In this document: piece by piece, positions 1 to 64,000 of the stretch
Numbering within the stretch: position 1 is the first letter of the stretch
Layout of the letters: each line of letters starts with the position of its first letter
NCBI GenBank assembly: GCA_937923325.1
Contig: CAKZUQ010000011.1
Span: 46,219-110,218 of the forward strand
Reading direction: 5' to 3'
Length of the DNA stretch: 64,000 nt
Source: an uncultured Bacteriovoracaceae bacterium
Lineage (GTDB): Bacteria > Bdellovibrionota > Bacteriovoracia > Bacteriovoracales > Bacteriovoracaceae
The notes under the pieces: model-generated
Database searches by the model: none
Seen by the model: only the letters and a program-made list of their open reading frames with translations
What the model was told of the DNA's origin: nothing
Program-made: the position numbers and the translations under genes

Positions 1-53
1 TCATTGCAAATACGCAATATTGACCTTAAAATACTATGTAAATTAAATAACCT

Positions 54-1151
54 GTGAGATCAAATTTGGATAAGCACTATACAGTAATGATAGTTCCTGA
101 AAGAAATAAGGAAATCAAATCATTCAAAATTCCTGGTTTTCTTTTTAAATCAATGGCCCTTATTGTTGTTGTTCTTTCTGCACTGATTGCAATCTTTGCT
201 TACGATTACTCACAGATATTAGGCAAAATTCATGAAAATAAACATTTGGGTTTAGAAAATAGACAACTAAGAGAACAAATACAACTTTTTCAGATGAAAC
301 TTAATTCACTTAGTGATGATTTAAACAGAATTAATACATTCGAAAGAAAATTAAGGATCATAACTGGACTTGAAGACATAGAAAAGTCTCAGAGACCTAT
401 AATAAAGGATAATCAGTCGCAAATGATGGATGATCATTCTCATTCAATTAAAGATGACTCAAAAAAAGAAGCTCCTCAAGAAGTACTTTATAAGTTTAAT
501 TTTAAAAATATGAAAGACGACCCATTATACCTAAACTATAAAGAGACTTATGACAAAAAAATTGCTGGTAATCTAGGTTTTAAATCTAACTACGATATTA
601 CCAAGAGGTGGTCTGACTTAATAAAAAATAGTCTATCACTTTCAAAAGTATTTGCCAGTTTTGATTACAAATACCTAAAGATTAAAGAAAAAACTTCATC
701 AATAGAAAAGAACATAACCAAGCTAGATGAATATTTGCTAGATAAGGACTCAATCTTAAAGTCAACACCTACCATACTTCCTTCTAATGGGTGGATAACA
801 AGTTACTTTGGAACCAGAATATCTCCAACATCTGGAAAACTTAAAATGCATGAAGGACTAGATATAGGTGGAAGATATGGAACTCCAATAATTGCACCGG
901 CCGATGCCATAGTCACTTACTCTGGAGAAAAGTCAGGCTTTGGTCTATTTGTTCAACTTGATCATGGATATGGAATTGAAACTTTATATGCTCACTCGCA
1001 AAAGTTACACGTCAAAAAGGGCGACAAGGTATCAAGAGGTAACTTAATCGCAGAAATTGGAAATACAGGGTACTCTACCGGGCCACATCTTCATTACGAA
1101 GTTAGAGTTAATGGTATTGCAGTAGATCCACTATATTTTATTTTAAAATAA
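54..1151 (+). CDS. Membrane-anchored M23/LytM zinc endopeptidase
   Basis: Predicted periplasmic peptidoglycan endopeptidase held in the inner membrane. Seen: a short cytoplasmic tail with a YTVMIVPE motif (residues 9-16) common in this M23 subgroup, one membrane segment at about 30-50, a coiled coil at about 57-100, a Lys-rich linker, and a LytM domain from about 245 to the end. The catalytic set is intact: H266 and D270 (HxxxD), then the HLH motif H345-L-H347. An in-frame TAA at 48-50 means the GTG at 54 is the first possible start; no clear Shine-Dalgarno (SD) precedes it. secA follows after 24 bases, so co-transcription is likely. Whether it cuts self or prey wall cannot be told from sequence. 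Confidence 0.88.
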   Translation: MRSNLDKHYTVMIVPERNKEIKSFKIPGFLFKSMALIVVVLSALIAIFAYDYSQILGKIHENKHLGLENRQLREQIQLFQMKLNSLSDDLNRINTFERKLRIITGLEDIEKSQRPIIKDNQSQMMDDHSHSIKDDSKKEAPQEVLYKFNFKNMKDDPLYLNYKETYDKKIAGNLGFKSNYDITKRWSDLIKNSLSLSKVFASFDYKYLKIKEKTSSIEKNITKLDEYLLDKDSILKSTPTILPSNGWITSYFGTRISPTSGKLKMHEGLDIGGRYGTPIIAPADAIVTYSGEKSGFGLFVQLDHGYGIETLYAHSQKLHVKKGDKVSRGNLIAEIGNTGYSTGPHLHYEVRVNGIAVDPLYFILK

Positions 1152-1175
1152 TACAACAACTAGGAGTATATATAA

Positions 1176-3728
1176 ATGTTAACTAAAGTAATGAAATCAG
1201 TATTTGGAACAAAGCAAGATAGAGATATTAAAGTCTTAAAGCCAATACTCAACAAAATAAACTCATTTGCCGATTCTATTTCTGCTCTATCAGACGAGCA
1301 GCTTAAATCAAAAACACCTTATTTTAGAGAACAACTTAACAGTGGAAAATCAATGGAAGAAATTCTTCCAGAAGCTTTTGCAGTAGTTCGAGAAGCAGCA
1401 AAAAGAGTTTTAAATATGACTCCTTATGATGTTCAGGTAATTGGTGGATTAGTCTTGAGCCAAGGGAAAATTGCAGAAATGAAAACTGGGGAGGGAAAGA
1501 CCCTAACTGCAGCTCTACCTATGTACATGCATGGATTAACTGGTAAAGGAGCTCATCTAGTTACAGTAAATGACTACCTTGCCTCAAGAGATGCTGAAGA
1601 GATGGGTGTTCTTTATAAGTGGCTAGGACTAACTGTTGGATGTATTACTCATGATATGGATGATGAACAAAGAAAAGAGGCATATAAGTGTGACATAACT
1701 TACGGTACAAATAATGAGTTCGCCTTTGACTACCTAAGAGATAATATGAAATTTGATCTTGAGGAATACGTTCAAAGACCACATAATTTTTGTATTGTAG
1801 ATGAGGTTGACTCAATTTTAATTGATGAGGCCAGAACTCCCCTTCTAATATCTGGACCAAGTGAAGGTAAAAGTGATTTATATATCTATGCGAACAAACT
1901 AATTCCACAGCTTAAAAAAGAAACTCACTTTACAACTGATGAAAAATCAAACACTGCAGTTCTTACAGATGAAGGAGTTATTAAGCTTCAAGAGTTACTT
2001 GGTATTGAGAACTTATTTGATGTTGAAAATATGGCCTTGTTACACCACTGTAATCAGGCTCTAAGAGCACATCATTTATTCACAATCGATAACCAATATG
2101 TAGTTAAAGATGGAAAAGTAATTATTGTTGATGAATTTACAGGTCGTTTAAAAGAAGGATCTAGATGGTCTGATGGTCTACACCAATCAATTGAAGCAAA
2201 AGAAGGTGTTCCAATAAAAAGTGAAAACCAAACTCTTGCATCTATAACATTTCAAAACTACTTCAAACTTTACAATAGACTTGCTGGTATGACAGGTACT
2301 GCTGATACTGAAGCAGAAGAATTTAAAAAGATATATAACTTAGAAGTTATTGTTATACCAACAAATCTACCTATTATCCGTAAAGATCATGCTGATTTAA
2401 TATATGGAACTAAGCTAGCTAAGTATAAAGCTGTAGCTGAACTTATCAAAGAATGTAATTTAAAAAAACAACCTGTTCTAGTTGGAACAATTACAATTGA
2501 TAGCTCGGAAATCATCTCTAAATTCTTATCTGAATTAGGTGTTAAGCATGAGGTTTTAAATGCAAAACAACACGAAAGAGAAGCAGAGATTGTTACTAAT
2601 GCTGGTCAACCAGGATCAGTAACGATTGCAACAAACATGGCCGGTCGTGGAACAGACATAAAACTGACTCAAGAAACTCTTGATGCAGGTGGTTTATACA
2701 TAATAGGAACAGAAAGACATGAGTCTAGAAGAATTGATAACCAACTTAGAGGTCGTTCTGGTAGACAAGGTGACCCAGGAGCATCTAGGTTCTTCTTATC
2801 CCTAGAAGATGACTTGATGAGAATCTTTGGTTCTGACAGAATTAAAAATTTCATGACAAAGATGGGGATGAAAGAAGATGAACCAATAGAACATAAAATG
2901 ATCTCTAATGCTATCGCTAAAGCCCAAAAGAAAGTTGAAGGCCATAACTTTGATATTAGAAAACATTTATTAGACTTTGATGATGTTATGAATGAACAAA
3001 GGAAAGTCATATACAGATTAAGAAAAGAAATCTTAGATGACGAAGGAAATGTTCAACTAGTCGACGAAATGATTGATGATGTCTCTGCTCTACTTGTATC
3101 TTTAAATGAACCAGATAGAAAAACACCTCTTAATGAATGGCCATGGGCTGACATAAACAGTGGATTCCAAGCAGTTTTTGCAACAGATCTTGAACTCAAT
3201 GTTAACGATTGCTCAGATAACTACAATAGTAATTTAGAAGAGTACATAAAAGTAAAAGCCAAAGAAATTCTAACAAAAAAACTTAGTGAATATGAGCCTG
3301 AACAAGTGAAACTTACATACAGAGAGGTTTTACTTTCAACTTTTGATCAATTTTGGAAAGACCATTTACTGAATATGGATAATCTTAAAGAAGGGATTAA
3401 CTTGAGAAGTTATGGCCAAAAAGATCCTCTTGTTGAGTACAAAAGAGAAGCTTTTCACCTATACGAACAAATGAAAGAGGAAATTAGAAAAGCTATTGTT
3501 GAAAGGATCTATTCTGTAAGGCTATATACAGAAGAAGAAATAGAACAAATTAAAAGAGCTCAACAAGCAGAGCTTGAAGCACAACTTGAAGCTCACAAAA
3601 GAGCTAGAGAAGCTCAAGAAAGAAAAGAAGAAGCACAAACATTTAAAAGGTCTGCGAACAAGGTTGGAAGAAACGATCCATGTCCATGTGGATCAGGTAA
3701 AAAATTTAAACACTGCCATGGAGCTTAA
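1176..3728 (+). CDS. secA: Protein translocase ATPase SecA
   Basis: Motor ATPase that pushes preproteins through SecYEG. At 850 residues it has the usual length. Seen: Walker A MKTGEGKT at about 102-109, Walker B-type DEVD near residue 212, helicase-like motifs including [10 protein letters not shown] and the [13 protein letters not shown] segment, and a C-terminal zinc-binding SEC-C tail ([17 protein letters not shown]) that contacts SecB and phospholipid. The ATG at 1176 has AGGAG at 1162-1166. It lies between an M23 peptidase and an acidic protein starting 2 bases after its stop, so it is probably part of one + strand operon running to 6267. Confidence 0.98.
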
Positions 3729-3730
3729 TA

Positions 3731-5152
3731 TTGAGTGATGATAACAAAGGGTCTCAAGACTTAACAAGGATTGAAGACCTTTCTGACTTTATTCATAATG
3801 AAGATGAAGAAATTTCGTTACTAGATGATAACGAGTCTAATTCTATGATGGATATGGAGAAGGAATCCTTTGGTGATTCAACATCATTTATTCAAGTACC
3901 AGAAGAACTATCATCGGATATATCTGATGATGAAATTGAAGATATAAGCTCACCTACATCTTTTAATGACTTTGATGAAGAAACACAAACTTTCTCAAAT
4001 AACTTTGATGAAGAACTAAACAGTAAAGATCAAGAATTTTCAATTGATAATGATAATAATGATAATCAATTCATCAATGATGATTTCGTAGCACCAGATG
4101 AAACATTTGATAGTTCTGATGAAGATGAATTTATATCTGACAATTTTTTAGAAAATGAACTTTCAGATGACACTTTTAATGATAGTAATTTTTCTAACGA
4201 CAGCTTTGATGAGAATGTTCAGTCTGATAATAATTTTGAAAGTAGTGATTTTACAGATACGAACCTATCAGAAGATGTTTTGGTAGATTCTACAGACAAG
4301 AATGAAGAGGAAATATTAACAGATACAGATCACTCACTTGATAATCTATCCAACTCAGAAGATATTCCGGAGGTCGTTGAAGAAAAAAAAGAAGAGCCAA
4401 AAACAACTACTCCACCTCCAATTACAGCGCCAAAAAACTTCAAAGAGCCAGAATCTCTTAATGATGTAAAAGATTTTGCTGAAGTCATTACTGCAACGGA
4501 TTTATCTATCGAAGGCAATCCACCATTTAGTGTTATTTTATCTAAAATTAAATATCATGAAGACTCTTTGGAAATACTAGATATTTTAAAGGAACTTCAA
4601 ATCATCAAAGAAGATAATGATGAAGATGCTCGTGCATCTCTTGAACGAGGACAAATTTTAATACCTAGACTGAGTGAATATGCAGCAATAGTACTATGTC
4701 ATAAGATGAGAAGATTTGATTTAAATTTAAAGATGGGACTAAGTCAGGAGATTCACGCGAATTCAACGTTTGAAAAATCAGATAAAGGACTAATTAGTAG
4801 AAAATCGATACTATCTAACAAAAAGATTACTGAATCCTTCAAAGAAAGTGACATAAAACTTGAAGATATTCAGATAACGACACTAAGTAGTTTTGAAAAT
4901 CACAGTGTCTTAAAAAATCTAGGAATTATTTCTAAATCAAAGTCAATACCTAACGAAGAGCTTACAAGTGATCTATTTGAGACAACATACAAAACGACTA
5001 GTGAAGAACTGATGCTTGAACTTAAAAATGAGGCAAAGAAGCTCAATGTAAATGGTCTTCTAGGAGTAACAATAAATCTTATAAATAATCCTATCGAAGG
5101 ACAAACGAACTTCATCTGTACAGCAAATACAGTTCTTGTGAGTGAAAAATAA
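3731..5152 (+). CDS. Acidic low-complexity protein with C-terminal YbjQ-like domain
   Basis: Function unknown. Residues 1 to about 220 are an Asp/Glu/Ser/Asn-rich, probably disordered region. A Pro/Thr/Lys linker follows at about 220-240. A folded middle domain at about 260-340 includes LERGQILIPRLSEYAA and HKMRRFDLNLKMGLS. The last 100 residues resemble the YbjQ/UPF0145 family: a LGIISKSK strand, then a helix with ELKNEAKKLNVNGLLGV and a closing strand. TTG start; GGAG at 3719-3722 inside the secA end gives a normal 8-base spacing. The stop overlaps the next ATG by one base, which indicates translational coupling. The YbjQ assignment rests on my pattern match and needs a profile search. Confidence 0.75.
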   Translation: MSDDNKGSQDLTRIEDLSDFIHNEDEEISLLDDNESNSMMDMEKESFGDSTSFIQVPEELSSDISDDEIEDISSPTSFNDFDEETQTFSNNFDEELNSKDQEFSIDNDNNDNQFINDDFVAPDETFDSSDEDEFISDNFLENELSDDTFNDSNFSNDSFDENVQSDNNFESSDFTDTNLSEDVLVDSTDKNEEEILTDTDHSLDNLSNSEDIPEVVEEKKEEPKTTTPPPITAPKNFKEPESLNDVKDFAEVITATDLSIEGNPPFSVILSKIKYHEDSLEILDILKELQIIKEDNDEDARASLERGQILIPRLSEYAAIVLCHKMRRFDLNLKMGLSQEIHANSTFEKSDKGLISRKSILSNKKITESFKESDIKLEDIQITTLSSFENHSVLKNLGIISKSKSIPNEELTSDLFETTYKTTSEELMLELKNEAKKLNVNGLLGVTINLINNPIEGQTNFICTANTVLVSEK

Positions 5153-6267
5153 TGAAAACAACTAGTGCTGACATCATTATAATTGGTGCAGGCATTGTGG
5201 GAAGTTCGATAGCTCTTGAACTCTCAAGTAGTAATAATAAAATTATAACCTTAGAAGCTAAAACCATTTCATCTCAAACCTCAAGTAGCTCATCCAAGAT
5301 GCTCCATGGAGGTATAAGATACCTAGAAAACTTTGATTTTAAATTGGTCTTTGAAGCGTTAAAGGAAAAGAATTACTGGCTAAAAGAGAAACCACACCTT
5401 ACAAGAGAATCAGTATTTTATCTACCAGTGTACAAAGAATCAAAATGGCCATTAATCGCTATGAAGTTTGGTGTTTTTTTATATAATCTACTTTCTGGTT
5501 TCAAAAATAGCAGATATTCCTCCTTAAGCAAAAGTGAACTTCTTAATAAATTTCCAATGATAAAAAGTGAAGGCCTTAAAGGTGCAGCAGCATATAGTGA
5601 TGCAATAATAGATGATAAACAATTTACGATTGAAATCGCACAACAAGCAAAAGACAAAGGGGTTTCCTTTTATGAGAATACCGAAGTTCTTGCGATAAAT
5701 AAGAATAACGATCATTATGAAATATTAACCAACAATGGAAGCTTTAATTGTAAAAAGATTATAGTAGCTTGTGGCCCATTTACTGATAAGATAATGAAAG
5801 TTTTTGATAAGGATTGGAAAAACATAATGCTCCTATCTAAGGGAGTACACTTATGGATAAAAAAGGATTCACTAAAAATAGATAGTAATATAGTTTTACA
5901 AACAAAAGACAATAGGATTATTTTTATTATAGATCATCTTGATAAGATTCTAATAGGAACGACAGAAAAAGTAATACCATATAATGAACTGGATTTTGAC
6001 TTAGAAGCTGATAAAGATGAAGTTTCATACATCTTAAAAAACGTTAATGAATACCTCAAGACCAATGAAAATTTAAATAGAACTGATATAATTAGTAGCT
6101 ACAGTGGAATAAGACCATTAGTTAAGGATCAATCAAAGAGCTCATCAAAAACATCTCGAGAGCATGTCATACTTAATCCTTCGAAAGATTTTTACGTAAT
6201 CACTGGAGGAAAGTATACAACTTGCAGAGTCATGGCCCAGCAAGTAGTAAAGAAAGTCCTCTCTTAG
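5152..6267 (+). CDS. FAD-dependent glycerol-3-phosphate dehydrogenase-like oxidoreductase (short form)
   Basis: DAO/GlpD-family flavoprotein likely oxidising glycerol 3-phosphate or a related alcohol. Seen: N-terminal FAD-binding GAGIVGSSIALEL (residues 13-25), the GlpD hallmark KMLHGGIRYLE (about 50-60), KGVHLW, SSYSGIRPLVKD and a C-terminal ITGGKYTTCRVMA flavin motif. It has 371 residues against about 500-580 for classical GlpD, so the C-terminal helical domain (DAO_C) is absent. It overlaps the upstream stop by one base and overlaps the convergent downstream gene by four bases. The substrate is inferred from GlpD similarity only; an L-2-hydroxyglutarate-type oxidase is the main alternative but lacks the GGIRYLE motif. 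Confidence 0.8.
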   Translation: MKTTSADIIIIGAGIVGSSIALELSSSNNKIITLEAKTISSQTSSSSSKMLHGGIRYLENFDFKLVFEALKEKNYWLKEKPHLTRESVFYLPVYKESKWPLIAMKFGVFLYNLLSGFKNSRYSSLSKSELLNKFPMIKSEGLKGAAAYSDAIIDDKQFTIEIAQQAKDKGVSFYENTEVLAINKNNDHYEILTNNGSFNCKKIIVACGPFTDKIMKVFDKDWKNIMLLSKGVHLWIKKDSLKIDSNIVLQTKDNRIIFIIDHLDKILIGTTEKVIPYNELDFDLEADKDEVSYILKNVNEYLKTNENLNRTDIISSYSGIRPLVKDQSKSSSKTSREHVILNPSKDFYVITGGKYTTCRVMAQQVVKKVLS

Positions 6268-7340
6268 AAACGGTAGGAAGCTCCAAACATAAATCTAGGC
6301 CCAGCCTGTGATTTTGTATATTCATTTGCATTAACAACGGCTTGAGCGAATTTTATCGACCTAGATATGTATTCTAATTTAACTCTAAAACCAAGACCAA
6401 AACTTGATAAATACTTAATCCCACCCCCAAAGCCAAGAGCCGTACTAGATCCAGTTGTATTATTTTCTGTAGCAGCACTAGTTCCTTCTCCTGGAGTATA
6501 TGATGAGGTAATAGTACCTAATAAAAAAGAAGTATCTAAAAAAGGATTAATTATAGAAACATCTTTTGTAGATTTAAAATGGTAACTGAGCCCACCTCCA
6601 TACTCATTAATAGCCTCTTTAGTCGTAGTCCCTTCATATGAAATAGTATTCGAATTGTTTAAACCGTAAATAAATCTTAAAGAAAGGTTACCAAGTTTAC
6701 CATCTAAAGAATTTAGATAGTATTCCAAGAAAAGATTCAGATTAACTTTATTATCTGCTCCCGAGAACTCAGTATTTTCACTACTCGTTACAGATGAATT
6801 TGCTTCATATGTACCTGATGCACCTAGCTCTATACGTTTTGAACTTGAACGAACTATTCTACTTGTATTTGTTGACTCAAGTTCTTCAACATCTTTAGTC
6901 AAATCACTAACCTCTAGACCTTTTACATCATCTGCTCCTTCGGCCAAAGGTATTCCCAAATCTCTTGGGTTTCTATTAGTAACAAAAGATTGATCATCAG
7001 ATACAAGGCTTCTACTTTCATCTTTTGTTACTTTTAGCTCTGTTGTAATTTTTAACTTTAAGACTTGGTCTTTAACTATATAGTTGTTATTAACAATGCG
7101 ATAAAGAGACCATACAGATCTAGTTGGAGAAACTTTAACAACAACTCCCCTAGCGACAACACCAGTCGAGACATAAAACTTTGCATGATTATTTTTTACA
7201 AGTCCATCTTCAACCCCACGATTAATGAGTATTGTCTTTTGTGAACTTGATACCTTAACTACTCTAAGTGTTAACTTAGAATCTACCTCTAAAGAAAAAG
7301 CTAACAATGGTAATAAAAACAAAATAACTAAAAACTTCAT
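6264..7340 (-). CDS. Exported outer-membrane barrel protein, paralogue of upstream gene
   Basis: Probable outer-membrane beta-barrel of unknown role. A signal peptide spans residues 1 to about 17 (LLAFS cleavage region). A small beta-rich domain at about 20-100 contains KTILINRGVEDGLVKNN, followed by a Ser/Asp-rich linker. The last 190 residues alternate polar and hydrophobic residues and end in GASYRF with a C-terminal Phe, the usual barrel signature. Start set at the second ATG (7340): AAGGA at 7346-7350 sits five bases before it but touches the ATG at 7346. That SD overlaps the stop of the upstream gene, so translation is coupled. The N-terminal domain matches that of the upstream protein. 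Confidence 0.72.
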   Translation of the reverse strand: MKFLVILFLLPLLAFSLEVDSKLTLRVVKVSSSQKTILINRGVEDGLVKNNHAKFYVSTGVVARGVVVKVSPTRSVWSLYRIVNNNYIVKDQVLKLKITTELKVTKDESRSLVSDDQSFVTNRNPRDLGIPLAEGADDVKGLEVSDLTKDVEELESTNTSRIVRSSSKRIELGASGTYEANSSVTSSENTEFSGADNKVNLNLFLEYYLNSLDGKLGNLSLRFIYGLNNSNTISYEGTTTKEAINEYGGGLSYHFKSTKDVSIINPFLDTSFLLGTITSSYTPGEGTSAATENNTTGSSTALGFGGGIKYLSSFGLGFRVKLEYISRSIKFAQAVVNANEYTKSQAGPRFMFGASYRF

Positions 7341-7349
7341 ACTCATCCT

Positions 7350-8789
7350 TTAATAAAACTTACTTATAGCTAAAACTGCACTTGGATTACTATATGTCTT
7401 TTCAGACTCAAAACTATCAGAACCACTTTGATAAGTCATCGAAACAGACTCTACTTGATAATATATCCGAGCTGCAAAACTTTGAGAAAAATTATATTTC
7501 ATCCCCAATCTCAAACTAGGAAAAGTCACTGACTGATATTTGGCATTCTCTTGTAATTGAGACACAAAGACATTAAAGAAACTTGCCTTTGTACCAAGAC
7601 TAACAAACCAAAGACCAGATTGTAGTAATGCGGGATTCTTAAAAGGGTACCAGTTCAAAAATCCAGTAACCGACAATTCAGATAAAGAGGCATTATAATC
7701 TTCCAGACCAATTAAAGATTTAGTATAACCACCTTCTATTTCAAAAGTTAGCCTTCTTAAATTTTGGAAGTTTTTTAAAGCAAACAATTCAGCAGAAATA
7801 AGAAGTCCAAAATTACTTCCATCTACGACTTCAGCATCAGGATTCAAAGAGGTTGATGTCTTAGTAGATAGGCCAAGGTAAAATTGCCCATAAAACTGCT
7901 GAGCACTAATATGACTTCTTCTATCTCTTTCTTTTAACTGTCCAACTCTAAATAATAATCGAGATAAGTCTTCATCACTTAAATCATCAGACCAAGACTC
8001 TCCTTTGTCTAGATAAAGCTTAGATAATTTTTCAATGTTTTCATCTTTTCTTTGTTCAAAACGTTCTAACTTTTGAGAAGAACTTAAATAGATTTGATCA
8101 GTTTCTAACTCTACTATTTTTTTGGAATTGCTATTTTTAAGAAAGGCATAGATCATTTTATCAAATTTAACAATACTCTTAGAGTGTAAATATTTCGTAT
8201 TTGAAGGGCTCTTATAAATAGGTTTCCCTTTTTTAATATTTAGAACAAGTTCTTCTCTATCTACATCAACTAACTTTAAGTCATGATGAGTATCAAGTTC
8301 GATATTTATATCCAAAGGTACAGTTGTAAAATCATTTTTTTTCTTAGATAACTTATGATCGTTTAAAGAAAGCGAATCTTTAATGTTTTCTTTTTGATTT
8401 TCCTTTGAAGTTAGTATTTTCTTTCTAGAAACTTTTATAGGTGAACGACCTTTTAAAAAATCACTCAATGTAAAAAAAAGGTACTTCTCATTTAAAGCTA
8501 CTTCAGTCTTAAACTGTTCAATAACTAACCAAATCGACTTTTTCTGACCTTCTTTAACTAGCTTCATTTTAATTGATGGATAATAAACGTAGCGATCATT
8601 AATCTTTTGTGAACCTAATAAATAAGCGATATCATCCTTATAAAAAGAGTTTTTCTCTCCACGATCTATAATTATAGTCTTTCCTGATTTGGATATTTGA
8701 ATAACTTTTGCGACGTGATCCCCAATATTTACGGCCAAAGCTAAATGGCCACAAAATAGAAAAAGCAAAGCGCTTAAAACTTTTATCAT
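7350..8789 (-). CDS. Exported outer-membrane protein with RG-motif N-terminal domain
   Basis: Function unknown. Signal peptide at residues 1-19 (LFCGHLALA). The N-terminal domain carries KTIIIDRGEKNSFYKDD, closely parallel to KTILINRGVEDGLVKNN in the downstream gene. A long Lys/Ser-rich central region (about 120-290) follows, then a beta-rich C-terminal part (about 295-479) reading like a membrane barrel with AARIYYQVESVSMTY strands. It is the first gene of a two-gene minus-strand operon and is divergent from the small gene at 8939. No clear SD precedes the ATG. An N-terminal periplasmic ligand- or partner-binding domain plus an outer-membrane anchor is my inference. Confidence 0.7.
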   Translation of the reverse strand: MIKVLSALLFLFCGHLALAVNIGDHVAKVIQISKSGKTIIIDRGEKNSFYKDDIAYLLGSQKINDRYVYYPSIKMKLVKEGQKKSIWLVIEQFKTEVALNEKYLFFTLSDFLKGRSPIKVSRKKILTSKENQKENIKDSLSLNDHKLSKKKNDFTTVPLDINIELDTHHDLKLVDVDREELVLNIKKGKPIYKSPSNTKYLHSKSIVKFDKMIYAFLKNSNSKKIVELETDQIYLSSSQKLERFEQRKDENIEKLSKLYLDKGESWSDDLSDEDLSRLLFRVGQLKERDRRSHISAQQFYGQFYLGLSTKTSTSLNPDAEVVDGSNFGLLISAELFALKNFQNLRRLTFEIEGGYTKSLIGLEDYNASLSELSVTGFLNWYPFKNPALLQSGLWFVSLGTKASFFNVFVSQLQENAKYQSVTFPSLRLGMKYNFSQSFAARIYYQVESVSMTYQSGSDSFESEKTYSNPSAVLAISKFY

Positions 8790-8871
8790 ACTACTATTGT
8801 AACCATTTGATTTTGTTTGAAAACAAAATGCGTCAAATTAATAAAAAAACATTACGCGCCAGGCGTTAAAG

Positions 8872-8900
8872 TTGATAGATACAATAAGATCATATATTAT
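8872..8900 (+). promoter_or_regulatory. Candidate sigma-70 promoter for the 8939-trxB operon
   Basis: TTGATA at 8872-8877 and TATTAT at 8895-8900 with a 17-base spacer. The predicted start near 8907 gives a leader of about 32 bases with GAG-type SD (8929-8932). Pattern match only. Confidence 0.5.
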
Positions 8901-8938
8901 GCATAATTAAACAGTAGAACTTAACAAAAGAGCTAAAA

Positions 8939-9169
8939 ATGGCAAAAAGAAGAAAAGAAAAACGTACTTACAAATATTCTTGTAACTTAACAGGAGAAGA
9001 GTTTGTTTTAACTAAGAAAGTCGATAACCCAGATGATCTAATGAGTGTTAAAGCTTATTATGAAATGAACCCTGAAGACGATGATAGACCAGAAGACGTT
9101 AAGAAATTAATTGGCGTTATTGCAAAACAAAATGAAGCTATAATTTCTTCAGAATCAGAGGATAAGTAA
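8939..9169 (+). CDS. Small conserved-looking protein of unknown function, trxB operon
   Basis: 76 residues; I do not recognise a family. The N-terminus is strongly basic (AKRRKEKRTYKY), the centre reads SCNLTGEEFVLTKK and the C-terminal half is acidic (MNPEDDDRPEDV), giving a bipolar charge pattern typical of small RNA- or ribosome-associated proteins, though this is only an impression. No signal peptide or membrane segment; a single Cys. It is separated from trxB by 3 bases, so the two are co-translated. The ATG at 8939 follows AAGAG. Confidence 0.72.
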   Translation: MAKRRKEKRTYKYSCNLTGEEFVLTKKVDNPDDLMSVKAYYEMNPEDDDRPEDVKKLIGVIAKQNEAIISSESEDK

Positions 9170-9172
9170 AAG

Positions 9173-10102
9173 ATGGAAAACAGAGAATTAATAATCATTG
9201 GATCAGGCCCTGCTGGATATACTGCTGCAATTTATGCTTCAAGAGCTGATTTAAAACCTTTAATGATTCAAGGTCACGAACCAGGTGGACAATTAACAAC
9301 AACTACAGACGTTGAAAACTTTCCTGGATTCCCAGAAGGAATCATGGGCCCAGCGTTAATGGAAAACATGAAGAAACAGGCTGAAAGATTTGGAACTCAA
9401 TTTCTTTCGACACATGTAACAAATGTCGACTTATCAAAAAGACCTTTCATTATAGAGTGTGAAAACGGTGATAAATTTTCTGCAAACTCTCTTATCATCT
9501 CCACAGGAGCTAGTGCTAAATACCTAGGACTTCCAAATGAAATGGAACTTATCGGTAAAGGTGTAAGTGCATGTGCTACCTGTGATGGATTCTTCTATAG
9601 AGACCAAATTGTACACGTTGTTGGTGGTGGTGATACAGCAATGGAAGAAGCTATGTTCCTATCTAAATTTGCAAAGCAAGTTTACATTCTTCATAGAAGA
9701 GATGAATTAAGAGCAAGTAAACCAATGCAGCAAAGAGTATTTGATAATCCTAAAATTGATATCATTTGGAACTCTGGAGTTTCTGAAATTTTAGCAAATG
9801 ATGCCGGTGTTTACGCAATAAAAGTTAAAGACACAGTTACCGGAAAAGAAACTGAAAGAGAAACAAATGGCCTATTCATGGGTATTGGACATAAACCAAA
9901 TACTGACTTCCTTAACGGTCAAATAGATACTGATGACCACGGGTTCATCATAACAAAAGGTAAACATCCAGATACAAATGTTGATGGTGTTTTTGCTTGT
10001 GGAGATGTTCAAGACTCTCACTACAGACAGGCAATCAGTGCAGCAGGCTCAGGATGCATGGCCGCTATGCAAGCTGAAAAATTTCTAGAAGCAAACTCTT
10101 AA
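9173..10102 (+). CDS. trxB: Thioredoxin reductase
   Basis: NADPH-dependent flavoenzyme that reduces thioredoxin in the cytoplasm. 309 residues, usual length. Seen: FAD motif GSGPAGYTAA (10-19), redox-active C134-A-T-C137 in the expected position, NADPH motif GGGDTAMEEA near 150 with the HRRDELRAS segment that reads the NADPH phosphate, and a C-terminal FACGDVQD flavin motif. It is the last gene of its operon; a strong hairpin follows the stop. Confidence 0.97.
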   Translation: MENRELIIIGSGPAGYTAAIYASRADLKPLMIQGHEPGGQLTTTTDVENFPGFPEGIMGPALMENMKKQAERFGTQFLSTHVTNVDLSKRPFIIECENGDKFSANSLIISTGASAKYLGLPNEMELIGKGVSACATCDGFFYRDQIVHVVGGGDTAMEEAMFLSKFAKQVYILHRRDELRASKPMQQRVFDNPKIDIIWNSGVSEILANDAGVYAIKVKDTVTGKETERETNGLFMGIGHKPNTDFLNGQIDTDDHGFIITKGKHPDTNVDGVFACGDVQDSHYRQAISAAGSGCMAAMQAEKFLEANS

Positions 10103-10105
10103 ATA

Positions 10106-10135
10106 TTAAGGTCTTTTTATTATAAAAGACCTTAA
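10106..10135 (+). terminator. Hairpin terminator after trxB
   Basis: Perfect 12-base inverted repeat TTAAGGTCTTTT / AAAAGACCTTAA with a 6-base loop, starting 4 bases after the trxB stop. There is no long T tract after it, but the arms are A/T-rich at the loop. Likely the trxB transcript end. Confidence 0.65.
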
Positions 10136-10310
10136 GAGCCCCCCTCCTCAATAAAACTCCTTATATTATTGGCACAAAATAAGATGTAAAATAATAATGA
10201 ATATCTATAACTAACTAAAACCATTAGTTTTTATGATTTATTTACTCACTTTCTTTTAGTCAAACTCTGAAATATCATAAAATAAATTAACTGATTTATA
10301 GGGGAAAAAT

Positions 10311-11858
10311 ATGAAAAAAATGCTTCAATCACAAAGCGGTATGTCTATGATTAATGTGATGATCGCAGGCGCTCTAGTTGCAGGTATGGCATTAACTGTC
10401 TCAAAGATGGGAAAAAGTACCAGACAACTTACCAAATCAAGCGAAACTACAACTGACTTACTTCAGGTTCAAAATCGTATTGAAAGAACACTTTTGGATG
10501 ACAGAGGGTGTATGAACAATCTTTATAAGGTTAAATTACAAGACCCTGGAACAAAGGGAACTAGTACATCAGTAAATTTATCAAAGATTGTTGATTCATC
10601 AAACAGAACAATCATAGAGTCAAATGAATCGGTACAAGGATCAAAAAATATAAGTGTCCAAGATATAGAATTACTAAGACACTACAAGGCAGATATTGCT
10701 AACACAACAACATCAACTAAAAAATCTGAACTAGAGCTTATTGTTACTTTTTTCAAAGGAGACATTAAAGATGCGATAGTTCTAGACGAGGAAGGAAACG
10801 AAAGAGTTGGAAAAGCAAACACTAGAGGAAAAGATGTGTTAGGAGGGGGATCAATCAAGAAAAGATTTTACCTATCTGCACTTTTTGATAAAGATGGCAA
10901 TGTTGATAAATGCTATTCACAACTAGAAGCTGCTGTAAACACAGCAAGAAGGCAAACTTGTAATGATGTTGGAGGAGTATTTGAAACAATTTCAACAGAA
11001 GACAAGTATATTTTAGCAGGTAGAAACTCATGGATAAGAAGAATAACGACAGGTAGATTTTGTAGAAACTTTTCAGGCTGTCCAAGTAACTACCCAGACT
11101 TAAAATCGTCACCACTTCGAAGCAATGGATGTACAGCACTATGTACTCGCCCACTAAGCAAGACGATTGAAAAATGTAACTTACTCCCAAGAACTAAAGC
11201 AAATATCGTCCTGGAGCCATTTAAAAAACTCCCTGAACAAATTGGAGTACCACTTTACAAAAATGAAGCAGGAGCAATTGTAGCAGACCAGACAGCAACA
11301 GATAAGCAAGAAATCACAAGCGGAAATAGTACAAACTATTACTGTAACTGTCGATATCCTAGTGACTCAGAAATGGATTCAAGGTGCTCAAGCAAACTTG
11401 GACAAGGATGGACATATGATACAAGACTTGGATCAAGCAAAAGGTGTTCAAAAGGTAAAAGAAAAGGGAGATGCTCTCTTAAAAGGACGCGTAACACATA
11501 TATAACTTGCGCTAAAGAACCTGTATTATTTGGTTACTTAATTCAACCATTTTCAGAGGAAGTTCCAGATATCGAACAATGTACAGATACAAAGTGGTTT
11601 CCGGATACAGAACATGTTGCATCACTGTGCGCCACAGAGCAAATACAACAGAGAAGTAACTGCGGTAGAATTAGAGTTGTTAACGGTGGGACAGAAGAAA
11701 CTTGGATTCATACAAGTCAAACAACCCAGGTAGAAACAAACATAGAAAGTGTATGCTCAAGTGAGCAAAGAGAATTCGAAAATACATGTACTGGTGAAGT
11801 CAAAACAATGAATGGAGAGAAAACATGCCTCTCTGACCTACAACGACAAAGTAACTAA
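10311..11858 (+). CDS. Prepilin-like, Cys-rich exported protein
   Basis: Role unknown. The N-terminus looks like a type IV prepilin/pseudopilin: a short basic leader ending QSQSG, then MSMINVMIAGALVAGMAL as the hydrophobic helix. The mature residue after the Gly would be Met and position 5 is Asn, not the usual Glu. The remaining 460 residues contain over 20 Cys, many in close pairs (YYCNCRYP, CSKGKRKGRCSLK), implying a disulfide-rich exported domain. 515 residues is long for a minor pilin, so a non-retractile pilin-like adhesin or tip protein is possible. SD AGGGG precedes the ATG. A terminator follows; it is a single-gene unit. Confidence 0.65.
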   Translation: MKKMLQSQSGMSMINVMIAGALVAGMALTVSKMGKSTRQLTKSSETTTDLLQVQNRIERTLLDDRGCMNNLYKVKLQDPGTKGTSTSVNLSKIVDSSNRTIIESNESVQGSKNISVQDIELLRHYKADIANTTTSTKKSELELIVTFFKGDIKDAIVLDEEGNERVGKANTRGKDVLGGGSIKKRFYLSALFDKDGNVDKCYSQLEAAVNTARRQTCNDVGGVFETISTEDKYILAGRNSWIRRITTGRFCRNFSGCPSNYPDLKSSPLRSNGCTALCTRPLSKTIEKCNLLPRTKANIVLEPFKKLPEQIGVPLYKNEAGAIVADQTATDKQEITSGNSTNYYCNCRYPSDSEMDSRCSSKLGQGWTYDTRLGSSKRCSKGKRKGRCSLKRTRNTYITCAKEPVLFGYLIQPFSEEVPDIEQCTDTKWFPDTEHVASLCATEQIQQRSNCGRIRVVNGGTEETWIHTSQTTQVETNIESVCSSEQREFENTCTGEVKTMNGEKTCLSDLQRQSN

Positions 11859-11880
11859 CAAAAATAATTTTAACGATATG

Positions 11881-11906
11881 GCCTCTGAGAATAATCAGAG
11901 GCTTTT
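11881..11906 (+). terminator. Rho-independent terminator after the prepilin-like gene
   Basis: Perfect 8-base stem GCCTCTGA / TCAGAGGC with a 6-base loop, followed by TTTT. Confidence 0.8.
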
Positions 11907-12009
11907 AAAAAAATCAGAATCAACACAACATCAAAGCAAAAACCACACAGAAAACTTTACCGACTAGATTGGTTAAGTAACCAAAATACTTACAATACCT
12001 TAATTCACT

Positions 12010-12039
12010 TTGACATTAAGACAGCTTAATTTATACAAT
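12010..12039 (+). promoter_or_regulatory. Candidate sigma-70 promoter for the crotonase gene
   Basis: Consensus -35 TTGACA at 12010-12015 and TATACA (12032-12037, 16-base spacer) or TACAAT (12034-12039, 18-base spacer). The 5' leader would be about 65 bases. The rest of the 253-base gap after 11858 holds only the terminator. Confidence 0.5.
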
Positions 12040-12111
12040 ATAAATATTGATGCGAGCAGGATGCTTAATTCAATATAATAAAATTAGAACTTAATCCAAG
12101 GATGGAATAAA

Positions 12112-12957
12112 ATGCAATCTCTTTTTAATTATCAAACACTAAATGTCTCATTAACAAAACAAACAAGAACACTTAAGGTAGAACTAAATAGAAAAGAGAA
12201 TCAAAATGCAATAAATCTTGAAATGCTATTTGAACTAGAATCATTATTTGCTTGGGCAAGTAATAGAGTTGAAATAAGATCAATACTCCTTACAAGTTCA
12301 ACTCAGTTGTTCTCTCAAGGTTTTGATAAAGATCACCTAAAAGCACTTAATGAAAATCAAATAATTAAAATAAATGAAAAACTTCAAAAAATTGTTCATG
12401 CGATGACTCACCTACCACAAACTGTAATCATCGATCTTAAGGAAGGTGCAAGCAGTCTTGGTGCAGAACTATCTCTTGGAGCGGATATCAGAATTGCACA
12501 TGAAGGTGTTAAAATCAATTTTAACCATGCAAACTTAGGTTTAACTCCTGGCGCAGGAGGCATGGGACTTCTAACAGCAATGGTTGGTCAAATGAACGCC
12601 AGAAACTGGTTATTAAGCGCTAAAGAATTAACAGTGAAGCAACTTACACAGACAGGGTTCTTAATAGATACCTACAATAAAAAAGAAGAGAAAAACTTTG
12701 TAACAGAAGAACTTCTTGAGAATATTTATAATCAAGCTCCTGTTGCAAGAATACAAACTAAACTAGGAATTCTAAGTCCATTTATTGAACAGTTTGAAAA
12801 AGCAAATCAGTTAGAAAAAAGAATTTCAAAAGCAACTCTTTCCACTGGTGATTGGAAAAATAACAATACTAATGAATCAATGAAAGCTAAAAGTATGAGC
12901 TATTCTGTAAAACTTAGCTTAGTTAAAAATGAAGACAATCCTAGTTTAAGAAATTAA
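12112..12957 (+). CDS. Enoyl-CoA hydratase/isomerase (crotonase) family protein
   Basis: Crotonase-fold acyl-CoA enzyme, exact reaction not assignable. Seen: an N-terminal LTKQTRTLKVELNRKENQNA strand-turn typical of the family, oxyanion-hole region FSQGFD (about 65), the second oxyanion loop and helix GASSLGAELSLGADIRIA (about 112-129), and GLTPGAGGMGLL (about 143-154). 281 residues is normal. SD AAGGA precedes the ATG. Its 3' end overlaps the convergent mevalonate-kinase gene by 12 bases. No other beta-oxidation gene adjoins it; an acyl-CoA dehydrogenase lies 38 kb away. Confidence 0.85.
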   Translation: MQSLFNYQTLNVSLTKQTRTLKVELNRKENQNAINLEMLFELESLFAWASNRVEIRSILLTSSTQLFSQGFDKDHLKALNENQIIKINEKLQKIVHAMTHLPQTVIIDLKEGASSLGAELSLGADIRIAHEGVKINFNHANLGLTPGAGGMGLLTAMVGQMNARNWLLSAKELTVKQLTQTGFLIDTYNKKEEKNFVTEELLENIYNQAPVARIQTKLGILSPFIEQFEKANQLEKRISKATLSTGDWKNNNTNESMKAKSMSYSVKLSLVKNEDNPSLRN

Positions 12958-13800
12958 TGACAGATTATCTAGTTGAGGTGTAGCTGCTTCGGAATAACAA
13001 ATGAAAAAGCCACCTCCACCAGCACCGCAAAGCTTGAGATAAAATTCATCTGATTCAAGACCGAGCTTCCAAGTTGATAATAGAGTTTTAGGAATCATAT
13101 TTTTAAAGAAATTTAATTGAAATTCAGATATTAACTTAAAATTTTGTCTAAACTTCACCTTATCATTTTTAAATAGATTATCTATACAAGTATTTGAAAG
13201 CTTAATAAAACTCTTTAACTCCTCGGCCAAAGATGGGTCTGAAAAGTCTTTTAAAAAGCTATGCACTAATGGAGCTGTTTGTCTTTGAATATTGGAATTT
13301 AAAAGATGAAACTTACCTAACTCTTTAAGGTTTGGCCTTTCTACAATGGATGTTTTTTTATCACTATCAATATATAAAGTCTCCTTTACAAAAGACACTA
13401 GCGGATCGACACCTGATGATTTTCCATGAAAATGAGACTCCATCAAAGAGAAGTATTCTTTAAGTAATTCAAATTCAGTTTTATTATCAAAAGCATACTT
13501 ATGAAAAACAGCTGAACACAATGCACCACTACTTCCCAATCCCATACCTTGAGGAATATTAGAAACAAAACGTAAACCATTTTTTATATCATATCTTAGT
13601 TGTTGCAAATCAAGTTGAGACTTTAAAATCATCGATTCATTTAAAGACTCATAAAAACTCCACAAATTTTTATCAACTTCTAAATTTGTAACTTCAAGAT
13701 ATCCACTATAGTTTTCACAAGGAAGGATTAATGCATCAGCACCTTTAATAACTGCGTATTCACCGAAAAGAATAATTTTACTCGGAAACTTAGTCATCAA
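12946..13800 (-). CDS. Mevalonate kinase-like GHMP kinase
   Basis: GHMP-superfamily kinase, probably phosphorylating mevalonate. Seen: N-terminal motif 1 SKIILFGEYAVIKG (about 7-20), the ATP-binding GMGLGSSGALCSAV loop (about 84-97), HGKSSGVDPLVS (about 148-159) carrying the family Asp, and motif 3 CGAGGGGFFICY near the end. 284 residues is slightly short for mevalonate kinases. It is the last gene of the mevalonate operon and overlaps the upstream mvaD by 11 bases. Which of the two plain GHMP kinases here handles mevalonate and which phosphomevalonate is inferred by order and motif, not proven. Confidence 0.82.
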   Translation of the reverse strand: MMTKFPSKIILFGEYAVIKGADALILPCENYSGYLEVTNLEVDKNLWSFYESLNESMILKSQLDLQQLRYDIKNGLRFVSNIPQGMGLGSSGALCSAVFHKYAFDNKTEFELLKEYFSLMESHFHGKSSGVDPLVSFVKETLYIDSDKKTSIVERPNLKELGKFHLLNSNIQRQTAPLVHSFLKDFSDPSLAEELKSFIKLSNTCIDNLFKNDKVKFRQNFKLISEFQLNFFKNMIPKTLLSTWKLGLESDEFYLKLCGAGGGGFFICYSEAATPQLDNLSLIS

Positions 13801-14839
13801 AAGAACTCTCTAATACTTCAGGACCAGTCCCTATCTGATCGTGTATAACTCTTTGATTAACACAAAGACTCTTAAGTTCATTCTCAATAAATCTAACTAC
13901 TTCTTGTTTCGAGCTTTCAGGATAAAGTAAATGAATATTTGCACCTGCATCTATAGTAAAATATAGGTGATGACCAGTTTTCTCTCGAAAACCTCTTACT
14001 CTTTCAATGGCCAGTAAAGAATTTGGTTTTAGTAAAATGACAGAGGGATCAGAGGTCATCATAAGTCCATGAAGAGTAAGAGCTTCATTCTCTAATATTT
14101 TTCCAAAAACGCTAAAGTCACCAACTCTTAGTGAATCTAAGATATCACTCATATTGGAATTCGCCTGCTTAACTCGAGATTCTTTAAAGAAATGGGTATC
14201 CATTAAACTATGTCCAAAAGAACTTGAAAAATTCTTTTCTTTATTATCGATTATTAGAACAGAATCTTGCAATGTTAAAAAAGAATCGTGTATATCAGAA
14301 ACTGCAATAGCATATTCATCTGATGATCCTTTTAAAAAGTTCTTTCCCCATTGAACAATGTGAGGGTAAAGACTTCGAGAGGCGCTACCTGAAGCGAGTC
14401 TAGATACACGACTTGCTTTCTTTAGATCCGCTACACTCTTAAAAGTAAAGGATTCATAGCTCACAAGAGCAAAGACTAATGCACTCATCGCTGAAGCAGA
14501 AGATGCAATACCTGAAGAATGAGGAAAAGTATTGTGGCATTGAATGCTTATAGAAAACTTTGAAAAAAAGGAAAACTCTCTTTGTACTTTTTTTAAGAAT
14601 TTTTCCATTCTATTTTGAAACTTTAAATTCTTTGCACCCTCAAATTCAAAGCTATGAATTAGCGAGTTTTGACGAGGAATAAATTCGATCTCAAAAATCG
14701 AAACACAATTTTTAAGAGTCATACTTATAGAAGGGTTTATAGGTAATTGATCACCATACTTTCCCCAATATTTTACAAAAGCAATATTAGAAGGAGAAGA
14801 AACTTTAATATAGTTTTTTTTAAACTCTGATATCGTCAT
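13790..14839 (-). CDS. mvaD: Diphosphomevalonate decarboxylase
   Basis: Converts mevalonate diphosphate to isopentenyl diphosphate with ATP. Hallmarks seen: SNIAFVKYWGKYGDQLPINP (about 17-36) with the Lys-Tyr-Trp-Gly substrate site, SISMTL, the ATP loop HSSGIASSASAMSAL, SRLASGSASRSL (about 147-158), and TIDAGANIHLLY containing the catalytic Asp. The ending IGTGPEVL also fits. 349 residues is normal. Its 5' end overlaps the GYDIA kinase by 20 bases and its 3' end overlaps mevalonate kinase by 11, indicating a translationally coupled operon. Confidence 0.95.
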   Translation of the reverse strand: MTISEFKKNYIKVSSPSNIAFVKYWGKYGDQLPINPSISMTLKNCVSIFEIEFIPRQNSLIHSFEFEGAKNLKFQNRMEKFLKKVQREFSFFSKFSISIQCHNTFPHSSGIASSASAMSALVFALVSYESFTFKSVADLKKASRVSRLASGSASRSLYPHIVQWGKNFLKGSSDEYAIAVSDIHDSFLTLQDSVLIIDNKEKNFSSSFGHSLMDTHFFKESRVKQANSNMSDILDSLRVGDFSVFGKILENEALTLHGLMMTSDPSVILLKPNSLLAIERVRGFREKTGHHLYFTIDAGANIHLLYPESSKQEVVRFIENELKSLCVNQRVIHDQIGTGPEVLESSFDD

Positions 14840-15809
14840 CGTTCTTTATAAAGTCTGCACTATAAGAGTTTGTATTTCTTTGAGAAATCAACTCATCAAA
14901 TGTTAAAAGTGTTTTAAAGCCTCTTAATCTAAAATATTCCTGAGTCTCTTTTGCTGTTCGATTAGAAGTAACTAAAGCAAAATCTCCACCCCAGGCACCA
15001 AGAGATTTAACGGCTCCCCAATAATCAGAGAAATATAAATCTTTTACCTTCTTAAGTTGAAGTGAACTTGAAATAATATTTTCATGTTCATATACTAAAT
15101 TTTCAAAGTCATTCAGATCAACGGACTCCGTCATAAGATCACAAATATGATTTAGTTGCTTTATAATTTCGCCTTTATCTTTAAGCTCAATATTATAGTA
15201 ATTATTAATAGCGTCACGTGTATTTTGTTTCTTATTCAAATAAACAAAATATAATCGATCTTTAAAGATAGGGTTAAACTCAGTTGCTTCCCAGCTATGT
15301 GTTAATTTCTTTTTTTGAAATAAAATTGGCCCAAGAGATTGAGCGCATGCAATATCATAACCGGATCCACCAAATGTTTTATCTTGTAATTCAAATGGAG
15401 AAATGTATGCCAATTGAGCAATATTATAAATTAAAGAAGAACTACTGCCCAGGCCCCAAGTTAGTGGAAATTCTAATCTTGTCTCGACTATAGTATCAAC
15501 CTCTTCTCTAAGAAAGTGTATATTTTGTTTTCTCGCCTGTCTTAAAATAGATTGTAAAACTAGCGCTTCTTCAGACTCGATACCATCTAAAGTGTTGAAT
15601 CTCCAAATATCATAATTACATTCAAACCATAATTTTCCATTTGAATCATAGCTTTTCCAAATTATTTTTGGATCATCAGAACGTTGGTACTTAACACTCA
15701 TATTTTGACCAAGGACTGTTGGGAGGGCCAGTGCCTTTGCACCATCAAGTACAAAGTATTCGGAGCATAGTAACAGCTTCCCATGGCCATAGTAATAGTT
15801 TCCAGACAT
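14820..15809 (-). CDS. GYDIA-type GHMP kinase, putative phosphomevalonate kinase
   Basis: GHMP kinase carrying the GGSGYDIACAQ motif (about 151-161) that defines the GYDIA group, known mainly from Bacteroidota mevalonate clusters. Also seen: motif 1 GKLLLCSEYFVLDGAKALALP (split over residues 10-30), ATP loop TWGLGSSSSLIYN, and GAWGGDFALVTS near the C-terminus as motif 3. 329 residues. No other phosphomevalonate kinase is in the cluster, so this is the natural candidate for mevalonate-5-phosphate to diphosphate; mevalonate itself is the alternative substrate. The downstream mvaD start lies inside it. Confidence 0.8.
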   Translation of the reverse strand: MSGNYYYGHGKLLLCSEYFVLDGAKALALPTVLGQNMSVKYQRSDDPKIIWKSYDSNGKLWFECNYDIWRFNTLDGIESEEALVLQSILRQARKQNIHFLREEVDTIVETRLEFPLTWGLGSSSSLIYNIAQLAYISPFELQDKTFGGSGYDIACAQSLGPILFQKKKLTHSWEATEFNPIFKDRLYFVYLNKKQNTRDAINNYYNIELKDKGEIIKQLNHICDLMTESVDLNDFENLVYEHENIISSSLQLKKVKDLYFSDYWGAVKSLGAWGGDFALVTSNRTAKETQEYFRLRGFKTLLTFDELISQRNTNSYSADFIKNDDDIRV

Positions 15810-15825
15810 TTTTTCTATTCCTCTC

Positions 15826-17094
15826 TCAATGAATATTTAAAAAGTTTCGAACTTCATTATATGAAATCACTTTATCTTTGAAGAACTTTTTGGCCTCCTC
15901 AACTTGACCTTTATTTGCATTTAATTGATTTAAAATATTTAATAAATGCATTTTCATATGCCCTTTTTGAATACCTGTCGTTACCAAAGAGCTTATTGCT
16001 CCAAAGTTTTGAGCAAGTCCAACAGATGCAATTATCATCATTAACTCTTTAGCCGACGGGTGCTCTAAAATTTGCAGACTTGCTTTAGCTAAAGGATGCA
16101 ATGAAGTTAGACCACCTACAGTTCCCACAGATAAAGGTATTGTTAGTGAAAATTCAAAATTATCATCTTGTATTAAGCAATTTGATAGACCTCTATATTG
16201 CCCATCTATAGATGCATGGGCATGACAAGCTGCCTCAACAGCTCTAAAATCATTACCAGTGGCCAATACAATAGAATCTATACCGTTAAGGATCCCTTTG
16301 TTATGAGTTACGGCCCTAGAAACATCAACTTTAGAAATATCTATAGCTCTTTTGAATTTACTAGCAAATTCTTCTCCCGATAAATCAGTAGTTATCTCAT
16401 CTAACTCAGAAATTGGACATTTTACAGCGACCTCAACAAGACAATCAGGCGTATAGTTACTTAGAATTGACATGTTAATTTCAACAGAGGGAATACTCGC
16501 TCTTAAAGACTCAGCAATTTTTTCAAGAGTGGTATTTATGAAGTTAGCTCCCATTGCATCACATGTTTCAAACTTAGCTTCTATTTGGAAGTAATTTTCA
16601 AGATCATTAGTTTTATCAATGAAGTCAATATCTAAAATACCACCTCCACGAGACTTCATATTTGCATTTATATCTTGTACTTGTTCAAGAAAGAAGCATT
16701 TATTTTTAACAAATAATTCTTCTAATTCTTTGGGGTCAAGACTTGAAGTAAAGTGAACGTGACCAAGTTTAACAGAGTTTAAGACTCTTGCTTTAAAGCC
16801 ACCTCTTTTAGACCAAAACTTTGCTGCCTTACTTGCAGCAGCAACAACACTACTCTCTTCAATAACCATAGGTACAGAATACACTTTATTATTAAGAACA
16901 AAGTTTGGAGCAATACCATAAGGCATTAAAAAGTTTGAGATTGTATTTTCACTAAGGTCATCAAGCTTTTTTTGAGAATCAGAACAACTCAGCCAAAAGT
17001 TCTTAAACATTTCTTCTTTGACATTTGAAGACGAAGAAAGCCAAGAAACTTTCTCTGCTTTTGATAACTTAGAAAAACCACTTATATAATCCAT
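15826..17094 (-). CDS. mvaA: Hydroxymethylglutaryl-CoA reductase, class II
   Basis: Reduces HMG-CoA to mevalonate, the committed pathway step. The N-terminus ISGFSKLSKAEK and overall length (422) mark the bacterial class II enzyme, without a membrane domain. Catalytic set visible: the Glu of IEESSVVAA (E79/E80), K266 in THNKGI, D282 in ATGNDFRAVEA and H379 in QKGHMKMH. GMGAN-like dimer motif present as DAMGANFINTT. Class II proteins were first characterised as degradative NAD enzymes, but adjacency to the kinases, mvaD and fni argues for biosynthesis here. The ATG overlaps the fni stop by one base. Confidence 0.95.
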   Translation of the reverse strand: MDYISGFSKLSKAEKVSWLSSSSNVKEEMFKNFWLSCSDSQKKLDDLSENTISNFLMPYGIAPNFVLNNKVYSVPMVIEESSVVAAASKAAKFWSKRGGFKARVLNSVKLGHVHFTSSLDPKELEELFVKNKCFFLEQVQDINANMKSRGGGILDIDFIDKTNDLENYFQIEAKFETCDAMGANFINTTLEKIAESLRASIPSVEINMSILSNYTPDCLVEVAVKCPISELDEITTDLSGEEFASKFKRAIDISKVDVSRAVTHNKGILNGIDSIVLATGNDFRAVEAACHAHASIDGQYRGLSNCLIQDDNFEFSLTIPLSVGTVGGLTSLHPLAKASLQILEHPSAKELMMIIASVGLAQNFGAISSLVTTGIQKGHMKMHLLNILNQLNANKGQVEEAKKFFKDKVISYNEVRNFLNIH

Positions 17095-18083
17095 TAACTG
17101 TTAACCTCAAATAAATTATTAGCGAGCTTTAAATTCTCAATCTCACTATGTATAAATTCATCAAGAGCATTAAAATCTTTAGCGTACTTTAGTAAAGTTG
17201 AGCCATAACCAACTACTGATTTTGCTTTTAACTTCTTAGAAAGAACATATCCTTCCAAAGAACTACTAATACCACCAGAAATGATTATCTCGTTACAGTT
17301 AATCACAGAAGAATCTATTTCATTATAGAAAGAGATCATCTCTTCTTTAGTATGACCTACATAAGCTAAATGCCCTAAGGACTGTTTTTTACCTGATTCT
17401 GATGCTGTATGTCTACTTTGTTCTAAAAGAGTGAAATTAGTACCACCAAGAGAAGCAAATTCAATAGCTTGAAGCTTTAACTTAGCTAAAGCTTTCATAC
17501 TTTTTGGGCCAAAACCTTGACCAACCTCTTTAACGACAATTGGAATATCCGTAACTTGAAGTATTAAACTGATTAATGCTACTGGAGATGTGTGATAGCG
17601 ATCTCCCTCTGGCTGTGCCCATTCTTGTAATGGATTGACATGAATTATTAAACCATCGGCACGAAGTTTATCTTGAAGATTGATTAACTTTTTATAATCA
17701 GAAGATCTAACAATCTTTTCAATTTGAGCAATGCCAATGTTTGTGTAAAGTGGAGAATTAGGCATTAAAGACTTAATGTCAAAGTCGGATATACGTTCAT
17801 CAGAATCTAATAGACACCTACAGCTACCAAGCCCCATTCCTAAACTATACTTATCAGCAACCTTGGCAAGGTTAGAATTAATTAACTTCGCATTTTCTGC
17901 ACCACCAGTCATAGAAGAAAACCAAATGGGTGCTTTAAACTTCCTTCCAAGAAAATTAAGTGAAAGGTCTACATCTAAAGGATGCCCAGATATCATTGGT
18001 TCATAGTTTAAATCAAAGTTCTTTGAATGAACTTGTGAAGAAATTGCTAAATCTAAATGATCATTTTTTCTTTTTTCTGTCAT
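17094..18083 (-). CDS. fni: Type 2 isopentenyl-diphosphate delta-isomerase
   Basis: FMN- and NADPH-dependent enzyme interconverting IPP and DMAPP. Seen: RKNDHLDLA at residues 4-12, SSMTGGAENAK (about 56-66), MGLGSCRCLL, the HVNPLQEWAQPEGDR signature (about 149-163) with catalytic Gln and Mg-binding Glu, KEVGQGFG, and FASLGGTNF. 329 residues is typical. It completes the pathway from HMG-CoA to both C5 units. ATGA-type 4-base overlap with the upstream methylase. Confidence 0.96.
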   Translation of the reverse strand: MTEKRKNDHLDLAISSQVHSKNFDLNYEPMISGHPLDVDLSLNFLGRKFKAPIWFSSMTGGAENAKLINSNLAKVADKYSLGMGLGSCRCLLDSDERISDFDIKSLMPNSPLYTNIGIAQIEKIVRSSDYKKLINLQDKLRADGLIIHVNPLQEWAQPEGDRYHTSPVALISLILQVTDIPIVVKEVGQGFGPKSMKALAKLKLQAIEFASLGGTNFTLLEQSRHTASESGKKQSLGHLAYVGHTKEEMISFYNEIDSSVINCNEIIISGGISSSLEGYVLSKKLKAKSVVGYGSTLLKYAKDFNALDEFIHSEIENLKLANNLFEVNS

Positions 18084-18769
18084 AAAGATTTTCCAACTAC
18101 AATTACAAATTCTCTTTTACATTTTTCAATCTTTGAATTCACAAATTTTACAGTTCCTCTAATGAGTTGTTCTTCAGGGTTATTAAGGTCTAAGCACAAA
18201 CATATATTTGCATTTGAATTAATTTCGTTCATCTGCTCTAAAAGAGACTTTAATCTATATGGTGTATCCATTAGAATAGAGGTTTTCCTTGCACTTAATA
18301 TTTCCTTAATCTTTTTTGACCTTTCAGGATTTTTCAAAGGAATAAAGCCTTCAAAAACAAATTGATTGTGGTCAATACCACTTAATGCTACGGCCAATGA
18401 AATAGAGTTTGGATATGAAGTTGAAGTAACTGCAATATTGTGATCATGACAAAGAGATACTAACTCGGCACCTGGATCACAAAATGCTGGCAAGCCGCAA
18501 TCACTCATCAAGATAACATCTTTGTTTTGTTTCAAAGAGTGGATAAGTTCAGACTTAAGTGTATCTCTTGTGTGTTCATTATAGAGTTTAAAATGTTCTA
18601 TGGTTTCTCTAGGAAGTCCAAATCTAAGCCAACGCCTTCTTCCCTCTTTAACTTCCTCTACACATATGATTGCTTTATCAAGCTTAGATTCAATTAAGGA
18701 TTTAGCATCAACAGAGATAGAGCTATGATCATCAATTGGTGTTGGAATTAAATATAATTTTCCACTCAT
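18080..18769 (-). CDS. RsmI-like SAM-dependent methylase (tetrapyrrole methylase fold)
   Basis: Short relative of 16S rRNA 2'-O-ribose methylase RsmI. Seen: SGKLYLIPTPI (2-12) in place of the usual GTLYVVATPIGN, MSDCGLPAFCDPGAELV (about 97-113) matching the family SAM-site loop, SYPNSISLAVALSG (about 126-139), and FEGFIPLKNPERSKKI. At 229 residues it lacks the C-terminal part of classical RsmI (about 280 residues); similar short forms are common in Bacteroidota. 4-base overlaps on both sides place it firmly in the mevalonate operon, though no isoprenoid role is apparent. Target could be rRNA or something else. Confidence 0.8.
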   Translation of the reverse strand: MSGKLYLIPTPIDDHSSISVDAKSLIESKLDKAIICVEEVKEGRRRWLRFGLPRETIEHFKLYNEHTRDTLKSELIHSLKQNKDVILMSDCGLPAFCDPGAELVSLCHDHNIAVTSTSYPNSISLAVALSGIDHNQFVFEGFIPLKNPERSKKIKEILSARKTSILMDTPYRLKSLLEQMNEINSNANICLCLDLNNPEEQLIRGTVKFVNSKIEKCKREFVIVVGKSL

Positions 18770-19278
18770 AAAAGTTCCTTAAATAAATCAGATCGATGAA
18801 AATCAGGAACATCCTCTAAGTTAGGATTTAAAGCAAAATAGTACCTTTCATTGTCATCACCAAGACAAATAAATAAATTTCCAATTAAATTACCTGAGCC
18901 TGGAATATCTCGCTTAGATATTTTCATGTTACAAGTCCAAAGATTTAGCTCAATCGAGTTTTCAAGACTTAAATTAAGTGTATTTGGAAAACTAAACTCC
19001 TCTCTAGGCTTACTGATAAGGTAACTAAATGGCTGATTTAAAGGAGACGACTGGACCTCAAGGTACTTTGTATCACTAAAGCTTAAAAAAGCTTCACAAA
19101 CATCAAAGTTCCAAAGACCAATATTATCTTTATAGTTTTGAGTAAAAGAGTCTTTAGTATTCGGGTAGTAGCCTTCTACTCTAAAATTAATGACAATATC
19201 CTCATTACTCTCAAAGATAGACGCAAAGCATTTAAAATCATTTATTTCATTAGAGGCATGGCCTGTTAGTTTATGCAT
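18766..19278 (-). CDS. DOMON/CBM9-like domain protein of unknown function
   Basis: 170 residues, no signal peptide. The pattern GLWNFDVCEAFLS (about 53-65), YLEVQSSPLNQPFSYLIS (about 73-90), GNLFICLGDD and YYFALNPNLEDVPDFH near the C-terminus resembles the DOMON-like type 9 carbohydrate-binding fold (sugar or haem ligand). The absence of an export signal makes a cytoplasmic role likely. First gene of the seven-gene minus-strand operon; AAGGA precedes the ATG by 4 bases. The family call is by eye and should be tested by profile search. Confidence 0.65.
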   Translation of the reverse strand: MHKLTGHASNEINDFKCFASIFESNEDIVINFRVEGYYPNTKDSFTQNYKDNIGLWNFDVCEAFLSFSDTKYLEVQSSPLNQPFSYLISKPREEFSFPNTLNLSLENSIELNLWTCNMKISKRDIPGSGNLIGNLFICLGDDNERYYFALNPNLEDVPDFHRSDLFKELL

Positions 19279-19340
19279 AAGTCCTTATAATTAAATAATA
19301 GTTTAATGACAATCAACTCTATAAATAATAAAAGAATAAA

Positions 19341-20441
19341 ATGCAAAAGTTCTTTATTTCATGTCCACTAGGTTTAGAGAGTCACACAGAAAGTGAGATT
19401 AAAGCAAAGTGGGACAAATACCTTAACGCAAAGCTCCCTAATTTAACTAAAGTTAATGGAGGTATTGAACTAGAGACAAATCTTGGGGATGGCTTAGCAC
19501 TAAATCATATTTTAAGATCTCCTAACAGAGTTCTTTTAAGGCTTAAAGAGCAAAAATGTAGAGACCTTCCAAAACTTTTTAAGATTTTATCAAAGATAGA
19601 ATGGAAGCAATATCTTAAAAAGGAAGAGGTCAAGTTTAATATTAGTTGTTCTCAATCCAGACTAATACATACAAAAAGGATTGAAGATACTTCTAAAGAA
19701 GCTATAAAAAAGTATTTCAATGCTAATAAAATCAAAGCAAGGGTCTTAGATGAATACAAATACTCTGATGCTGCTAATATATTTCTAAGAATTGATAATG
19801 ATGACTTAACAGTTAGTATAGATACAAGCGGAGATCTACTCTACAAAAGAGACAATATCGATTACAAAGGTAAAGCACCATTAAGAAATAACCTAGCATA
19901 TATAATCTATAGCTTTTTTATATCAAATATAAATGAAGATCTATCTGAGTACACTTTAATCGATCCAATGTGTGGAAGTGGAACATTTTTACATGAAGCT
20001 AAACATAAAGACATGCTTGTTAATAGAGACTTTGCTTACGAAGTTTTTCATCCAAAGATAAAACTAGAGCAAATCGATTCACAAACAAATAATAAATTTA
20101 TTGGATTTGATATAGATACCGAAAACATAAAAAGAATAACTGAAGACTTCACACTAATAAATGAAGACTTATTTAAAAATTCACAAAATTTAATTAACGA
20201 TAAGAATATTTGTATTGTGAATCCACCATATGGAAAAAAAATTAAAATCAAAAATATAAAAACCAATAAAGAGAGATCTGATTATTTTCAAAAAATTATT
20301 AATAGATGTTTTGAAAAATTTAACTCAGACTATCTGGGAATAATAATCCCTGACGATATCAAACTAAAAACCAAACATATGAAATCATTAAAAGTATTCA
20401 ATAATGGCATATGGGTAAACTTCAATATTTATAAAGCCTAA
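19341..20441 (+). CDS. THUMP-domain RNA N2-guanine methyltransferase (RlmL-type)
   Basis: Probable rRNA guanine-N2 methyltransferase. N-terminal ferredoxin-like/THUMP region (about 1-155) begins [17 protein letters not shown]. The Rossmann methyltransferase domain has [13 protein letters not shown] (about 208-220) as SAM site and VNPPYGKKI (about 293-301) as catalytic NPPY motif. 366 residues corresponds to the RlmL half of E. coli RlmKL; the RlmK half is missing, as in most bacteria outside gammaproteobacteria. Start is 62 bases from the divergent mevalonate operon. It ends in a 4-base convergent overlap with the PTS gene. Confidence 0.85.
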
Positions 20442-22126
20442 TCTCTTTTTAACATTACATGATATATTTTTGAATTAAGTTTAACGACAATAAAGCCTAA
20501 TCTATCTAGATCAGTCAAAGTGTTAGCAGTGGGTAGTTCATTATTTATTTCGATTCGAAACCTAGTCTCTCCTGGAAAATAAGAACTTTTAATATTATTC
20601 TCTCCTCCAAAATAATCCAATATATCTTTAGGTAATTTAGAATGACTTAACACAATTTCAGTTTCTGCTTTCAAACTTGATTCATTTACATTCATAAATA
20701 GTTGCATACTCGTTTTTAAATTTTCAGATTTTGTACCAAAGATAGCCTGAACACCCTTGCCAATAACTAAAACCCCAACAGCACCTAGTTCTTTAAGTTT
20801 AGCTTTATCTAAAAGATTAGGATCAGCTACATCTATTCTTAACCTAGTAATACAAGCATCTAAGTTTACAATATTATCCTTACCACCAAATGCAAGAATA
20901 AGCTGCCTGACAAAATCATCAGAATCTTCTGCGGTATTTTGAACCATACTCTCTTGGTCTTCTCGTCCAGGTGTTTGTAGTTTAAATTTTCTTATCAGAG
21001 TTTTGAATACAAAATAATACAATAAGCCCCATAAAGGACCAATCAATAGTAAAAGGTAAGCATTAGAAGATTGTGGGAAAAGGACAACATAATCAATTAA
21101 ACCGTGAGAAAATGTAGCACCGTGCTTAATTTCCAAAAGAATACATACAGCAAATGCTAATCCTGCAAATAAAGCGTGTGTAATATAAAGAATAGGAGCA
21201 ACGAATAAAAAAGCAAATTCAATTGGCTCAGTAATACCTGTAAGAAATGAAGTCAAAGCTGCAGATATCATTATTCCACCGGTTAGCTTTTTATTTTCGG
21301 GTTTTGCTGTATGCCACATAGCAATTGCGGCTGCTGGAAGTCCCCACATTTTGAATAAATAGCCACCGGCCATATTACCGGCGCTAGGATCTCCCTGTAA
21401 ATAACGAGCAATCTCTCCAGTAATTTCCTTTCCAGTAGAGGGATCAATATAAGAACCAATTTCAAAGAAAAAGGGAACGTTCCAGATATGATGTAAACCA
21501 AAAGGTATTAAGGCCCTTTCCACAACTCCATAACTAGTGAATGAAATAAGTGGATTTTCGTTAGAAGCCCAGTTAGACATACTCTTTATTATTTCACCTA
21601 TAGGTGGCCAAATGAAACTTAATAAAACACCAGAAAATATGGCAACAAGAGCAGTGGCAATTGGAACAAACCTTTTTCCAGCAAAAAAGCCAAGATATGC
21701 TGGTAGGGAAATTCTATAATACTTATTAAAGATTAAACTAGATATTATACCAACCCATATACCACCAAAAACACCTGTTTTTATCGTGTCGACACCCATA
21801 ACATTTACGGTTGGCATCCCCATTGCTTTAGAACAAACACCCATAGTTCCTAATAGAACAAAATAACCAACTGTAGCTGCAAGGGCACTAACTCCGTCAT
21901 TTTTAGTGAGTCCTAAAGCGACCCCAATTGCAAAAATTAATGGTAAAACGCCAAAAATTGCCCCTCCAGCAGTTTCCATTAGCTGGGATATAAAGAGTGG
22001 TGTAAAAGAGAATTTTGCAGCACCAATACCTAGCAATATTCCAGCGACAGGTAAAACAGAAACTGGAAGCATAAGTGACTTCCCTATTTTTTGAAAAAAT
22101 GAAAAAGATTTTTTTAAAATAAACAT
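20438..22126 (-). CDS. PTS sugar transporter EIICB (glucose/N-acetylglucosamine family) with extra EIIB-like tail
   Basis: Membrane channel and phosphorylating subunit of a glucose/GlcNAc-type PTS. The EIIC domain (about 1-385) has the family motifs [10 protein letters not shown] and [10 protein letters not shown] with about 8-10 membrane segments. The EIIB domain (about 405-480) carries the phospho-accepting Cys (C425) in [11 protein letters not shown] third segment (about 497-562) repeats the EIIB pattern ([20 protein letters not shown]) but has no Cys. Start chosen at 22126 because AAGGA (22131-22135) precedes it and the longer frame to 22168 runs into the upstream gene. Glucose versus GlcNAc cannot be decided. 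562 residues. Confidence 0.93.
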
Positions 22127-22139
22127 ATTATCCTTAATA

Positions 22140-24659
22140 TTACAGCGAAGGCCATTCACGGTTAACAATTTCTCTTACTTCTCTAGCATTTGAAGCATCT
22201 AAAAATTTATCTTTTAATAGTTCACATCTAGATTTTTCTACTTTTCTAACGATAGATTTAACGATTGGTATGCTAGGAATACTAACGCTCAACTCTTCAA
22301 CACCTAATCCAATAAGAACTGGTATTGCTTTTGAGTCACTTGCAATACCACCGCAGACACCAACCCACTTACCATATTTTTTTGCAGCAGAACACGTTAC
22401 TTCAATGAGTTTAAGAACAGCGGGATGTAACCCATCAACTTGACCTGCAAGTTCACTGTGACCTCTATCAGTGGCCAAAGTGTATTGAGTAAGATCATTT
22501 GTACCGACAGAGAAAAAATCAACGTGAGGAGCAAATGTACTGGCCATAAGTGCAGCACTAGGAACTTCAATCATTATACCCACGTGAGGCTTTGGGGCAT
22601 TCAATTTTATTCTCTCTTCTTCTAAAATACTTTTTGCTTTTAAAAGCTCACTGAGATGACCTATCATAGGAAACATTATATTTATTGGAGATTTAGATTT
22701 AACCCTCAATACTGCTCTAAGTTGCTCTCTAAATATACCTTCATTTCTTAAACAAAATCTAATCCCTCTAATTCCCAAAAAAGGGTTTTCTTCTTCTTTA
22801 ATAGGAAGATATGCAAGTTGCTTATCACCTCCAATATCAAGAGTTCTAAGAACGAGCTCATTTTCACATAAGTTATCCACTATTCCTTGATATATCTTTA
22901 ACTGCTCATCCTCACTCGGTGCTTCCTTTCGCTCTAAAAATAAAAACTCTGTCCTTAAAAGTCCAACACCTTCACCACCTATTTCAGTAGTTTTCTTAGA
23001 GTCATTTAAGCCACTAATATTAGAAACAACTTTAATTCGATGCTGATCTTTTGTAAAAGTTGTCTCCATAGAAGACTCCAAAGCTTCTTTAAGCTTAGCT
23101 TCAAACTTAGCCTGCATTTTTTTTGCAATAACAATCTTCTCTTCACTAGGGGCAGATATCAAAGAACCATCTTCTGCATCTAAGATAACCTGTGTTCCAT
23201 TTGGAATCTGCAAAGCTACATCACTAATACCAGCAATTGCAGGTATCCCCATAGATCTTGCTAAGATTGCAACATGTGAAGTTGAACCTCCACAAACAGT
23301 AGCAAATCCAACAACCTTACTCTGATCAAACTGTAGGATATCCGAAGGAGTAAGGTCATAGGCTAAAATAATTGTATTTTCTTGTAAAGTTGGCTTTTCA
23401 CTAGTCTTACCACTAAGAAGTAAAAGAACCCTTCGTCCAACATCTCTAATATCATTTGCCCTAGCTGCAATTAACTCATTATTTAAGGCCTCTAGCTTTT
23501 TTGCTTTCTGATCAATAATACTACTCCAGACGAACTCTGCGGTCTTCCAACTATTTATACCAACAAAGCACTCCTCAAGAATTTCAGAATCTTCTAGGAT
23601 TTCTTTGTGTGCGTTAAATATAGCTGACTTGGAAGTGTCACCATCAGATGAAAGATCAAATTCAATTTTTTGTAAATCGTCCTTTGCTCGATCTAAAGCT
23701 TCTAGCAGTCGTTTTTTTTCTAATACCTTGTCTTTAGAGTCTTCATCAAAAGAGATACTTTCTTTTGATAAAATAGAAACTGTACCAATAGATATACCAC
23801 TAGAAGCACTGACTCCATAAAAAGCTCCATCTTTATCTTTTCTTACAGGATTTTTCGAATTCGAAACACTATGACTTTCAACTGATTGAGTTTCACGCTC
23901 TTCAATTGTGATTTGGTCTAATAAGTCTTTAATATTAGCTAGAATTACTTCAGAAGTACTACCCGTTCGTATTTGAATAATGTCACCATTTTGAATATTT
24001 AAACCTAAAATATCAACGATACTAGAAGCGAGAGCTTGCTCAGACCCTTTGATAAAGTGAACAACTGAACCTGACTCTTTTACAAGTTTAGCTATTCGGG
24101 CTGCGGGTCGAGCATGCATACCAACTGGTAAATCAACGGTATACTGAATAGAGTCAAAATTATCCAAATCTGAATCATCAGAATTTTCAGTAAAGGAGTC
24201 AAGGATTGCAACAGCTCCAACTAAGGAAGATTCATCAATGACAGAAACCTTATCTTTGAGTGTTAATCTAATATCTGCAACATCAGACATAACTATTGTC
24301 ATTGTCGTTAAGTCTAAGCCTTTCATAGCGATAAAGTCTAAATCAAAATCTATCAAAGGCTCGCCAACAGATACTTTTTGTCCAATTTTGACAACAGGAG
24401 CGAATCCATCTCCCTTAAGCTTCACAGTGTTTATACCTACATGCATTAATACTTGTAGCTTATTTGCTGTCTCTATAGTAATAGCATGTCCCGAATCGTG
24501 AATATGCTTAACTTCACCATCACAAGGAGCTCTTAAAATATTAGTAATTGGGTTTATAGCAAAACCATCTCCGAGTAATTTTTGAGAAAAAGCTGGATCT
24601 CCAACTTCTTCGATTGGAATAACTAGTCCCTGCAAAGGAGAGAATAATTCTATTTTCAT
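22140..24659 (-). CDS. PTS multiphosphoryl transfer protein EIIA-HPr-EI
   Basis: Fusion of every soluble PTS step in one 839-residue cytoplasmic protein. Domain order: EIIA-Glc (1 to about 150; phospho-His H73 in LMHVGI, partner H58), HPr (about 170-250; H182 in GMHARPA), EI (about 278-839; H462 in [18 protein letters not shown]-site RTEFLFLER and GGDK motifs). Phosphate passes PEP to EI to HPr to EIIA to the EIIB of the next gene 13 bases downstream. The same architecture (NagF) serves GlcNAc uptake in pseudomonads, which favours GlcNAc here, but glucose is equally compatible with the motifs. Confidence 0.96.
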
Positions 24660-24674
24660 TAAAACCTCAATATA

Positions 24675-24702
24675 ATTGTTGTTTCTAATTGATTATTGTC
24701 AA
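24675..24702 (-). promoter_or_regulatory. Candidate sigma-70 promoter of the PTS operon
   Basis: Reading the minus strand: consensus -35 TTGACA (complement of 24697-24702), 16-base spacer, -10 AACAAT (24675-24680). The dyad listed separately overlaps the -35. Confidence 0.45.
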
Positions 24703-24705
24703 TTA
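24686..24705. promoter_or_regulatory. Candidate operator dyad between PTS operon and glucoamylase gene
   Basis: Perfect inverted repeat TAATTGA-N6-TCAATTA covering the PTS -35 element. Its position would let a bound repressor block the PTS promoter and possibly the divergent glucoamylase gene. No repressor gene lies nearby. Confidence 0.4.
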
Positions 24706-24771
24706 ATATACAAATTGTTACAGAAGTTAACATATAAATAAGAAATACCATAATAAACTTAGGAGATCTTT

Positions 24772-26112
24772 ATGAAATTTATAACGTTTTTTTTCATATT
24801 ATTAATAAACTCTGTACACGCAAATGTTTCACAAGAATGGATAAATAAACAGTATAATTTTAGTTTAAAGAAAATTTTTCATCATATAAGTAGAGCTGAT
24901 ACTCCTAAAGGTTTCATTGTTGCTGCTCCAAGTAAAAGCAGTCCTGACTACTATTACCACTGGGTGAGAGACGCAGCTCTTGTAATGAATGCTCTTCAGG
25001 AATCTCTTCCATTAGAAAAGTTTAAACCTATAGCCAAAGACTATATAAATCTAGTTAAGCATCACCAAAACATATCGAAACTTTCAGGCCAAGGAGAGCC
25101 TAAATTTAATCCAGATGGGACTAGCTATACCTTACCTTGGGGAAGACCTCAAAATGATGGGCCAGCTTTACGAGTACTCACCTTAGGCAGATATGCCTTA
25201 CAACTTATTAAGGATGGGCAAACAGAATATGTAAAAAGCCATCTTTACAACCCTATACTTCCTGCAAGGTCAGTATTAAAAATTGATCTAGAATATACAT
25301 CACACCATTACAATGACGATGATTTCGATCTATGGGAAGAAATAAAGGGCAAGAATTTCTACTCTAAGATGGCCCAGAGAAAAGCATTATTAATGGGTGC
25401 AAAAATTGCAAAGAAGCTCGGTGACCATGGAGCTGCACAATGGTATTTTTCACAAGGTCAAAAGCTAGATCGTCAACTTAATAAGTTCTGGTCAAGAGAA
25501 CAAGACCATATTTTATCAACAATAGACAGAACCGGAGGTCTAACTAAAGCTTCAAGGCTTGATGCTTCAAGCTTTTTAGCTGTACTTCACAGTGGATCTT
25601 TCAAACTCAGCTATAACCATACTGATAATAGAGTTTTAAGAACTATCGATAAACTTGTCGCAAAATTTAAAGACATATACTCTATAAACCAAAGATTCTC
25701 TGGGGTTGCTATTGGTAGGTATCCTGAGGATCACTACTTTGGTGGGCATCCATGGTTTTTATTAACAGCAGGTCTAAGTGAGTTTTATTATGAGCTGGCA
25801 GTAGCAATAAAAGAATCTTCATCTTTTAAAATTACAAATATGAATCAAACATTTTTTAATAAAACGATAGGTCTTAACTTAAGTATTCAAAATATTACAA
25901 ATAAAACAATACTTCAGGAAATCATAAATCGTTTAATTAAAATGGGTGATAAAAATCTAAATAGGATAAGAATTCATTCAGGTGGAAAATTAAAACTAGA
26001 TGAGCAATTTGACAGAAATAATGGATTTATGACAGGTGCACCACACTTAACTTGGAGTTATGCTTCTTTTATAACAGCAATAAATGCCAGGTTCAAGGCG
26101 CAAAAGAAATAA
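24772..26112 (+). CDS. Exported glycoside hydrolase family 15 glucoamylase
   Basis: Exo-acting alpha-glucosidase releasing glucose from starch or glycogen ends. Signal peptide at residues 1-17 (INSVHA). GH15 (alpha/alpha)6 landmarks: YYYHWVRDAAL (about 60-70), LPWGRPQNDGPALR (about 121-134), DFDLWEEIKG with the catalytic acid E189, RYPEDHYFGGHPWFL (about 316-330) and the catalytic base E411 in LDEQFDR. 446 residues; no starch-binding domain. AGGAG precedes the ATG. Divergent from the PTS operon, so released sugar could feed that transporter if it is a glucose PTS. Confidence 0.92.
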   Translation: MKFITFFFILLINSVHANVSQEWINKQYNFSLKKIFHHISRADTPKGFIVAAPSKSSPDYYYHWVRDAALVMNALQESLPLEKFKPIAKDYINLVKHHQNISKLSGQGEPKFNPDGTSYTLPWGRPQNDGPALRVLTLGRYALQLIKDGQTEYVKSHLYNPILPARSVLKIDLEYTSHHYNDDDFDLWEEIKGKNFYSKMAQRKALLMGAKIAKKLGDHGAAQWYFSQGQKLDRQLNKFWSREQDHILSTIDRTGGLTKASRLDASSFLAVLHSGSFKLSYNHTDNRVLRTIDKLVAKFKDIYSINQRFSGVAIGRYPEDHYFGGHPWFLLTAGLSEFYYELAVAIKESSSFKITNMNQTFFNKTIGLNLSIQNITNKTILQEIINRLIKMGDKNLNRIRIHSGGKLKLDEQFDRNNGFMTGAPHLTWSYASFITAINARFKAQKK

Positions 26113-26135
26113 TCCTGAACCTTTATTAAGAAAGT

Positions 26136-28487
26136 TTATATACGATCTTCAAAGAACTGTATTCTCTGGTTGTGATCAAACATAGTACAAATTTTATCTT
26201 CGTATTTTTTTCCAAAAGAGTCATTGTATCTTAAATCATTTAACTCTTTTGGAAAAAGACTTCTAATATATGTTCCTCTGCAAAGAGACTTGATTTTTCT
26301 AAAAGTTCTTGAATTACTTTTAGACACTAAAGATGCAATACAAAGCCTTCCAAGAGTTTGTCTATCTTCATTCGACTTTTTCGACTTTAGCTTTTTAATT
26401 ATTCTATAAAGAGGCTTTTCAAACATACTTGAGAAGACTTCTATGTTCACTTTTGTTTTTGACATTGCCCATTCAGTATCAGCAGCAACGGCTGAACGAG
26501 TTAATGCATACCTTGAGAGTACATCTGCTTGATTATTTGTTTCATCATTCATTAAGAAAATTAATTCTTCGTTTGTAATATCACCTCTTTCAACAGCGAT
26601 ATCGACGTGAGTTTTTAATATACTATTAAAGGCATCCTGAACATACAGCTCTTCACGTCCTGGAGCAAATATAAGACTTAAACCTGATACTTTTTCTTCT
26701 GCGAGTCTATTGGCTTCACAATTAATTGAAGATCTAATAAAAGGATTATCTGAGCTTGAATTTGAATTATCGGGATTTGGTTGTTGAACAGTACATTCTA
26801 ACTGCGCTTCTTTTGCTAAGGCTTCACTATATGACCTATTCATTCTATTGATAAGTAAGATTAAATTTTTCTTATCACCAGTATAAGTTTCTAAATATTT
26901 TAGTAAGTCATTATTGTATTGGATAAGCTCAAGAAGAACTTTCCTAGGAGATGTACCAAAAGATAAGTCATCAAATTCTTTTAAAATTTCTTGAGAATTT
27001 ACTTTTGAAGACTTAGCAACTTCATTTGCCACAAACTCTTGAGCCTCAAGATTAAGTCTCTCCATTGTTTCTTCAAGTTCATCAACACTAAATTCTCGTT
27101 CTCCACCAAAGTTATTCTGAACATCAGCTAGGCAATTTAAATTTGAATCTCTTACAATAGTTCTTTGTGTACCTCTTGAATAAAGATAAACATATGGCCC
27201 ACAACTACGATCTAAAGCAAAGGAGTTTAAGTATGGAAGAGTTGAAAATGAAGATGTACTATTAGAAGAACCTCCATTGTTTGCTAAAATTCTAAAGTAT
27301 ATACTGTTAAATAACGATGCTAAAATATTTGTTCTTTGCTGAGCAGAAGTAGCAAAAGATAAATCTGTTCTGGCATCACTAAATATCGCACTTAAAGTAA
27401 TTTTTAACTTTGCAAAATTTGCTCTTAAATCTTCGGCTTCTGTCTTTGGAGAGGCTGCATTTAAGTTAATTGGAGGTGATGCAGCGAAAAGACTTGTAAT
27501 CCACTGATTTAAGACACGTAAAGTTTTATTTTTAAGCTTTAATCCCAAAAGTAATGTTTTACAGTTTTTACATCCTTTTTGAGTTCCGCTCTTTATAAAT
27601 GATATATTTTGCACAAGTGAGTTTGCATTTCTTGCAGAGCAATATGTTCTGGCCATTCCAAGATATGAGCAACCTATTGAGTCCATAAAATCCGCATCTC
27701 TAAGTTTGATAAGCTTGTGATTAGATTTAATTGTTCTTATTAAGTCAGATACCGAGCTAACAAAATTAGATCCTAAAGAAATGGCAGTGCCTGCGAAATC
27801 ATTCATAAAAGTAGAGGCAAGACCCGTAACAAGGCTTAAAGCATTTGTTTTTAAATATTGGTTGTTATTTATACAATGTGATGATGAGCTTAACTGGCCT
27901 AAGACTGACGATAAGTTACTTTGAATTGCAATTAATTTGTTCTTTCTATCTTCAACCCTCTTATCAGACTTTGAAAACCCATAGGATAATTGAAGATCAA
28001 TTATGTCGATTCTCAAATCTGAGATTCTATTTGTATAAGTAATTGCAGTAGAGTCAGAAGATAAAAAATTCGCCAAAGCATTTTGAATATCAGAATTGCT
28101 AGGTAATGTAGATACACCGTTTACCACAGGAGAATTATTTCTTACATAACGATCAATAAAACTAGCTTGATAGCTTGCAAACTCTTGCTCAAATAAATCC
28201 AAGCTAATTTCGGCTTCTCCGAGTTCGGTGTTATCAGTCTTTAATGAATCTAGATTAGTTAAGCTTTGAATTAGCCTACTAGTACCGCTTGCTACAGATG
28301 CACAGTTTTCATCAACTTGAAGTCTTTCAACAATAGATCTAAGTGCTTGAGTATGGTTTATTGATACTCTTGTAAAGTCTCCTTGGTTTGGACAAAAAGT
28401 CTGCCTAAGATCAGAGGATGGATCATATTGCGATTGCGCAAAAACGAAGCCACTCACAAGTAGAATATTTAAGATAATTTTAATCAT
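26136..28487 (-). CDS. Exported protein of unknown function, 783 residues
   Basis: No family recognised. Signal peptide at residues 1-18 (MIKIILN to GFVFAQ). Mostly helical, Ser/Asn/Leu-rich, with several Cys including CKNCK (about 310) and scattered single Cys, so disulfides in the periplasm are possible. No catalytic motif seen. Two starts are possible: GTG at 28502 or ATG at 28487. I prefer the ATG because it places a standard signal peptide at the very N-terminus; neither has a visible SD. It is a single gene, convergent with the glucoamylase gene and bordering the largest gene-poor gap of the window. Confidence 0.7.
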   Translation of the reverse strand: MIKIILNILLVSGFVFAQSQYDPSSDLRQTFCPNQGDFTRVSINHTQALRSIVERLQVDENCASVASGTSRLIQSLTNLDSLKTDNTELGEAEISLDLFEQEFASYQASFIDRYVRNNSPVVNGVSTLPSNSDIQNALANFLSSDSTAITYTNRISDLRIDIIDLQLSYGFSKSDKRVEDRKNKLIAIQSNLSSVLGQLSSSSHCINNNQYLKTNALSLVTGLASTFMNDFAGTAISLGSNFVSSVSDLIRTIKSNHKLIKLRDADFMDSIGCSYLGMARTYCSARNANSLVQNISFIKSGTQKGCKNCKTLLLGLKLKNKTLRVLNQWITSLFAASPPINLNAASPKTEAEDLRANFAKLKITLSAIFSDARTDLSFATSAQQRTNILASLFNSIYFRILANNGGSSNSTSSFSTLPYLNSFALDRSCGPYVYLYSRGTQRTIVRDSNLNCLADVQNNFGGEREFSVDELEETMERLNLEAQEFVANEVAKSSKVNSQEILKEFDDLSFGTSPRKVLLELIQYNNDLLKYLETYTGDKKNLILLINRMNRSYSEALAKEAQLECTVQQPNPDNSNSSSDNPFIRSSINCEANRLAEEKVSGLSLIFAPGREELYVQDAFNSILKTHVDIAVERGDITNEELIFLMNDETNNQADVLSRYALTRSAVAADTEWAMSKTKVNIEVFSSMFEKPLYRIIKKLKSKKSNEDRQTLGRLCIASLVSKSNSRTFRKIKSLCRGTYIRSLFPKELNDLRYNDSFGKKYEDKICTMFDHNQRIQFFEDRI

Positions 28488-28896
28488 AGAATCAGATAAC
28501 ACGGCAAATCATTACATGGTATAGTTAATGAAAAAATTATAGATAGAAACAAGAATAAAAGGCGAACCTCAAAAAATAAGTCTTAAGGATGATCATAGAA
28601 AGTAGTTGAATTTACATAATTTTCAGATCTCAAATCTCATAAAAATCAAAATGTGAACTGAAGTCAATAAAACCACTAATCTTTGGACTAGGATATCTCA
28701 AACAACAATAACCAAAAATAACACATCTACGAGTATAAGTTTGCTAACTTAGAGAAGCTGTAGCTCAACTTCTGATCCATTAAAAGTACTTACTTTCAAA
28801 ACTTATTTAAATCTACTGACTGACAGCTTTCTAAAGCTATTTAATTAAATTTTGATACATCCATAACCATCTCTAGATAAATAGTATTTTTATAAA

Positions 28897-29058
28897 TTAG
28901 TATTCTTTCAAAGATGGCCTATCTATAGAATCCATAGAATCCATAGAATCCATAGAATTTGAATGGATCAATTTAGTATTTTGAAAGATCTCTTGCCAAC
29001 TAAATTTTATTTTGACTAAATATTGATCAATTTCTGAGAGTTTTTTTGAATTATAGAC
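28897..29058 (-). pseudogene. Possible C-terminal gene remnant containing in-frame Met-Asp-Ser repeats
   Basis: Minus-strand frame open for 53 codons before TAA, with protein-like composition (SEIDQYLVKIKFSWQEIF, then three MDS units, then IDRPSLKEY) but no ATG/GTG/TTG before residue 29 or so and dense stops immediately upstream in all frames. It may be the 3' end of a decayed gene, or chance. Family unknown. Confidence 0.3.
28925..28958. repeat. 9-base tandem repeat, 3.8 copies
   Basis: Unit ATAGAATCC repeated almost four times without mismatch. On the minus strand it reads ATG-GAT-TCT (Met-Asp-Ser) in the open stretch described above. A unit that is a multiple of three could expand without breaking a frame. 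Too short and unspaced for CRISPR. Confidence 0.9.
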
Positions 29059-29074
29059 TTAAAAAGAAGTCTAT
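29053..29074. repeat. Hairpin at the edge of the open minus-strand stretch
   Basis: Inverted repeat ATAGACTT / AAGTCTAT with a 6-base loop. On the + strand it is followed only by TT, so it is a poor terminator. It spans the upstream limit of the 28897-29058 open stretch. Confidence 0.6.
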
Positions 29075-29166
29075 TTCACTTAAAAAGCCTTAAATATTCA
29101 TTACACTCTCATTACACCAATGTATTTACTCAATTTTTTATCAATCTTTTGTGATTAATACCAGGC

Positions 29167-29193
29167 TAAAGTGTAAAAGCTTTAAACACTTTA
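29167..29193. promoter_or_regulatory. Dyad upstream of the lipoprotein promoter
   Basis: Perfect inverted repeat TAAAGTGT-N11-ACACTTTA, centred about 105 bases before the predicted start site of the sigma-54-like promoter at 29259. That distance fits an enhancer-binding protein site, but no T tract or other function can be assigned. Confidence 0.4.
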
Positions 29194-29258
29194 ATCTCAA
29201 TGTATAGTAACTAATCACTTAAATAGATCTAACTAGCTGTAATTTCAACTATAACTAA

Positions 29259-29274
29259 TGGCATGCTACATGCA
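29259..29274 (+). promoter_or_regulatory. Candidate sigma-54 promoter for lipoprotein 29309
   Basis: TGGCATG-CTAC-ATGCA: GG and GC exactly 10 bases apart, as the -24/-12 class requires. Predicted start near 29285 leaves a 24-base leader with an AAGGAG SD before ATG 29309. Confidence 0.5.
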
Positions 29275-29308
29275 ATATAGTTAGCAAGAGAGACACAAGG
29301 AGATTAAT

Positions 29309-29896
29309 ATGAAAACACAAACACAAAATTTAAGAAATTTATTAAAAAAGATTGTAATCACATCATTCGTAATGGTCATTTTAGTTAGCTGTGGAAAACA
29401 AAACAGTACTAACAATAACAACCCAAATAGACTAAACTCATTTGGAAACGTTATCGGTGCAAATGGTCAAGTAGTAAACGCTAGCGCAGTAGTAAATGTC
29501 ATAAGACAATTAAACCCTTGTAGCGTGCACCAAAACTTTAATCAATTTCAAAATCAAAATAATCAATTCTCCAATGGACAAGCTGTAAGGATGATAGTTC
29601 CAATTCAAGGGTATGGAAGAGTATTTAAACCAACAATTGGTATAACAACTGAAGGAGATATAGCAACAATTAGTTCAAACGGTGGTCAAACTGTCCTAGA
29701 AATACTTGCATGTCCAAGAGACTTTGCAACAAATCAAGCGCAGTTAACATTAATACAGGATCCGATTTCTGAATCTTTTTGTCCGGTTGATGGTCTAGTA
29801 GCTAACGTTCAAGTACCAGGTCAATTTAGGATGTATGGATTAAACTTTTTTCCAATAACAGTTGCTGGAAATATTGCTCAACAAATATGTAGATAA
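29309..29896 (+). CDS. Lipoprotein of unknown function
   Basis: 195 residues. Basic N-terminus, hydrophobic stretch and lipobox ending LVSC-GKQ (Cys at about 28) mark it as a lipoprotein. An Asn/Gln-rich segment (about 30-90) follows, then a beta-rich region with three further Cys (SVHQN, EILACPRD, SFCPVDG, QQICR surroundings) that could pair. No known domain recognised. Strong AAGGAG SD. It is monocistronic between the 0.8-kb gap and a hairpin, with a sigma-54-like promoter, so conditional expression is likely. Confidence 0.8.
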   Translation: MKTQTQNLRNLLKKIVITSFVMVILVSCGKQNSTNNNNPNRLNSFGNVIGANGQVVNASAVVNVIRQLNPCSVHQNFNQFQNQNNQFSNGQAVRMIVPIQGYGRVFKPTIGITTEGDIATISSNGGQTVLEILACPRDFATNQAQLTLIQDPISESFCPVDGLVANVQVPGQFRMYGLNFFPITVAGNIAQQICR

Positions 29897-29939
29897 TAAA
29901 AGCTAAAAACAAATCAAAAGAAGTAAAATAAAAATTTTT

Positions 29940-29964
29940 AGGGCCTTGAGTGTTTTAAGGTCCT
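29940..29964 (+). terminator. Probable terminator after lipoprotein 29309
   Basis: Stem AGGGCCTT / AAGGTCCT (one G-T wobble) with a 9-base loop, about 43 bases after the stop. No T tract follows on the + strand; on the minus strand the stem is followed by AAAAATTTTT-like sequence, so it may also serve the convergent U32 operon. Confidence 0.5.
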
Positions 29965-29989
29965 GTATATAATCTCACTCTCTTAATTG

Positions 29990-30014
29990 GCGCGTAGGTA
30001 AATAACCTGCGCGC
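29990..30014 (-). terminator. GC-rich hairpin at the end of the U32 operon
   Basis: Stem GCGCGTAGGT / ACCTGCGCGC (one wobble) with loop AAATA, overlapping the first base of the stop codon of the minus-strand gene. Strikingly GC-rich for this sequence but without a T tract. Confidence 0.45.
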
Positions 30015-31132
30015 TAGTTTACTTTATAAGCCTGAGATTTAACAGATATTCCAGATAAATAAGTCAATATAGCAATTCCATCTCTTTCAATTTCTACGAC
30101 ATCATTTAATGCCGTATCTCTTAGAGATTTAACATCTACAAATTTTTCTTTACCGTCAGGAGTTAAAAATTTAAGTCTGTCTCCAACATGAAGTGTTTGT
30201 CTTTTTACTTTTAAAGCAATAAACGATTTACTTTGGATCTCTAAGACTTCTCCAGCATAAGAGCTATCCTTTCTTTGAATTCTGTAGTTTTTAAGTTTCT
30301 TAAAAAGAACATCAGATTTATTGATATTGAAAAAACCTTTTATACAATCAAATGGATATTGATCAAAGTTTTCACTTAAAACATTTTTAAAAATTTCTTC
30401 ATCATCAAATCGACTATCAAAGCGAGCAAATGAGAGATTAAGTTCTTTCAGCTCATCTAAATGTTTCGTTAGATTCAATCTTTTAATATGGAACATAAAG
30501 GTTCCATGAGAGTTTTCGATTAAAGGAAAACCCTTATGTGGAGATTCTTCACTTTCTCCCATGGCTTCAAGAACATCCGAATTTAAAACTGATTTTGGGT
30601 TTAATGAAGAAAGTAAGTTTCTAGGAGTGTAAAATAATAAAATTCTTCCAAGAACTAAAGTTTCAACAGGTGTTTTTAGTTCTTTGATGTATTGCTTTAG
30701 AGTTTCCTTACTAATTTCAATAGATAAAATAATTTTTTTTAATCTCTCACCTATTATTTTTTCCCATGATTTTATCGCTAAAAGATTATGATGACTTCCT
30801 TCTAGAATTAAATGTATGTCTAATTTTGTGTTTGCAAGTATCCAATTTAAAACACCTCTATCTTGAACTCTTACAGATCTAATCAAGTTCAAATCTAAAT
30901 CATGAAAAAACTCTGTCATTTTTGAAAAATCATTTTCAGTTTTGATTACATCCCACTCCAAAGAGATATTAAAGCCTTCATCGAATGCTTTCGCTAATAA
31001 ATGATTAAAACTTTTAGTATCGCAGCCACCAAATCTAGATAATTCTTTGTGACAAAGAATTATATCTTTTATTCCAGACTCCTTACAACTTTTGAGCTGG
31101 TCCACTGAATAAATGTAAGTAATTTTTTTCAT
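30014..31132 (-). CDS. U32-family protein lacking the Fe-S cysteine motif
   Basis: 372 residues, U32/RlhA-TrhP-like by overall plan. Seen: a TIM-barrel-like first part, LGRILLFYTPRNLLSSL (about 156-172) at the place where active U32 proteins carry clustered cysteines, then FPLIENSHGTFMFHIKRLNL (about 197-216) and the FARFDSR strand, both typical of the family, and a C-terminal small beta domain. The Cys cluster is replaced by YTPRNLL, so an Fe-S-dependent hydroxylation is unlikely from this subunit alone. It follows the larger U32 gene by one base, suggesting a two-subunit complex. Confidence 0.8.
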   Translation of the reverse strand: MKKITYIYSVDQLKSCKESGIKDIILCHKELSRFGGCDTKSFNHLLAKAFDEGFNISLEWDVIKTENDFSKMTEFFHDLDLNLIRSVRVQDRGVLNWILANTKLDIHLILEGSHHNLLAIKSWEKIIGERLKKIILSIEISKETLKQYIKELKTPVETLVLGRILLFYTPRNLLSSLNPKSVLNSDVLEAMGESEESPHKGFPLIENSHGTFMFHIKRLNLTKHLDELKELNLSFARFDSRFDDEEIFKNVLSENFDQYPFDCIKGFFNINKSDVLFKKLKNYRIQRKDSSYAGEVLEIQSKSFIALKVKRQTLHVGDRLKFLTPDGKEKFVDVKSLRDTALNDVVEIERDGIAILTYLSGISVKSQAYKVN

Positions 31133-31133
31133 A

Positions 31134-32330
31134 TTAGGACTTCATCCTTATCATATTATTCTCTTCAACATTTTGAAAAAATGGAATCTTTACAAGAGTA
31201 GAAGGTTTCGATCGTTCGATAGATTCATTTAGAACATTTTTTATTTCATCAAGTTTATAGTTAATAACTTTTGAATTAAATGGAAGAATTTCAATTGTGT
31301 CTCCAATATTAAAAGCATTTCTAACTTCAATTACGATATGTACATTTTTATAAACTTCAACGACCCTACCAACGAGGACATATTCACCTTCTTTTGTAGT
31401 TTCTCTTTCATTAAAGATTGTATTACTGTCAGCTTTCTCCACTAAATTCACAGGAGCATAAGTTCTATGTGTGACCTTTTTTAGTTCATTTGCCCAATTT
31501 TCAAGGTCATTACTTAAAAAGTTTTTTTCTTTTTTATAGTGATTTAAAGCCTCAGAATAAACTTTAGATATCGTTCCAGCATAAAGATGACTTTTCATTC
31601 GACCTTCAACTTTTACAGAGTCTATTTCTTCGGCGATATACTCAGGAAGAACTTGCATTCCATTCAAATCTTTAGAACTCATAAAGAAAGCTTTCTTCTT
31701 TTCTTCATCATTTTTAAAGTCAATACTATATTCAAATCTACAACTATGAGCGCATCCGCCTCTATTTGAGTCTCGACCTTGCGTAAAATTGGAGATTGTA
31801 CAATTTCCAGAGTAAGCCATACACATTGATCCATGAATAAACATTTCGACTTCTACTTGGGCATCTCGTTTAATTTTACCTGCTTCTTTAACAGAAACTT
31901 CTCGGCCTACAACAACTCTTTCTGCACCATACTTTTTCCAAAGCTTTGCTCCTTCGGAGTTTACACAGCTTGCCTGAGTAGAGACATGAATCGGTATAGA
32001 GCTATTATCCTTCACAACTTGCATAACACCTATGTCAGAAACAATTACTGCATCCACCTTTAAAGAATCAATATATTTAACAAAGTCAACGAGTTCAACA
32101 AGATCAGGGTCATGTAAAAAACCATTTAAGACAACATAAACAGCTGCTTTTTTAGAGTGAGCAAACTCCACACCTTCAGCTAGCTCTTCATAAGTAAAAT
32201 TATCAGCAGCACTTCTAAGACCAAACTTAAGACCAGCCAAATACACAGCATCTGCCCCATAACTTATTGCAACTTTTAATTTATCTAAACTACCTGCTGG
32301 AGCTAAAAGCTCAGGTACAAAATCATTCAT
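31134..32330 (-). CDS. U32-family protein, probable tRNA/rRNA uridine hydroxylation factor (TrhP/RlhA type)
   Basis: 398 residues. N-terminus PELLAPAGSLDKLKVAISYG and GADAVYLAGLKFGLR are diagnostic of the U32 family. The Cys set SMCMAYSGNCTISN (about 165-178) and RGGCAHSCRFEY (about 189-200) matches the Fe-S-binding positions of TrhP/RlhA, which use prephenate-dependent hydroxylation of tRNA U34 or 23S rRNA. Older annotation as peptidase/collagenase is probably wrong for this group. Like B. subtilis yrrN-yrrO it is encoded next to a second U32 gene. AGGAA precedes the ATG. Which RNA is modified is not decidable here. Confidence 0.85.
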   Translation of the reverse strand: MNDFVPELLAPAGSLDKLKVAISYGADAVYLAGLKFGLRSAADNFTYEELAEGVEFAHSKKAAVYVVLNGFLHDPDLVELVDFVKYIDSLKVDAVIVSDIGVMQVVKDNSSIPIHVSTQASCVNSEGAKLWKKYGAERVVVGREVSVKEAGKIKRDAQVEVEMFIHGSMCMAYSGNCTISNFTQGRDSNRGGCAHSCRFEYSIDFKNDEEKKKAFFMSSKDLNGMQVLPEYIAEEIDSVKVEGRMKSHLYAGTISKVYSEALNHYKKEKNFLSNDLENWANELKKVTHRTYAPVNLVEKADSNTIFNERETTKEGEYVLVGRVVEVYKNVHIVIEVRNAFNIGDTIEILPFNSKVINYKLDEIKNVLNESIERSKPSTLVKIPFFQNVEENNMIRMKS

Positions 32331-32417
32331 AAAAAATTCCTATATTCAAGAGCTTACATTTACCAAAATAATTGTATAATATAAACTATATAAAAAAGAT
32401 TTGAAGGAATAACGCAA

Positions 32418-33548
32418 TTGTTCAAAAAACTACTTAAATTTACATTAATGCTATCATTAGCCTTTTTTATTCTTATGGCCGCTTTTATTTACGCTAGGCA
32501 AAAGGAAAATATAGAATCTGTTGTTCCTTATCCGTACTACTTCGTGGAAAATCAAATAAAAAAAGACTCAAACAAAGCTCCAATATTAATAATTGGAGAC
32601 AGAATGGGTAAAAGACTATCTCTTTTTAAAGACCAACTCGCTCAAAAAATATCTTCAGGGCTTTCTAAGCCCATTAAAATCAATACAATTACATCTGATG
32701 GGCTTTCAATGGCCAGAGTATTAAATAAGATTAAAAACTACGGTAGTCTACCGTTTATAATCATATTTGCAGGAGCATCTGAAGAACATCTAGAAAAGAG
32801 ATTTAATATAAAAGATTTAAAAAAAATGGAAATGAACTTTAAGAAATATGACAACTTATATGTTCAAACAGCATTGACAGTTTGGCCTAAGTTATCAACG
32901 TTAATTTACACCCCCTTAAACTATGTTCCTATCAAAGAAAATATTATTAAAGATGAAAAAAAATATACAATTCAACAAACTCTTAAAAAGAATATATTTA
33001 CATATAAACTTTTTGAAAGAGAGACAAAAGAGTTGTTTACATATATAAAAGAAAAAAACAGCTATCTCATAGCTTTAACAACACCTATAAATCTAGAAGT
33101 AAAACCTAAGCAAATATGTTCATACCAACTAGACCAGCTGAGTAAAAAAAATTATGATCAAATGATTGAATATATTAAACTAAAAGACTTCAAACAAGCT
33201 TATTCTATTAGTAAAAACTTAAGTCTAATTGCAAATAATAATGCGTTAATCCACTACATGCATGGAAAAGTCTCTAAATATCTCGCAAAACTTGGCGAAG
33301 CTAGAAAATCACTAGAAATGGCCGCAAGCCTAGATTGTAAAAACTTTAGATCAACTCCAATATACAACTCAATTATAAAGAAAATGGGAAAAAAAACAGG
33401 AACAGTTGTCTTTGACTTTAATGAACTAGTCTATTCTTTTTGGGGAGAAAACCTTTTATTCGAATCTGAGATTTACCCACAGAATTTATATTATGAAAAA
33501 CTAACTGATATTTTGGCAATTAAAATTAAAAAGGTTCTAAAGTTATGA
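32418..33548 (+). CDS. Membrane-anchored SGNH-hydrolase-like protein, catalytic residues apparently lost
   Basis: 376 residues with one N-terminal membrane segment (about 8-27) and a periplasmic remainder. ILIIGDRMG (about 54-62) sits where SGNH/GDSL enzymes have GDS, with Arg replacing the nucleophile Ser; IIFAGAS (about 116-122) resembles block III; a TPR-like helical insert (about 270-320, with a LDCKNFRSTPIYNSII end) precedes FDFNELVYSF and EIYPQN, where block V Asp-His would be. The SGNH reading is inference. TTG start with GAAGGA 10 bases before. Overlaps the cyclic-nucleotide-binding gene by 4 bases. Confidence 0.65.
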   Translation: MFKKLLKFTLMLSLAFFILMAAFIYARQKENIESVVPYPYYFVENQIKKDSNKAPILIIGDRMGKRLSLFKDQLAQKISSGLSKPIKINTITSDGLSMARVLNKIKNYGSLPFIIIFAGASEEHLEKRFNIKDLKKMEMNFKKYDNLYVQTALTVWPKLSTLIYTPLNYVPIKENIIKDEKKYTIQQTLKKNIFTYKLFERETKELFTYIKEKNSYLIALTTPINLEVKPKQICSYQLDQLSKKNYDQMIEYIKLKDFKQAYSISKNLSLIANNNALIHYMHGKVSKYLAKLGEARKSLEMAASLDCKNFRSTPIYNSIIKKMGKKTGTVVFDFNELVYSFWGENLLFESEIYPQNLYYEKLTDILAIKIKKVLKL

Positions 33549-33976
33549 AAACAATTGAAAGCTTAACAGTAACTAAAGACACTGTTATCTGCAGAGATAA
33601 AGATAAATCATTTGACTTATATCGTGTAATTAGTGGAACGTTGTTGATTTGCAAACGAAATAATCACATGGTCACCCCAATAGCACATCTAAAGCCAGGT
33701 CAATATTTTGGAGAAATGTCTTTTTTTGACAATATTTCAAGAAGTGCAGATGTTATAGCTTTAGAGGAAACAGTTTTAGAGAAAATACCGCAAACTCTTA
33801 TCAACTCTGAACTCCCAAACTGGCTACATACGATAGCACAGAACATGACAAAGAGGCTCAGATTTCTAAGCCAAACTATTTCAGATAAAGGAATCAAAAG
33901 AACAACTAAAGAACTTAAGCCTTTATCAATTGAAGAACAAAGACATATTTACTCCCTCTTAGCTTCAAAAGAGTAA
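33545..33976 (+). CDS. Cyclic-nucleotide-binding domain protein
   Basis: 143 residues forming a single cNMP-binding (Crp-type) beta-roll: LYRVISGTLLICKR (about 22-35), then LKPGQYFGEMSFFDNISRSA (about 49-68) as the phosphate-binding cassette with the GE and R residues, and a closing helix. No DNA-binding domain, so it is not a Crp/Fnr transcription factor. It probably modulates a partner on binding cAMP, cGMP or another cyclic nucleotide. Its ATG lies in the 4-base overlap with the upstream membrane protein, making that the likely partner. Confidence 0.85.
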   Translation: MKTIESLTVTKDTVICRDKDKSFDLYRVISGTLLICKRNNHMVTPIAHLKPGQYFGEMSFFDNISRSADVIALEETVLEKIPQTLINSELPNWLHTIAQNMTKRLRFLSQTISDKGIKRTTKELKPLSIEEQRHIYSLLASKE

Positions 33977-34046
33977 ATTGCACCCTAAACTGGCACCAAA
34001 TCAAATAATAATTATTTAAAAGAAGTATATTTTTAACTAAAAAACT

Positions 34047-34062
34047 TGGCATGAATTTCGCA
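34047..34062 (+). promoter_or_regulatory. Candidate sigma-54 promoter for mini-lipoprotein 34120
   Basis: TGGCATG-AATT-TCGCA with GG and GC 10 bases apart (one mismatch in the -12 box). Predicted start near 34073; leader about 47 bases. Confidence 0.45.
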
Positions 34063-34069
34063 GCATGTA

Positions 34070-34096
34070 TTATATCATCAAGGAACGATGATATAA
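34070..34096. repeat. Perfect 10-base inverted repeat in the leader of the mini-lipoprotein
   Basis: TTATATCATC / GATGATATAA with a 7-base loop, ending 12 bases before the GGAGGT SD. It could be an operator or a 5' stabilising hairpin in the mRNA. Confidence 0.7.
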
Positions 34097-34119
34097 TGGA
34101 TAGACACGGAGGTCCAAAA

Positions 34120-34257
34120 ATGAAAGTTTTAATAAACCTATCACTAGTAGCATTTCTTTCAAGTTGCGCACTCACTAAAACTCCTCAAACAACAGTAAAT
34201 AAAAAAATTGAACAGCTAGAAGCTTCTGCATGGTACCAACGTATCGATAGAAGATAA
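34120..34257 (+). CDS. 45-residue lipoprotein
   Basis: Very short lipoprotein: MKVLINLSLVAFLSSC ends in a clear lipobox (LSSC, Cys16), followed by only 29 residues (ALTKTP to YQRIDRR). The start is fixed by a full-strength GGAGGT SD at 34108-34113, seven bases before the ATG; a longer in-frame reading to 34051 is unsupported. It is a single gene with its own promoter candidate and terminator. Size resembles entericidin or Lpp-like small lipoproteins, but no sequence family is recognised. Confidence 0.82.
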   Translation: MKVLINLSLVAFLSSCALTKTPQTTVNKKIEQLEASAWYQRIDRR

Positions 34258-34266
34258 TCTAAGCAT

Positions 34267-34327
34267 AGTAACTAGCATCTGGAGCTTTTAATCCCCTTTT
34301 AAGATTTGGGTGCTAGTACTTTTTTTC
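34267..34327 (+). terminator. Terminator after the mini-lipoprotein
   Basis: ACTAGCA / TGCTAGT stem (extended by AGT/ACT past a bulged A) closing a long loop, followed directly by seven T residues. Confidence 0.75.
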
Positions 34328-34404
34328 TTAGCTTAAACTTTAATATTTACAACTAATTCTATTTTTATCAAAATGCTCTAAATTACAATATTTGGAGTTT
34401 TTTT

Positions 34405-36306
34405 ATGTCTAATAAATCTTGGTCTATTGAAGAGGCAATGCATACTTATCAAGTTGCAAGGTGGTCAGATGGATATTTTGGTATAAACAAAAATGGGCAT
34501 CTTTGTGCCAGGCCAAAAGATAAAAATGAAATAGATATCTCAAAAGTAATAAAGGAAATAAAAAACCTTAAAATTCCATACCCATGTGTAATTAGATTTC
34601 AAGATATAATCAAAGACCAGGTTTACAAATTAAACAAGACTTTTATAAAAACCATAGAGCAAGCAAACTTTAACGGAAGTTATTCAGGTGTATACCCAAT
34701 AAAAGTAAATCAATTAAGAGAAGTTGTTGAAGAAGTGGTAGAAGCAGGTTCTGAATTTACTTACGGCCTTGAATGTGGAAGTAAAGCAGAACTATTAACA
34801 GTTCTTGCATATAATACAAATATTAATTCCTTGACCATATTAAATGGATATAAAGATGAAGAGTATATCAAACTCGCAATTCTTGGTTCTAAGATAAAGA
34901 AAAATATAATTGTAGTTATCGAAAAACTATCTGAAATTAATACTATAATCAAAGTATCAGAAGAACTTGGTTATTTTCCGAATGTAGGTGTAAGAGCAAA
35001 ACTAAGCTCTAAAGGAACAGGAAAATGGTCAAAGTCATCAGGTGATAATGCAAAATTTGGATTATCAATATCTGAAATTTTAGATTTAATTGAAATACTT
35101 AAAGAAAATAATGTTACAAATAAGCTTAAACTATTTCACTTTCATGTAGGAAGCCAAATTTCAGATATTCGATCTATAAAAGACTGCCTTAGCGAAGGAG
35201 CACGAATTTATTGTGAAATCCAAAAACTAGGCTTAGAGCTAGACTATTTTGATGTCGGTGGAGGTGTTGGATTAAACTACGATGGCTCAAAATCAAATTG
35301 TCCATCGTCAACAAATTATACATTAGAAGATTATGTTGGAGATGTTGTATATATTTTAAGAGATGCATGTAATGAAGCAGATATAAAGCATCCATCGATA
35401 GTATCTGAAACAGGTAGAGCTGTAAGTGCACATCACTCTTGTGTGGTTACAAATGTTTTTGGATCAATAAACAACATAAAACTTACGAAAGTAGACCTTG
35501 ACCATAATGAAGATGATCACATAATTATTAGAAATATGAAAAGCTTTCAAAGAGATTTAAATCACTCTAACTACCAAGATATTTATAATGATGCTTCGAT
35601 AACTAAAGAGGAAGCAATATCTGCATTCAAACTTAGTATTTTGAATTTAAATGAAAGAGCCATTGCTGAAAAGATTTACTGGAATATATGTTCAAAGATA
35701 ATCGAAATGACTCAAGATGATCCTTTTGTTCCAAAAGAAGTAAAAAGGTTGAAGTTTGAACATGCAAAAAAATACATTTGTAACTTTAGCGTATTTCAAT
35801 CGACACCTGATTCATGGGCTATTGGTCAGGTTTTACCAGTAGTTCCAATAGAAAGATTAGATGAAAAGCCTACAGAATGTGTAACACTTGCTGATATTAC
35901 TTGTGATAGTGATGGAGCTATTGATACATTTGCTGGACCAGATGGAATAGAAAATTACCTAAAAGCACATACACTAAAAGAAAATGAAGATTACCCTATT
36001 GGAATTTTCTTAACGGGAGCATATCAAGATATCATGGGCGACATGCATAATTTATTTGGAAGACTAAATGAAGTGCATGTTTACGCAACTGATGATGAAA
36101 GTGGCTTTTATATTGAAGAAGTCATAAAAGGACAAACCTGCAGTGAAGTACTAAAAATCATGCAGTATTCACCAGAAATTATGAATACTAAAATAAAAAA
36201 AGAATTCGACAAACAAGTAAAAAATAAAGCTATTGCCCCAAGAGAAGCTACTTCGTACATAGACCTTTATGAGAAAATCATAAATGGATACACGTATTTA
36301 TCTTAA
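34405..36306 (+). CDS. speA: Biosynthetic arginine decarboxylase
   Basis: PLP enzyme converting arginine to agmatine, the first step to putrescine by the agmatine route. 633 residues, typical. Seen: SIEEAMHTYQVARWSDGYFGIN at the N-terminus (residues 7-28, here abbreviated SIEEAMHTY...GYFGIN), the PLP Lys K100 in VYPIKVNQ, FHFHVGSQI (about 250), DVGGGVGLNYDG (about 287-298) and CDSDGAIDTF in the C-terminal half. No speB or speC neighbour in the window. Ends in a 4-base convergent overlap with the gamma-carbonic anhydrase gene. Confidence 0.97.
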   Translation: MSNKSWSIEEAMHTYQVARWSDGYFGINKNGHLCARPKDKNEIDISKVIKEIKNLKIPYPCVIRFQDIIKDQVYKLNKTFIKTIEQANFNGSYSGVYPIKVNQLREVVEEVVEAGSEFTYGLECGSKAELLTVLAYNTNINSLTILNGYKDEEYIKLAILGSKIKKNIIVVIEKLSEINTIIKVSEELGYFPNVGVRAKLSSKGTGKWSKSSGDNAKFGLSISEILDLIEILKENNVTNKLKLFHFHVGSQISDIRSIKDCLSEGARIYCEIQKLGLELDYFDVGGGVGLNYDGSKSNCPSSTNYTLEDYVGDVVYILRDACNEADIKHPSIVSETGRAVSAHHSCVVTNVFGSINNIKLTKVDLDHNEDDHIIIRNMKSFQRDLNHSNYQDIYNDASITKEEAISAFKLSILNLNERAIAEKIYWNICSKIIEMTQDDPFVPKEVKRLKFEHAKKYICNFSVFQSTPDSWAIGQVLPVVPIERLDEKPTECVTLADITCDSDGAIDTFAGPDGIENYLKAHTLKENEDYPIGIFLTGAYQDIMGDMHNLFGRLNEVHVYATDDESGFYIEEVIKGQTCSEVLKIMQYSPEIMNTKIKKEFDKQVKNKAIAPREATSYIDLYEKIINGYTYLS

Positions 36307-36812
36307 TTTGTCTTAAAATCATCACTATATTTTAAATACGATTTATAATGATTATTAAGCATCTGAATTTCTTTTTCATTCAATTCTCTAACTACTTTTG
36401 CTGGAGAGCCCATAATCATAGAATATGGAGGAAACTCTTTATCTGGAGGAACAACACTTCCAGCCGCGACAACAGAATATTCATTAATTTTAACTCCATC
36501 TAAAACTGTTGCACCCATACCGATGAGACAATTTTTTTCGACTGTACAGCCATGGAGTGTAACACTGTGACCGATAGTAACATTTTCTTTAATTATTAAA
36601 GGTAGCTTTTCTGTAACATGAAGCATTGATAAATCTTGAATATTTGTATTCTTACCGATAAAGATCTGATTAACATCACCTCGAAGAACTGAATTAAACC
36701 AAATATTCGCCGACTCTCCTAGCATTACATTTCCAATTATAATTGCACCATGAGCTAAAAAATTAGAATTGTCATAAGATGGTGAGAATTCTTTATAATT
36801 TAAAATTTTCAT
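36303..36812 (-). CDS. Gamma-carbonic anhydrase family hexapeptide-repeat protein
   Basis: Left-handed beta-helix protein of the YrdA/PaaY group (gamma-CA superfamily), 169 residues. Seen: hexapeptide turns such as IIGNVMLGESANIWFNSVLRG split over about 25-45, RGDVNQIFIGKNTNIQD (about 44-60), zinc-ligand His in LHVTE, GHSVTLHGC and a trimer-forming core, then SMIMGSPAKVVREL. Start set at 36812 because AAGGA (36818-36822) precedes it. Enzymatic carbonic anhydrase activity is possible but many members act otherwise. The start is only 28 bases from that of the divergent maf gene. Confidence 0.9.
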   Translation of the reverse strand: MKILNYKEFSPSYDNSNFLAHGAIIIGNVMLGESANIWFNSVLRGDVNQIFIGKNTNIQDLSMLHVTEKLPLIIKENVTIGHSVTLHGCTVEKNCLIGMGATVLDGVKINEYSVVAAGSVVPPDKEFPPYSMIMGSPAKVVRELNEKEIQMLNNHYKSYLKYSDDFKTN

Positions 36813-36840
36813 TAAAATCCTTTTGATATATACTATCATA

Positions 36841-37422
36841 ATGAAAGAAATAATTTTGGCCAGTGGATCGATATATAGAAAACAACTTCTTCAAAGACTA
36901 GGTATCACTTTTGAGTGTATTCCTTCAACTGTTGATGAATCCCCCTTAAAAACATCTGTGTTAGACCCCTCTAAACTTGCGATGGAACTTTCCAAACTAA
37001 AAGCATTAGATATATACAATAATAATCCCGATAAAATTATTATTGGCTCTGACCAAGTTTGCTATTTTAATAATGAAGTTTTAAGTAAGAGTGGAAATAA
37101 AGATAAGTCCATTGAAATTTTAAAGAAACTAAGTGGACAAAAACATATCCTTGCAACAGCATACACAATTATAGATGAGCAAAGGGTTATAACTAAAATC
37201 AACGAAACAGTTTTAACAATGAAAGAACTAAATGAGGAGTCAATCAAAAGGTATGTTGAATTAGATAACCCCATTGATTGTGCCGGATCGTATAAGCTAG
37301 AATTACATGGTATAAGTTTATTCAATAATATCGAAACAACTGATCAGACTGCGATTATAGGATTACCTTTAATAGAGCTAGGCAAGGATTTAGAATCTTT
37401 AGGTATTAGGCTGCTAGCATAA
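36841..37422 (+). CDS. Maf/YceF-type nucleotide pyrophosphatase
   Basis: Maf-family house-cleaning pyrophosphatase, 193 residues. Seen: EIILASGSIYRKQLLQRLG (residues 3-21) with the SxxxR substrate motif, IIGSDQVCYF with the catalytic Asp, KLSGQKHILATAY, and PIDCAGSYKLELHGI plus the IGLPL end. SDQV and CAGSYK fit the YceF group (7-methyl-GTP pyrophosphatase) better than Maf proper. The N-terminal MKEIILASGS fixes the start at 36841. No SD; TATACT at 36829-36834 would start the transcript right at the ATG. Confidence 0.9.
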   Translation: MKEIILASGSIYRKQLLQRLGITFECIPSTVDESPLKTSVLDPSKLAMELSKLKALDIYNNNPDKIIIGSDQVCYFNNEVLSKSGNKDKSIEILKKLSGQKHILATAYTIIDEQRVITKINETVLTMKELNEESIKRYVELDNPIDCAGSYKLELHGISLFNNIETTDQTAIIGLPLIELGKDLESLGIRLLA

Positions 37423-38650
37423 TAATCATTTGTCCACATATCCACGCTCCATAGGTACCTAGCACATATCCTAGAACTGCTAATAAAACACCTACTGGAG
37501 CCAATACCGGATGAAAGATACTTGCAATAATTGGAGCGCTTGCAGCTCCACCAACATTTGCCTGACTTCCAACAGCTAGAAAAAATAATGGTGCTCTGAT
37601 AAATTTTGCAACAATAAACAATAAAACTCCATGTATTAACATCCAAATAATTCCAATGAAAAATGCTTGAAGGTTGGAAAAAATAGCAAATATATCCATT
37701 TGCATACCAATGGAAGCGATTAAGATATAAAGAAATAGATTTGCAATATTACTGGCCCCCTGGCCTTCTAATTTTCTAGCAGGTGTAAAGGAAAGACATA
37801 ATCCAGCCGTTGTAGCTATAATTATCAGCCAAAAAAAAGAACTACCAAAACTAAATTTCACTAAGCTTGGGTAATTAGTACTTATAAAAGGTGCAATGTG
37901 TGTTGAAGCAATATGAGATAGGCCTGTAATACCAAAAGCAATAGCGGATATATAAATTAAAGAATTCGTAGAGATATCTTTTTTATTTAGCAGCTTTAAT
38001 GTTTCCATTTTTGCTATAAGCTGAGATATAGAAGATGTATCTGCTTTATTATATTTATCGATTTGCTGAGATTTTGAAGATAAGAATATTAAAATTGCCA
38101 GCCATATATTTGCAACAAGTACATCAACGACAATCATCACAGAGAAAACATTATTCGGTACATCGAATATCTCTTTCATTGAAGCTTGATTTGCTCCGCC
38201 TCCAATCCAAGAACCTGCAACAGTTGACATTCCTCTAGCTAGATCCAAAAGAGAAATATCGTTGAATTCACTAGAGATATTTGAAATAATATAAAAGGCA
38301 ATAGGTCCACCAATAACTATCCCAATAGTTCCTGTTAAAAACATGATTAATGCTTTGGGACCAAGATTAATGATAGATTTAAGGTCAACACTCATAGTTA
38401 GTAATATCAAACATGAAGGTAATAAATATCTAGATGTTATAAAATAAATATTTGTTGAGTTGGCATCAATAATATTTAAAGAGTTCAATATACCTGGTAC
38501 AAAATAGCAGAGTAATAAACTTGGCACATATTTGTAGAATTTTTGAGCCTTAGAATTGGTGCTACTAGAAGTAATAAAAATAAAACCAAGTACAAGCATT
38601 AGTAATCCGAATATACCTGCCTCATTTGTTATTAGAGCATTTGCTTCCAT
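37406..38650 (-). CDS. DUF819-family integral membrane protein
   Basis: 414 residues with about 11-12 membrane segments. Matches the DUF819 (YjcL-like) pattern: NEAGIFGLLMLVLGFIF at the N-terminus, GTIGIVIGGPIAFYI (about 105-119), AGSWIGGGANQASMKEI (about 145-161), and a repeated second half ending GGAASAPIIAS...GVLLAVLGYVLGTYGA. Function of the family is unknown; the inverted-repeat look suggests a carrier. SD AAGGAA before the ATG. It overlaps the convergent maf gene by 17 bases and its start is 25 bases from that of the divergent gene at 38676. Confidence 0.85.
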   Translation of the reverse strand: MEANALITNEAGIFGLLMLVLGFIFITSSSTNSKAQKFYKYVPSLLLCYFVPGILNSLNIIDANSTNIYFITSRYLLPSCLILLTMSVDLKSIINLGPKALIMFLTGTIGIVIGGPIAFYIISNISSEFNDISLLDLARGMSTVAGSWIGGGANQASMKEIFDVPNNVFSVMIVVDVLVANIWLAILIFLSSKSQQIDKYNKADTSSISQLIAKMETLKLLNKKDISTNSLIYISAIAFGITGLSHIASTHIAPFISTNYPSLVKFSFGSSFFWLIIIATTAGLCLSFTPARKLEGQGASNIANLFLYILIASIGMQMDIFAIFSNLQAFFIGIIWMLIHGVLLFIVAKFIRAPLFFLAVGSQANVGGAASAPIIASIFHPVLAPVGVLLAVLGYVLGTYGAWICGQMIIMLAA

Positions 38651-38675
38651 GAATTAATTCCTTTAGTATATAGAG

Positions 38676-39197
38676 ATGAAAATATTTATAATAATAAACC
38701 TTTTTATAAGTTTAAGCTTTGCCAATGATAAAGAACTAGACGGTGCTATTAACTATATAAAAGGTATCATAACCAAAAAAGAAAACTCAAGTCTTAAGGT
38801 TAAAGGATGTGATGTAGACAAGGCAAATTGGATGAACTTACTTGTTACGAAAACTTCTTTTGAAGAAAAGATAAGTTTTAATAAAAACTGTCACATAGAA
38901 GGTACGTTTAAACCTAAAATGAATGTTTTTTTTGAAGTTCCATTAAAGATAAAAGATAAGAGATTCAAAGAAATAAAATATAGTTCAAAAATTGAGATCG
39001 TCTTTAATAAAGAAATGAATCTAATTCTTACGATAAAAGATGGGCAACTAATTGATCTAAATAAAAAGATATTTAAATTTAGCGCATCTCAGATATTTAA
39101 AATGGATCCTTTTAACAAGAAGAATCCAATAAGTAAGTCTAAAAATGGAACTTTGAATGTTCAATATCAAAAGACTAAAAGAACAATTAAGCTTTAG
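38676..39197 (+). CDS. Small exported protein of unknown function
   Basis: 173 residues with a signal peptide (residues 1-16, SLSFA). The mature part is basic and beta-rich with two Cys (KGCDVD and NKNCHIEG) that could form one disulfide. Sequence has a lipid- or polymer-binding feel (alternating polar and hydrophobic strands) but no family is recognised. It ends in a 4-base overlap with the convergent 1316-residue Cys-rich gene. Confidence 0.68.
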   Translation: MKIFIIINLFISLSFANDKELDGAINYIKGIITKKENSSLKVKGCDVDKANWMNLLVTKTSFEEKISFNKNCHIEGTFKPKMNVFFEVPLKIKDKRFKEIKYSSKIEIVFNKEMNLILTIKDGQLIDLNKKIFKFSASQIFKMDPFNKKNPISKSKNGTLNVQYQKTKRTIKL

Positions 39198-42100
39198 TTA
39201 TTTAGAAGATTTTTTAGTTCTGACTTCTTATCTTCATCTATTGATTCTACTTTTTCTTCAACTTCAAGTCTTTTACTTGTTTTCCTATCAAAGAAAGCAT
39301 CATAGTTTCTCTTATAAGCCTTTGAAACAGCTGTAAATAAATTATCATCTTCAGAAGAACGCAATGAACTATTCTTTTTAGTAGCATCAAGCATTCTATC
39401 TATATCTTCTTGACTCATTCCAGATGCTTTAATATTTTTTGCCGTTGCAGAGTCAGAAGAACTTGAATGATTATCAAATCCGGGTATTGAAAAATCAGCA
39501 TTTAAACCTTCATTTCCAAATTGAGTTTCTTGAAACTTCCTGTTCGAAGCATAATGATTGTTAGAAGAATCTTTATTTAATTGATTTTTCTTTTCAACTT
39601 TTGAGAGTTGATTAGCAACATTACTCAAAGAACCACCTGCTCCATATACAGGCCCAGTATTTCCAAGATTAGTTCCACCAACTGTAAGTCCAGAGTTATT
39701 TATAGGTGCACCAAAATCATTAAGTAATTTTGTTTGAGCAGATAATTTTTTTGCAGATCGAGTACTACCTTTTGTTTGTTTAAGATAATTGTCTCTATTC
39801 TTTTTGGACGCAAGAGCTTGATTGGCCTTACTTCTTGCTGCAGATAAAGCTGCGGATTCGAAACTATTTGCACCACCTGTTTCAGATGCATTAAGAGCAG
39901 CAAATTTGCTCTCAAAAGCAGCAACACCATCACCGACGGAAAAGTCCAAGGTTTTAAATGTATCTAAAAATTCTTTAGAATATTTAACATTTTTAGTAGC
40001 ATTACCAAGCTTAGCCGCAGCTAGTGAGTCATAGGCATTTCTTCTAGTCTCCCAATCAGATTGATACCTGAAGTATGCATCGCCATACCCAGAACCTTGA
40101 GCTGCAGCAAAAGATCCAACAAGTTTAATATTGTAACTAACTGTTTCCAAGTAAGCTCGTTGTGCCATAAGTGGATAACCCAAAAAATTTGAAGCAGAAA
40201 GTGAAGGCCAGTGAAAGTGATGCTGGTAAACATATTCCGCAAAATCTATAATATCTTGTTCAACTTCAAAAAGATAACCAAAGCCATACTGATTAGCATA
40301 ATCTTTTCCAGCACCACACTTAACTAGGTCCTTACAAGAACTATATTTTTTTATACCGCTGAGAAATTTTTCTTTCATTCTTTTAGTGAAAAAAGACGGG
40401 TTATAATTTCCACTTTTTATTAAGAAAGGCTCAATATACTCTTTTTGTCCCAAAAAATTTTTACTCAAAAAACGCTCTCTTGTTCTCCCAGGAGCTGTAC
40501 TTTTCAATTTCTGAATTCCTCGTTGGAAAGATAGATTAATTTCATTAACATGATTTGTATTAAGAGAAGATCTACTGTAATTTACAAACAAAGGATTTTT
40601 AATATCTAAAAGAAATCTTGGTTGAGATCTAAAGACTGTTTTATGAACATTTTTTAAACATTGACTTGAAGTAGACCTAACGTCACATTTAAGACTGCTA
40701 TCAGTTAACTTTAAGTTATAATCGGCTCCAAATTTTTTATCATAATTCTTATAATGAGGAGCTACATAGAATCTTTTAATATCTTTATCTTTATGTGTAC
40801 AAAGCCAGTTTATACAATGCCAATCTCGAACTGTTTTATCATACATCTGAGGAGCATAATCTTTACCAAACATAGCGCTATACAGACTAATTGAAACAAT
40901 CGCCAAAGCTCCAACTGTAGTACCTACAGCGGCCCAAAGACTTACGACAAAGGCTCCAGCAAGACCTCCAGTAAAAATTGTAATAGCAACTATCGCTGCC
41001 GCAGCATAGATTGCGATTACAACTTTTAGCCATCCAGACAATTTTCTTACAGTAAAATTGTACAATTCATTATCTATTGGCTGTCCTTTTTCCCAATCCG
41101 TTTCCTCTACAGTAAATTGAACAAGCTCATTTACAGCTTCTTCTACTTTGGCATTCGCTTCGAATCTATCCATTTGAAATTCATATTTTTTCTTAAGCCA
41201 TTCAACTAGTATAGCTTCATGACTAAGTCCTGTTGCTCCAGCGTCAACTTCAGAAATTTCACCTTCTTGACTTTCAATATCATCTTCACTTTGAGAGGAA
41301 CCATCTACAGAACCAATATCTATACTTGCAATAGCCGCTCTTTCATCTGAGCATGAATCTGAATTAAAAAATTCTTTTTTTGCATCTGAAAATTTACCAA
41401 CTCCAAAAATTGCAATACATTGACAGGCCATAGAGATATCTATTTCTTTCATTTTTACAATAAGATCAGAACGATTCTTTCTAAGGGTATCAGCAATTTC
41501 TTTAGCTTGTGAATAGATGTTTTTACCATTCTTATTCACCCAATAATCTTGAGTTCCATTACCAGAGTGAACATATTCAAAGCCTCTAACTACCATCTCC
41601 GCATTTCTTTGAGCATTACTCATATCACGCCAAGAATCATTAAAAGAGTTGAATTCACACTTTCTAACATCCGAGTAGGTTTTAGAAGTTATAGCAATTG
41701 TATTATATTCATCTTTATACTTCTCTCTATCCCAAACACTATCGTCATCACCATTTTCAGCTAAATAGCCCTTTTTTAAATCTGAAACACCTGAAAGGCA
41801 TATTTTTTTTTCATTATCAGGTAAACCTAAACATTTAGAAGTTCTCTTTTGAATAGTTTTGACTTGCTCTTCTGTAAGTCGACTTAAAAGGTTATTTTCA
41901 GTTCCATTACAGTTAACACCAGGAACACAGTTTTGATTTTTCTGGACATCTTTAACAATTTCATCCGAAACTACTGCGACTGCTTTAATATTAACTTTTC
42001 CAAATTTAGGTACATCAGCGTCCGCCACTGCGCTAGGAAGAACAGCTTCAATAACTCGGTCAAAGATAACCTTCACAACCGGCAATATTAAAGGTGGAAA

Positions 42101-43144
42101 ATCAGGTATACATTTTCCTCTTATTGATTTGTAAAGCCCAGGACAACAAGGCTTGGCAGTTGTTTCAGTCTCACCACTGCCAGAACACACCATACATTTA
42201 GATTGCTCTACACATTTCCCAGATACACAATTATCTGAACAGCAATCTGTATTTGCAGAACAAGTTTTATTAACACTACTACATTCATTAATATCACTTG
42301 AATTATAATCTATATTCAAACAAGAACTGTCTGTACAGTGAGAATTTACAAATCCATCCCTAAATTTTCCACATTTATTGTTCTTAGGAATTTCTTGATA
42401 ACACGTATAATTAAGGGAGCATACACCTTTATCGTCAGAAGGGTTTACTTTCTCGCATACACCAGAACAACAATCAAAATGCCCTGAGCATGACTTACTT
42501 TGCGCTTTACAGGAATTTGAGACCACAGTCCTATAATCAATATCTCGAATCAGACCCTCAATACATATACCGGCTGTAGCATTTTCTCTTTGTGCCAAAT
42601 AGCTGGCCTTATTGCTTTCCACTTGCTTCATGACAAAAGTAGAAAAAGCAGAATAAATCTCCTTCCAGAGTTTAAAATTTTTAGTAATAAGCTTTTTGCC
42701 ATCCTCAGTTTTGATATAACCTAAGAATGTTTCTCTTACATTATTACTTGCACAATACTTATTTGATTCTCTCTTGTAACTAGAGAGTGTAGAATTTGAA
42801 ATACACAATGAATTTGAAAAAGTATTTAAAAAGCATTCTTGTCGTTGATTTAAGTTATTCGATTTAATAATAGATTCTAATTTTAATAATTCATCAATTT
42901 TACATTTTATCTTTGTATACCCAGCGGATGTAATATAACCATCCAAATAAAAGGACTCTCCAAAATGGATGATCTCATCCTTTAAGTTACTTGGTTTATA
43001 AGACTTATTGAGTCCATATTCATAATCTATAGATGCTAAAAAACTTTTTGGAAGATTTATTTTTTCATCGGAAGTTAAATTTACACTCATAGCAAAAGAT
43101 AACCCACTTAGAACTGTTAAGAATAGAGTTAATAAAAATTTCAT
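39194..43144 (-). CDS. Giant Cys-rich exported protein with internal hydrophobic segment
   Basis: 1316 residues; no family recognised overall. Signal peptide at 1-18 (SGLSFA). Residues about 200-350 hold knottin-like Cys modules such as CSGHFDCCSGVCEK and CSANTDCCSDNCVSGKC, with CCxxxC spacing seen in secreted adhesion or toxin-like proteins. At about 705-765 lies a double hydrophobic segment (WLKVVIAIYAAAAIVAITIF, then a Gly/Ala-rich stretch) able to span a membrane. A Tyr/Phe/Lys-rich region with more Cys follows, then an Ala/Ser/Asn-rich disordered tail. Start chosen at 43144: GGAGA (43149-43153) precedes it. Monocistronic. Confidence 0.75.
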   Translation of the reverse strand: MKFLLTLFLTVLSGLSFAMSVNLTSDEKINLPKSFLASIDYEYGLNKSYKPSNLKDEIIHFGESFYLDGYITSAGYTKIKCKIDELLKLESIIKSNNLNQRQECFLNTFSNSLCISNSTLSSYKRESNKYCASNNVRETFLGYIKTEDGKKLITKNFKLWKEIYSAFSTFVMKQVESNKASYLAQRENATAGICIEGLIRDIDYRTVVSNSCKAQSKSCSGHFDCCSGVCEKVNPSDDKGVCSLNYTCYQEIPKNNKCGKFRDGFVNSHCTDSSCLNIDYNSSDINECSSVNKTCSANTDCCSDNCVSGKCVEQSKCMVCSGSGETETTAKPCCPGLYKSIRGKCIPDFPPLILPVVKVIFDRVIEAVLPSAVADADVPKFGKVNIKAVAVVSDEIVKDVQKNQNCVPGVNCNGTENNLLSRLTEEQVKTIQKRTSKCLGLPDNEKKICLSGVSDLKKGYLAENGDDDSVWDREKYKDEYNTIAITSKTYSDVRKCEFNSFNDSWRDMSNAQRNAEMVVRGFEYVHSGNGTQDYWVNKNGKNIYSQAKEIADTLRKNRSDLIVKMKEIDISMACQCIAIFGVGKFSDAKKEFFNSDSCSDERAAIASIDIGSVDGSSQSEDDIESQEGEISEVDAGATGLSHEAILVEWLKKKYEFQMDRFEANAKVEEAVNELVQFTVEETDWEKGQPIDNELYNFTVRKLSGWLKVVIAIYAAAAIVAITIFTGGLAGAFVVSLWAAVGTTVGALAIVSISLYSAMFGKDYAPQMYDKTVRDWHCINWLCTHKDKDIKRFYVAPHYKNYDKKFGADYNLKLTDSSLKCDVRSTSSQCLKNVHKTVFRSQPRFLLDIKNPLFVNYSRSSLNTNHVNEINLSFQRGIQKLKSTAPGRTRERFLSKNFLGQKEYIEPFLIKSGNYNPSFFTKRMKEKFLSGIKKYSSCKDLVKCGAGKDYANQYGFGYLFEVEQDIIDFAEYVYQHHFHWPSLSASNFLGYPLMAQRAYLETVSYNIKLVGSFAAAQGSGYGDAYFRYQSDWETRRNAYDSLAAAKLGNATKNVKYSKEFLDTFKTLDFSVGDGVAAFESKFAALNASETGGANSFESAALSAARSKANQALASKKNRDNYLKQTKGSTRSAKKLSAQTKLLNDFGAPINNSGLTVGGTNLGNTGPVYGAGGSLSNVANQLSKVEKKNQLNKDSSNNHYASNRKFQETQFGNEGLNADFSIPGFDNHSSSSDSATAKNIKASGMSQEDIDRMLDATKKNSSLRSSEDDNLFTAVSKAYKRNYDAFFDRKTSKRLEVEEKVESIDEDKKSELKNLLNN

Positions 43145-43294
43145 TTCGTCTCCAAAGTAACTTCTTTCATACAATTATATATGTATTCTTATCGGACTAT
43201 GGTAAATTTAAGTTAAATTATTAATATTATTAGAAAATTTGATATAAACATGCCAATTTAAAGTGCCATTTCATCAATTTTAAAGGAGATTAAG

Positions 43295-43777
43295 ATGTAT
43301 AAATGCCCTTGTGGATCTGACAAAGAATACAAAGACTGTTGCGAACTTATTCACAAAGATCACTCAAAAGCAACTTCTCCAGAGCTATTAATGCGAGCTA
43401 GATATTCAGCATTCGTAGAAAACAAAGTGGAGTTTGTTGATCAGACAAACATACCAGGTACAAAAGACTTTAACCTTGAAGATGCAAAAAAATGGGCAAA
43501 AGACAGTAAGTGGCATCACCTGGAAGTAATTAACACACAAGACTTATCGGAAACTGAGGGATTAGTTGAGTTTAAGGCTTTCTATAAAGATATTGAAAAT
43601 GACAACCAGACTCATCATGAAATGGGTCACTTTAAAAAAATCGACGACTTATGGTTTTACAATGAAGGTAAAATTTTAGGTCAAGGAACAATAAGAAGAG
43701 ATGGTCCAAAAATTGGAAGAAACGACCCTTGCCCGTGTGGATCTGGTAAAAAGTTTAAAAAGTGTTGCGGAAGATAA
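43295..43777 (+). CDS. YchJ-family protein with SEC-C zinc motifs at both ends
   Basis: 160 residues, YchJ/UPF0225 type. Seen: N-terminal SEC-C motif [13 protein letters not shown] (4-16), the YchJ core [19 protein letters not shown] (about 33-51) and a central NTF2-like fold, and a second SEC-C at the C-terminus ([19 protein letters not shown]), almost identical to the SecA tail encoded 40 kb upstream. The motif binds zinc and may contact SecB or ribosomes; true function unknown. AAGGAG SD. It is followed after 3 bases by the SrkA-like gene. Confidence 0.88.
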
Positions 43778-43780
43778 GAT

Positions 43781-44803
43781 ATGTCAAATATTTGGGGTTC
43801 TGACCAAACATCGCACTTTTACTCACTTTCAATTGACACTGTTCTAAATGCAATAGAAAGTCTGGGATTAAAAACAACAGGAAGAGTTATTCAGCTCAAC
43901 TCGATGGAAAACAGAGTTTATGAAGTTGAAATCAGCCTTGATAAAGAACCTACTAATATTAGTGAGAACTTTAAAATTATAAAGTTTTATAGGCCCAACA
44001 GATGGACTAAAGAGCAAATTCAAGAAGAGCATGATTTTATTCATGATCTTTTAGAGTATGAACTCCAAGCAATTGCTCCTTTGAAATTTGATGGGCAATC
44101 TCTTTTTCAAAACCCAGATGGTTTATATTTTGCAATTTTTGATAAAAAAGGTGGAAGAGCTGCAGATGAGTGGACAACGCCTCTTTTAGAGCAAATGGGA
44201 AGATTGCTTGCAAGAATGCATAATATAGGAGCAAGTAAGGCTGCAAATCACAGATTAAAACTCAATATCGAAACCTTTGGTAGATCAAACCTTGAATATC
44301 TACTTAGATCAAATACAATTCCACTTGAATACCAAAAGAGGTACGAAAGTGTCTGTAATAATATTTTTGATATTTCCGAACCTCTGTTTAAAAACATTGA
44401 GTACCTAAGAGTTCACGGAGACTGTCATCACGGTAACACTTTATTAAATAATGGTCCCTTTCTCATAGATTTTGATGACATGTTAGTTGCACCAAGTGTT
44501 CAGGATATTTGGATGATTACTCCAGGACGAGACGATTACAGTATAAATCAAAGAAATACCCTCATTGACTCATATTTAGAAATGAGAGATTTTAACTTTA
44601 ATGAATTGAAACTTATAGAATGCTTAAGGGCCTTAAGAATCATTCACTTCTCTTCTTGGATTGCTCACAGATATGAAGATGAATCATTTAAAAGGGCGTT
44701 TGAAAACTTTAAAACAAATCAATACTTTGAAAAAGAAGTCTTTGATCTAGAACAGCAGTTACTTTTTATAAAAGACGATGTAAATAAAGCTATACACTAT
44801 TAA
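43781..44803 (+). CDS. srkA: SrkA/YihE-like stress-response kinase
   Basis: 340 residues, APH/choline-kinase fold Ser/Thr kinase of the SrkA (RdoA, YihE) group, which protects Gram-negative cells during envelope stress. Seen: glycine-poor N-lobe with NSMENRVYEVEI (about 40-51), YRPNRWTKEQIQEEH (about 70-84), catalytic loop VHGDCHHGNTLL (about 211-222) and LIDFDDM (about 227-233) as the DFG-equivalent. The family pattern GRLLARMHNIGA is also present. Second gene of a pair with the YchJ-like gene; a riboswitch starts just after its stop. Confidence 0.9.
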   Translation: MSNIWGSDQTSHFYSLSIDTVLNAIESLGLKTTGRVIQLNSMENRVYEVEISLDKEPTNISENFKIIKFYRPNRWTKEQIQEEHDFIHDLLEYELQAIAPLKFDGQSLFQNPDGLYFAIFDKKGGRAADEWTTPLLEQMGRLLARMHNIGASKAANHRLKLNIETFGRSNLEYLLRSNTIPLEYQKRYESVCNNIFDISEPLFKNIEYLRVHGDCHHGNTLLNNGPFLIDFDDMLVAPSVQDIWMITPGRDDYSINQRNTLIDSYLEMRDFNFNELKLIECLRALRIIHFSSWIAHRYEDESFKRAFENFKTNQYFEKEVFDLEQQLLFIKDDVNKAIHY

Positions 44804-44808
44804 AAACA

Positions 44809-44884
44809 AAGTCAGGGGTGCCTTTAAAAGGCTGAGATTATACCCTTCAACTTGATCTAGTTAAAACTAGCGTAAGGAGAACTT
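44809..44884 (+). ncRNA. TPP (thi-box) riboswitch
   Basis: Classic thiamine-pyrophosphate aptamer: CAGGGGTGCC at 44813-44822, GGCTGAGA (44830-44837), TACCC (44841-44845), CTTGATCTAGTTAA (44851-44864) with the paired CTAG, and the closing GCGTAAGGAG (44870-44879). Conserved core bases GCUGAGA and CUUGAUCU are exact. The AAGGAG at 44874-44879 in the closing strand is also the ribosome-binding site of the GTG at 44888, so bound TPP should block translation. There is no T-tract terminator. Confidence 0.96.
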
Positions 44885-44887
44885 AAA

Positions 44888-46264
44888 GTGAACTTATTAT
44901 ATTCATTCAATTACATTGACTACATCATCATAGTACTAGTTATGCTTTTAACTGTTCTAAGTGTATTTCTTGGAGGTAGAAGAAAAAAGAACATTAAAAA
45001 TGAACAGGATTCATTTTTAGATTTATTACTCATGGGTAGAACTTTGACGACACCAATGTTTGTAGCAACACTCGTTGCAACTTGGTATGGAGGTATTTTT
45101 GGTACCGCTAAAATAGCATTTGAAAGTGGTGTTTATAACTTCGTGACTCAAGGTATATTTTGGTATGCCTCTTACTTGATTTTTGCTTTTTTTATTTTAA
45201 AAAAAATAGACACGAGATCACCTAGAACATTAGCTGAATTAATTGGAAATATATTTGGTAAAAAATCCCAAACACTTGCAAGTATCTTTAACATATTAAA
45301 CTTAGTTCCTATTGTTTACACCATTAGCTTAAGTCTTTTAATTCAAATGATTTTTAATACTAACCTATTAGAAGGTTCAGTAATTGGAATGTTAGTAGTT
45401 TTAGGATATAGCTTTTTTGGAGGATTTAGAGCTGTAGTTTTTTCTGATTTAGTACAGTTTTTTGTAATGATAAGCGCAGTAATTGTTGTCGCAATACTTT
45501 CTTTTTCAAGCTATGGATTAGAGCCTCTAACAACTCTACCTGAGAGCTATTATTCTATTACTGGACAATATTCTATATTAGAAACACTAAGCTGGGGAAT
45601 TATAGCGATCTCTACATTAGTGGATCCAAATTTTTACCAAAGGGCCTTTGCTGCAAAAAATAAAACTGTTGCTAAAAATGGGATAATTATCTCAACTATC
45701 ATTTGGATTATATTTGACCTCTCTCTAACGATAGGTGCAATGTATGCTAAATCAATTATGCCTGAAAGTGGTAGTGAGAATGGCTACTTCCTTTATGCCT
45801 TTGAGCTATTACCAAATGGATTAAAAGGATTTTTTCTAGCTGGGATTATAGCAACAGTTCTATCCACTCTCGACTCATATCTTTTTCTTTGTGGATCGAC
45901 CTTTAGTGTCGACTTATTTAAGAAAAACAAAAAAACACATTACTATCTTGGAATAATAACAGTAAGCATTACATCAGTTCTACTGGCCTCAGTATTTGAG
46001 GGTGATATAAAAAAAGTATGGAAGGCACTTGGAAGTATAAGTTCAAGTGCATTACTGATTCCAGTAATACTTGGTATCGTCTTACCAGGAAAAATCAAAG
46101 ATAAACAATTTGTAATAACAGCAGTATTTTCGGCATCATTAACGGTACTGTGGAGATTAACTGGTCTAAAGTACCAATATAACTTGGATGAACTTTACAT
46201 AGGCTGCATCGCATCCATACTATTTTTGTCTTTTTTTGTGTTTTGCAATAAAAAAGCTTGTTAG
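44888..46264 (+). CDS. Sodium-solute symporter, probable thiamine or precursor importer
   Basis: 458 residues, SSS/SLC5-family secondary transporter with about 12-13 membrane segments. Seen: NYIDYIIIVLVMLLTV as TM1, family motifs GRTLTTPMFVATLVATWYGG (about 52-71), FGGFRAVVFSDLVQFFVM (about 179-196), DPNFYQRAFAAKN (about 245-257), and a GIIATVLSTLDSYLFL segment. The substrate is inferred only from the TPP riboswitch immediately upstream: thiamine, HMP or thiazole. GTG start fixed by the riboswitch SD. No thiamine synthesis gene in the window, consistent with salvage. Confidence 0.88.
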   Translation: MNLLYSFNYIDYIIIVLVMLLTVLSVFLGGRRKKNIKNEQDSFLDLLLMGRTLTTPMFVATLVATWYGGIFGTAKIAFESGVYNFVTQGIFWYASYLIFAFFILKKIDTRSPRTLAELIGNIFGKKSQTLASIFNILNLVPIVYTISLSLLIQMIFNTNLLEGSVIGMLVVLGYSFFGGFRAVVFSDLVQFFVMISAVIVVAILSFSSYGLEPLTTLPESYYSITGQYSILETLSWGIIAISTLVDPNFYQRAFAAKNKTVAKNGIIISTIIWIIFDLSLTIGAMYAKSIMPESGSENGYFLYAFELLPNGLKGFFLAGIIATVLSTLDSYLFLCGSTFSVDLFKKNKKTHYYLGIITVSITSVLLASVFEGDIKKVWKALGSISSSALLIPVILGIVLPGKIKDKQFVITAVFSASLTVLWRLTGLKYQYNLDELYIGCIASILFLSFFVFCNKKAC

Positions 46265-46292
46265 TAACTAATGAATATTATAAGTTTTCCTT

Positions 46293-47099
46293 ATGAAAAA
46301 AAATATAACACTGATGTTTGCACTATTTTTATCTATTTCAACATTTGCTAATGTTGATGGATATTACGATTCCACGATTGGATTAACAAAATTTGAGCTT
46401 AAAACTGAGCTTAAGAAAATCATTTCTAAAGGACATAGAGATCAAGGGTATAGCGCTCTTTATAACTATTACTTTATATCTGATAAGGATCACTTTTACG
46501 ACGGTGATGAGTCTATAGTTGATATTTACTCTGAAAATCCTAGAGGAAAAGACCCTTATAACTTTACAGGTAAGAGACACAAATGTGGAACTTACAAAGT
46601 TGAATCTGACTGTTTTAACAGAGAACATTTATTTCCGCAGAGTATATTCAAAAAAGCTAGACCGATGAGATCAGATTTTTTTCATGTATTTCCAACTGAT
46701 GGAAAAGTTAATAACAGAAGAGGTAGACTTCCATTTGGTGAAGTTATACATGCTAAGTGGACATCAAAAAATGGTTCTAAAAAAGGCTTCAATTCATTCC
46801 CTGGATATAGCGGTGAAGTATTTGAGCCGATTGATGAATTCAAGGGTGATGTTGCAAGAGCACTTCTTTACTTTGGAACTAGATACGAGGATAAAATTGC
46901 AAATTGGTCACACCCTATGCTTTCACATGATAAGCATACAGCTTATGCAAAATGGTTTGTTAACTTATTACTTAAGTGGCACAAGCAAGATCCAGTAAGT
47001 GAACACGAAAGAGTAAGAAATGAATACGGATATGAATTTCAAGGAAACAGAAACCCTTTTATTGATCATCCTGAGTTCGTAGAGCAAATTTGGTTATAA
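46293..47099 (+). CDS. Secreted endonuclease I
   Basis: Non-specific periplasmic/extracellular DNase of the EndA/Vvn group (beta-beta-alpha metal fold). 268 residues with signal peptide 1-19 (ISTFA). Seen: CFNREHLFPQSIF (about 109-121) with the catalytic His and the metal-site region, RSDFFHVFPTDGKVNNRRG (about 126-144), and EFKGDVARALLYFGTRY (about 188-204). Cys pairs in KHCGTYKVESDC-like positions (about 98-110) fit the disulfide of the family. Suited to degrading prey DNA outside the cell, by inference. Strong terminator follows. Confidence 0.95.
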   Translation: MKKNITLMFALFLSISTFANVDGYYDSTIGLTKFELKTELKKIISKGHRDQGYSALYNYYFISDKDHFYDGDESIVDIYSENPRGKDPYNFTGKRHKCGTYKVESDCFNREHLFPQSIFKKARPMRSDFFHVFPTDGKVNNRRGRLPFGEVIHAKWTSKNGSKKGFNSFPGYSGEVFEPIDEFKGDVARALLYFGTRYEDKIANWSHPMLSHDKHTAYAKWFVNLLLKWHKQDPVSEHERVRNEYGYEFQGNRNPFIDHPEFVEQIWL

Positions 47100-47123
47100 A
47101 CAGAAATAAAATTTAACACATAC

Positions 47124-47153
47124 AAAAAGGACTGCTATTTGCAGTCCTTTTTT
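47124..47153. terminator. Bidirectional Rho-independent terminator
   Basis: AAAAAGGACTGC / GCAGTCCTTTTT, a perfect 12-base stem with a 5-base loop and T runs on both strands, between the endonuclease gene and the convergent S8 protease gene. Confidence 0.92.
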
Positions 47154-47278
47154 ATCACATAGCTAAATAGTAAAAAGAGATTAATAGCTTATCAATTATA
47201 CCCAACAAGAAGTTAATGAGGTTGTGAGACATCATTAAAAAAGGAAGTTACACAGATGCATACTTCTCTAAACACGTT

Positions 47279-50200
47279 TTACTTAATAATAAGTTTAAAA
47301 GTATCACTTTTATTTTTAGATGTTGTCTCAATAAGAGTTTCTCCCTTCTCATTTTTTGTCTCTTTTAAAGCGCCAGATATTACTCTTACAGATGAAGAGA
47401 TATATTTATCTGCCATCTTTAGGTTATTTGGGTAACTTATTTTCACAAGACTCAGACCGTGTTCTAAAAAGTTTGAAATTGAATACTCAATATTTGGTTG
47501 TGTACTTAGTTTAGAAATTTTTGATACAGTAACACTAGATGGTCTCTTTTTAGAACCTAGAGCTTCCACACTATAGTTCGTAATAGTATCTAAAGCAAAA
47601 TATAGTTTTTTCCCTTCTGATTTAATATCAGTAAATATTCTACGACTACCAGATGTTTTAGTTTTAAAACTATTTTCAGCTTTTACAAATTTTCCGTCTT
47701 CTTTTACGAAAAGAGAAGGAACAATACTTCCCCAATAAGTATTTGAAGAACTCTTTAAATATTTGATTGAAAGGCTAACCTTATCTTCTTCAATATCTCC
47801 AATAGGATAAAAAGAAAAGTGTCCAGATTTAACATCAACAGAAATATCCTGAACCTCTTCGAATGATTCAAAAATTACTTTTGATACGACATTTGTGTTT
47901 ACAGCAACAGGTACCTCTAAACTACTCCCCTCTTTCAAAGTATATTCACTCTTTAAAGCTCCAAAAGAACTTGTATCAACAATCAAGTCATAAACTGAGC
48001 TACTTAACCAAGTAGAAGAACTCGTAGAGATAGTTAATTCCCAAATACCAGCTTGAACTTTCCCCTCTTTAAGAGTCGAAACATTTATACTTGCTTGGTT
48101 ATAACCATTGATAGAATTATTTGTTGAAGACTTAAAAGATACTTCTTTTCCAGTTGGATCATAAAGTTGAACGTACAATAAACCTGATGAACTTGAATCT
48201 ATAGCGGTCTTAATATCAATAGACTGCATTTTAGAATCGATCATTAGTGGGTAACGATGAAAAGTGTTTTGTGCAATTTCTACATTTTTTCTGTAGAATC
48301 CTTTAGCAACAGATTTTAAAGATGGATCTATTGCGGGAACAGAAATTTTTTGTTTTCTCAATAATAGAGGCATATGAACAACATCTAGAATGTTTTGAAC
48401 AGTATTTCCTTTATAAGATATTTTATAATGAGCAATATATGTAGAGCCACGCTTCATATTAGCTAAGTTTCTTTTAGAATAAAAAGACTTCGTTCTTCTA
48501 TTATTAAATGTTACATGAGTTCCTAATTTTTGGTTAGAAGCATTTCCTTGATCTATAATTGAGAAGAATTTAGTAAAATCTTCTAGGCCAGTTGAATCTG
48601 CAATCATTTTTTGAACTTTTCCATTTGTTCCAATTATTTCAATTTTTGCAAGTTTTACATCAACTCCATTCGCCAATATATTTGCTTTAGATTTAAGTGT
48701 TCTTTCCCCATCAAGACCAAGGGTTAATGTAAACTCCTGTCTTAAAGCATGAGTGTTTCTTTCATATGATTTTTTATGATTATTAATTACAACTTCAAAA
48801 TAATCAGATTCATTTGAGTTCAACTTAGTTAAAATATCTCGAAGAGAGCTCTTAGCAGAACCTGCATCAATTAGGCCATAACCTTGTTGAGCAAGAGTTA
48901 AGTCTTCAAGTTCGATAGCTGTTTTTTGAAGAGCATCACGCATTCCATATACATATGGTAAAAGTGTTCTTTTAGACTTTACTGTTCTTTTCTTATTTAA
49001 CTTTCTTTGAGAATTGATATGTTCAAATAAAGACTTGTCTTCTTTTTTAAGACTTCCAATAATAGCGGCCATTGCACCTGCTGCTAATGGCGAAGACATA
49101 CTAGTTCCATTAGCTTGAGACATATAACCTTCGGCCGTAAGAACTGTAGATATTGCTGCACCAGGAGCTACAATATTTGGTTTCATTTCACTTGTATAGC
49201 TTGGACCAAGAGAACTAAAAAATAAAAGATTTTCATTATTTATTGTTGATCCTCCAGGTAGATTATATTGATCACTCAAAGTCTTAGACGAAACATTTGC
49301 CCCCACAGTAACAACAGCACCAGTATTTCCAATATGGTTTAAAGATCTAAATCCAGGTCCAGAGTTAGATGCAGAAACAAAGAATATAGTTCCAAACTTG
49401 GCAGATAAATCATCTAAAATATAAGAATAAACACCTTTTTTATATTTCTCATGAGATCCTAAAGAAATATTAACGACATCAGGGATCAATCCTTTTTTAT
49501 TATAAAAAGTTTTATATAAAGCTTTAATGATAGCTGAGTCTGTACAAGAAATTTGTGTACATACCTTTAGCGCCATAATTTTAGCCTTTGGAGCAGCTCC
49601 GACAAGATGATTTTCAGGATCATTGGCTGCAATAATACCAGCAACATGAGTTCCATGCATTCCACCTGTCTTTCCAAGACCAATAATGATTTCATCCTCT
49701 TTCTCTTCTACAAGTAAAGGATATTTTAAAATAGAGTTCCTTGTAGGAAACTCAACCATTCCTAAATTTCTTTTAGACTTAGTTGTTAAATTATAATCAA
49801 TTAATGCTTTAGACTCTTTTTTAGAAAATTTGTAATCACCATCTACATCAAAGTATACCTTAACTCCACTTTCTGTTTTTACAGCAATAACAGGAAAGAC
49901 GTCACTTGATTTATTTAAGTTTATATCCAAAAAAGATATTTCTTCTTTACCAGTATTTGATAGTTGTGCAGCGAGATCACTTTCTTTTAAAGAAGCTATG
50001 AACACCTCACCTTTTGCAATATCTCTTGGAAGCTCTAATACCTTTTGATCTAAGGAAAAAGTAAGATTAGAAGTCGCAACAGGCTTAAGGGAAACTTGAA
50101 CTTCTTCAGTAGCATCATACCAATAGTCAACCCTTCCTTCAAAGCCAGGATGGCTTGCATCAACACCAGTGTCGATAACAGCAACAACTGTATCCTCTCC

Positions 50201-50734
50201 AAGTGATTCTCTTGTTTCTCCATAACCAACAACAGAATCAATACCTACACTCTTTGTCGGTATAAAATTTTCAGGTGTAATACTTCCTGACTTTAGTTTA
50301 GTAGTTACAGGTTTAACTAAAGTATTACTAGAGTCTAAAGACGCTGCTTTGAGTTTTAAACTTTCCATAAAAGAAGAGTCATTTATTTGCTCTGGAGAAA
50401 GACTAGCGAGATAAAATGGAACAGTTGCCCCTAATCTATTGTTTGGATCATATATAAGTTCTCCACCACCAGCAATCAAAGCTTCTATAGATTTTTGAAT
50501 ATCCCCTTTTGGTACTAAAATTAAAGTAAGGCTTGGATATCTGTAATAAGGAAGTATCTCCGTTTGTAAATCAGTTAGCACCTTAGCACTTAGATCAACA
50601 TCCACTTCTTTATTTAGACTTGCCAAAGAAGAATTATTTACCATCTCTGTCGACGGTATAACTTTTTTATCACCACATGCAGATAGTATTAATACAAGCA
50701 ATAAAAAACAGCTTTTTTTTAAAATAAAACTCAT
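47279..50734 (-). CDS. S8 (subtilisin-family) protease lipoprotein with large Asp-His insert
   Basis: 1151 residues, outer-surface or periplasmic serine protease. Lipobox LSAC at 17-20. A pro-domain-like region spans about 40-170. The catalytic triad is intact: D188 (AVIDTGVD), H360 (MHGTHVAG), S545 (NGTSMSSP), with oxyanion N457. The 172-residue Asp-to-His spacing includes a roughly 140-residue insert, as in pyrolysin and tripeptidyl-peptidase II types. A C-terminal region of about 550 residues is beta-rich with several Ig- or jelly-roll-like modules. AGGAG precedes the ATG. Role in prey protein digestion is inferred. Confidence 0.93.
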   Translation of the reverse strand: MSFILKKSCFLLLVLILSACGDKKVIPSTEMVNNSSLASLNKEVDVDLSAKVLTDLQTEILPYYRYPSLTLILVPKGDIQKSIEALIAGGGELIYDPNNRLGATVPFYLASLSPEQINDSSFMESLKLKAASLDSSNTLVKPVTTKLKSGSITPENFIPTKSVGIDSVVGYGETRESLGEDTVVAVIDTGVDASHPGFEGRVDYWYDATEEVQVSLKPVATSNLTFSLDQKVLELPRDIAKGEVFIASLKESDLAAQLSNTGKEEISFLDINLNKSSDVFPVIAVKTESGVKVYFDVDGDYKFSKKESKALIDYNLTTKSKRNLGMVEFPTRNSILKYPLLVEEKEDEIIIGLGKTGGMHGTHVAGIIAANDPENHLVGAAPKAKIMALKVCTQISCTDSAIIKALYKTFYNKKGLIPDVVNISLGSHEKYKKGVYSYILDDLSAKFGTIFFVSASNSGPGFRSLNHIGNTGAVVTVGANVSSKTLSDQYNLPGGSTINNENLLFFSSLGPSYTSEMKPNIVAPGAAISTVLTAEGYMSQANGTSMSSPLAAGAMAAIIGSLKKEDKSLFEHINSQRKLNKKRTVKSKRTLLPYVYGMRDALQKTAIELEDLTLAQQGYGLIDAGSAKSSLRDILTKLNSNESDYFEVVINNHKKSYERNTHALRQEFTLTLGLDGERTLKSKANILANGVDVKLAKIEIIGTNGKVQKMIADSTGLEDFTKFFSIIDQGNASNQKLGTHVTFNNRRTKSFYSKRNLANMKRGSTYIAHYKISYKGNTVQNILDVVHMPLLLRKQKISVPAIDPSLKSVAKGFYRKNVEIAQNTFHRYPLMIDSKMQSIDIKTAIDSSSSGLLYVQLYDPTGKEVSFKSSTNNSINGYNQASINVSTLKEGKVQAGIWELTISTSSSTWLSSSVYDLIVDTSSFGALKSEYTLKEGSSLEVPVAVNTNVVSKVIFESFEEVQDISVDVKSGHFSFYPIGDIEEDKVSLSIKYLKSSSNTYWGSIVPSLFVKEDGKFVKAENSFKTKTSGSRRIFTDIKSEGKKLYFALDTITNYSVEALGSKKRPSSVTVSKISKLSTQPNIEYSISNFLEHGLSLVKISYPNNLKMADKYISSSVRVISGALKETKNEKGETLIETTSKNKSDTFKLIIK

Positions 50735-50763
50735 TTAGTCTCCTCTTATTATAGATAGAGTGA

Positions 50764-50792
50764 GTTTTATGTTTTTAGATAGATGGCGTCAA
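50764..50792 (-). promoter_or_regulatory. Candidate sigma-70 promoter of the S8 protease gene
   Basis: Minus strand: TTGACG (complement of 50787-50792), 17-base spacer, TAAAAC (50764-50769). Predicted leader about 22 bases. The rest of the 187-base gap to 50922 shows nothing else. Confidence 0.45.
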
Positions 50793-50921
50793 TATACCGT
50801 AAAAATGTTATATTTTTAAAAGCTAATTAATTTAAAGTCTAATATAAACAAATGAACAAAATAACGATAAAAGGAATACTTGGCCTTAAATTTACTAAAT
50901 AAGACCAATCATTTACTTAAA

Positions 50922-52700
50922 TTACCAAACTCTCCACTCTTCATAAATAGCAGCAAATCGAGGAGCGACTAATTTATGATATCTATTAAATAAATCCTCT
51001 CTAGAGCTATCTTTAGTTGCATGATGCATAAGCACTCTTTGAGTTTCAATAAATGATAATGCTTCAGCTATTTTTTCTGCATGTACCATTAGTTTTTCAA
51101 TATTTTCAGGCTTAAGCCACTCTTTAGTGTTGAAGAATTTCATTAGTTCTTTAGGATTATCCATATTTGTTTCAGGCTTGAGTGTTTTAATTAACAATTT
51201 AACAAATGACTTCTTAAAGGTATACTGAGTGGCGTTGAATTTACTTTCTGCCTCAGAACCAGCACCAAAGAAATTAGCAATAGGATTGGCATTAACTAGT
51301 CCCGTAAAATACTTAGCTGGACTTCTCATAACAAATTTCATCAAATCTTTCATGGCCATAAGAGATTGTATTTGAGTAGTTCCCTCATAGAGTAAAGTTG
51401 CAAAGGAATCTCTATGATATCTAGCTGCATCATATTCCTCAATAAATCCATATCCACCTAAAGCCTGTATAGCTCTTTTTGAAAGATGAGTGTAAGTTTC
51501 AGCCCCGTACATTTTTACAAGAGGAGTTCTTCTTCTAACCCACTTAGTTGCATGCTTTAATTGCTTTTCTTCTGCAGATGTTAAAGCTCTGTGTCTTTTT
51601 TCCATATCTAATTTTTGATAAACATCGAAGTGAGTTATCGTATCTACCATTAGGGCCCTAAACGCATCTCTTTCTGTTTCATAGTCTTGCATATTTCTAG
51701 CGTACAGTGGCAAGTCCATTAAATTTTTACCAAATTGAGATCGCTCTGATGCATAGTTTTTGGCATATTGAATACAACCTTCAATACCTCCTAGAGATTG
51801 AAGACCGACTGCTACTCTTGCTTCATTCATAAGATGAAGCATATATCTAAAACCATGGTTCTCTTTACCAATTAAGGTTGCTTTAGAATTTTCATAAACA
51901 ACTTCACAAGTAAACGAACCATGAAGTCCCATTTTATGTTCAGACTTTGCAATTTTATAATTTAATTGACCTTCTTCAATTTCTTGCTCACATAAGAACA
52001 TTGATATTCCAGCGAGACCTTCTGGAGCATCTTTAGTCTTAGCTAAAACAAAACCAAAACCTCCACCACCATTGGTGATAAATATTTTGGAACCAGTTAA
52101 TAAATATGATCCGTCGTCTTGAAGCACAGCTGAGGTTTTAATATTTCCAAGATCACTTCCAGCTCCGGGCTCAGTTAAGCACATAGAACCAGAGATTTCT
52201 CCAGCAATAATTTTTGGAATAAGCCTCGCTTGATCTTCCTTTGTTGCAAACCTTTCAAGCATATCAATCATGGAAGTAAAAAATCCAAGTTGAGTTGCAC
52301 TCGATAAACAAGCTTTGTTCATTTGAACAAAGTAAAGTAAATTTGCGATAACAGGAGCACCCATTCCACCAAATTCTCTATGAGCAGTTAAACCTAAAAG
52401 TCCAAGCTCAGTAGCTTCTGTATATAGTTCAGTAAGCTCAGCGCCAGGAATAGTCTTTCCATCGATAACTTTCCCTGCTCCATTTTCATCTAATTTTTTT
52501 GCTCTATTAGCAACAGCATTAGCAGTCCAATCACCTGTAGCTGTTATCATCTCTTCAATAAATCCTAAAACCTCTTCTTTATTTTGAAACCCATCCTCAG
52601 TAGGATAACTTGGATAATAAAGAGGTAAAATACTATCCCAATCAATAGCATTGTGAAAAAGCCATTTCCATTCAGTTGAATCTGTGTAGTCATTTGCCAT
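50922..52700 (-). CDS. Acyl-CoA dehydrogenase (long form)
   Basis: FAD-dependent first-step beta-oxidation enzyme. 592 residues, the long type with an extra C-terminal helical domain. Seen: CLTEPGAGSDLGNIKTSA (about 155-172) at the FAD/substrate site, FITNGGGGFGFVLAK, RVAVGLQSLGGIEGC, and GGYGFIEEYDAARYHRDS followed by YEGTTQIQ, whose Glu is the catalytic base. Start set at 52700 because AAGGAA lies 7-8 bases before the ATG; the longer reading to 52823 crosses the divergent gene. Probably acts on long-chain acyl-CoA. Confidence 0.93.
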   Translation of the reverse strand: MANDYTDSTEWKWLFHNAIDWDSILPLYYPSYPTEDGFQNKEEVLGFIEEMITATGDWTANAVANRAKKLDENGAGKVIDGKTIPGAELTELYTEATELGLLGLTAHREFGGMGAPVIANLLYFVQMNKACLSSATQLGFFTSMIDMLERFATKEDQARLIPKIIAGEISGSMCLTEPGAGSDLGNIKTSAVLQDDGSYLLTGSKIFITNGGGGFGFVLAKTKDAPEGLAGISMFLCEQEIEEGQLNYKIAKSEHKMGLHGSFTCEVVYENSKATLIGKENHGFRYMLHLMNEARVAVGLQSLGGIEGCIQYAKNYASERSQFGKNLMDLPLYARNMQDYETERDAFRALMVDTITHFDVYQKLDMEKRHRALTSAEEKQLKHATKWVRRRTPLVKMYGAETYTHLSKRAIQALGGYGFIEEYDAARYHRDSFATLLYEGTTQIQSLMAMKDLMKFVMRSPAKYFTGLVNANPIANFFGAGSEAESKFNATQYTFKKSFVKLLIKTLKPETNMDNPKELMKFFNTKEWLKPENIEKLMVHAEKIAEALSFIETQRVLMHHATKDSSREDLFNRYHKLVAPRFAAIYEEWRVW

Positions 52701-52766
52701 AAATAGTTTCCTTTGTTGATAAGATATATTAACATTATATTGATAAATGTTAAATGGAGCAACAAT

Positions 52767-53108
52767 ATGTACAAACTTTGTGGAATACCCAACTGTAATA
52801 CTGTGAAAAAGGCCAGAGTTCACCTTGACTCTTTTGGTATTGAATATGAATTTATGAACTTTAAAAAAGAATCACCCCTTAAAAAAGATATTGTTAATTG
52901 GAAAAAAGCTTTTGGTGACTGGCCTGCAAATAAAAGAGGTCCTACTTTTAGAAAAATAAAAGAAGAGTTTGAAGCAGCTGACAGTAATACAAAAAAAGAA
53001 ATTTTAATAAATAACAGCTCAGCAATAAAGAGACCGATTTTAGAGAAAGATGGTATAGCTATACACTTTGGTTACGATGAAGAGTTTTACAATTCGTTAA
53101 AAAAATAA
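52767..53108 (+). CDS. ArsC/Spx-family thioredoxin-fold protein (YffB type)
   Basis: 113 residues. Seen: YKLCGIPNCNTVKKARVHL (2-20) with the active Cys at position 9-10 in the family, FMNFKKESPLKKDIVNW (about 31-47), GPTFRKI (about 60-66) and the closing IKRPILEKDGI (about 88-98), which matches the KRP motif of ArsC-like proteins. YffB-type proteins are glutathione-dependent thiol reductases of unclear substrate rather than arsenate reductases. Start at 52767 is supported by GGAG at 52756-52759. It is divergent from the acyl-CoA dehydrogenase gene. Confidence 0.88.
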   Translation: MYKLCGIPNCNTVKKARVHLDSFGIEYEFMNFKKESPLKKDIVNWKKAFGDWPANKRGPTFRKIKEEFEAADSNTKKEILINNSSAIKRPILEKDGIAIHFGYDEEFYNSLKK

Positions 53109-53109
53109 A

Positions 53110-53958
53110 TTACTCTTCTAAAAATTGAAGGCCTATTTTATAATGATCGACAAGATCTTCGATGTCTCTAATATTTCTAACAATAGCTTTTAAAGGAGCA
53201 TCAAAGGTCTTTTCGTCAAAACCAGCAATTGATACTTCTTCCTGCTCCTTAAAGGCTGATAAGTCAGAAGCTACCACGCTCATTCCACCTGTCGATAGAT
53301 CATATAAAGTAAATGCAGTAATTCCATTATTAGTAATCACTTGGGCAACTTTTCCTTTTTTGGGTTTGGCCCTAGGAGCATCCCTTTTGTCTGCAAACTC
53401 TAAGTCTTCCGCAGATAAAGCTTGGCTGCCGACAATTTCGTCAAATAAACTTTGGTCACTTGAAGATCTATTTTTAGAACCCACAGAGCTCTTTATCTTT
53501 TCTATACCAAGATCAATGTGATCTCTTGGTCCAACGTAAACCATATGATCAGAGTTTGTTGAACTTGTATGCCTTACTTCCTTTTCTTTTGAACTTTTGA
53601 AAAATTCATAAAGAACTTCACTCATCTTTGCATTTTCGCTTTCTGATAGAATATTAATTTTGTTAGGTATCTGAACAGTAAGGGTGTTTGATTGCATTTC
53701 AATTTGATCTAATTTAAAAAAATATTTTAAATCTTCATTATAACAAAATAATTTCCCAGGAAATAAGTCGTAATCTTTATAGTCATGTGTTTCAAATTGT
53801 ATATTCTCATTACTAACATCTAATCGTTTTACTTTAGAAGGATAGATCACTCTCTTTGGAGCAGTTCCATCGTCTTGCCACAAGTACAAAATGACATTTT
53901 CATCCCTAAAGCATTTTAAGACTTTTTCTTTGTCATCACTAGTTAGTAGTTCTTCCAT
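53110..53958 (-). CDS. PilZ-domain protein, probable c-di-GMP effector
   Basis: 282 residues. An N-terminal half of unknown fold (about 1-110; LWQDDGTAPKRVIYPSKV near 27-44 looks like a beta domain) is followed by a Ser-rich linker and a C-terminal PilZ domain (about 190-282). c-di-GMP-binding features: KRDAPRAKPKKG (RxxxR-like arginines at about 193-197) and YDLSTGGMSVVA (D/NxSxxG motif, about 216-227). Spacing of the R residues is slightly compressed against the canonical RxxxR, so binding should be tested. It lies 41 bases downstream of the yciH stop in the same direction. Confidence 0.83.
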   Translation of the reverse strand: MEELLTSDDKEKVLKCFRDENVILYLWQDDGTAPKRVIYPSKVKRLDVSNENIQFETHDYKDYDLFPGKLFCYNEDLKYFFKLDQIEMQSNTLTVQIPNKINILSESENAKMSEVLYEFFKSSKEKEVRHTSSTNSDHMVYVGPRDHIDLGIEKIKSSVGSKNRSSSDQSLFDEIVGSQALSAEDLEFADKRDAPRAKPKKGKVAQVITNNGITAFTLYDLSTGGMSVVASDLSAFKEQEEVSIAGFDEKTFDAPLKAIVRNIRDIEDLVDHYKIGLQFLEE

Positions 53959-53999
53959 TATTATATTGTAACTTGTATTTTCTTACATTTCAAAGATTT

Positions 54000-54350
54000 T
54001 TAACCACCAGAGAGCTTAACTTTAAAACCGAGTTCGGTTAAGAAAACCTTAATCTTATCTCTGTGATCACCTTGAATTTCAATTGTATCATTTTTAAAAC
54101 TTCCGCCAGTACCAAGACGATTTTTAAGTTTTTTGGTCATTTTTTGAAAGTATTTTGGGTTAAATGGCAGATCGACTATGATACTAACTGTTTTTCCACC
54201 GCGCTTATTTTTTTGGAGTTCAATTTTTAATTGATGGTCCGAAGGAATCAGATCTTTTTCACTAGGTAGTTTTTTTGGCTTCTTTTCTAAATGTGAGCCG
54301 TCATCTGCCCATAATATATTTACTTCTTCCCTTTTAATTAATTTTGCCAT
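54000..54350 (-). CDS. SUI1/YciH-type translation initiation factor homologue
   Basis: 116 residues, bacterial eIF1 homologue. Seen: an N-terminal extension with ILWADDGSHLEKKPKK, then the SUI1 core LKIELQKNKRGGKTVSII (about 41-58), LKNRLGTGGSFKNDTIEIQG (about 76-95) and a closing LGFKVKLSGG. E. coli YciH is thought to help start-site fidelity or stress repression. AAGG lies just before the ATG. Its start codon is only 12 bases from that of the divergent rluE gene. Confidence 0.93.
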   Translation of the reverse strand: MAKLIKREEVNILWADDGSHLEKKPKKLPSEKDLIPSDHQLKIELQKNKRGGKTVSIIVDLPFNPKYFQKMTKKLKNRLGTGGSFKNDTIEIQGDHRDKIKVFLTELGFKVKLSGG

Positions 54351-54362
54351 ATTAAACCTTAC

Positions 54363-54920
54363 GTGAATAATTTTAAGTATATTATATTTAATAAACCATA
54401 CGGGGTACTTTGTCAGTTTACAGGGGAAGAAAATGACAAAACTTTATCGGATTTTGATCTGCCAAAGAATGTATACCCTGCTGGAAGATTGGATAAAGAC
54501 AGTGAGGGCCTATTACTGTTAACTAATGATGGAATATTTAATCAAAAAGTCACGAACCCTAAATCTCAGAAAGAAAAAACTTATCATGTGCAAGTTGAAA
54601 ATATTCCAGATGAAAAAGCTTTAAACCTTTTAAGATCAGGTACAATTCAAATTCAAAACTATATATGTAAAAAGGCTCAGGCCAAATTAATAAATCCAAA
54701 TTACCAAGATAGAATTCCACCTATCAGAGTTAGAAAATCAATACCAGATAGTTGGATTGAAATAAAGATTACCGAAGGCAAAAATCGACAAGTGAGAAAA
54801 ATGACTGCCAAAGCAGGACATCCAACACTTAGATTAATCAGAGTTCAGATTGGCAAATACACAAACAAAGACTTACTACCCGGCCAGTGGATAGAAGTTA
54901 ATAAAAAGGATATTTTATGA
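54363..54920 (+). CDS. rluE: 23S rRNA pseudouridine synthase, RluE type
   Basis: 185 residues, RsuA/RluB/E/F family without an S4 domain, which is the RluE form (U2457 in E. coli). Seen: YIIFNKPYGVLCQFTG (6-21), PAGRLDKDSEGLLLLTNDG (about 40-58) with the catalytic Asp, EKTYHVQVE and EGKNRQVRKMTAKAGHPTLRL (split over about 142-162). GTG start with no SD; TATTAA at 54350-54355 would give an almost leaderless transcript. ATGA 4-base overlap with the small gene that follows. Confidence 0.92.
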   Translation: MNNFKYIIFNKPYGVLCQFTGEENDKTLSDFDLPKNVYPAGRLDKDSEGLLLLTNDGIFNQKVTNPKSQKEKTYHVQVENIPDEKALNLLRSGTIQIQNYICKKAQAKLINPNYQDRIPPIRVRKSIPDSWIEIKITEGKNRQVRKMTAKAGHPTLRLIRVQIGKYTNKDLLPGQWIEVNKKDIL

Positions 54921-55168
54921 AATGCGACATCAATGTAAACCCTAAGACATATGAATGTACACTAGACTTTAAACTGAGTGATTTTAATGCTGAAAAAGAT
55001 TATCAAAACTCACTTGCAATCCTTTGCATGGTGGCTGGAGATTATAGCTTAGATCCGGAAGTAGAACTATCTGAATTCAAAGAATTGGTTCAACAAGGTA
55101 TTAATGATCAAAAAGATGTGATTCAGTTTTTGATAGATGAAGAAGGTATAGAAGCAGAAATGCTATAG
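54917..55168 (+). CDS. Small acidic protein of unknown function
   Basis: 83 residues, cytoplasmic by composition (no signal or membrane segment), acidic (DPEVELSEFKELV, FLIDEEGIEAEML). Three Cys (KCDIN, YECTL, ILCMV). Starts within a 4-base overlap with rluE, so translation is coupled. No family recognised; the mixed alpha/beta look and location suggest an accessory of rRNA or general metabolism, but this is a guess. The 167-base gap after it contains no other gene. Confidence 0.7.
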   Translation: MKCDINVNPKTYECTLDFKLSDFNAEKDYQNSLAILCMVAGDYSLDPEVELSEFKELVQQGINDQKDVIQFLIDEEGIEAEML

Positions 55169-55335
55169 AATCACCTTCTGGTCTAGCTTTAACTTTCTCT
55201 AGTAAATACTTTATATTTACCCTTAAACGGTTGTAAAGTTTACCTACTTATTAAAATAGTATCATAATCAAGCTCAAAGTATGACACAATGCATTAATAA
55301 AGAAGTTGAATCCAGGTTTATTTGAGGAGAAACAT

Positions 55336-56142
55336 ATGAAAAAGACACTACTAGTATTTACAACAGCTGCATTAACTCTAAGCTCTATGGCCGCATCAAC
55401 AGTAAATAAAGTATCCACATCTACAAGTAAGTCATTCATAGAAAAGGCGCTAGAAAATACATCTGCCTCGATATTCACAGGTTTTGAAAGAACAAACATT
55501 AATACGGAATCGACTGCTGGCTACCTTACACTTGCTGTTTCGAAAAGATTTAACGATGAACTAGCAATAAGTGCACAGCTCAGATCTGATACAAATGATG
55601 TTACGAAAGTAGGATCAGAGTCACCTTACAAAATGATAGACCCTAGAATTTTTATTAATGCTTACAACAGAGAGTTTAAAACAAGTTTAGGTACACTAAC
55701 ACTTTCTCCCAGCTTAAGAATTCAACCTCATACTCAAAATAGTCAACAGGGTAACCTTGCGACACTTAGATTAGGCCTAAGAACAGCTCTAAAAACAAGT
55801 GCTGCAAATACTTTAGCTTTCACTGTAAATGGATACGATAATATAACAGACAGTACGGCAGGCTCAGATGTAAAAAATGAAAGTCATTTTTACTTTATTG
55901 CATCAAACAACTATCAACTAAATGACAATCACGGTATTGCCCTAAGATTTGAATACTTCACAGATATTGATCAAGCAAAAAATATATATAGATCAATAAA
56001 TGCACAAGATGACATAACACTAACCTATAGAAATACTTCTATAAACAAACTAAGTATTGCTCCATATATTTCGCAAAATTTAAGCAAAGAAATTGCTACA
56101 AATATGCTAGAGCTCGGACTAGATTTAGCTTACACATTCTAA
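55336..56142 (+). CDS. Outer-membrane beta-barrel protein, unknown role
   Basis: 268 residues with signal peptide 1-21 (LSSMAAS). The mature part reads as 10-12 amphipathic strands (GYLTLAVSKRF, LAISAQLRS, LGTLTLSPSLRIQ, HGIALRFEYFTDI) and ends in LGLDLAYTF with C-terminal Phe, the recognition signature for barrel insertion. GAGGAG SD fixes the ATG at 55336. Single gene closed by a terminator. The substrate or partner cannot be inferred. Confidence 0.82.
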   Translation: MKKTLLVFTTAALTLSSMAASTVNKVSTSTSKSFIEKALENTSASIFTGFERTNINTESTAGYLTLAVSKRFNDELAISAQLRSDTNDVTKVGSESPYKMIDPRIFINAYNREFKTSLGTLTLSPSLRIQPHTQNSQQGNLATLRLGLRTALKTSAANTLAFTVNGYDNITDSTAGSDVKNESHFYFIASNNYQLNDNHGIALRFEYFTDIDQAKNIYRSINAQDDITLTYRNTSINKLSIAPYISQNLSKEIATNMLELGLDLAYTF

Positions 56143-56166
56143 GTTAATTTAATATACAAGAAACAA

Positions 56167-56198
56167 AAGGCTTAAATTTTTCATTAAGTCTTTTTTTT
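56167..56198 (+). terminator. Rho-independent terminator after barrel protein 55336
   Basis: Stem AAGGCTTAA / TTAAGTCTT (one wobble), 8-base loop, followed by a run of T reaching 56198. Confidence 0.85.
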
Positions 56199-56224
56199 GG
56201 TATAAATTTTAAAAGGAAAAATTT

Positions 56225-56983
56225 ATGCTAATAGTCGTATCCCCAGCAAAAAAACTCGATTTCGAGCAAAAAGCACCTACAAAAAGGTTTGATGAACCAA
56301 TGTATTTAGAAACCTCAAAGAAGTTAATCAAATCTTTGAAAGGTCTTCACGTCGAAGACTTAAAGAATATGATGAAAATCAGTGATAAATTAGCTGAGCT
56401 GAACCTTGATAGGTACAAGAATTTCAAAACTCCTTTCAGTTTAGATAATGCGAAACAAGCTGTTTATGCATTCAAAGGTGATACATATATAGGTCTTAAT
56501 GCTGAAAGCTTCGACTCTAAAGATTTGGACTATGCTGAAAAACATTTGAGGATATTGTCTGGATTATATGGAATTTTAAAACCTCTTGATTTAATCCAGC
56601 CTTACCGTTTAGAAATGGGAACAAAGTTTGGTATTGATAAAAAGGAGAATCTTTATGAAGTATGGAAAGAAATAAACACTAAACGAATAAATGATGACTT
56701 AAAAGGAAACAACGCTCTAATTAACTTAGCAAGTAATGAATACTTTTCAAGTATTAATACAAAGTCATTAGTGAAGCCTTTAGTTACACCAATTTTTAAA
56801 GAAGAAAAAAATGGAAAACTTAAAATTATAAGTTTTAATGCAAAAAGGGCCAGAGGAATGATGGCCAACTTCATAATTAAAGAAAGAGTTACTCAGGTTG
56901 AAGACATTAAGAAATTTGATATGGATAACTACAAATTTAGCAAAACACTTAGCACTGATAGTGAAATTGTTTTTACTAGATAA
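56225..56983 (+). CDS. yaaA: Peroxide stress protein YaaA (UPF0246)
   Basis: 252 residues, usual length. Seen: MLIVVSPAKKLDFEQKAP at the N-terminus, KNMMKISDKLAELN (about 47-60), AVYAFKGDTYIGLNAESF (about 78-95), LSGLYGILKPLDLIQPYRLEMG (split, about 111-132), NLASNEYF and KRARGMMANFII (about 207-218), all hallmarks. YaaA lowers free iron and protects DNA from Fenton damage during peroxide stress; it binds DNA in E. coli. AAAAGGA lies before the ATG. Confidence 0.95.
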   Translation: MLIVVSPAKKLDFEQKAPTKRFDEPMYLETSKKLIKSLKGLHVEDLKNMMKISDKLAELNLDRYKNFKTPFSLDNAKQAVYAFKGDTYIGLNAESFDSKDLDYAEKHLRILSGLYGILKPLDLIQPYRLEMGTKFGIDKKENLYEVWKEINTKRINDDLKGNNALINLASNEYFSSINTKSLVKPLVTPIFKEEKNGKLKIISFNAKRARGMMANFIIKERVTQVEDIKKFDMDNYKFSKTLSTDSEIVFTR

Positions 56984-57006
56984 TATATGTCTTAAAACAG
57001 ATTCAT

Positions 57007-57022
57007 TGGCATATTTATTGCT
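57007..57022 (+). promoter_or_regulatory. Candidate sigma-54 promoter of the exporter-like operon
   Basis: TGGCAT-ATTTA-TTGCT, close to the -24/-12 consensus, GG and GC exactly 10 bases apart. Predicted start near 57033, 26-base leader, AAAGGA SD, GTG at 57059. Confidence 0.6.
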
Positions 57023-57058
57023 TTAATAAAAGCAAGTCTGGCCACTTAAAGGAATTTT

Positions 57059-57814
57059 GTGCTTAAATTATTTTTATTACTAATGTCGTTGAGTAGTTAT
57101 GGGTATCTAGACCTCTCTGCATCAATAAGCTACAGAAGCTTTCCTTCGTCTGGTGGAGAAATATCTTTAGAAAGTGGTTACAATATGCTTTTTTATGGAT
57201 CAGGAAAAGGCGACTCATTGATCTATGGTCTACTGAGACCGAAGCTAAGACTTGCTTCTAGTGGTGTTATAAACTCCTATGATATGTCTATAGAGTTTTT
57301 TCCCATTTCTTTTCTAGGCTTTGAGATTGGACACTCTAAAACTATTTCAAACTATGAAGATTTTGATTTCTATAATTGCGAAGAAATATCTTGCTCAGGA
57401 GCTATAACTAGAGACTATGTAGGGCAAAAGTTAGCTTTTGGACTTAATAGCTTTTTGCTTATGGCCAAGACTTATATATATAGAAACCAATACACATCAA
57501 GAAATAGTGTAAATCCTATTGGTGAATTCAGATACTTTTCTCTAGCTAATAATAATGAAGATCAAAACTATTTTAGCCAATACGCCATAGGTCTTAGGTT
57601 TAAAAATAACTTGTTAATGATTGTGAGTGAATATAATCGCTTTATAAGATCTGATGAAGTTTACAAGATGAACTTAATTACTTATATTAACAAGATAGGT
57701 GACAATATTTTCACGTTTGGTTTAGGAACTTCAAAGTCGACACATGTAAAAGAAGGCTTCTCAACTATTCTTCAGTGGAAGTATAATTTTAAAGATTCAC
57801 AAAAACTATTTTAG
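57059..57814 (+). CDS. Exported outer-membrane-like protein, first gene of exporter operon
   Basis: 251 residues with signal peptide 1-15 (LSSYG). Beta-rich mature part with alternating strands (DLSASISYRS, MSIEFFPISFLGFEIGHSK, QYAIGLRFKNNLLMIVSEY) and one CEEISC Cys pair (about 113-118). It ends QWKYNFKDSQKLF. It looks like a small outer-membrane barrel, family unknown. GTG start with AAAGGA 7 bases before. 13 bases separate it from the membrane-domain/HlyD gene, so it is probably a dedicated component or cargo-associated factor of that system. Confidence 0.75.
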   Translation: MLKLFLLLMSLSSYGYLDLSASISYRSFPSSGGEISLESGYNMLFYGSGKGDSLIYGLLRPKLRLASSGVINSYDMSIEFFPISFLGFEIGHSKTISNYEDFDFYNCEEISCSGAITRDYVGQKLAFGLNSFLLMAKTYIYRNQYTSRNSVNPIGEFRYFSLANNNEDQNYFSQYAIGLRFKNNLLMIVSEYNRFIRSDEVYKMNLITYINKIGDNIFTFGLGTSKSTHVKEGFSTILQWKYNFKDSQKLF

Positions 57815-57827
57815 CTTAAGGCGCAAT

Positions 57828-59735
57828 ATGAATTACTCAGATTTCACAAAGAGAATCTTAAAATTAATAAAAGAAGACAAAGATCTAATAAGAAAAATAT
57901 CCATATTTGCGATACTACTAGGGTTACTTGAATTGACAATACCAATAGGTGTACAAGTAATTATAAATAGAGTTTATCAAACTCTTCTTCTAGACTCTGT
58001 TGTATTAGTCATAAGTGCAGTTGCTGTGTTTCTAATATTTCAAGTTTTTTATTTATTATTAAGGTTTAATTTAGCAGAATACCTTCAAAGACGAATTGTA
58101 TCACGAATATCTATATCAATTACAGATGATTTGCTAAAGACAGATAGAAAACATCTCGATAAAATTAAATTTTTTGAATCCTTTTCTTTAAGTAAAAACA
58201 TTAGTTACTTTCTTACCGACGGACTTAATCTAATATTGGCTTTCACCTTCGGTGCTTTAATTGTATTATTTTATCATCCTTTTTTTGCAGTTTTAACTGT
58301 TTTGACAGCAGGTCTTTATGTTTTAATACTGTATAGCTTTCATAATCGCTGCTCTGTGACTGCTATAAATGAATCGAAAAGTAAATACAATTTAGCAGAA
58401 GCAATTATAAATTCCAAAGAACAAGATTTAGATAAACTTGAAGAGATCAAAGCTTTAACTTCAAGCTTTTTAACATATAGAAAGAAGCATTTCTCATTAT
58501 TAAAACTTCAATATATTCTAATATTAATAGTCTATATTATGTCTCAAGTTGCCCTACTAGGATTTGGAAGCTATTTAGTACTAAAGGGTAATCTTTCTGT
58601 AGGACAGCTCGTTGCCAGTGAATTAATTTTTTCAGTAGTATTAATATCTATTGCAAAATCTATAAAATTTTTAGAAGCATATTATGATACCTATGCAAAT
58701 ATAGAAAAAGTGTCATTTATAAGAAACTTTAAAAATTTTGACAGTCCTTACCTTAAGAGTCAATCAGCTAATAAATACTATCGATGGTCACTAGCTTTAC
58801 TATTTTCGTTACCATTTTTACTATTGCTTCTACCTTGGAGACAAACAGCTTATGGACACGGTCAATTGACTACACTCAACCCAGAAGAAAGAACTCAAGA
58901 AATATCTTCATTTGTCGATGGAAGAATTTCTAAATGGTATGTAAAAGAAGGTGAAGAAGTCGAAAAGGATCAGCCAATAGTTGAACTTGTTGACAATGAT
59001 CCAAATTACCTTGAAAGACTAAGATTAGATAGAGATGCGTCTTTTCAAAAGTATGAGGCACAAAAAATTGCAGCAACAACTGCATTAATTAATTTAAAAA
59101 GACAAAAAGACTTATACAAAGAAGGGCTTACAAGTCGAGTGAAGTTTGAAAAATCAAAGATTGAATACCACAAGCTACTATCTAAAGAAGCAGAAGCAGC
59201 ATCAAGTTTAGCAAAGAAAGAAACAATGCTATCAAGACAAGAAAGAAGAATTGTTTTAGCTCCAAGTCGTGGTGTGATTCAACAATTATATTCAGGGAAT
59301 ACATCTAGTATTATTAAAAAAGGGACAAAGTTAGCAGTTTTTGTTCCTGATACAAAGGAAAGAGCAATTGAAGTATATGTAAAAGGACAGGACTTACCTT
59401 TAATATATCCAGGAAGAGAAGCTCTAATTGAATTTGATGGTTTTCCAGCTTTTCAATTCAGTGGGTGGCCATCTATAGGAATTGGCCTTTTTAAGGCAAC
59501 AGTAAGTAGTGTAGATTCGACAGTTTCAAAAAATGGAAAGTTTAGAGTAATCATCGTCCCAAAAAACGATGAAGCATGGCCAAAGTCTTCTATTTTAAGA
59601 AGAGGAGCAAAAGCAATTAGCTGGATACAACTAAATGAGGTTAAGCTGGGTTATGAGCTATGGCGACAATTTAATGGCTTTCCAAGTCTTCCAGGTGAAA
59701 AAGAAATCAAAGAATACGAAAAGGGTAAAAAATGA
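57828..59735 (+). CDS. ABC-exporter membrane domain fused to HlyD adaptor, no ATPase domain
   Basis: 635 residues. Residues 1-300 follow the plan of an ABC type-1 exporter membrane domain: six hydrophobic segments at about 23-46, 56-80, 130-150, 151-172, 229-252 and 260-278, with the conserved ELTIPIGVQVIINRVY start. Where the nucleotide-binding domain should begin there is instead a seventh membrane segment (about 320-338) and a complete HlyD-like periplasmic adaptor: barrel-sandwich halves at about 345-390 (VDGRISKWYVKEGEEVEKDQ) and 470-510 (APSRGVIQQLYSG), joined by an alpha-hairpin (about 395-470), then a beta-barrel domain. No Walker A, signature or Walker B motif exists. Co-translated with TolC-like gene by a 4-base overlap. 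Confidence 0.88.
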   Translation: MNYSDFTKRILKLIKEDKDLIRKISIFAILLGLLELTIPIGVQVIINRVYQTLLLDSVVLVISAVAVFLIFQVFYLLLRFNLAEYLQRRIVSRISISITDDLLKTDRKHLDKIKFFESFSLSKNISYFLTDGLNLILAFTFGALIVLFYHPFFAVLTVLTAGLYVLILYSFHNRCSVTAINESKSKYNLAEAIINSKEQDLDKLEEIKALTSSFLTYRKKHFSLLKLQYILILIVYIMSQVALLGFGSYLVLKGNLSVGQLVASELIFSVVLISIAKSIKFLEAYYDTYANIEKVSFIRNFKNFDSPYLKSQSANKYYRWSLALLFSLPFLLLLLPWRQTAYGHGQLTTLNPEERTQEISSFVDGRISKWYVKEGEEVEKDQPIVELVDNDPNYLERLRLDRDASFQKYEAQKIAATTALINLKRQKDLYKEGLTSRVKFEKSKIEYHKLLSKEAEAASSLAKKETMLSRQERRIVLAPSRGVIQQLYSGNTSSIIKKGTKLAVFVPDTKERAIEVYVKGQDLPLIYPGREALIEFDGFPAFQFSGWPSIGIGLFKATVSSVDSTVSKNGKFRVIIVPKNDEAWPKSSILRRGAKAISWIQLNEVKLGYELWRQFNGFPSLPGEKEIKEYEKGKK

Positions 59736-61072
59736 TAAATATTCTACTTGCCTTTACAGTTCCACTTTACTCTCTAGCAGTAACTCTTGAATTGAAGGAT
59801 ATATTAGATTACTCTCTAGAGAATTATCCTGGTTTGTTAAAACAAGTTGAAGAAACAGCTATTTCTAAAGCAAAAGTAAATGAAGTAGATGGAAACTTCG
59901 ACATGAGCCTAGATGCAAAAATTAATACTTTTACAGAAGGTTTTTATGATACTGATTTCTCTAGAGTTTCACTAACTAAGCCCATTAAGGTTTTAAATTC
60001 AAAGTTAGAAGTTGGAGCGCGAAAAAGTAATGGTAATTTACCTGTATATTATCAAGAATACGAAACAGGAGAGAATCCTGAATATTTCATAAAACTTAAA
60101 ATGAGCCTATTGAAATTTAGATCAATCGATCCTAAAAGATATAAATTATTTGAAGCAAAGAATAAACTCTTCATACAGAATCAAAAACTAATCTCTAAAA
60201 GATTGGATCTTGAGCTAAATATAAATAACCTTTATCTAAAATGGCTTTTTCTATATCAAAAGCAAAAAATATACAAAAGTCTAATAAAATTAAATACAAA
60301 AAGAATAAATGCAATCAAAAGAAGAGTTAAAAAGAATGATCTTGCACAAATTTATGTTGTTGAATCACAACAATATCTACTAAATTTTCAAAATGTTTTA
60401 ATTGATACTAATATGAAAATCTCACAAGTTGCCAACAAACTAAGAGTCTACTACCCAATATTAAAAGAAGAACATAGACCAATAAAAAAGCTAGAATTCA
60501 ACTCTACAAGTGATTTTTCAAAATATGATACAAAAATCATTGTAAATAAAAGACCAGAGATTAAAGTTTTAAAAAAAATGTTTCAACTAACAAAGAAAGA
60601 GCTAAAGCTTTCAAACCAATTCTTAATTCCAAAGCTCGATTTATCGGCAAGTCATTACAGCTCTGAATCAAAAAAAGAAAAATTTCAAAATGAAAGCTTC
60701 ATTAGTTTAAATTTAAGCATACCAATAGAAAGAAGTTTGGGTCGAGGAAAGAAACAAATAGCGAAAGCAAAATCTCTTAAGATAAAAGCTATTCAAGAAG
60801 AAGTTAAAAGAAAGTTAAGCTTGGAAATAAATAATTTAAAAGCGGAAATTAGTGGAAATCTCCTATCCTTGCAAAACTTAAAAAAAGAAATAAGTATTTC
60901 AAAAAGATTACAAGATGCAGAGTGGAAAAGGTTTAATTCGGGAGCTAGTGATTTTTTCTTAACAAACACAAGGGATACGAATTATGCTAAAGCAAAATTA
61001 AATTTTTTAGAAAAACTTATCAATTTCAAGCAAGCTAAATTTAATTTAGACCTTTGGAAAAAACAAATTTGA
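59732..61072 (+). CDS. TolC-family outer-membrane channel
   Basis: 446 residues with a signal peptide (residues 1-16, SLAVT). TolC-like two-fold repeat: LELKDILDYSLENYPGLLK (about 20-38) is the classical family start, followed by long alpha-helices, beta segments (DLSASHYSS near 310), a second helical pair, and a C-terminal coil (LEKLINFKQAKFNLDLWKK). Strongly Lys-rich. It overlaps the fusion gene by 4 bases, so it is the natural exit duct for that adaptor. It converges on a minus-strand lipoprotein 7 bases away with no visible terminator. Confidence 0.87.
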   Translation: MINILLAFTVPLYSLAVTLELKDILDYSLENYPGLLKQVEETAISKAKVNEVDGNFDMSLDAKINTFTEGFYDTDFSRVSLTKPIKVLNSKLEVGARKSNGNLPVYYQEYETGENPEYFIKLKMSLLKFRSIDPKRYKLFEAKNKLFIQNQKLISKRLDLELNINNLYLKWLFLYQKQKIYKSLIKLNTKRINAIKRRVKKNDLAQIYVVESQQYLLNFQNVLIDTNMKISQVANKLRVYYPILKEEHRPIKKLEFNSTSDFSKYDTKIIVNKRPEIKVLKKMFQLTKKELKLSNQFLIPKLDLSASHYSSESKKEKFQNESFISLNLSIPIERSLGRGKKQIAKAKSLKIKAIQEEVKRKLSLEINNLKAEISGNLLSLQNLKKEISISKRLQDAEWKRFNSGASDFFLTNTRDTNYAKAKLNFLEKLINFKQAKFNLDLWKKQI

Positions 61073-61078
61073 CTACAA

Positions 61079-61357
61079 CTAACTACATTCATTTTGATGA
61101 AGAATATCCCTTTGTTCAAGGGCACAGTTCTTATTTTTTTTATCATCTAGCAGTATTTTGCAAATTTCTTCTAAAGTTGTAGCACTTTGATCTGTCGAAC
61201 ATTCTTTTTCAAAAAAACTATAACTATATTCTTCAACTGCTATGTCTAAAGTCATTGGATCTTTCGAAGTATTGAGAGGCAAGTCAAGATTGTTCAAATT
61301 AATGCTTTGGCCACAAGAAATAAGAACAAAAGAAATAAATAAATAAATATTTTTCAT
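61079..61357 (-). CDS. Small lipoprotein of unknown function
   Basis: 92 residues. Signal and lipobox LISC-G (Cys15). Mature part is acidic with four further Cys (KECSTD, EEICKI, KNCALE, NECS) that could form two disulfides. No family recognised. The ATG at 61357 has no SD, and the sigma-54-like element just upstream would start transcription at or next to the ATG. Convergent with the exporter operon. Confidence 0.75.
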   Translation of the reverse strand: MKNIYLFISFVLISCGQSINLNNLDLPLNTSKDPMTLDIAVEEYSYSFFEKECSTDQSATTLEEICKILLDDKKNKNCALEQRDILHQNECS

Positions 61358-61368
61358 ATACTTTATTT

Positions 61369-61384
61369 AGCAAATTAAGTGCCA
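61369..61384 (-). promoter_or_regulatory. Candidate sigma-54 promoter before lipoprotein 61357
   Basis: Minus strand TGGCAC-TTAAT-TTGCT, an exact consensus match with GG/GC spacing 10. The -12 lies only about 13 bases from the ATG, giving a leaderless or near-leaderless transcript, which weakens the call. Confidence 0.4.
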
Positions 61385-61630
61385 ATAGATATATTAAATA
61401 TCAACTATTTAGATTACAAGAAAACAATATATATATCTCTTTTCAGTGAATTTGTTTAAAACATCAACAATTTTTCAGCTTTTACTTTATTGAAAAAAGA
61501 TTGTAAGTGCATAAATCACCAAGTTCTTATGCTTTTTTAACTAGATTTAGTCGAGATATTTATAACACTATGATCAATAAATAATGTATTTTAAATTTAT
61601 AAATAATATATGTCTATAAATATTGGAATT

Positions 61631-62593
61631 TCATTTAATACAATTAACTTTATTTCCATTGATAGATTTAATAACATCCTTGATAGTACAAATGTTATAA
61701 TCATTATTAAGAAGATAATCCATAACAAGCTCACTAGTAACAACAGTTGGTTTTTGAATGTCATGAAATAAAATAATTCCAGAATTGTTTGGAGATTGTG
61801 ACATTTGAAGCTTTGTTCTTCTAAAGACTGACTGTGGGTTTTTATCTTTCCAATCCAATGTATCAACGTTCCAAAAGATATGAACAAGATTATTTTGAAC
61901 AATCATTTTTCTAGTATCAGGATTATGCATACCCGCACCATATGGTAATCTAAAATTTGTTAACTTAAGATTTAAAAGATTCTCCATATCTCTTTTGGCC
62001 TGAGTAATCTCATAGTTCAATCGAGCTTGTGAAGGCTTAGCTAAACTCTTATGAGTATAACTGTGAAGGGCCACTTCCATATTTGAGTCAACAACATAAC
62101 GAGCGACATCTAAGTACTTCTTTACCTCGGCGGTCAGCATAAAAAAAGTTGCTTCGATACCGCGTTTATATAATTTATCTACAATCATCTTTGTTCTTTC
62201 ACCACGTGGACCATCATCAAATGTTAAGGACCAAGTTTTCTTTGGAAATGAGTTTCCAGTAACATTTCCATTTCTTGAAGCAGACGGATAGATAACCTTA
62301 TTGCCTGCAATTGCATCTATTTTATTTACAACATTTAAATATTTATTAGAGCTTAAAACTTCAATAACAGATTTATTATTTTCAATATTTGGATTTTTTC
62401 CAAGAGATTCAATGAACTCTCTTGATGCTAAAAGTTTCTTATAGGTTTTAGAATTTTCTAAGCTAATATTATTAGTTGCTAACTCTTTATCAAAAACTTG
62501 AAGTAAACCATCCGCATAAATATGTGCATAGTCATAAGAGCTTAAGGCAAATAAATTAAAACTTAATAACGATAATAGAATAATTGCTTTCAT
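61631..62593 (-). CDS. Exported NodB-type polysaccharide deacetylase
   Basis: 320 residues, carbohydrate esterase family 4. Signal peptide 1-18 (LFALS). An alpha-helical N-terminal extension (about 20-115) precedes the NodB domain: motif 1 TFDDGPRGER (124-133; base D126, metal D127), motif 2 HSYTH (H177, H181 zinc ligands), motif 3 RLPYG (215-219), and LFHDI (H277). All metal and catalytic residues are present. Removes N-acetyl groups from peptidoglycan or chitin-like glycan; predatory bdellovibrios use such enzymes on prey wall, which makes that role plausible here. Located 14 bases after the MFS gene. Confidence 0.92.
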   Translation of the reverse strand: MKAIILLSLLSFNLFALSSYDYAHIYADGLLQVFDKELATNNISLENSKTYKKLLASREFIESLGKNPNIENNKSVIEVLSSNKYLNVVNKIDAIAGNKVIYPSASRNGNVTGNSFPKKTWSLTFDDGPRGERTKMIVDKLYKRGIEATFFMLTAEVKKYLDVARYVVDSNMEVALHSYTHKSLAKPSQARLNYEITQAKRDMENLLNLKLTNFRLPYGAGMHNPDTRKMIVQNNLVHIFWNVDTLDWKDKNPQSVFRRTKLQMSQSPNNSGIILFHDIQKPTVVTSELVMDYLLNNDYNICTIKDVIKSINGNKVNCIK

Positions 62594-62607
62594 AAAAAGC
62601 TTTTACA

Positions 62608-63738
62608 TTACTTTAGAAGTTTTGTTAACGGCTTGTGTAAGATGTACAGCGCTATAAACAAAAGAATTACAGGTAAATACATAGCAACATCTAAACCATA
62701 ACTATCTGAAATCACACCAAAGGACCAATGAGAGATAAAAAGCAAAGCTCCAATAAAATTCATTAGTTTTGCAATTAGATCTTTTTGATATTTTTCAATT
62801 TCTTCAGAAATAAAGCCCATATAATAAGGAAAGAAGTATGACATTGTTAGTGCTGATAAGGCAACAAGAGGCGGATAGAAGTTGATTCCAATTAATATAA
62901 TAGAAATAGATAAAATTAAGGATAACTTCAAAAGAGCTAACTTTGGAATATTTGTTTTTATAACAGAGCCTAACAAGCGCCCTAAGAATAAAAATATGAA
63001 AAACAAACTTAAAAGATAATTTGCATTAACCTTTGAAAGCTTAAAGCTATTAATCAGATAAAAAGACAGTCTTGAAGAGACAATAACTTCACTCGTCACG
63101 TAGAGTGCACCTGTGAGACCTATTAAGAAATACATTTTAAATGGAGCGAAGTGACCTACTTCATTATTAAGTTCATTAGAACTTGAATTTATGAGTGTTG
63201 AAAATAATAGTACTAAAAAAGCAAAGATGGCCAAAATGATAAATACGATAGTCCAACTTGTTCTTAAGTAATACAAACTCGTAAGTATATAAGGAGCTAC
63301 AAGTGATGCTAATCCATACATAGAGTGAAGACCTGATAACAACCGGCTTCTTTGATCAACTCTAGAATTTTCACATATAAGATTGTTTAAACTGATCGAA
63401 AGAATACCTATTCCAAGTCCATACACTAGGTTTAGGGACATAAATATAGAAAAGTTTTGGTTAATATATGTTACAGAGTAGAAAATCACTGTTGAGATAA
63501 ATAAAAAGATCAGACCAACTCTAGTGGCAAAAACTGAGGATAATCTATAGAGCCAAAACCTTGAAGTAATAGTAGCCAAAAAAGAAGCAAGTGAACTTAG
63601 AGAAAATAAAAGAGAGCCCGAACTAGTACTAACATTAAAAAGATTTATAAAGTCTGTATAAAAAGCTCCTCTTGAATTTTCCATAAGCCCGACACAAAAC
63701 AATGCTAGATATGAGAAGGTAATAATTGTATTTTTCAT
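62608..63738 (-). CDS. Major facilitator superfamily transporter
   Basis: 376 residues with about 11-12 membrane segments (first at 6-26, LVYGLGIGILSISLN near 104-118, FIFLFLGRLLGSVI near 240-253). Overall plan is MFS of the sugar/FucP- or oxalate-like type, but no motif A signature is obvious, so substrate is unknown. No SD before the ATG; an inverted repeat lies at 63742-63774. It is followed by the deacetylase gene after 14 bases, hinting at import of a sugar or muropeptide fragment. Confidence 0.85.
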   Translation of the reverse strand: MKNTIITFSYLALFCVGLMENSRGAFYTDFINLFNVSTSSGSLLFSLSSLASFLATITSRFWLYRLSSVFATRVGLIFLFISTVIFYSVTYINQNFSIFMSLNLVYGLGIGILSISLNNLICENSRVDQRSRLLSGLHSMYGLASLVAPYILTSLYYLRTSWTIVFIILAIFAFLVLLFSTLINSSSNELNNEVGHFAPFKMYFLIGLTGALYVTSEVIVSSRLSFYLINSFKLSKVNANYLLSLFFIFLFLGRLLGSVIKTNIPKLALLKLSLILSISIILIGINFYPPLVALSALTMSYFFPYYMGFISEEIEKYQKDLIAKLMNFIGALLFISHWSFGVISDSYGLDVAMYLPVILLFIALYILHKPLTKLLK

Positions 63739-63741
63739 TGC

Positions 63742-63774
63742 ATGACATTTACATTCATCCTAAATGAATGTCAT
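63742..63774. repeat. Inverted repeat upstream of the MFS gene
   Basis: ATGACATT / AATGTCAT arms (alternatively ACATTCAT / ATGAATGT), between the small membrane-protein gene and the MFS start. Could be an operator or transcript hairpin; no T tract. Confidence 0.55.
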
Positions 63775-63783
63775 TACATATAA

Positions 63784-63900
63784 TTAGTTCCTTTTATTTT
63801 TTACCTGTACCTTTTGAGCAACAAAATGATTCATAATCAAAGTCGACATTCCTAGCAACCCAAATACAAATCCTAATACATAAATTGGTGTGTTTTCCAT
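63784..63900 (-). CDS. 38-residue single-span membrane protein
   Basis: Short gene missed by length cut-offs. From the ATG at 63900 it encodes 38 residues: MENTP, one hydrophobic span (IYVLGFVFGLLGMSTLIM), then a basic tail ending VKNKRN, i.e. N-out/C-in by charge. AAAGGA lies 7 bases before this ATG. The frame stays open upstream through an ATG at 63927 and a TTG at 63963 (59 residues), so the true start is uncertain. Family unknown. Confidence 0.55.
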   Translation of the reverse strand: MENTPIYVLGFVFGLLGMSTLIMNHFVAQKVQVKNKRN

Positions 63901-64000
63901 TTCTAATCCTTTAAAAAAGCTACTCATCCTTGAGTCTTGTCTTAATGGATATTCATTATCCAAATTGTACGATCATCCTGATCATGTTAAGACCTTCAAT

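Follow-up and report, generated by a model that had tools for sequence, protein, structure and literature searches.

The 64-kb stretch of DNA analysed here (the window) contains one intact open reading frame (ORF) that joins an ABC-exporter membrane domain to an HlyD-type adaptor and has no nucleotide-binding domain (NBD) (Table 1), raising the question of how such a protein could take part in export. The direct fusion and the missing ATPase, both claimed in an earlier note on this locus, are confirmed. Sequence profile and fold searches place residues 1-300 among the ABC exporters, in the HlyB/ComA/PCAT class (PF00664-type fold), with TmrAB as the best fold match in structure comparison. Modelled alone, residues 2-301 are predicted to fold compactly, and the model superposes on full-length transporters across their two halves. 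The adaptor half matches HlyD_3 at 42.8 bits (cut-off 22.2), as well as TIGR01843 and TIGR01730 below their curated cut-offs, and its top Foldseek match is MacA. The lipoyl, alpha-hairpin and beta-barrel domains and the RLS tip motif of an HlyD/MFP periplasmic adaptor are all present. Profile searches found no NBD in the fusion protein, neither Walker A, signature, Walker B nor switch His, and no ORF within the window matches the NBD profile.

The TolC-like partner that the note had proposed is encoded directly downstream (Table 1). The upstream gene, probably in one operon with the fusion, codes for a putative outer-membrane barrel without a Pfam or NCBIfam match. A homologue of this protein (P0037, 60% identity) and the fusion homologue P0002 each lie on a contig of 4974 bases, and since the two contigs are equal in length the pairing is probably conserved. 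Farther off in the window, positions 47279-50734 of the minus strand encode a 1151-residue protein with a lipoprotein-like N-terminus and subtilisin-type catalytic motifs, as read by eye.

Table 1. Features of the fusion locus (window coordinates) and of related loci (locus coordinates)
Feature	Position	Strand	Remark
635-aa fusion of an ABC-exporter membrane domain with an HlyD-type adaptor, without NBD	57828..59735	+	one intact ORF
Membrane domain of an ABC exporter, type I secretion class, residues 1-297, six TM helices	57828..58718	+	
Intracellular loop 1, residues 84-115	58077..58172	+	32 residues between anchors vs 39 in intact-NBD relatives
Intracellular loop 2, residues 182-221	58371..58490	+	40 residues between anchors vs 49 in intact-NBD relatives
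Residues 260-265 (Q260, E265), periplasmic end of TM6	58605..58622	+	
Short cytoplasmic linker at the NBD's usual place, residues 298-317	58719..58778	+	presumed topology
Seventh TM helix, adaptor anchor leading to the periplasm, residues 318-337	58779..58838	+	
Periplasmic adaptor (lipoyl, alpha-hairpin, beta-barrel), residues 338-619	58839..59684	+	
RxxxLxxxxxxS TolC-docking motif at hairpin tip, residues 425-436	59100..59135	+	
TolC-family outer-membrane channel (OEP, E 1e-23)	59732..61072	+	4-base overlap of its start with the stop codon of the fusion
251-aa protein, outer-membrane-barrel-like by eye	57059..57814	+	13 bases upstream of the fusion
Inorganic-carbon transporter genes near the operon	L001:1-762; L138:7106-8038; L141:7731-11499; L175/L176/L179 low end		

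The fusion is not peculiar to the window, as the note had supposed. A search of 5.8 billion proteins, in which the 7995 candidates sharing most words were scored, returned at least 35 matches including the query itself, comprising fusions of full length, one partial fusion (P0016), ABC exporters with an NBD and HlyD proteins encoded on their own. At least 15 are full-length fusion homologues (P0002-P0015 and P0017) with 37-62% identity. A second search with 19 aligned fusions as query, again scoring 7995 candidates, yielded no new protein. The same architecture is found at a minimum of seven genome loci beyond the window (L001-L004 and L137-L139). Four of them are among the best 80 of 250 confirmed relatives covered by the genome scan, three in metagenome-assembled genomes (MAGs) labelled Rickettsiales or Rickettsia (L001, L003, L004) and one in a Bdellovibrionales MAG (L002). 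The other three came from a survey of 368 genomes from the phylum of L002's genome, at least 76 of which encode the operon; with at most three candidates scored per genome, 76/368 is a lower bound. Loss of the ATPase is thus conserved among homologues, the point on which the note had proposed to test its reading, and a frameshift or deletion in a single isolate is ruled out by the 15 or more full-length homologues.

That the family is decaying into pseudogenes, or is an artefact of assembly, is very improbable. A few loci are broken, with HlyD in several pieces (L144, L119) or the membrane domain in two ORFs (L122, L108). Against this stand the number of full-length fusions, their origin on at least two occasions (see below) and the TolC-like ORF that lies near 152 of the 157 membrane-domain ORFs, the window counted in. 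In the genome scan a TolC cluster was found in 69/81 sequences. Codon comparison also shows NBD-less membrane domains in other lineages to be under purifying selection, with dN/dS of 0.068 (L120/L123), 0.110 (L001/L003) and 0.101 (L003/L004) in the three of 11 pairs for which it could be estimated, the other eight being saturated.

The relatives suggest how the ATPase disappeared. Read from their sequences, the ABC/HlyD/TolC operons are a series running from an intact ATPase, through an NBD without catalytic motifs and a deleted NBD, to a deleted NBD with fusion of the membrane domain to the adaptor. The commonest form seen has an NBD that has lost its catalytic motifs, as in Xanthomonas, Sphingomonas and Alteromonas loci. 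Among the best 80 of 250 relatives, 75 have the two-gene form, an ABC-like protein with an NBD match followed by HlyD, and an alignment-free pattern search of these 75 found Walker A, signature and Walker B in none; by comparison, all three motifs are present in 11/11 other NBD ORFs at these loci, a control set of closely related ORFs all from Xanthomonas. The note's premise that the ABC protein always brings its ATPase therefore fails for this related family, whose NBDs lack catalytic motifs. An aligned motif table, covering all loci and 13 database proteins (P0023-P0035), has ten rows in which the Walker A Lys, Walker B Asp, catalytic Glu and switch His are all kept, and intermediate rows in which some of these residues are lost; 86 of the 107 rows without Walker A retain none of the four. 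In the next form the membrane domain has an ORF to itself, as a rule some 287-320 residues long, with a separate HlyD gene immediately 3' of it and TolC after that; in many of the loci listed the frames overlap. The last of the best 80 loci (L027) is of this kind, its membrane-domain-only ORF adjoining HlyD.

None of the 75 chromosomal or contig members of the family from relatives in Sphingomonas, Novosphingobium, Xanthomonas and Alteromonas has a recognisable ATPase motif. Five of the 13 best plasmid relatives (H1-H13), all from Sphingomonads, are annotated as ABC transporter ATP-binding protein. Genes so annotated may neither bind nor hydrolyse ATP, the motif loss having been read in chromosomal relatives of the plasmid genes. 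Several genomes encode two paralogous operons, one with a dead and one with a deleted NBD, for example G116 (L164, L128), G101 (L170, L126) and G109 (L165, L130).

The deletion and the fusion were probably each repeated. A tree of membrane domain and adaptor was built with a quick PMSF search from 95 of 183 rows; 110 rows were left after removal of those at least 80% identical, and 95 of these had both domains. NBD presence or absence changes five times on the concatenated tree and five times on the HlyD-only tree, and the fusion state three times on each, counts that do not tell gain from loss. As ABC exporters have an NBD, the NBD-bearing state was taken as ancestral, under which the NBD would have been lost about four or five times. 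One loss, that in L140 and L141, has rows with an intact ATPase as its neighbours. Forcing every fusion into one clade is rejected (AU p 6.75e-8). One origin lies among the MAGs labelled Rickettsiales, where starred branches group the fusions with relatives whose NBD is dead. The window clade and a second, Bdellovibrionales-type clade (L002/L137-L139) are compatible with being one (AU p 0.574), and because they may be one, the tree suggests that the fusion evolved at least twice rather than three times.

What, then, would energise the membrane domain? The earlier note offered two mechanisms, an ATPase supplied in trans and ATP-independent operation, and the two have fared differently. ABC exporters hold their NBD by means of two intracellular loops, to which it docks. 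Measured between fixed anchors, with full length defined as at least 38 residues for loop 1 and 48 for loop 2, both loops are short in the window's fusion (Table 1), whose clade has medians of 34 and 40 residues. In the predicted structure, all that parts the two long helices at loop 2 is a turn of five residues, protein residues 196-200. The loops are full length in 125 of the 127 distinct sequences with an NBD or a remnant of one (10/10 intact, 15/15 partly degenerate, 100/102 dead or vestigial) and short in 47 of the 49 distinct NBD-less sequences (26/26 membrane-domain-only, 21/23 fusions); four other measured segments have a constant length in nearly all rows. The exceptions are the fusions L137 and L139, with full-length loops, and among NBD or remnant sequences L152 (loops of 39 and 47 residues) and L144, placed in that group on account of a 97-residue tail that has no NBD match. 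These counts include the 13 database proteins of the motif table and 16 database fusions, and leave out the contig-edge rows L142 and L143 and rows covering fewer than 220 profile positions. Removal of duplicates, five identical pairs including window/P0001 and L027/L124 (one contig), reduced the fusions from 24 to 23, the membrane-domain-only rows from 27 to 26 and the NBD or remnant rows from 130 to 127. Selective erosion of the docking loops in separate lineages is expected if no NBD docks, and argues against an ATPase in trans.

The genomes point the same way. An ATPase energising the membrane domain in trans might be encoded elsewhere, either as a free-standing NBD protein or as a complete ABC exporter that pairs with the fusion in a heterodimer. 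In each of the six fusion-bearing genomes the best match to the NBD profile of this operon family, among the matches listed, scores 127-172 bits, compared with 287-301 bits in two control genomes with an intact operon; the ORFs holding these listed matches are as long as whole exporters (569-629 aa). The best listed ORF below 420 aa scores 155 bits (G003) and the next 112 bits. As a stand-alone NBD the G003 ORF was rejected, since it belongs to a complete exporter of the usual kind whose frame is broken by undetermined bases in the assembly. The search for an orphan ATPase that the note had suggested thus found, among the matches listed, no stand-alone ORF close to the family's own NBD in the six draft genomes. 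Nor does any listed PF00005 match lie on the fusion's contig in the draft genomes G002, G212 and G239, and in G213 the closest listed one is about 77 kb off. These genomes are nonetheless rich in general ABC ATPases (at least 17-47 PF00005 matches each), and a general NBD could dock; general ABC exporters are also present, although an active partner of the same subfamily has no candidate among the listed matches, which include no close NBD relative in the six draft genomes. Heterodimeric exporters with one degenerate site do exist (TmrAB, from a section of PMC8277102), and 2/23 distinct fusions keep full-length loops. Given the short loops in 47/49 distinct NBD-less sequences against 2/127 others, the low profile scores and a window devoid of NBD matches, the sequence data weaken the trans-ATPase explanation, which we regard as unlikely. 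ATP-independent operation is the mechanism favoured by the eroded loops; weighing against it are the full-length loops of L137 and L139 and a docking motif that is patchy in the wider family.

If no ATPase acts on it, the membrane domain could be a mere anchor that keeps six adaptors ringed in the inner membrane, the duct they form with TolC being used by another pump or for substrates from the periplasm. In 11/11 pairs compared, conservation is higher in HlyD than in the membrane domain, and the fusion fixes a 1:1 ratio, both in keeping with an anchor. So is the TolC-docking motif, retained in 23/23 distinct fusions, a motif that 8.7% of shuffled sequences also carry; its exact form occurs in 37/92 dead-NBD and 11/25 membrane-domain-only sequences. 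Ordinary HlyD, however, is anchored by a single TM helix, and six extra conserved helices would be superfluous for that purpose. Segment lengths outside the two loops are conserved without an NBD, as are E84, K123, H150, K186, Q260 and E265, which are nearly invariant with or without one (E84 being at 54% in dead-NBD rows), and dN/dS of the membrane domain is low in all three estimable pairs. E265 occurs without exception in the fusions and the membrane-domain-only rows, and in at least 92% of the other forms. Since these polar residues are shared with ATPase-bearing rows, their role may lie in gating, in ion coupling or in contacts with the adaptor; Q260, E265 and H150, conserved in ATPase-bearing relatives too, are not specific to an ATP-free mode. 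On this evidence a pure anchor seems rather unlikely, and by analogy gradient coupling would be the likelier role.

The neighbouring genes bear on what might be exported. Among the first neighbours of non-redundant loci (82 upstream, 74 downstream) no substrate gene recurs beside the operon. LysR regulators account for 18/82 first upstream genes and 2/74 first downstream genes, and no other family occurs in more than two of these neighbours. A test for RTX or double-glycine substrates accordingly gave no recurrent family among first neighbours; such substrates can be encoded elsewhere. LysR beside many operons would suit the export of small molecules better than protein secretion. Separately, DabA, DabB-like and Sbt_1 inorganic-carbon transporter genes adjoin the operon in three different clades (Table 1). 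In the phylum surveyed, DabA is associated with the operon, being present in 45/76 operon genomes and 31/292 others (Fisher p 1e-17), a statistic that ignores genome kinship and uses an operon count that is a lower bound; with kinship uncontrolled, no functional conclusion is drawn.

Taken together, the fusion looks like a derived member of the ABC/HlyD/TolC family whose ATPase died, was then deleted and left a membrane domain fused to the adaptor, and we consider it reasonably probable that it works without ATP as a tripartite exporter. This reading draws on the 1:1 assembly of HlyB with HlyD, three dimers to six adaptors in the part of PMC11026475 consulted, and on reports of gradient-driven NBD-less exporters. 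According to an excerpt of PMC4979069, NBD-less MsbA transports ethidium and chloramphenicol driven by the proton gradient, less effectively than full-length MsbA, and LmrA-MD is an apparent ethidium-proton symporter. In this course of events the catalytic residues of the ATPase would have gone first and the NBD afterwards, with the membrane domain and adaptor ending up in one chain. Its assembly would most likely follow that of HlyB-HlyD, with three membrane-domain dimers and six adaptors docking on TolC, the fusion enforcing the 1:1 ratio of the two domains. Without ATP, the membrane domain may be a gated path that passes a small substrate to the adaptor-TolC duct, or alternatively a secondary, ion-gradient-driven carrier as reported for engineered NBD-less MsbA. 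Ion coupling and substrate class are guesses from these analogies. More tentatively, the fusions may represent a natural class of tripartite exporter, with an ion-gradient-driven ABC membrane domain fused to a TolC adaptor, that evolved repeatedly via a widespread dead-NBD proteobacterial intermediate. Because a search of the window for an ATPase found none, the fusion system is by definition neither a type I secretion system nor an ABC transporter (an enzyme class), but it descends from such systems and probably works like a tripartite exporter.

The note's proposal of an undescribed system is borne out in that searches of the open-access literature found neither a natural ABC exporter without an NBD nor an ABC-HlyD fusion or its operon family described. 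Of known systems, HlyB-HlyD-TolC (8dck/7sgr) resembles the fusion in membrane-domain fold and sequence profile, adaptor class and TolC partner, in the ABC-HlyD-TolC gene order of the two-gene relatives and, from the portion of PMC11026475 seen, in a 1:1 ratio of membrane domain to adaptor. Unlike HlyB-HlyD-TolC, the fusion is without an NBD or a C39-like domain, has the adaptor in the same chain and short docking loops, and its family has no recurrent neighbouring substrate gene. MacAB-TolC and EmrAB-TolC differ in other ways: MacB retains an ATPase and has a different ABC fold, EmrB belongs to the MFS carriers, and both are separate from their adaptors. They share with the fusion the adaptor fold, MacA being the top Foldseek match, and the RLS-type TolC-docking motif, described for MacA in a passage of PMC3391258. 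The heterodimeric exporters TmrAB, TM287/288 and BmrCD differ from the fusion in that here the NBD is gone, and no close same-family partner is among the matches listed from the six fusion genomes. In all three the degenerate subunit has an active partner. They resemble the fusion in membrane-domain fold, and its family in the degeneration of an NBD (TmrB, in the extract of PMC8277102). The engineered NBD-less MsbA (PMC4979069, in the same excerpt), the one example that turned up in the open-access literature, is like LmrA-MD an ABC exporter membrane domain without its NBD. ATPase-free transport by such a domain has so far been argued from these engineered truncations; the natural truncation appears to have been made several times, and since operons that are otherwise equivalent have the ATPase intact, dead or deleted in graded steps, the question is now directly testable. 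MsbA-MD and LmrA-MD are laboratory truncations of ATP-driven pumps and have no adaptor, whereas the fusion family is natural and probably tripartite.
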